Shown piece by piece: positions 1 to 20,638 of a stretch of 20,638 bases of DNA. Both the position numbers and the translations under genes were made by a program. This stretch comes from Flavobacterium psychrophilum (GTDB lineage: Bacteria > Bacteroidota > Bacteroidia > Flavobacteriales > Flavobacteriaceae): the NCBI GenBank assembly GCA_945866505.1, contig CAMBHH010000038.1, positions 1-20,638 of the forward strand, read 5' to 3'. The notes below the pieces were generated by a model. It saw nothing but the letters and a program-made list of their open reading frames with translations, had not been told where the DNA came from and searched no databases. Numbering within the stretch: position 1 is the first letter of the stretch; each line of letters starts with the position of its first letter.

Positions 1-1
1 T

Positions 2-718
2 GATATTAAAAATTTCAAAACGGAATCAGGTCAAGCTCCGGCATTGGTTCGAATAGGTTGGATGCGATCCGTAATCAATATATTACACGGTTTTTCTATC
101 AATGTTTTTGTCGATGAATTGGCTCACGCTGCCCAACAAGACCCAATTGAGTTTAGACTAAAATTAATTGGTGAAGACCGAATCGAAGACACAAAAGATC
201 CCATAAAATACAACACAGCACGCCTTAAATACGTATTAAAAAAGGTTGCCAAAAATGCAAATTGGGACAAACCTTTACCCAAAGGGCATGCTTATGGAGT
301 TGCCGTTCAATACAGTTTTTATTCTTATGTAGCTTCAATAGTTGAGGTTTCAATGGTTGAGAATAAAGTAAAAGTGCACAATGTCTATACTGTCATCGAT
401 TGTGGAACTGCAGTTAACAGAGACACTATAAAATCACAAATGGAAGGCGCTGCAATCTTTGGAATGTCAATAGCATATTATGGAAAAATAACAGCAAAAG
501 ATGGAGCAATTGAACAAAGTAATTTTGCTGATTGTCGACTTATTCGAATGAATGAATCTCCAACGGTTCATGTTGAAATAGTAGAAAGCACCGACAAGCC
601 TACTGGAGTTGGCGAACCTGGAGTTCCTGTAATTGCACCGGCTATTATCACTGCAATATTTAAACTAACTGGGAAACGGTATTATAATTTACCTTTAAGT
701 GATTATGATCTTGTTTAG
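2..718 (+). CDS. Molybdopterin-binding subunit of a xanthine dehydrogenase/isoquinoline 1-oxidoreductase-family enzyme (C-terminal part)
   Basis: The reading frame is open from the left window edge, so the gene is cut by the window; 238 C-terminal codons are visible. The protein belongs to the molybdenum hydroxylase large-subunit family, most like the IorB type, which hydroxylates N-heterocycles or aldehydes at a Mo-cytosine-dinucleotide centre. Family signatures are the stretch FVDELAHAAQQDPIEFRL near the start of the visible part and GVGEPGVPVIAPAI near the end, whose Glu (GVGEPG) corresponds to the family's catalytic glutamate. The C-terminus (TGKRYYNLPL) is also typical. The next gene, 41 bp downstream on the same strand, is an XdhC-type Moco chaperone, followed by a Moco nucleotidyltransferase, which supports an operon for one Mo enzyme and its maturation. 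The 2Fe-2S small subunit is not in the window. The substrate cannot be predicted. Confidence 0.88.
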   Translation, partial: DIKNFKTESGQAPALVRIGWMRSVINILHGFSINVFVDELAHAAQQDPIEFRLKLIGEDRIEDTKDPIKYNTARLKYVLKKVAKNANWDKPLPKGHAYGVAVQYSFYSYVASIVEVSMVENKVKVHNVYTVIDCGTAVNRDTIKSQMEGAAIFGMSIAYYGKITAKDGAIEQSNFADCRLIRMNESPTVHVEIVESTDKPTGVGEPGVPVIAPAIITAIFKLTGKRYYNLPLSDYDLV

Positions 719-759
719 GACGTGGGCCAATAATAATATCCAATTTAAATTAATCTATA

Positions 760-1521
760 ATGAATAATTGGATCGAACTATTACAAGAATTTAAGTCTAG
801 AAACACGCCAATTGCCTTAGTTACGGTGTCTAAAATTTTAGGTTCAGCACCTTGTCGGTTAGGGTCTAAAATGATAGTTACTGTCGATAAAGAAATTTTT
901 GGAACCATTGGCGGAGGCAAATTAGAATTTCAGGTTATCGATGAAGCAGTTTGTGCCATCAAAGAAAATAGAATTGCAACATTCAGCTATACTTTAGGCC
1001 CAGAATTCGAACAATGTTGTGGCGGTAAAGTCGAACTAATCATAGAACCTATGAATCAATCTCCCGAATTGTATGTTTTTGGTGCAGGACATATTGGCGT
1101 TGAATTGTGCGCTGTTTTAAAAGATACGCCTTTTATCATTCACTTATATGATACTAGACAAAATTGGCGTGAAACACTCACCTTAGACCCAAATGTAAAA
1201 TTTAGTTCCGTTCCCTTCGATTTGTATAAACAATCGATTCGCTGGAGTCCCAATTGTTATGCAGTAATTATGACTCATGATCATAGGTTAGATTTTGAAA
1301 TTACGGCTTTGTGCTTAGATTCTCAAACGAAATACATTGGACTCATTGGAAGTAAAACCAAAAAAAGTAGATTCAATGCAATGTTAATCAAAGAATTAGG
1401 AATAAAAGAAGGGATTTCCGCTGTGCATTGTCCAATAGGATTAGATTTGGGCGGTACCAATCCTAAAGAAATTGCCATAAGTGTCGCCTCGGAATTACTA
1501 CAGGTTTACTATGGAAAATAA
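760..1521 (+). CDS. xdhC: XdhC-family molybdenum cofactor insertion chaperone
   Basis: 253 residues, close to the usual XdhC size. XdhC proteins bind Moco, protect its sulfurated form and insert it into xanthine dehydrogenase-type apoenzymes. The N-terminal XdhC/CoxI domain is recognised by GSAPCRLGSKM (about residues 28-38), GTIGGGKLE (48-56) and QCCGG (85-89). A Rossmann-like C-terminal domain starts with VFGAGHIG (106-113) and continues with GLIGSKTKKSRF and DLGGTNPKEIAISVASELL, both typical of XdhC C-terminal domains. It follows the Mo-enzyme subunit gene by 41 bp, and its last 11 bp overlap the next gene, so translational coupling is likely. The start is an ATG with no nearby alternative. 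The family call is firm; the assignment to this particular client enzyme is by context. Confidence 0.9.
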   Translation: MNNWIELLQEFKSRNTPIALVTVSKILGSAPCRLGSKMIVTVDKEIFGTIGGGKLEFQVIDEAVCAIKENRIATFSYTLGPEFEQCCGGKVELIIEPMNQSPELYVFGAGHIGVELCAVLKDTPFIIHLYDTRQNWRETLTLDPNVKFSSVPFDLYKQSIRWSPNCYAVIMTHDHRLDFEITALCLDSQTKYIGLIGSKTKKSRFNAMLIKELGIKEGISAVHCPIGLDLGGTNPKEIAISVASELLQVYYGK

Positions 1522-2143
1522 TCTCGTTTTTGTACTATTGGCAGGAGGAAAATCAGAGCGAATGGGTTTGCCAAAAGGCTTATTATTGTATCAAGAAACC
1601 TTTTGGATAATCGAACAATTGAATCGAATTTCAAATTCTACTATAACTTCAGTTTTCATCGGATTAGGTTTTTATTCTGAAAAGTATTTTGAAGCGGTTC
1701 CTTGGTTGAGGAATGCTCTAGACAATTTTGTAGAGTATAAAAATCTAAAAATCAAGGTTGTACTAAATCCTTTGCCCGAAAATGGTTCTTTTTCTACCTT
1801 GCAATCGGTGTTGTTTCATCTTCCAAAAAACAGTTTAGTTTTGATTCATCCCATTGATGTACCAATTTTGAAAGCAACCGAATTACAGAAAATTATAGAT
1901 GTAGAAAATGAAATTGTTCTCCCGAATTTTCAAGGAAAATGCGGACATCCCATAAAAGTTTCTTCACAGTTTTGGAAACATTTTTTAGAATTGGATTGTA
2001 ATGACCAAAACGCCAGATTGGATTTTCAAATAAAAAAAGCAAAACCTATCCAGCGCACTTCAGTATCGGTTGATGATGCTTGTATTCTTCAAAATTTGAA
2101 TACTCCCAAAGATTGGTCGGACTTTGTAAATGCCAATAAATAA
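1511..2143 (+). CDS. MobA/MocA-like molybdenum cofactor nucleotidyltransferase
   Basis: 210 residues from the ATG at 1511, which overlaps the end of xdhC by 11 bp. An in-frame upstream start at 1481 would add ten residues before the normal nucleotide-binding motif, so it is rejected. The N-terminal motif LLAGGKSERMGLPKGLLL (about residues 9-26) is the NTP-transferase signature of the MobA/MocA group. A metal-binding Asp lies in HPIDVP, and GHPIKVS matches the GHP segment of this group. Because the neighbours are a Mo hydroxylase and XdhC, the most likely reaction is CTP plus Mo-molybdopterin to the cytosine dinucleotide form (MocA activity); a GTP-using MobA role cannot be excluded from sequence. 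The stop lies 5 bp from the 3' end of the convergent cytochrome gene. Confidence 0.82.
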   Translation: MENNLVFVLLAGGKSERMGLPKGLLLYQETFWIIEQLNRISNSTITSVFIGLGFYSEKYFEAVPWLRNALDNFVEYKNLKIKVVLNPLPENGSFSTLQSVLFHLPKNSLVLIHPIDVPILKATELQKIIDVENEIVLPNFQGKCGHPIKVSSQFWKHFLELDCNDQNARLDFQIKKAKPIQRTSVSVDDACILQNLNTPKDWSDFVNANK

Positions 2144-2148
2144 AGGAA

Positions 2149-2589
2149 TTATTTTCGAATGGACTTCACCATTTCTGGCGTAACTACCGATTTATTATTT
2201 CCCCAATTCGCATAAACATAAGTCAATACATCAGCGATTTGTTGATCACTTAGTACTTGCTTAGGCATTGGGGTAACGTATTTTTTGCCGTTAACGGTTA
2301 TGGGGCCAGTAGAGCCTACCAATACTTGTTTGACGACTCTGTTGACATCGGCATTCAAATAATCTGATTTTGCCAAAGGAGGAAAAGCACCCGGTATTCC
2401 TGCTCCATTCATTTGATGGCAAGCAACACAGGTCTTGTTGTACACTAATTTTCCGTTGGTTATTTGTTGCAAAACAGGATCTTCAGAATGATTCGTTTTT
2501 GGCACAAAATAATTGGTAGGGTTTAATTTTATAGTAAAACTTTGAAATACTACTGCAATTACTATTATTATGACAATTTGCTTTTTCAA
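2149..2589 (-). CDS. Single-haem c-type cytochrome
   Basis: 146 residues with an N-terminal hydrophobic signal or anchor (about residues 4-18). The haem site is CVACH (C54, C57, H58) and the likely distal ligand is M108 in TPMPKQ. The stretch GAGIPGAFPPLAKSDYL and the C-terminal SDQQIADVLTYVYANWGN resemble, from memory, the cytochrome c domain found fused to the C-terminus of some copper nitrite reductases, but here it stands alone. The protein should be periplasmic or membrane-anchored and carry electrons. It converges on the molybdenum hydroxylase genes and could accept electrons from that enzyme, but only location suggests this. The start codon appears to be TTG (2587-2589): upstream the frame offers only ATT and ATC before a stop, and the signal peptide begins naturally here. 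Confidence 0.87.
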   Translation of the reverse strand: MKKQIVIIIVIAVVFQSFTIKLNPTNYFVPKTNHSEDPVLQQITNGKLVYNKTCVACHQMNGAGIPGAFPPLAKSDYLNADVNRVVKQVLVGSTGPITVNGKKYVTPMPKQVLSDQQIADVLTYVYANWGNNKSVVTPEMVKSIRK

Positions 2590-2621
2590 AACGTATGTTT
2601 TTTTAATGATTTAATGTGGTG

Positions 2622-2656
2622 CAAATCTAAACATTTATGCTGAAAAAACACTCAAA
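2622..2656 (-). promoter_or_regulatory. Possible promoter of the cytochrome c gene
   Basis: On the minus strand, TAGATTTG (2622-2629) matches the Bacteroidota -7 consensus TAnnTTTG. A TTTG (2653-2656) lies 23 nt upstream, somewhat longer than the usual spacing of about 19-21. The -7 box is 32 bp from the proposed TTG start. Confidence 0.4.
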
Positions 2657-2667
2657 GTAAAAATCAT

Positions 2668-2704
2668 AAAGGGCACCAAGTTTTAATTAAACTTTGTGCC
2701 CTTT
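2668..2704 (-). terminator. Strong stem-loop, possibly the original suf operon terminator
   Basis: Two 16-nt arms (2668-2683 and 2689-2704) pair at 15 of 16 positions around a 5-nt loop; the core is AAAGGGCAC paired with GTGCCCTTT. On the minus strand it is followed by a T-rich stretch. It lies just beyond the truncated second sufD end (2750-2884), so it may have terminated the suf transcript before the Uma2 module arrived. It also sits upstream of the cytochrome promoter and insulates it from suf read-through. Confidence 0.55.
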
Positions 2705-2718
2705 ACATAAATTTAGTG

Positions 2719-2736
2719 TCCCGAAAGCTTTCGGGA
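2719..2736. repeat. Perfect 18-bp palindrome
   Basis: TCCCGAAAGCTTTCGGGA is a perfect inverted repeat between the stem-loop at 2668-2704 and the broken sufD end. It could be a second small hairpin or a protein-binding site. I recall similar GAAAGCTTTC-centred palindromes in Flavobacteria but could not check this. Confidence 0.5.
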
Positions 2737-2749
2737 TTGTGTTTAAAAA

Positions 2750-2884
2750 CTACAAATCAAATCCAATTTTCACACCCTGTTTATTAGCGATAATTTTGGT
2801 AATTCTTTGTTTCAATTCTGGGATTTTGATACTTTCGATAATCGCATTCGAGAAGGCGTACATCAATAAGGCTTTGGCTTCTTT
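2750..2884 (-). pseudogene. Duplicated 3' end of sufD (last 44 codons plus stop)
   Basis: This stretch aligns without gaps to 3699-3833, the 3' end of the intact sufD, with 9 mismatches in 135 bp (93%). It ends at the same TAG stop. It encodes residues equivalent to K395-L438 with three replacements (V to I, N to S, L to Q); the other differences are silent. It has no start and no upstream part of sufD, so it cannot make SufD. Homology stops abruptly 14 bp past the Uma2 stop codon. The mostly silent or conservative changes suggest that both copies spent time under selection in working sufD genes before ending up side by side. See the finding on 3'-end replacement. Confidence 0.88.
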
Positions 2885-2898
2885 ATACGAAAATTATA

Positions 2899-3495
2899 TT
2901 AATCTATAAAAACTTCGGCAACATTAAAACTCATTTCAGGAAACAGCGGACTATTCACTAAACCTTCTTCGGCGATGGGTTTTAGTCCGATGTATTTGTC
3001 GTTTTGGAGGGTATAAATTATGATTGATTTTTGGAAAGGTTCTACTATCCAATATTCTTTTACGCCGTTTTCTTCATACAAATCAAACTTGATATCCATT
3101 TCTTTTTTTGAATTTCCAGGTGAAAGGATTTCAACAATTAAATCGGGAGATCCAAGACAACCTCTTTCGTCTAGTTTGTCCTTGTCGCAAATTACACAAA
3201 TATCGGGTTGAAATACGGTTGAAATTTCTTTATCTGAAGTGCTTTTTTTGTAATTAATTAACCGCACATCAAATGGAGCGTAATATATATTACAAGGTTT
3301 ATTTTCGAAAAAACGATCGAATTTCCGGAATATTTTTGCTGAAATCTCCTGATGTTTTCTGCTTGGAGCAGGACTCATTTTGAAGATTTTTCCTTTCAAA
3401 ATTTCTAATCTTTCTTGAAAATCCCAAGTGAGATAATCTGCATAAGTATAGGATTTAGTAAGGTCTAAAGTGTTGATATCAGTTATTGCAGCCAT
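2899..3495 (-). CDS. Uma2-family (DUF820) PD-(D/E)XK nuclease-like protein
   Basis: 198 residues, normal for Uma2. The fold family is recognised by FQPDI (D98), the strand DLIVEILSPGNS (E122) and the segment DIKFDLYEENGVKEYWIVEP (134-153), which is the hallmark of this family. D98 and E122 are the expected metal ligands of the restriction-endonuclease-like fold. The cellular role of Uma2 proteins is poorly known. No partner toxin, transposase or antitoxin is adjacent. The gene follows the terminator behind sufD, has its own -7-like box at 3516-3523, and lies between intact sufD and the duplicated sufD end, so it appears to be an accessory acquisition and not part of iron-sulfur assembly. The ATG start is the first in frame. 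Confidence 0.85.
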   Translation of the reverse strand: MAAITDINTLDLTKSYTYADYLTWDFQERLEILKGKIFKMSPAPSRKHQEISAKIFRKFDRFFENKPCNIYYAPFDVRLINYKKSTSDKEISTVFQPDICVICDKDKLDERGCLGSPDLIVEILSPGNSKKEMDIKFDLYEENGVKEYWIVEPFQKSIIIYTLQNDKYIGLKPIAEEGLVNSPLFPEMSFNVAEVFID

Positions 3496-3515
3496 ATTGC
3501 CTTAATTTGATTATT

Positions 3516-3523
3516 CAAAGATA
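3516..3523 (-). promoter_or_regulatory. -7-like element for the Uma2 gene
   Basis: On the minus strand, TATCTTTG matches TAnnTTTG exactly and lies 20 bp upstream of the Uma2 ATG. No TTTG is visible at the expected -33 distance. The identical octamer occurs in the suf operon promoter at 8620-8627. Confidence 0.4.
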
Positions 3524-3553
3524 CTGATTTTTTTCTATGTTGGTTTTTTCGCC

Positions 3554-3682
3554 CCTGATAGAAATGGAAAGCCTTTTGCAGCATTACTGTCATTTTTGAA
3601 ACAAAAAAGAGCGACCAGCGGAAGCTCCTTTATTGTTTTTAGAAAATGCTGTAATACCAAAAAGCTTGAAATGAATAGCAGG
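3554..3682. repeat. Imperfect extragenic palindromic element
   Basis: The spacer between sufD and the Uma2 gene is a nested imperfect palindrome. The outer arms start with CCTG (3554-3557) and end with CAGG (3679-3682); the arms pair only in part, for example AAGC and TTTT blocks. An inner pair CAGCATT (3579-3585) and AATGCTG (3645-3651) is perfect. The centre holds the terminator-like hairpin at 3598-3640. From memory this resembles a dispersed intergenic element of Flavobacterium genomes (CCTGATAGAA ... ATAGCAGG), but a genome-wide search would be needed to show that. Confidence 0.5.
3598..3640 (-). terminator. Terminator-like hairpin after sufD
   Basis: On the minus strand an A-rich tract leads into GAGC, an 11-nt loop, then GCTC followed by TTTTTTG. 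The A-rich and T-rich flanks extend the stem (3598-3612 with 3624-3640). It starts about 60 bp past the sufD stop and should end the suf transcript before the Uma2 gene. Confidence 0.6.
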
Positions 3683-3698
3683 ATTAGGCACTATTAAT

Positions 3699-5015
3699 CT
3701 ACAAATCAAATCCAATTTTCACACCCAGTTTATTAGCGATAATCTTGGTAATTCTTTGTTTCAATTCTGGAATTTTGATGTTTTCTATAACTGCATTCGA
3801 GAAAGCGTACATCAATAAGGCTTTGGCTTCTTTCTTAGGAATTCCACGTTGTTGCATATAGAATAGTGCGGTTTCGTCTAATTGTCCAACGGTGCAACCG
3901 TGAGAACATTTTACGTCATCGGCAAAAATCTCAAGTTGTGGTTTGGCATTTATCGTTGATTTGTTGCCCAACAAAATGTTGTTACTTTTTTGGAAAGCGT
4001 TGGTTTTTTGCGCTTCTTTTTCCACGAAAATCTTTCCGTTAAAAACGCCAGTAGCATTATCAGAAAAAATTCCTTTATAATCTTGAAAGCTTTCGCAATT
4101 TGGAGTAGCGTGATGCACTAAAGTATAATGATCCACGTGTTGTTTCTCACCAATAATCGTGATTCCGTTGAGCGTGCTAGTCAATCTTTCGCCAAAATGA
4201 TAGAAATTTAGGTTGTTTCTGGTCAAATTTCCTCCAAACGAGAAGGTTTGAACAGATACGTGACTTTCTTGTTTTTGGGAAACGTAAGTATTGTCGATTA
4301 AATTGGCCTCGTTATTGTCATTCTGGATTTTATAATAATCTACGATAGCCCGTTTTTGTGCAAAAATCTCGGTAACCGAATTGGTCAAAACTGGGTTTTC
4401 GTTCAAACTTTGATGTCTTTCGATGATCTGAACATGTGAATTTTCGCCCACAATGACCAAATTTCTTGGCTGAACCAAAAGAGCTGCTTCATTACCCGTC
4501 GAGAAATACATAATCTCGATGGGTTTGTTGACCACTTTGCTTTTGGGGATGTTGATGTAGGCTCCTTCATTGGCGAAAGCCGTATTTAAAGAAGTCAAAC
4601 TCTCGTCTTTATTGGCAATTTTGTTAAAATACGTGTCAATCACCATTTTGTATTTTGGTTTGTTCAATGCCGATGACATTAAGCAAATATCCAATCCTTC
4701 GTGTGTGGTTGAAGATAAATTCGAGCTAAAAACACCGTCAATAAAGACCACTTTAAAAGTATCAATCTCGTGGATGAAATATTTTTTTACATCCTTAAAT
4801 TCTATTGAGTTTTCGTGTTTTGGAAAAACTGTAAAGTCATTTTTTAGGATGGCATTTAGCGAAGTATATTTCCAGGATTCTTCTTTTTTAGTTGGGAAGC
4901 CTTTATTTTCAAAGTTTTTTATAGCCGAAGTTCTCAAATCGTGAAGTTCTGAATGAACATCAACTTGCTCTTCGAAAGCCATGAAAGAGGAAAGTAATTT
5001 TTCTTTTAGTTCCAT
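3699..5015 (-). CDS. sufD: SufD, scaffold subunit of the SufBCD iron-sulfur assembly complex
   Basis: 438 residues, the normal SufD length. SufD pairs with SufB on the SufC ATPase dimer and helps assemble Fe-S clusters in the cytoplasm. The N-terminal region contains FPTKKEESWKYTSL, typical of SufD. The C-terminal core FADDVKCSHGCTVGQLDE (from residue 364) holds H372 in CSHGC, equivalent to the histidine implicated in cluster assembly in E. coli SufD, followed by LFYMQQRGIPKKEAKALL. It is downstream of sufC with a 73-bp spacer made of short tandem repeats. The last 135 bp are duplicated at 2750-2884, so the present 3' end may have been supplied by recombination. The reading frame is intact. 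No sufS or sufE follows. Confidence 0.96.
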   Translation of the reverse strand: MELKEKLLSSFMAFEEQVDVHSELHDLRTSAIKNFENKGFPTKKEESWKYTSLNAILKNDFTVFPKHENSIEFKDVKKYFIHEIDTFKVVFIDGVFSSNLSSTTHEGLDICLMSSALNKPKYKMVIDTYFNKIANKDESLTSLNTAFANEGAYINIPKSKVVNKPIEIMYFSTGNEAALLVQPRNLVIVGENSHVQIIERHQSLNENPVLTNSVTEIFAQKRAIVDYYKIQNDNNEANLIDNTYVSQKQESHVSVQTFSFGGNLTRNNLNFYHFGERLTSTLNGITIIGEKQHVDHYTLVHHATPNCESFQDYKGIFSDNATGVFNGKIFVEKEAQKTNAFQKSNNILLGNKSTINAKPQLEIFADDVKCSHGCTVGQLDETALFYMQQRGIPKKEAKALLMYAFSNAVIENIKIPELKQRITKIIANKLGVKIGFDL

Positions 5016-5022
5016 TATTGGT

Positions 5023-5084
5023 AGTTATAAGTTATGAGTTATAAGTTATGAGTTTTGCAAACTGCAAACTGTAAACTGCAAACT
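5023..5084. repeat. Short tandem repeats between sufC and sufD
   Basis: Two adjacent arrays fill the spacer: a 14-bp unit AGTTATAAGTTATG repeated twice plus AGTT (5023-5054), and a 7-bp unit GCAAACT repeated four times with one variant, GTAAACT (5057-5084). They lie within the polycistronic transcript just ahead of the sufD start. They could vary in length by slippage and alter the sufC-sufD spacing; no function is evident. Confidence 0.8.
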
Positions 5085-5088
5085 ATTT

Positions 5089-5841
5089 TTACGCTTCTTG
5101 TTCTTGTTTAATCCAGTCGTACCCTTTTTCTTCGAGCTCGTGAGCCAATGCTGCACCGCCTGATTTTACAATTTTTCCGTTGTATAATACGTGAACAAAA
5201 TCAGGAACAATATAATCTAACAACCTTTGGTAGTGTGTGATAACTACGATGGCGTTTTTGTCGCTTTTCAATTTGTTTACACCATTGGCAACTATACGCA
5301 AGGCATCAATATCAAGTCCAGAATCGGTTTCATCAAGTATTGCAAGTTTTGGTTCTAACATAGCCATTTGGAAAATCTCGTTACGTTTTTTCTCTCCACC
5401 TGAAAAACCTTCGTTCAAAGAACGGGACAAAAATTTACGGTCGATTTCCAATAATTCTGATTTTTCGCGAATAAATTTCAGCATTTCGTTTGCTGGCATT
5501 TCTTCTAATTTATTAGCTTTACGAGTTTCATTGATCGCCGTTCTCATAAAGTTTGTTACAGAGACGCCTGGAATTTCAACTGGATATTGGAACGAAAGAA
5601 AAACGCCTTTGTGCGCTCTTTCTTCTGGAGCCAAATCAGAAAGATCTTCTCCATCTAGAGAGATTTCACCTTCAGTTACGTCGTAATTTTCATTTCCGGC
5701 AATGATGGAAGCAAGCGTACTTTTTCCAGCACCGTTAGGACCCATTATCGCGTGAACTTCTCCTGCTTTTACCTCAAGGTTGATTCCTTTTAAGATTTCT
5801 TTGTCTCCTATGGAGGCGTGTAAATTTTTTATACTTAACAT
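5089..5841 (-). CDS. sufC: SufC, ABC-type ATPase of iron-sulfur assembly
   Basis: 250 residues, normal length. SufC is a soluble ABC ATPase that dimerises in the SufBCD complex and drives the conformational change needed for Fe-S assembly. Walker A is GPNGAGKS (34-41), the Q-loop glutamine is Q85 (SFQYP), the ABC signature is FSGGEKKR (146-153), Walker B is LAILDE (167-172), followed by TDSGLD and H203 of the switch region. No membrane segments are present. The start ATG lies 12 bp after the stop of the YoeB-type toxin gene, so sufC is probably expressed from a message that also carries the toxin-antitoxin genes. Confidence 0.97.
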   Translation of the reverse strand: MLSIKNLHASIGDKEILKGINLEVKAGEVHAIMGPNGAGKSTLASIIAGNENYDVTEGEISLDGEDLSDLAPEERAHKGVFLSFQYPVEIPGVSVTNFMRTAINETRKANKLEEMPANEMLKFIREKSELLEIDRKFLSRSLNEGFSGGEKKRNEIFQMAMLEPKLAILDETDSGLDIDALRIVANGVNKLKSDKNAIVVITHYQRLLDYIVPDFVHVLYNGKIVKSGGAALAHELEEKGYDWIKQEQEA

Positions 5842-5853
5842 TTTTTATTTTGT

Positions 5854-6126
5854 TTATTCGTAATGACCTTTTAATGATAAAATGTCTAATATTTCAATTG
5901 TATTTTCTTCTGTAACTCTATATATAATTCGATGTTCTTGATTGATTCTTCTTGACCAGCGACCAGTTAAATTATATTTTAAAGGCTCTGGCTTTCCAAT
6001 TCCTTCAAAAGGATGCAATGTAATATCTTCGATCAAAGCAGAAATTTTATTCATTATTGCTTTATTTCCAGATTTTTTCCAATATTCTCTGTCTTTTTGA
6101 GCTTTTTCTGAATAAATTACTTCCAC
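5854..6126 (-). CDS. yoeB: YoeB/Txe-family toxin (ribosome-dependent mRNA endonuclease)
   Basis: 90 residues. YoeB toxins enter the ribosomal A site and cut mRNA near start codons. The conserved core FEGIGKPEPLKYNLTGRWSR and QEHRIIYRV matches E. coli YoeB closely. The catalytic residues have clear equivalents: E47 in KPEPL, R66 in QEHR and H88 in the C-terminal GHYE, so the toxin looks active. The start is GTG at 6124-6126, inside the end of the antitoxin gene (10-bp overlap), which gives coupled translation with antitoxin first. The stop is 12 bp before sufC. Confidence 0.93.
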   Translation of the reverse strand: MEVIYSEKAQKDREYWKKSGNKAIMNKISALIEDITLHPFEGIGKPEPLKYNLTGRWSRRINQEHRIIYRVTEENTIEILDILSLKGHYE

Positions 6127-6311
6127 AAATCTTCTAATTTGATTTTTATTCCTTTTCCATCTTTAATGCTTTGTTCAGCTTCCAAAATTTCTTTTACAAA
6201 TTCAGGATTATACGGTTTGTCTTCTTTTTCAATTTCAAAACCTAATGATTTTGCCAATGATTTTAATACTGGTAAATCTTTTTTCTTAACGTTTTTTAAA
6301 ATGAGTTCCAT
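6117..6311 (-). CDS. Antitoxin partner of the YoeB-type toxin
   Basis: 64 residues, upstream of the toxin and overlapping it by 10 bp, the standard antitoxin-first arrangement. The N-terminal part (MELILKNVKKKDLPVLKSLAKSL) is predicted helical; the C-terminal part is charged (KPYNPEFVKEILEAEQSIKDGK) and ends in LEDLW, as expected for a disordered toxin-neutralising tail. It is not a clear YefM or Phd: no ribbon-helix-helix or Phd fold can be identified by eye. It looks like the short antitoxins paired with YoeB/RelE-type toxins in Bacteroidota. If it does not bind DNA well, the module may rely on the suf promoter. The start ATG is 41 bp after the sufB stop. Confidence 0.8.
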   Translation of the reverse strand: MELILKNVKKKDLPVLKSLAKSLGFEIEKEDKPYNPEFVKEILEAEQSIKDGKGIKIKLEDLWK

Positions 6312-6352
6312 ATTAATTGTAATTTAATAGTGTTCTTCAAAATTTACAAAGA

Positions 6353-7801
6353 TTAACCTACTGAACCTTCAAGTGAAATTTCCAATAACTTCTGTGCTTC
6401 AACTGCAAATTCCATCGGTAATTTGTTCAACACGTCTTTGCTGAAACCGTTTACAATTAAGGCAATGGCTTTTTCTGTTGGAATTCCACGTTGGTTGCAA
6501 TAGAAAACTTGGTCTTCACCAATTTTACTCGTGGTAGCTTCGTGTTCTATTTTTGCCGATGGATTTTTGCTTTCGATATACGGAAAAGTATTGGCGCTGC
6601 AATTATTTCCCATTAATAAGGAATCGCATTGCGAAAAGTTCCTTGCATTGTCTGCATTTGGACCAATTTTTACTAAACCTCTATAACTATTGTGTGATTT
6701 TCCGGCAGAAATTCCTTTGGAAATAATCGTTGATTTGGTGTTTTTGCCAAGGTGAATCATCTTGGTTCCGGTGTCGGCTTGCTGAAAATTAGTTGTTACT
6801 GCAATAGAATAAAATTCGCCCACAGAATTATCTCCTTTTAAAATAACCGATGGATATTTCCAAGTAATCGCGGAACCTGTTTCGACTTGTGTCCAAGATA
6901 TTTTAGCATTTTTTTCGCACAAACCTCTTTTTGTCACAAAATTGAAAACACCGCCTATTCCTTCCTTGTTTCCTGGATACCAGTTTTGTACGGTAGAATA
7001 TTTAATTTCGGCACCATCCAAAGCAATCAATTCAACACAAGCAGCGTGCAATTGATTTTCGTCACGACTTGGTGCGGTGCAACCTTCTAGATAACTTACA
7101 TAACTGCCTTCATCTGCAATCAGCAGTGTTCTTTCAAATTGTCCAGTTCCGGCTTGATTGATACGGAAGTAAGTCGATAATTCCATTGGACAATGAACCC
7201 CTTTCGGAATATAACAAAAACTTCCATCTGAGAAAACTGCCGAATTTAAAGCGGCATAGAAGTTGTCTTTTTGCGGAATAACAGTACCAAGATATTTTCG
7301 GACTAATTCTGGATGTTCTTTAATTGCTTCGGAAATACTCATAAAGATAATTCCTTTTTCGCCCAATGTTTTCTTAAACGTTGTCGCTACCGATACAGAA
7401 TCAACTACAATATCCATAGCGACATTGTTCATCATTTTTTGTTCATCGACAGAGATTCCTAACTTTTTGTACATTTCTAAAAGTTCAGGATCTACATCGT
7501 CCAATGTTTTATTGGGATCGATTGCTTTTGGAGCAGAATAATAGGAAATCGATTGAAAATCAGGCTTGGTATAATGCACATTTGCCCATTCAGGTTCCTT
7601 CATTTGTTCCCAAGCACGAAAAGCCTCGATGCGCCAATCGGTCATCCATTGTGGCTCTTCTTTTCTGTGGGAAATGGCACGAACAATATCCTCGTTCAAA
7701 CCTATAGGGAATGTATCCGATTCTATATCAGTATAAAATCCGTACTCGTATTCTTTGGTTTCAAGTTCGACTCTTAAATGGTCTTCGGTGTATTTGCTCA
7801 T
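6353..7801 (-). CDS. sufB: SufB, core scaffold of the SufBCD iron-sulfur assembly complex
   Basis: 482 residues, the normal SufB length. SufB receives sulfur and forms the nascent Fe-S cluster with SufC and SufD. Typical segments are the N-terminal [23 protein letters not shown], the central [46 protein letters not shown], and the C-terminal [39 protein letters not shown] followed by [13 protein letters not shown]. Conserved cysteines are present in these blocks. It is separated from the sufA-like gene by the S23 cassette and from sufC by the toxin-antitoxin pair, although in related bacteria these genes are normally directly adjacent. The frame is intact. Confidence 0.97.
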
Positions 7802-7810
7802 TTAATTATT

Positions 7811-7844
7811 AAATTTAAAGATTAAAAAATTCAAAGATTGAACG
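7811..7844 (+). repeat. Inverted repeat arm, 3' side of the S23 gene
   Basis: 34 bp, A/T-rich, directly after the S23 stop codon. It is the reverse complement of 8217-8250 with four mismatches (arm positions 9, 14, 26 and 33). Confidence 0.8.
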
Positions 7845-8213
7845 CTAATCTTTAGTATTACTATTTAGGTATTTTATGAAATTCGAAAGGTTTTGAGATA
7901 TTTCAACAATTACATCATAGCAAATTTTAATGCTATCTTGATTACACAACTGCAATTCTGTCGATAATATCAACATATTTCTAACTTCTGCGCAACTGCC
8001 TTTCGAATATTTCAAGTATCTTATAAACTGCCTATTATTATTGTATTCCGAACCCTCAGCAATATTATTTGTAATTGATAAAAACGCTCTTTTTAACTGG
8101 TCTTTAAACCCATATTCTTTATCAAAAGATTTATTATTCAATAATTCAAAAACTAATTTTGTCAAGACTATTCCTTTTTTGTGAACTTCGAATTCTTCAA
8201 ACGATTTTGTCAT
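7845..8213 (-). CDS. Four-helix-bundle protein (S23/IVP family)
   Basis: 122 residues, normal for the family of small four-helix proteins first found encoded by intervening sequences inside 23S rRNA genes. The segment RAFLSITNNIAEGSEY (about residues 43-58) is the family signature (IxxNIAEG), followed by FIRYLKYSKGSCAEVRNML (63-81). The whole protein is predicted helical with no signal peptide or membrane segment. The molecular function of free-standing members is unknown. The gene lies inside the suf operon, co-directional with it, and is tightly bracketed by 34-bp inverted repeats, so it is likely an insertion using the suf transcript and not an iron-sulfur gene. Confidence 0.87.
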   Translation of the reverse strand: MTKSFEEFEVHKKGIVLTKLVFELLNNKSFDKEYGFKDQLKRAFLSITNNIAEGSEYNNNRQFIRYLKYSKGSCAEVRNMLILSTELQLCNQDSIKICYDVIVEISQNLSNFIKYLNSNTKD

Positions 8214-8216
8214 AAT

Positions 8217-8250
8217 CTTTCAATTTTTGAATTTTTGAATCATTAAATTT
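8217..8250 (-). repeat. Inverted repeat arm, 5' side of the S23 gene
   Basis: 34 bp ending 3 bp upstream of the S23 ATG; pairs with 7811-7844 in the transcript at 30 of 34 positions. The arm contains a short internal direct repeat (ATTCAAAA). Simple A/T-rich spacers of this flavour occur elsewhere in such genomes, so part of the similarity could reflect low complexity. Confidence 0.75.
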
Positions 8251-8258
8251 TTCAATTT

Positions 8259-8588
8259 CTAAAGTGAAAACGATTCGCCGCAACCACAAGTTCTGCTCGC
8301 ATTTGGATTATTAAATACAAATCCTTTTCCATTTAATCCACCTGAAAATTCTAATATGGTTCCTGCAAGATAGAGGAACGATTTTTTTTCCACGGCAATT
8401 TTTATATTATTGTCTTCAAAAACTTTATCGTTTTCTCCGATTTGTTTATCGAAAGTCAAGTCATATGACAATCCTGAGCAACCACCAGATTTTACGCCTA
8501 CTCGAACATAATCTTGTGCGGAGTCAAAGCCATCGTCTTTCATCATATCGACAATTTTTTTACTTGCAGATTCAGATACTTGTATCAT
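8259..8588 (-). CDS. sufA: SufA/IscA-type (HesB family) iron-sulfur carrier
   Basis: 109 residues, the normal A-type carrier length. These proteins bind a 2Fe-2S or 4Fe-4S cluster and hand it to target proteins. The three cluster-binding cysteines are in place: C37 in SGGCSG, and C101 and C103 in the C-terminal CGCG. ASKKIVDMM and FNNPNASRTCGCG are family features. It is the first gene of the suf operon, 32 bp downstream of a good promoter, and is followed by the S23 cassette and sufB. The name sufA rests on its place in the operon; by sequence alone iscA or erpA would be possible. Confidence 0.93.
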   Translation of the reverse strand: MIQVSESASKKIVDMMKDDGFDSAQDYVRVGVKSGGCSGLSYDLTFDKQIGENDKVFEDNNIKIAVEKKSFLYLAGTILEFSGGLNGKGFVFNNPNASRTCGCGESFSL

Positions 8589-8619
8589 AACGTTATTTAT
8601 AATTTTTCTAAATAAAGCA

Positions 8620-8651
8620 CAAAGATATTACAATTTAGGCTTGAAGTCAAA
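8620..8651 (-). promoter_or_regulatory. Promoter of the suf operon
   Basis: On the minus strand, TTTG (8648-8651), a 20-nt spacer and TATCTTTG (8620-8627) reproduce the Bacteroidota housekeeping promoter (TTTG, about 20 nt, TAnnTTTG) exactly. The -7 box ends 31 bp upstream of the sufA-like ATG, giving a leader of roughly 25 nt. No IscR- or SufR-like operator could be recognised. Confidence 0.7.
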
Positions 8652-8726
8652 CATCATAACATTTTTATAACTATTATTAGATAGAAAAAGTTGATTTGGC
8701 TTTATAATTAAAGAAATTGTAATCGT

Positions 8727-8734
8727 TAACTTTG
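8727..8734 (+). promoter_or_regulatory. -7-like element for the MBL-fold hydrolase gene
   Basis: TAACTTTG matches TAnnTTTG and lies 26 bp before the ATG at 8761, divergent from the suf promoter. The -33 region offers only TTTA (8701-8704) at a 22-nt spacing, so the upstream box is weak. Confidence 0.45.
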
Positions 8735-8760
8735 TTTATAATTCAATATTAAAACAGTCT

Positions 8761-9621
8761 ATGAAACTCTACCCAATAGAAACAGGCAATTTTAAACTCG
8801 ATGGCGGAGCAATGTTTGGCGTTGTGCCAAAAACCATTTGGAACAAAACTAATCCTGCAGATGCAAGCAATTTAATTGACCTAGCTGCCAGATGTTTGCT
8901 GATTGAAGACGGAAATCGATTGATTTTGATTGACAACGGAATGGGTAACAAGCAATCAGAGAAGTTTTTTGGTTATTATTTCCTTTGGGGAAACCATTCT
9001 TTGGATAAATCTTTGGAAAAACACGGATTCCATCGCGATGATATCACTGATGTTTTTTTGACACATTTGCATTTTGACCATTGTGGCGGAAGTGTGCAAT
9101 GGAATGCAGACAAAACAGGGTACGAAGTTGTATTTAAAAATGCCAAATATTGGACCAATGAAAACCATTGGGAATGGGCGACAAAACCCAATCTTCGTGA
9201 AAAAGCATCTTTTCTATCTGAAAATATTTTACCAATTCAAGAAAGCGGACAACTGAATTTTTTGAAACTTCCAAAGGCTGATTTTGTTGAAAAATCGGAA
9301 CTTGATTTTGGAATTTTCTTTGTAAATGGTCACACTGAGAAAATGATGATTCCGCACATTCAATATCAGGATAAAACCATTGTTTTTTGTGCAGATTTAA
9401 TCCCTACTGTGGGACATTTGCCATTGCCTTATGTTATGGGTTATGACACAAGACCACTATTGACAATGCCGGAAAAGTCTAAATTCCTGAATGCCGCAGC
9501 CGAAAATGGTTATTATTTGTTCTTAGAACACGATGCACACAACGAAATCATCACTGTCGAACAAACGGAAAGAGGCATTCGATTGAAAGAAGTTTTTAAA
9601 AGCGCGGATGTATTTAAATAA
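8761..9621 (+). CDS. Metallo-beta-lactamase-fold hydrolase (lactonase-like group)
   Basis: 286 residues. The zinc motif HxHxDH is THLHFDHCGG (H102, H104, D106, H107), with further ligands H191 in VNGHTEKM, bridging D212 in FCADLIP, and H258 or H260 in LEHDAH. The order and spacing fit the MBL-fold group that includes N-acyl homoserine lactonases and related cytoplasmic hydrolases (LIDNGMGN at 56-63, HTEKM, ADLIPT). No signal peptide is seen. The substrate cannot be inferred; a quorum-quenching role would be speculation. The gene is divergent from suf and followed 71 bp downstream by the subtilase gene. Confidence 0.88.
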   Translation: MKLYPIETGNFKLDGGAMFGVVPKTIWNKTNPADASNLIDLAARCLLIEDGNRLILIDNGMGNKQSEKFFGYYFLWGNHSLDKSLEKHGFHRDDITDVFLTHLHFDHCGGSVQWNADKTGYEVVFKNAKYWTNENHWEWATKPNLREKASFLSENILPIQESGQLNFLKLPKADFVEKSELDFGIFFVNGHTEKMMIPHIQYQDKTIVFCADLIPTVGHLPLPYVMGYDTRPLLTMPEKSKFLNAAAENGYYLFLEHDAHNEIITVEQTERGIRLKEVFKSADVFK

Positions 9622-9632
9622 TGTTAATTTTC

Positions 9633-9662
9633 TTTCGATATGTAACAAAATTGATATTTTTA
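9633..9662 (+). promoter_or_regulatory. Weak promoter candidate for the subtilase gene
   Basis: TTTC (9633-9636), an 18-nt spacer and TATTTTTA (9655-9662) each differ from the Bacteroidota consensus by one base. It lies 30 bp before the ATG at 9693 and downstream of the earlier in-frame ATG at 9621, which supports 9693 as the true start. Confidence 0.3.
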
Positions 9663-9692
9663 CATCAAATTTTAACTTTTTTAAAAAAATCT

Positions 9693-11312
9693 ATGAACAA
9701 TTTAAAATCTATTTTCCTATCTAGCTTTGCAATAGTAGTATTAGCGGGATGTGGAGTTTCAAAAAACTTGTCTAACGGCGCTGCTTTGATGATTCAAGCG
9801 CCAGTAAATGTTCAAAAAAAATCACCTCTTGCAGCAGTTGAATTAAACCGTTGGAGTCATTTAGATATTATAAAAGACACGATTCCCGGAATGAGTGTAG
9901 ATAAAGCTTACGCTGAATTGTTGAAAGATAAGAAAGGCAAAAAAGTAATCGTTGCAATAGTAGATTCGGGTGTCGATATTGAACACGAAGATTTAAAAGC
10001 AGTTATTTGGACTAATAAAAAAGAAATCGCTGGCAACGGAATTGACGATGATAAAAACGGATACATTGATGATATTCACGGATGGAATTTTCTTGGCAAC
10101 ATCACCAAAGAAAATGCAGAATACGAAAGAATAATTGCCAGCAAAGAACTTGTTGATGATGCTACTTATCAAGAAGCAAAGGCTTTGAACGATAAAAACA
10201 TTGTAAAATCAACAAACGGAAAAGTTCGTTTAGAAGAAATGAGTACTGACGCCAATAATGCCGATGTGGTTTTGACCAAATATTTTGGCAAACCAAACTA
10301 TACCATCGAAGAAGTAAAAGCGATTAATTCACAAGATGCTGAAATTACAAAAAGTATAGCGATGATGCAGCGTGTAAATTCTTTTGGAATGACCGTGCCT
10401 GAATTTAAAATAGCATTACAAAAAGAACTCGATGGGTACATTAAAGTCATTAACGGCGATAATCTTAAAACGAATTATAGAAAAGTTGTAGGCGATAATC
10501 CAGAAGATATCACCGATACAAAATACGGCAACAACAATGTTATGGGACCAGACAAAGAAGAAATTCTTCACGGAACTCACGTTGCAGGAATTGTGGCTCA
10601 AGTGAGATACAACGGATTAGGCGGAGACGGAATTGCGAATAATGTCGAAATTCTTACTGTTCGTGCTGTGCCAGATGGTGATGAGTACGACAAAGACATT
10701 GCTCTTGGTATTCGTTATGCCGTTGATAATGGTGCAAAAGTAATTAACGGAAGTTTTGGAAAAAGCTTTTCTCCACACAAACAATGGGTTTACGATGCTA
10801 TAAAATATGCCGAAAAGAAAGATGTTTTAATCGTTCATGCCGCAGGAAATGATGCAAAAGATATTGATTATGCTAATAATTATCCAAACGACTCTGATGA
10901 CAAAAAAACAGAATTTGCCGATAATTTAATCACCATTGGAGCATTGAATTATGAATATGGAAATAAAGTGGTTGCGAGATTTTCAAACTTTGGAAAACTT
11001 AATGTTGACGTTTTTGCTCCAGGAGTTAAAATTTATGCTAGTACACCAAGCAACACCTATAAATTATTGCAAGGAACATCAATGGCTTCCCCAAACGTGG
11101 CAGGAGTTGCTGCATTAATTCGTTCATACTACCCCAAACTATCCGCTAAGCAAGTGAAACACATTTTGATGGATTCTGGAGTTGCAATCACAACTGATGT
11201 TATTGTGGCAGGAAAAACAAATGACGTTCGTCCTTTTGCCAATTTATCTCAATCTGGAAAAATTGTCAATGCTTACAATGCACTGTTAATGGCTGAAAAA
11301 ATGTCTAAATAA
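9693..11312 (+). CDS. S8 family serine peptidase (subtilase), predicted lipoprotein
   Basis: 539 residues from the ATG at 9693. An in-frame ATG at 9621 overlaps the previous stop codon and would bury the signal peptide, so it is rejected. The N-terminus ends in the lipobox LAGC (C20), so the enzyme is probably anchored in the cell envelope. The subtilase catalytic triad is present: D91 in IVDSGVD, H293 in LHGTHVAG and S463 in GTSMASPNVAG, with the oxyanion-hole N386 in AAGN. The distance from Asp to His (about 200 residues) is much longer than the 30-60 of classical subtilisins. The extra region (about 135-285) is charged and probably an inserted helical module; from memory such large inserts occur in Bacteroidota S8 lipoproteins. 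It is followed by an M1 peptidase 65 bp downstream on the same strand. Confidence 0.93.
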   Translation: MNNLKSIFLSSFAIVVLAGCGVSKNLSNGAALMIQAPVNVQKKSPLAAVELNRWSHLDIIKDTIPGMSVDKAYAELLKDKKGKKVIVAIVDSGVDIEHEDLKAVIWTNKKEIAGNGIDDDKNGYIDDIHGWNFLGNITKENAEYERIIASKELVDDATYQEAKALNDKNIVKSTNGKVRLEEMSTDANNADVVLTKYFGKPNYTIEEVKAINSQDAEITKSIAMMQRVNSFGMTVPEFKIALQKELDGYIKVINGDNLKTNYRKVVGDNPEDITDTKYGNNNVMGPDKEEILHGTHVAGIVAQVRYNGLGGDGIANNVEILTVRAVPDGDEYDKDIALGIRYAVDNGAKVINGSFGKSFSPHKQWVYDAIKYAEKKDVLIVHAAGNDAKDIDYANNYPNDSDDKKTEFADNLITIGALNYEYGNKVVARFSNFGKLNVDVFAPGVKIYASTPSNTYKLLQGTSMASPNVAGVAALIRSYYPKLSAKQVKHILMDSGVAITTDVIVAGKTNDVRPFANLSQSGKIVNAYNALLMAEKMSK

Positions 11313-11377
11313 TAAAAATTAATTTTAATTTTTAAATGGATAGTGATAAAACTCTTCCATTTTCTGTTTTATCAATT

Positions 11378-13246
11378 ATGAAAAAATTTATCTTATCTTC
11401 AATTATTTTCCTAAGTTTTGGAAGTCTTTTGGCCCAAAGTTCAAGTTATTGGCAACAACAGGTCGATTATAAAATGGACGTTGTGATGAATGTCAAAAAT
11501 TACCAATATAAAGGCAAGCAGGAATTAGTTTATACCAATAATTCGCCCGACACCTTAAAACGTGTTTTTTATCATTTGTACAATAATGCGTTTCAGCCTG
11601 GAAGCGAAATGGATGCTCGACTTCAAACCATCAAAGACCCTGATGCTAGAATGGTCAACAAAATGAAGGAAAGCCGAATCAAAACCTTGAAGTCTGACGA
11701 AATTGGCTACTTGAACATTTCAAATTTCAAGCAAGACGGAAAAATTGCCATTGCCAAAACTGTCGGAACAATTCTTGAAGTAACTTTAGCAAAACCCATC
11801 TTACCCAAATCAAAAACGACTTTTACCTTAGATTTTGATGGACAAGTTCCTATTCAAATTCGTCGTTCAGGTAGAAATAATGCTGAGGGAATCGAATTGT
11901 CAATGGCGCAATGGTATCCAAAAATAGCCGAATTTGATTTCGAAGGGTGGCACGCAGATCCCTATATTGCAAGAGAATTTCACGGAGTTTGGGGCAATTT
12001 TGATGTTAAAATCACGATTGACGCAGCATATGTTTTGGGAGGTTCAGGCTATTTAAAAAACACGAATAAAATAGGTCACGGTTATCAAGGCGCTGGAAGC
12101 GATGTAGTTTATCCTAAGAATACTAAAACCCTAACTTGGCATTTTAATGCGCCAATGGTGCACGATTTTACTTGGGCTGCAGACAAAAATTATCTTCACG
12201 ATGTAGTCAAAGGACCCAATAATGTCGATTTGCATTTTCTCTACAAAAACAATCCAAAAATCATCGATAACTGGAAGGCTTTACAGCCAATGATGGTAAA
12301 AGTTATGGATTTTTACAACAAGACGGTTGGTGATTATCCATACAAACAATATTCATTTATTCAAGGGGGCGATGGCGGAATGGAATATGCGATGTGCACT
12401 TTGATACTTGGAGAAGGGACAATGGAAGGACTTTTAGGTGTTGCAACTCACGAATTGGGCCATTCGTGGTTTCAACATATTTTAGCTTCTAATGAGAGTA
12501 AAAATCCCTGGATGGACGAAGGATTTACCTCCTATATTGAAGATTTGGCAATTAATGAATTAGCCGAAAAAAAGAAGGAAAATCCTTTTGAGTCAGCTTA
12601 TAAAGGGTATTATAAATTGGTAGCATCAGGAAAAGAACAGCCACAAACGACACACTCAGATCGATATAATGAAAATATGCCTTATAGTATATCATCCTAT
12701 TCCAAAGGAGAAATTTTCTTGGCACAATTAGAATATGTGATTGGAAAAGATAATTTAACTAAAACACTAAAAAAATATTATCAGGATTTCAAATTTAAAC
12801 ATCCTACGCCGAACGATATAAAAAGAACTGCAGAACGTGTTTCAGGAGCTAATTTAGATTGGTATTTAACGGATTGGACTAAAACTACCAACGTAATAGA
12901 TTACGGTATAAAAGAAGTAGTTAATACTACTGATTATGTTATAGGAGAAAAAACAACAATCGTGTTAGAACGAATAGGTCGAATGCCAATGCCAATCGAT
13001 GTTTTAGTAGAGTATACTGATGGTTCTAAAGAAAGTTTTTATATTCCGTTGCTCATGATGAGTTTTGAGAAAGACAATCAAAATCCTGCAATAAATAGAA
13101 CAGTTTTAAAGGATTGGGCGTGGGCATTTCCTACGTATGAATTTACCATTGCACAAAATATTACCAAAATCAAAAAAATAACCATCGATCCAAGCGGATT
13201 AATGGCCGATGTGAAACAGGTGGATAATATTTATGAGATAAAATAA
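11378..13246 (+). CDS. Secreted M1 family metallopeptidase (aminopeptidase N-like)
   Basis: 622 residues from the ATG at 11378, where a clear signal peptide begins (MKKFILSSIIFLSFGSLLAQ); the in-frame ATG at 11336 would add 14 polar residues before it. The gluzincin site is HELGH (H358, E359, H362) with the third ligand E381 exactly 18 residues later in NPWMDEGF, the M1 pattern HExxH-18-E. The substrate-binding exopeptidase motif is GGMEY (333-337) in place of the common GAMEN. The likely transition-state tyrosine is Y441 in SYSKGE. The N-terminal part (about 25-250) is the beta-rich M1 domain. Probably periplasmic, trimming N-terminal residues from peptides. It could work with the subtilase upstream in protein breakdown, but this is only by context. 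Confidence 0.92.
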   Translation: MKKFILSSIIFLSFGSLLAQSSSYWQQQVDYKMDVVMNVKNYQYKGKQELVYTNNSPDTLKRVFYHLYNNAFQPGSEMDARLQTIKDPDARMVNKMKESRIKTLKSDEIGYLNISNFKQDGKIAIAKTVGTILEVTLAKPILPKSKTTFTLDFDGQVPIQIRRSGRNNAEGIELSMAQWYPKIAEFDFEGWHADPYIAREFHGVWGNFDVKITIDAAYVLGGSGYLKNTNKIGHGYQGAGSDVVYPKNTKTLTWHFNAPMVHDFTWAADKNYLHDVVKGPNNVDLHFLYKNNPKIIDNWKALQPMMVKVMDFYNKTVGDYPYKQYSFIQGGDGGMEYAMCTLILGEGTMEGLLGVATHELGHSWFQHILASNESKNPWMDEGFTSYIEDLAINELAEKKKENPFESAYKGYYKLVASGKEQPQTTHSDRYNENMPYSISSYSKGEIFLAQLEYVIGKDNLTKTLKKYYQDFKFKHPTPNDIKRTAERVSGANLDWYLTDWTKTTNVIDYGIKEVVNTTDYVIGEKTTIVLERIGRMPMPIDVLVEYTDGSKESFYIPLLMMSFEKDNQNPAINRTVLKDWAWAFPTYEFTIAQNITKIKKITIDPSGLMADVKQVDNIYEIK

Positions 13247-13599
13247 TAATGGACTATCTCTTAGAAATAAGCCTTAATTTTACAGCTAATATAATTCGAT
13301 GAAATTGAAATTATAGTTTTTTATGACTAAATAGCTCTTTACGGCGATGTTCTATATTTTTTTCAATTCACGAATCAAATTCTAATTAACCTACTGTTAA
13401 TTTGTAAATAATTAACACAATTGGTATAAATTAGTATATTTACAAAAAGTTATTGGTCTATCGATTTTTCTTTTTCTTGTAAAAATTGAGGAGTTTTTGT
13501 GCATTAATTTATTGAACCAGGGATAAATAGATTAATCCATATTAAGATTTATATTTACCAATATCATAGCTGTAGATAAAGTTATAAAACCTTCAACTT
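13247..13599. other. Gene-free spacer ahead of the M43 protease gene
   Basis: 353 bp of A/T-rich DNA without a credible ORF, RNA gene or strong hairpin. Two copies of TATATTTA (13435-13442 and 13550-13557) come within one base of the -7 consensus TAnnTTTG, but neither has a convincing TTTG at the right distance. The second is 43 bp before the protease ATG. No terminator is obvious after the M1 gene. Confidence 0.6.
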
Positions 13600-16500
13600 A
13601 TGAAAACCACCAATTATACTTTTCGACTTTTGATGGTTATTCTCTTTTCCTCTTATGTTTCTCGGGGACAACAATCAAATCCTGAATTGGAAAATTTAAA
13701 AAATAAGCCAATTAATTCAGAATTTTGTGGTACCGATTTTTTTCACAATGAAAAAATGAAAAATGATCAAGCTTATAAAAAGCGTTACCTAAAAAGCGTT
13801 GAGGATATAAAAAAAATGGTTGGTAAAACCTATAAAAAAGCCGCTGGAGGCATAACTCAAATTCCAGTTGTAGTTCACGTAATGCATAAAGGAGAGGCTG
13901 TTGGTACTGGCACAAACATTTCTGACCAAGATGTAAAAAAAGGAATACAAAATTTAAATAATTATTGGAGAAAAGTAGCCGGAACGCCTGGTTTTGGTGA
14001 AGGTGTAGATATGAAAGTAGAGTTTTCGTTGGCCATACAAGACCCTAATGGCAATTGTACCACTGGTATCGATCGTGTAGATATGAGTGGAGTTCCGGCG
14101 TATATAAATAATGGTGTTAACTTGAGTGGAAGCAATGGAATACCTGATTATCAAGCAGTAGGTGCGGTAAACTCGCTTAAAGAATACAGTATTTGGAATC
14201 CAACTCAATATTACAACCTATGGATTGTAGACGAAATAGATAATGAAAACTGCTCTTCTAACGATGGTTCATATACTACGGGATATGCTTATTTTTCTTC
14301 ATCGCACGGCCAGCCGTACGATGGTTCAGTAGTTTTAATTTGCTCCTATTTGAGTGAATCTAATAGCACTTGGGCTCACGAAATGGGACATGCTTTTAAT
14401 TTACAACATACTTTTAACGGAGATGATTCAAATAATGATGGAATTGGAGATCGATGTGGTGATGACGGCATTCCGGACACACCAAAACAAATAAGAACCT
14501 CGTCCATTTCTCCATCAATTTATTCTAGTTGTTCTAGTAATGTTGCTAATGCATGCGATCCATTATTTAATATGGAAATAAACCCGGAAACTGGGTTCAG
14601 AAGAAATTCTGGTACAGTTCAAGACCATATGCACAACTATATGGATTACACAGGATGTAGAACTGAATTTACTGGCGGTCAGCGCACTGTGGTTAGTGCA
14701 GCTTTGAGCGCAAACAGGGCTTCCTTTCTGACAAGTCCTGCATTGACACCAGTCTCTCCTGCAACTGTTTATTTTACTTCCTCAGCAACTAATACTTGCA
14801 TAGGCGGTATTATAAATTTTTATGACGAATCAAGTTGTACTCCAAACACTTATACAAATGCAGCTTATGATAATGTAAGCTTTCTTTGGACATTTGACAA
14901 TAAAGTCGATCCTCCATTGACTTCAACACTTCAGAATCCAATGATTACTTTTTCAAATTCAGGAATTTATGATGTTACACTTGTTGTCACAAACCCCGTT
15001 GGAACAACCAGTTTAATAAAAAAAGAGAATATAGCCGTAACCTCTGGACTTGCAAACGCTTGTTCGATTTCTAGTTCAAGTAATAACGGCAATTTTGGTA
15101 TTGGTGCCACAAAGGTTTCTTTTAATTCACTTACAAACACAACAACTACTTTAATCCCCATCAATGCTCTGAATGACTTTAGTTGTGCAAAAAACACAAC
15201 AGTTTTTGTAGGTAATTCTTATCCATTAACTGTAAATTATCAATCAAGAAGTGGTGGAAATGCCTATTTGGAAGTTTGGATTGATTGGGATAATAGTGGA
15301 ACATTCCAACTTTCAAATAATAATGGTGTCAATGAATTGGTTTTAACTAACAATATTTCTGCAAGCTCTTTTGGATCTCCCACTGTAAATGTGATACCTC
15401 CTGCAAATGCCGTACTCAATACAATATTAAGAATGCGCGTCGCAACTGAACACTCAAAATCGCCAACTGTCTGTGGTGCTGGTTCAATTCAACGAGCAGA
15501 TGATTATGGTGTATATGTAAAAGGAGCTTGTACGCCTCCTACAGCAGCAATAGTAAACAATAGTTCAACAACAGTTTTAACTTGCGTCGCTCCTTCTATT
15601 AGTTTAACCGCATCAGGCGGAGTTAGTTACTTTTGGAATAATAACAAAGGAATAACACCAACAATTGCAGCAACAGAGCCCGGAACTTATGCAGTTACCG
15701 TTACTTCTGCCGACGGATGTACAGATACGCAAAGCATAGTAATTACAGAAAATAAACCTGCTCCTACAGCACTAATTACAAACAATACTGGTTCTGGTGC
15801 GATAACGTGTACTATTTCTGTTATTAGTGTAACCGCATCCGGAGGCGTTAGCTATAGTTGGGATAGTGGTCTAGGCAATAATGCAAGTGCATCAATAACA
15901 GAAGCTGGCATTTATACAGTAACTGTAACCGCAGCCAATGGTTGTACTGCGGCTAAAAGTATAGTAATTACAGATGAAAAAACAGCTCCAGCCTGTTCAA
16001 TTTCTAGCACAAACAAGAATAGAAGTGTTGGCTGTGGTGTAACCAATGTCAAATTAAACACAATAGATAAAACTACAACAACGTTTATCCCGGCCTCGGC
16101 TATGCAAGATTTCGTTTGTACAGATAACACAACTCTAGTCGTTGGGAGCGCTTATAATCTGGACGTAACCTATAAGTCCAGAAGTGATGGTTCGCATTTT
16201 TTAGAAGTTTGGATTGATTGGGACAACAACGGAATATTTCAAACATCAAACAGTAATGGGATTAATGAAAGAGTTTTATCAGATAATATTGCAGCTAGTA
16301 CTCCAACAAAAACTGCAACTGTAACTATTACTCCACCGGCAACAGCTACGTTGAATACTTTATTGAGGATGCGAGTTGTTTCTGAATATTCATTTGCTCC
16401 AGGAATGTGCAATAATGGAATCGCAAAAAGAGCTGATGATTATGGTGTTATTGTGAACCCAATTCCAACCATTTGGAATGGTTTTGCTTGGTCTTCTGGA

Positions 16501-18075
16501 GTTCCAACAGCTACAGTAGAAGCCGTTATTGACGCAAATTATAATACTAATGTTGGTGGAAGTCAGATTCCTTTTAGCACGAAAAAATTAACGGTAAATT
16601 CGGGAAAATTATTAACAGTAAATTCTGGAACTAACATAACAATTCAAAACGAAGTGGTAAACAATGGTGCGTTAACCATTGAAAACAATGCAAACTTAAT
16701 TCAAGTTAATAATGTTGCAAACACAGGAATAGGAACAACAATCGTAAAAAGAAACAGCAATTCTTTGAAACGTCTTGATTATACGATGTGGTCTTCGCCA
16801 GTAAGCGGTCAAAATTTGTTCAACTTTTCGCAATTGACTTCTGCAATATCGCCTATTCGTTTTTATACTTATGATCCAACAAATAATGTATATGTTACTA
16901 TAAACCCTGTAACCAATTCATTTGCGCAAGGTACAGGTTATTTAATCCGTATGCCAAACGTAAATCCTGCCGATCAGTCGTTAACTACACCTTATTATTT
17001 AGGAACTCCAACAACTGGACTTTTAACTTATAACGGAGTATATACAGGCACACTCAATAATGGAACAATTAGTCTAAGTAATCTGACTTCTGGTAAATAT
17101 TATTCAGTAGGAAATCCGTATCCTTCTACCATAAGTGCTGATGCTTTCTTAAGTGGTAATTCAACTGGGGGCACTTTGTATTTTTGGAGAAAAACCAATG
17201 GTACAGCTGGATCTGCTTATGCTACCTATACGGCTGCAGGTGGCGCTGGAACTGGAGCAGGAGCTAGTGTTAGTACTCCAAATGGTACAATTCAAGTAGG
17301 ACAAGGATTTATTGTGAAAACAGCGGGTACCTCACTGAGTTTTACTAATGCGATGCGTACCAGCAATACCGAAAATCAGTTCTTTAAAACTAAAAAAGTA
17401 GCTGATAAATCTCGTGTTTGGTTGAACTTGAGCAATGCTACAGGAGCCTTTAGTCAAGCCATGATTGCTTATATGGACGGAGCAACTTTCGGAGTTGATC
17501 AAGCCATTGATGGAAAATACTTCAACGATAGTAAATTTGCCTTAACCTCAAATATTGCAGGCGAAGAATACACCATTCAAGGGCGTCCCGCTTTTGATGC
17601 TACAGATGTGGTTGCCTTGAACTTCAAAACGGATGTTGCAGGAGACTACAGCATTGCACTTGATTCGTTTGATGGGCTCTTTTTAGGAAATCAAAACATT
17701 TTTTTAAAGGATAATCAATTGGGCCTAATGCAAAATCTTAAGGAAAATAGCTATTCGTTTGCATCAGCAGCGGGAACATTTAACACGCGCTTTGAAATTG
17801 CTTATAATAACAATGAAAATCTAAGCATAAAAAATCCAAAGTTTAGCAATAATACAGTTTTTGTGTTCCAAAAAGACAAATCAATTTATATTAATTCTAG
17901 CGATATGGAAATGAAAAATGTATTCATTTATGACATCCTTGGTAGAAAAATTTTAGAAAAATTAAACATTAATAATACATCAATTAAAATCAATTTGAAA
18001 GTGAATCAACAGGTTTTGGTTTTAAAAATCACAAATAAGTACAACCAAATAGTAACAAAAAAAATTGTATATTAA
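13600..18075 (+). CDS. Large secreted M43-type zinc metalloprotease with PKD, GEVED-like and Ig-like modules and a type C T9SS sorting domain
   Basis: 1491 residues. A signal peptide covers about 1-24. The N-terminal region (about 50-370) is a pappalysin/cytophagalysin-type (M43) domain: zinc site HEMGHAFNLQH (H260, E261, H264, H270) and Met-turn M348 in NYMDYTG; cysteines around it suggest disulfides. The usual metzincin glycine in HExxHxxGxxH is Asn (N267). Next come a PKD-like domain (about 425-482), a GEVED-like domain (488-643), two Ig-like repeats of 78 residues (642-719, 720-797), a second GEVED-like domain (799-954), a long repeat-poor beta region (955-1410) seen in flavobacterial secreted proteins, and the C-terminal domain (about 1412-1491; VFIYDILGRKILEK ... 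VTKKIVY) that resembles the type C T9SS signal. The protein is expected to cross the outer membrane by T9SS and act outside the cell. Substrate unknown. Confidence 0.9.
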   Translation: MKTTNYTFRLLMVILFSSYVSRGQQSNPELENLKNKPINSEFCGTDFFHNEKMKNDQAYKKRYLKSVEDIKKMVGKTYKKAAGGITQIPVVVHVMHKGEAVGTGTNISDQDVKKGIQNLNNYWRKVAGTPGFGEGVDMKVEFSLAIQDPNGNCTTGIDRVDMSGVPAYINNGVNLSGSNGIPDYQAVGAVNSLKEYSIWNPTQYYNLWIVDEIDNENCSSNDGSYTTGYAYFSSSHGQPYDGSVVLICSYLSESNSTWAHEMGHAFNLQHTFNGDDSNNDGIGDRCGDDGIPDTPKQIRTSSISPSIYSSCSSNVANACDPLFNMEINPETGFRRNSGTVQDHMHNYMDYTGCRTEFTGGQRTVVSAALSANRASFLTSPALTPVSPATVYFTSSATNTCIGGIINFYDESSCTPNTYTNAAYDNVSFLWTFDNKVDPPLTSTLQNPMITFSNSGIYDVTLVVTNPVGTTSLIKKENIAVTSGLANACSISSSSNNGNFGIGATKVSFNSLTNTTTTLIPINALNDFSCAKNTTVFVGNSYPLTVNYQSRSGGNAYLEVWIDWDNSGTFQLSNNNGVNELVLTNNISASSFGSPTVNVIPPANAVLNTILRMRVATEHSKSPTVCGAGSIQRADDYGVYVKGACTPPTAAIVNNSSTTVLTCVAPSISLTASGGVSYFWNNNKGITPTIAATEPGTYAVTVTSADGCTDTQSIVITENKPAPTALITNNTGSGAITCTISVISVTASGGVSYSWDSGLGNNASASITEAGIYTVTVTAANGCTAAKSIVITDEKTAPACSISSTNKNRSVGCGVTNVKLNTIDKTTTTFIPASAMQDFVCTDNTTLVVGSAYNLDVTYKSRSDGSHFLEVWIDWDNNGIFQTSNSNGINERVLSDNIAASTPTKTATVTITPPATATLNTLLRMRVVSEYSFAPGMCNNGIAKRADDYGVIVNPIPTIWNGFAWSSGVPTATVEAVIDANYNTNVGGSQIPFSTKKLTVNSGKLLTVNSGTNITIQNEVVNNGALTIENNANLIQVNNVANTGIGTTIVKRNSNSLKRLDYTMWSSPVSGQNLFNFSQLTSAISPIRFYTYDPTNNVYVTINPVTNSFAQGTGYLIRMPNVNPADQSLTTPYYLGTPTTGLLTYNGVYTGTLNNGTISLSNLTSGKYYSVGNPYPSTISADAFLSGNSTGGTLYFWRKTNGTAGSAYATYTAAGGAGTGAGASVSTPNGTIQVGQGFIVKTAGTSLSFTNAMRTSNTENQFFKTKKVADKSRVWLNLSNATGAFSQAMIAYMDGATFGVDQAIDGKYFNDSKFALTSNIAGEEYTIQGRPAFDATDVVALNFKTDVAGDYSIALDSFDGLFLGNQNIFLKDNQLGLMQNLKENSYSFASAAGTFNTRFEIAYNNNENLSIKNPKFSNNTVFVFQKDKSIYINSSDMEMKNVFIYDILGRKILEKLNINNTSIKINLKVNQQVLVLKITNKYNQIVTKKIVY
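15061..16455 (+). repeat. Internal duplication inside the M43 protease gene
   Basis: Two GEVED-like coding units (about 15061-15528 and 15994-16461) share order and wording, for example LEVWIDWDN followed by LRMRV and RADDYGV. Between them lie two Ig-like units (15523-15756 and 15757-15990), each with TASGGVSY, GxYxVTVTxAxGCT and SIVIT. At DNA level both pairs are clearly related but diverged, so the duplications are old. Confidence 0.8.
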
Positions 18076-18316
18076 TAAAACAATCTCGCACAATTTGTCT
18101 GTAATGTTATTTTTGTGATTGTATCATTTAAAGAGAATTTTTTATCATTTTATCGAGTTCATTTAATTCATTGTTGATTTGTTTTAGAAAAGTACTAAAC
18201 TCAAAACAATCTTTTTGCATTGACAAATTTTTTCGTAAAAATCTTTTAAACTACGATTCTTATCAAACAAAACAATGCACACATTTTATAATATTGCGTC
18301 AAATTGAACCTAAAAA

Positions 18317-18347
18317 TTTGATTTTAATGATAAATAATTTAGTTTTG
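18317..18347 (+). promoter_or_regulatory. Promoter candidate for the geranylgeranyl reductase-family gene
   Basis: TTTG (18317-18320), a 19-nt spacer and TAGTTTTG (18340-18347) match the Bacteroidota consensus exactly. The -7 box ends only 9 bp before the ATG at 18357, so the transcript would be nearly leaderless. This could be a chance match in A/T-rich DNA. A second TAnnTTTG (TATTTTTG, 18108-18115) lacks a spaced TTTG. Confidence 0.4.
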
Positions 18348-18356
18348 AAGAAAAAA

Positions 18357-19499
18357 ATGAAATCATTTGATGTCGCGATAATTGGAAGTGGGCCATCTGG
18401 AGCTTCGGCAGCGTTTGAATTAGCCAAAAGTGGAATTTCTGCGGTCATAATCGAAAAAGAAATTTTGCCTCGATATAAGACTTGTGGTGGAGGATTGGTT
18501 TTTCGTGGCAGAAACAGCATTCCGTTTGACGTATCAGCTGCAGTAGATCAGGAGTTTTATGAGGTTGATACTTATTTTGCAAAAACTAAAATCAAATTTA
18601 CTACTAAAAGAAATCAACCCATTGTAAGTATGATTATGCGAGATGCTTTTGATAACTTAATTGTAGAAAAAGCTAGAGAGAAAGGGGTTACTCTTTTGCA
18701 AAATCATAAAGTATTGGCAATTACGTTCGGCGAAATTCAAACCATCCATACCTCTGAAGGAGATGTACTTGCAAAATTTATTATTGCTGGTGATGGTGCT
18801 TTAAGTCCAGTTGCTAAAATGGCAGGATGGCAAGAAACTAGAACCATTATTCCTGCCCTTGAATACGAAATAGAAGTCCCTCCAGCGGATTTTGAAAGAC
18901 TGTCAAAAAATGTCCGTTTTGATATTGACGAAGTTCCTTTTGGTTACGGTTGGTGTTTTCCAAAAAAGAACCATTTGTCTATAGGTGTGGGAATATTTGT
19001 AAAAACAAAACAAAAAATAGATTTAAAAAAACACTACAGAGATTATCTTAAAGCACTTGGAATTAGCGAAATTGTGAGCGAAGAGGCTCATGGTTTTGTG
19101 ATTCCTGTTTCTCCAAGAACCGATACTTTTGTTCAAAAAAATGTTTTTTTAATTGGAGACTCTGCCGGATTTGCCGATCCAATTACTGCCGAGGGCATAT
19201 CAAACGCAATCTTAAGCGGAATTTTAGCAGCTCAATCTATTATAGAAAGTAAACTTGACGCTGTTGGAGCTTCAAAACTGTATCAAGAAAAATTGGAAAA
19301 CAGCATTTTACCAGAAATTAGAACAGGGGTAACTTTGTCTAAATTATTCTACGAACGAACCAAATTACGAAACCTTTTTATCAAAAGATATGGGCAGACT
19401 TTGGCAGAAGCGATGACGGATGTTTTTATGGGGGACAGATCCTATCCTAAAGATTACAAAGCATCTATTCGAAGAAAAATCAAAGAAGCAATTTTTTAA
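18357..19499 (+). CDS. Geranylgeranyl reductase-family FAD-dependent oxidoreductase
   Basis: 380 residues from the ATG at 18357. The open frame extends upstream to 18171, but those residues show no family features, and the FAD-binding motif would then be displaced by 62 residues. The Rossmann motif is IIGSGPSGASAAFEL (GxGxxG at 10-15), followed by the family segment YKTCGGGLVFRG, the conserved IAGDGALSPVAKMAGW, FGYGWCFPKKNHLSIGVG and the second FAD motif LIGDSAGFADPITAEGISNAI. Members saturate isoprenoid chains, such as those of menaquinones or archaeal lipids, or act on related polyprenyl substrates; the substrate in Flavobacteria is not evident here. The gene stands alone, with 281 bp upstream and 213 bp downstream free of other genes. 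Confidence 0.9.
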   Translation: MKSFDVAIIGSGPSGASAAFELAKSGISAVIIEKEILPRYKTCGGGLVFRGRNSIPFDVSAAVDQEFYEVDTYFAKTKIKFTTKRNQPIVSMIMRDAFDNLIVEKAREKGVTLLQNHKVLAITFGEIQTIHTSEGDVLAKFIIAGDGALSPVAKMAGWQETRTIIPALEYEIEVPPADFERLSKNVRFDIDEVPFGYGWCFPKKNHLSIGVGIFVKTKQKIDLKKHYRDYLKALGISEIVSEEAHGFVIPVSPRTDTFVQKNVFLIGDSAGFADPITAEGISNAILSGILAAQSIIESKLDAVGASKLYQEKLENSILPEIRTGVTLSKLFYERTKLRNLFIKRYGQTLAEAMTDVFMGDRSYPKDYKASIRRKIKEAIF

Positions 19500-19687
19500 T
19501 ACAATTTTTATACTTCATATATAGTAGCATCTACATCAACAACATTTTACTATCTAACGATAAAAGGAATTCTGTATAATAATTATAATAATCTTTTTTT
19601 AATTCTATTTTTCATAATGAAAGATGTTAGTCTCGAATATTAGATTGTTATTATAATGCACAAATTCCTATTTATAAATTTACTTCG

Positions 19688-19695
19688 TAACTTTG
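19688..19695 (+). promoter_or_regulatory. -7-like element that helps place the lipoprotein start
   Basis: TAACTTTG matches TAnnTTTG exactly and ends 17 bp before the ATG at 19713. It lies downstream of another in-frame ATG (19656), so that upstream start would not be on the transcript. The -33 box is weak. Confidence 0.5.
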
Positions 19696-19712
19696 CAAAC
19701 AAACAAAAACGA

Positions 19713-20294
19713 ATGAATTTTAAATTTATATATATCTTTTTGATGATTTTTGGTTTTTTTTGTTGTAAAGATGACAATGAAAAACGTCAAGTAGAATCCA
19801 TAAAAGACATTAAAAAGAAAGAAGTAATTTTTTTGATTATTGAAAAAGCTTGGGTTTTTAATGCCAAACCCATCAATGAAACATCGAGATCTTCGGCATT
19901 GAGTTGGGAAGATTGGCGTTCTTTTTTGGCAGAATTAGATCAAAAACCAAAGAAAACCATCGGAGCTTTTCAGAAAAAATCAGCAGAAATTTCTAAGAAA
20001 GCAATGGCTTTGAATAATCTTATCCCTTTAGAATTCAACAAACCTCAAATAAAAGCTAGAATTGCCATTTTGATAACCAAGGTTCAAATGCTTGATTTAT
20101 ACATTCATCTGAACGACATTCCCGAACAGAAAGTGATTGCTTTGATTCCTGAAATTAATATCCAATTAGTCGCTTTGCAAAACCAAATGGATCAAATCGT
20201 TCAAAAAAGCAAGATTCCTCTTGAGGAAGGAGAATCTGAATTATTGAGAATGTTAGATACTACGAGAGCAATACCCAATGCACTGCCCAATTAA
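19713..20294 (+). CDS. Small predicted surface lipoprotein of unknown function
   Basis: 193 residues from the ATG at 19713; the in-frame ATG at 19656 is rejected because it precedes the promoter box and spoils the signal peptide. A hydrophobic stretch (residues 3-16) ends in two cysteines (C17, C18), a loose lipobox, followed by KDDNE. A Cys, one residue, then Lys-Asp-Asp fits the lipoprotein export signal described for Bacteroidota surface lipoproteins, so outer-surface exposure is possible. The rest is hydrophilic and mostly helical, with tryptophans at W61 and W63 region (SWEDWRSF) and no recognised domain. It is followed 12 bp later by mfd in the same reading frame, so the two are likely cotranscribed. 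Function not recognised. Confidence 0.78.
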   Translation: MNFKFIYIFLMIFGFFCCKDDNEKRQVESIKDIKKKEVIFLIIEKAWVFNAKPINETSRSSALSWEDWRSFLAELDQKPKKTIGAFQKKSAEISKKAMALNNLIPLEFNKPQIKARIAILITKVQMLDLYIHLNDIPEQKVIALIPEINIQLVALQNQMDQIVQKSKIPLEEGESELLRMLDTTRAIPNALPN

Positions 20295-20306
20295 ACTTTT
20301 CTACCG

Positions 20307-20638
20307 TTGAGTAAAAAAAATCTATATTCCATTTACGATAATTCGCCAAAAACCGAGCAAATTGTCGATAGTTTGCAAAAAGAGGAACAGAAAATCCAGT
20401 TGAATGGATTGATAGGTTCGTCGCTTTCGTTTGTGGTTCAATCGCTTTTCAAAAAATCCGAGAAGCCTTTTTTAGCTATCTTAAATGATAAAGAAGAAGC
20501 CGCTTATTATTTGAACGATTTGGAGCAAATGATTGGGCAAGAAGATGTATTGTTTTACCCAGGTTCGTATCGTCGCCCATACCATATTGAAGATACCGAC
20601 AATGCCAATGTTTTGCTTCGAGCAGAAGTTTTAAACCG
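20307..20638 (+). CDS. mfd: Mfd, transcription-repair coupling factor (N-terminal part)
   Basis: Only the first 110 codons are visible; the gene runs off the right edge. Mfd recognises RNA polymerase stalled at DNA damage, displaces it and recruits UvrA. The visible part begins MSKKNLYSIYDNSP and contains FVVQSLFKKSEKPFLAILNDKEEAAYYLNDLE and VLFYPGSYRRPYHIEDTDNANVLLRAEVL, which is characteristic of the UvrB-like N-terminal domain of Bacteroidota Mfd proteins. The start appears to be TTG at 20307: the only codons between it and the in-frame stop of the preceding lipoprotein gene are ACT, TTT, CTA and CCG, and the first in-frame ATG lies deep within the conserved domain. Confidence 0.9.
   Translation, partial: MSKKNLYSIYDNSPKTEQIVDSLQKEEQKIQLNGLIGSSLSFVVQSLFKKSEKPFLAILNDKEEAAYYLNDLEQMIGQEDVLFYPGSYRRPYHIEDTDNANVLLRAEVLN

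Follow-up and report, generated by a model that had tools for sequence, protein, structure and literature searches.

An S23 gene between complementary arms in the suf operon

The window analysed here, the whole stretch of 20,638 nucleotides of the Flavobacterium psychrophilum contig CAMBHH010000038.1, carries suf genes on its minus strand. Between sufA and sufB lies a gene for a four-helix-bundle protein of the S23 type, and the spacers on its two sides are occupied by complementary arms composed of short units. Coordinates refer to the window.

8259..8588, minus strand: sufA-type iron-sulfur assembly gene, the upstream neighbour (PF01521, 58.4 bits; TIGR00049, 110.5 bits)
8214..8258, minus strand: 5' arm and spacer, units of about 8 nt (RATTNAAA-like), core at 8217-8250
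7845..8213, minus strand: S23 / 23S rRNA intervening-sequence-type four-helix-bundle protein, 122 aa (PF05635, TIGR02436)
7802..7844, minus strand: 3' arm and spacer, inverted array (TTTNAATY-like), core at 7811-7844
6353..7801, minus strand: sufB, the downstream neighbour (NF008773, 885.9 bits; TIGR01980, 622.1 bits)

The S23 gene runs from an ATG at 8211-8213 to a TAG stop codon at 7845-7847, is co-oriented with sufA and sufB, and is the single open reading frame (ORF) of at least 80 aa in the unit. Its product reaches profile scores of 90.3 bits with PF05635 (cut-off 33.8) and 85 bits with TIGR02436 (cut-off 24), and has one sequence-level PDB match, 2gsc. The Avd proteins of diversity-generating retroelements are related four-helix-bundle proteins. 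These scores, along with those of the neighbours, bear out the preliminary description, in which an S23 gene had been placed between sufA and sufB. The pairing of the arms reported there was reproduced by recomputation, with 30 of 34 positions complementary (7811-7844 against 8217-8250), and the spacings were all as given: the unit stands 9 bp from the sufB ATG and 8 bp from the sufA stop, and 3 bp separate the arm from the S23 ATG. A repeat search extends the arm pair to 46 nt at 80% (7804-7849/8212-8257). On the sense strand, the 5' arm contains 4 G and 2 C and the 3' arm 4 C and 2 G, which are small counts.

It had been cautioned that the A/T-rich content weakens the case. None of 5000 dinucleotide shuffles reached the local alignment score of the window spacers (24.5), their maximum being 20.5; when genuine spacers between co-directional genes of a 400-kb flavobacterial stretch were paired, 2 of 4970 combinations did. 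The minus-strand RNA of positions 7800-8262 was predicted to fold at -87.1 kcal/mol (z = -2.24), an energy equalled or bettered by 2 of 100 shuffles. The arms are paired only partly in this fold: by eye, they form the outermost stem, with the 5' arm engaging the S23 gene through its inner half. The two outcomes named beforehand as counter-evidence, non-complementary flanks in all relatives and shuffled spacers pairing equally well, were not seen. The unit shares with the intervening sequences of 23S rRNA the complementary ends around an insert, and differs from them in lying between sufA and sufB, outside any rRNA gene.

Other oddities were observed in the same operon. A Txe/YoeB-type toxin gene (5854-6126, minus strand, PF06769, 94 bits) lies between sufB and sufC, and just upstream of it a short ORF, probably the antitoxin, starts near 6311 as judged by eye; together (5854-6311, minus strand) they form a second insertion in the suf operon. 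Two copies of the sufD 3' end exist (2747-2884 and 3696-3833; 138 nt, 93% identical), and they frame a Uma2-family gene (2899-3495) and a match to the Flavo-1 RNA (3546-3689), the sole Rfam gathering match in the window. An insertion or duplication seems to have occurred where the operon ends.

S23 genes with inverted word arrays in operon spacers

A scan with the window protein retained 80 of 97 relatives, all of them close to it, at the sites trpD-trpC (31), sufA-sufB (27) and murE-mraY (21), with 1 unresolved. Flank complementarity exceeded 12.5 in 73 of 76 complete S23 ORFs of this set and in 16 of 190 other genes, S23 being excluded from this control; of ten genes inspected among the best-scoring of the 190, some are flanked on both sides by hairpins of their own. 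In an earlier control of 27 other ORFs of the fetched loci, from which second S23 genes had not been excluded, the mean was 12.8, the median 9.5 and the 95th percentile 28.9. As a separate observation, hairpins of the same word (GTTTCAAG-like; ACCTGACAGGTTTT-like) stand on both sides of one gene, without S23, in the loci L016 (about 1322-1889) and L007 (about 4293-4908).

The sample was widened beyond close similarity to the window protein by taking all PF05635 matches of 14 flavobacterial genomes, which had been picked for holding a relative of that protein, so that presence in 14 of 14 is by construction. Each genome holds 4-13 matches (120 rows), of which 117 were used, including one below the family cut-off, after the omission of 3 second pieces of the same genes. 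The 117 loci represent 59 distinct pairs of upstream and downstream neighbours, and the host operons include suf, trp, mur, his, sdh, groES-groEL and car (neighbours named by eye except sufA and sufB).

Complementarity between the flanks proved to be specific to each locus. The score of the 5' flank against the reverse complement of its own 3' flank averaged 17.4, with a maximum of 9.85 over 10,000 re-pairings, and remained at 17.5 (re-paired maximum 10.6) when one locus per context was kept, 45 of the 59 contexts lying above the 95th percentile. The search for S23 genes with matching flanks in relatives, as proposed in the preliminary description, revealed a recurrent arrangement, found at 88 of 117 loci in the 14 genomes (above the 95th percentile of swapped flanks; 29 of 117 below). 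Among ordinary genes, scores above 12.5 were reached by 12 of 303 non-S23 genes taken from 400 kb of one genome (Fisher p 4e-51 against the 88 of 117). The predicted energy of the RNA duplex was -22.8 kcal/mol for own arms and -10.7 kcal/mol for swapped arms, while the direct-repeat score averaged 10.8 for own flanks and 8.7 for swapped ones.

In most but not all of the examined copies, S23 shares its reading direction with the genes on either side. This is so at 110 of 117 loci; of the rest, 4 have the downstream gene reversed, 2 have both reversed and 1 is without a downstream call. The comparison with ordinary genes (175 of 305; Fisher p 6e-15) is approximate, as ORFs of at least 80 aa were used for the S23 set and ATG-initiated ORFs of at least 60 aa for the ordinary genes.

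In most but not all copies, words of 7-8 nt form an array in the upstream spacer and the inverse array in the downstream one; they differ between loci while remaining complementary within a locus. AGTC-, GATTAG-, TAGAGAATAG- and CTTAGAACCT-like words, among others, were encountered in the 117 loci, with the inverse opposite in many cases. The idea that the arms are limited to one GATTNAAA word family was rejected on this ground; it had come from the 80 close relatives of the window protein, 79 of which lie at three sites. A 7-8-nt period was significant in 61 of 94 5' flanks (the test covering 94 of the 117 loci) and in 20 of 101 control spacers. The mean GC skew, counted in 90 of the 117 loci, was +0.34 before S23 and -0.38 after it, with -0.05 in control spacers, and both signs were present in 59 of the 90. 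In the 90 loci with scores of at least 12.5, arms start a median of 0.5 nt past the upstream stop and end a median of 4 nt before the next gene; the 5' arm ends a median of 13 nt before the S23 ATG, the median arm length is 36.5 nt (10-90% range 23-59 nt) and the median arm identity is 0.82. The window unit displays the features by which we define an S23 operon-spacer element, with co-orientation to both neighbours and inverted periodic arms that fill the spacers and are G-rich before the gene and C-rich after it. It does not show the conserved ends and the transposase expected of a transposon with terminal inverted repeats, the words being locus-specific and S23 the only ORF of at least 80 aa.

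Outside these genomes, PF05635 was found above cut-off in 220 of 296 Bacteroidota genomes. In 30 Bacteroidota loci, which were the top-scoring matches and not a random sample, own complementarity was 13.1 (permutation maximum 10.0), 9 of 30 loci exceeded 12.5, and both neighbours were co-oriented in 26 of 30. The arm signal across the phylum is thus weaker than in the 14 flavobacterial genomes. Searches of plasmids (11, 31 and 44 records) supplied 24 loci, of which 21 cyanobacterial ones and one of Riemerella were scored, and those of Gemmatirosa and Azospirillum were left unscored. The Riemerella locus scored 20.0. The cyanobacterial loci averaged 15.0 (permutation maximum 12.6), with inverted arms above 12.5 in 11 of 21 and co-oriented neighbours in 15 of 21 according to annotation tables; the loci of Pseudanabaena and Oscillatoria (L324, L346) have long word arrays on both sides which are direct, not inverted, and in the remaining ones matching arms are short or absent. 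After omission of a split gene and a near-duplicate, 19 of the 21 cyanobacterial loci were included in the skew and period analyses, giving a GC skew of +0.51/-0.39 and a significant period in 15 of 19. The window S23 protein had no match in phage records.

We take the sufA-sufB unit to be one member of a multi-copy family of S23 operon-spacer elements.

Inheritance of the units and history of the sufA-sufB junction

The S23 copies examined were mostly inherited in place. On a tree of 104 of the 117 proteins, 17 site changes were counted (minimum 13), against a shuffled mean of 47.7, for the 14 sites with at least three rows. Neither the sufA-sufB copies nor the trpD-trpC copies were resolved as a single clade, and moves of units between sites are possible. 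When pairs at the same site were compared, own arms matched better than crossed arms in 96 of 133: in 30 of 30 pairs with S23 identity below 0.5, in 12 of 13, 10 of 14 and 28 of 37 in the next identity bins, and in 16 of 39 at an identity of at least 0.8, where the difference is gone, as expected. Where S23 genes of close kinship occupy different operons, their words are usually shared. Mean arm similarity between operons, compared over 113 of the 117 loci, was 7.2 at S23 identity below 0.3 (n 2996) and 18.9 at 0.7 or above (n 34), with a rank correlation of only 0.03 over all 6163 pairs; the signal is confined to pairs with an identity above 0.5, of which there are 188, drawn from few clades. 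In the window and its two nearest relatives, the 3' arms are nearly constant and the 5' arms differ, so any base-by-base compensation is loose.

The arrangement sufA-S23-sufB makes up 27 of the 80 kept loci over several genera, including Capnocytophaga and Myroides, and is present in only 3 of the 50 Flavobacterium relatives in which the junction was read, out of 61 genomes searched for SufB. This distribution suggests that an old sufA-sufB unit was often lost. Loss of the S23 gene would leave behind hairpins, scars or short spacers. The 51 junctions, window included, comprise 4 with S23, 10 shorter than 40 nt and 37 of mid-length; 24 of the 37 mid-length spacers, which hold no S23, fold with z below -2, and junction L226 appears by eye to retain an S23 3' end and a 3' arm. 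The unit had been described as a clean insertion into a short spacer. Empty sites of 9-23 nt do occur, in 10 of 51 junctions, but the recent event which this wording suggests is not supported, given the spread of the unit over several genera. The spacers of the Flavobacterium loci L224, L225, L242 and L268 present a different, G+C-richer palindrome with CCCCTAAC-like ends and a common CCTATTTACCCCTAATAGGAG stretch.

An early stop interrupts 9 of the 80 S23 frames. Among 12 chosen intact-frame sufA-sufB homologues, the finite pairwise dN/dS values were 0.06-0.16, with one pair lacking amino-acid changes and several saturated at silent sites, which shows purifying selection on the window S23 protein.

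Pairing of the arms and competing readings

Both the S23 protein family and its occurrence in rRNA inserts are already known. S23-encoding intervening sequences have been described in the 23S rRNA of Leptospira, Coxiella and others (PMC4990558), where, as in the units examined here, an S23 ORF lies between complementary ends able to form a stem, is carried on the transcript of the host and is sporadically distributed. Unlike those inserts, the operon units stand between protein genes, occur in several copies per genome and have arms which are periodic word arrays; moreover, S23 is under purifying selection here, whereas the Coxiella ORF is reported to be in reductive evolution (PMC4990558). 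In the inserts of CPR bacteria, the 23S_rRNA_IVP domain is likewise scattered over several sites, but these are within 16S and 23S rRNA genes and not in operon spacers (PMC11270868).

Genes of the 23S_rRNA_IVP type in cas loci have been listed among CRISPR-Cas-associated functions (PMC3936711). The 3 cyanobacterial S23 genes found here in cas operons resemble them in lying between co-directional genes, including cas10-S23-cmr3 and cas6-S23-cas4. Unlike in that account, inverted arms were recognised at 2 of the 3 (14.5 and 25.0) and direct arrays at the third, and S23 units of the usual operon-spacer kind may therefore account for the IVP genes reported in cas loci. Direct repeats of heptamers, TAACTGA for example, are known from Beggiatoaceae, cyanobacteria and Bacteroidetes (PMC4679880); they too are 7-nt tandem words in spacers, often right before a start codon, in partly the same phyla. 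They are presented there as one word, almost always in direct repeats and with no tie to S23 genes stated in the parts describing them, and the term 'intervening sequence' is absent from the main text (PMC4679880). In the open-licence PMC literature we found no account of S23 genes with locus-specific inverted arrays in operon or mRNA spacers.

We see an evenly balanced case for a co-transcribed S23 operon-spacer element whose arms are able to form a stem. S23 would be expressed from the operon promoter, and in the transcript both arms would pair, so that the S23 cistron would occupy a loop, like the ORF of the 23S rRNA inserts. With S23 looped out by such a stem, the sufA stop and the sufB start would come to lie close to each other; the stem would isolate the insert and provide double-stranded RNA between coding regions, where cutting would be harmless. 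Standing just before the start of S23 and that of the next gene, it could also lower translation of S23 and sufB. Co-orientation, arm polarity and arm position together link the unit to the transcript. In biofilms of F. psychrophilum, a gene with the annotation 23S rRNA-intervening sequence protein was reported as differentially expressed (PMC5787105), which implies that at least one such S23 gene is transcribed. The arms showed no excess of G.U over A.C mismatches (78 and 102; isolated mismatches 46 and 52) and no preference of the duplex for the sense strand, the antisense being if anything stronger (69 and 46 loci), and the pairing gain over swapped arms was alike on both strands. RNA pairing is plausible but unproven, and it is the leading reading. 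The proposal that the design of the 23S insert recurs in an mRNA stands as regards its anatomy and the recurrence of S23 genes with complementary ends in operons, but no strand-specific signal of pairing emerged from the tests made for one. Processing of the stem by RNase III or its control of translation, as suggested there, would be putative roles.

The main rival is an origin of the matching at DNA level, a possibility we take seriously while thinking it rather unlikely, in which the arms would either be the terminal inverted repeats that bound a mobile unit or owe their likeness to template switching or conversion between them, with the RNA stem as a by-product. The strand symmetry of the complementarity, the similar arms seen when close S23 relatives sit in different operons and the S23-less hairpins at the sufA-sufB junction fit it; the lone S23 ORF, ends whose words vary by locus instead of being conserved, and copies which mostly remain in place do not, and the G-rich 5'/C-rich 3' polarity and operon co-orientation point to transcription.

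The boldest of the candidate readings, which we hold to be decidedly unlikely, makes the 5' array a binding site for S23 itself: a ring-shaped multimer on the G-containing 7-8-nt units of its own mRNA would control translation, and the 3' array would compete by pairing. A homologue has been described as a toroidal homopentamer (PMC4990558), and the median arm, ending shortly before the ATG, corresponds to about five units, in line with the observed period and G polarity; however, arm length varies widely, and the protein is only mildly basic (pI 8.4 in the window, median 8.6 among the 117).

It is highly improbable that the stem is a generic operon-spacer hairpin, be it an attenuator, a stabiliser or a processing site, in whose loop S23 merely landed. 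The stable mid-length sufA-sufB spacers without S23 and the hairpins around some other genes are compatible with it, but among closely related S23 genes the arms go with the gene and not with the site, and of the 11 in 99 co-directional spacers in 400 kb that pass the palindrome threshold (about 1 expected), some 8 are terminator-like by eye and one adjoins S23. Chance pairing between A/T-rich spacers is almost certainly not the explanation: the few real spacer pairs reaching the window score are its only argument, against shuffles that never do, locus-specific complementarity over 117 loci and complementary arms also in the G+C-richer cyanobacterial sequences.

A wider view, which we consider unlikely, would unite S23 proteins and inverted arrays of 7-8-nt words in one mobile family across Bacteroidota and Cyanobacteria, in which a putative S23 ring multimer would recognise the G-rich array, be it in its own RNA or in single-stranded DNA; many heptamer-repeat spacers and hairpins would then be relics, and the 23S rRNA inserts and the IVP genes of CRISPR loci special cases.

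S23 proteins, named after inserts in rRNA, are described as having no known function (PMC4990558). If the family of operon-spacer elements holds, S23 genes of Bacteroidota would have a principal location in the spacers of housekeeping operons, and a defined pair of periodic arrays could be the target of the protein, whose function would become directly testable through binding, RNA processing and effects on the host operon. It would also offer an alternative reading for the S23 genes at CRISPR loci, and would link S23 to the short heptamer repeats of the same phyla.
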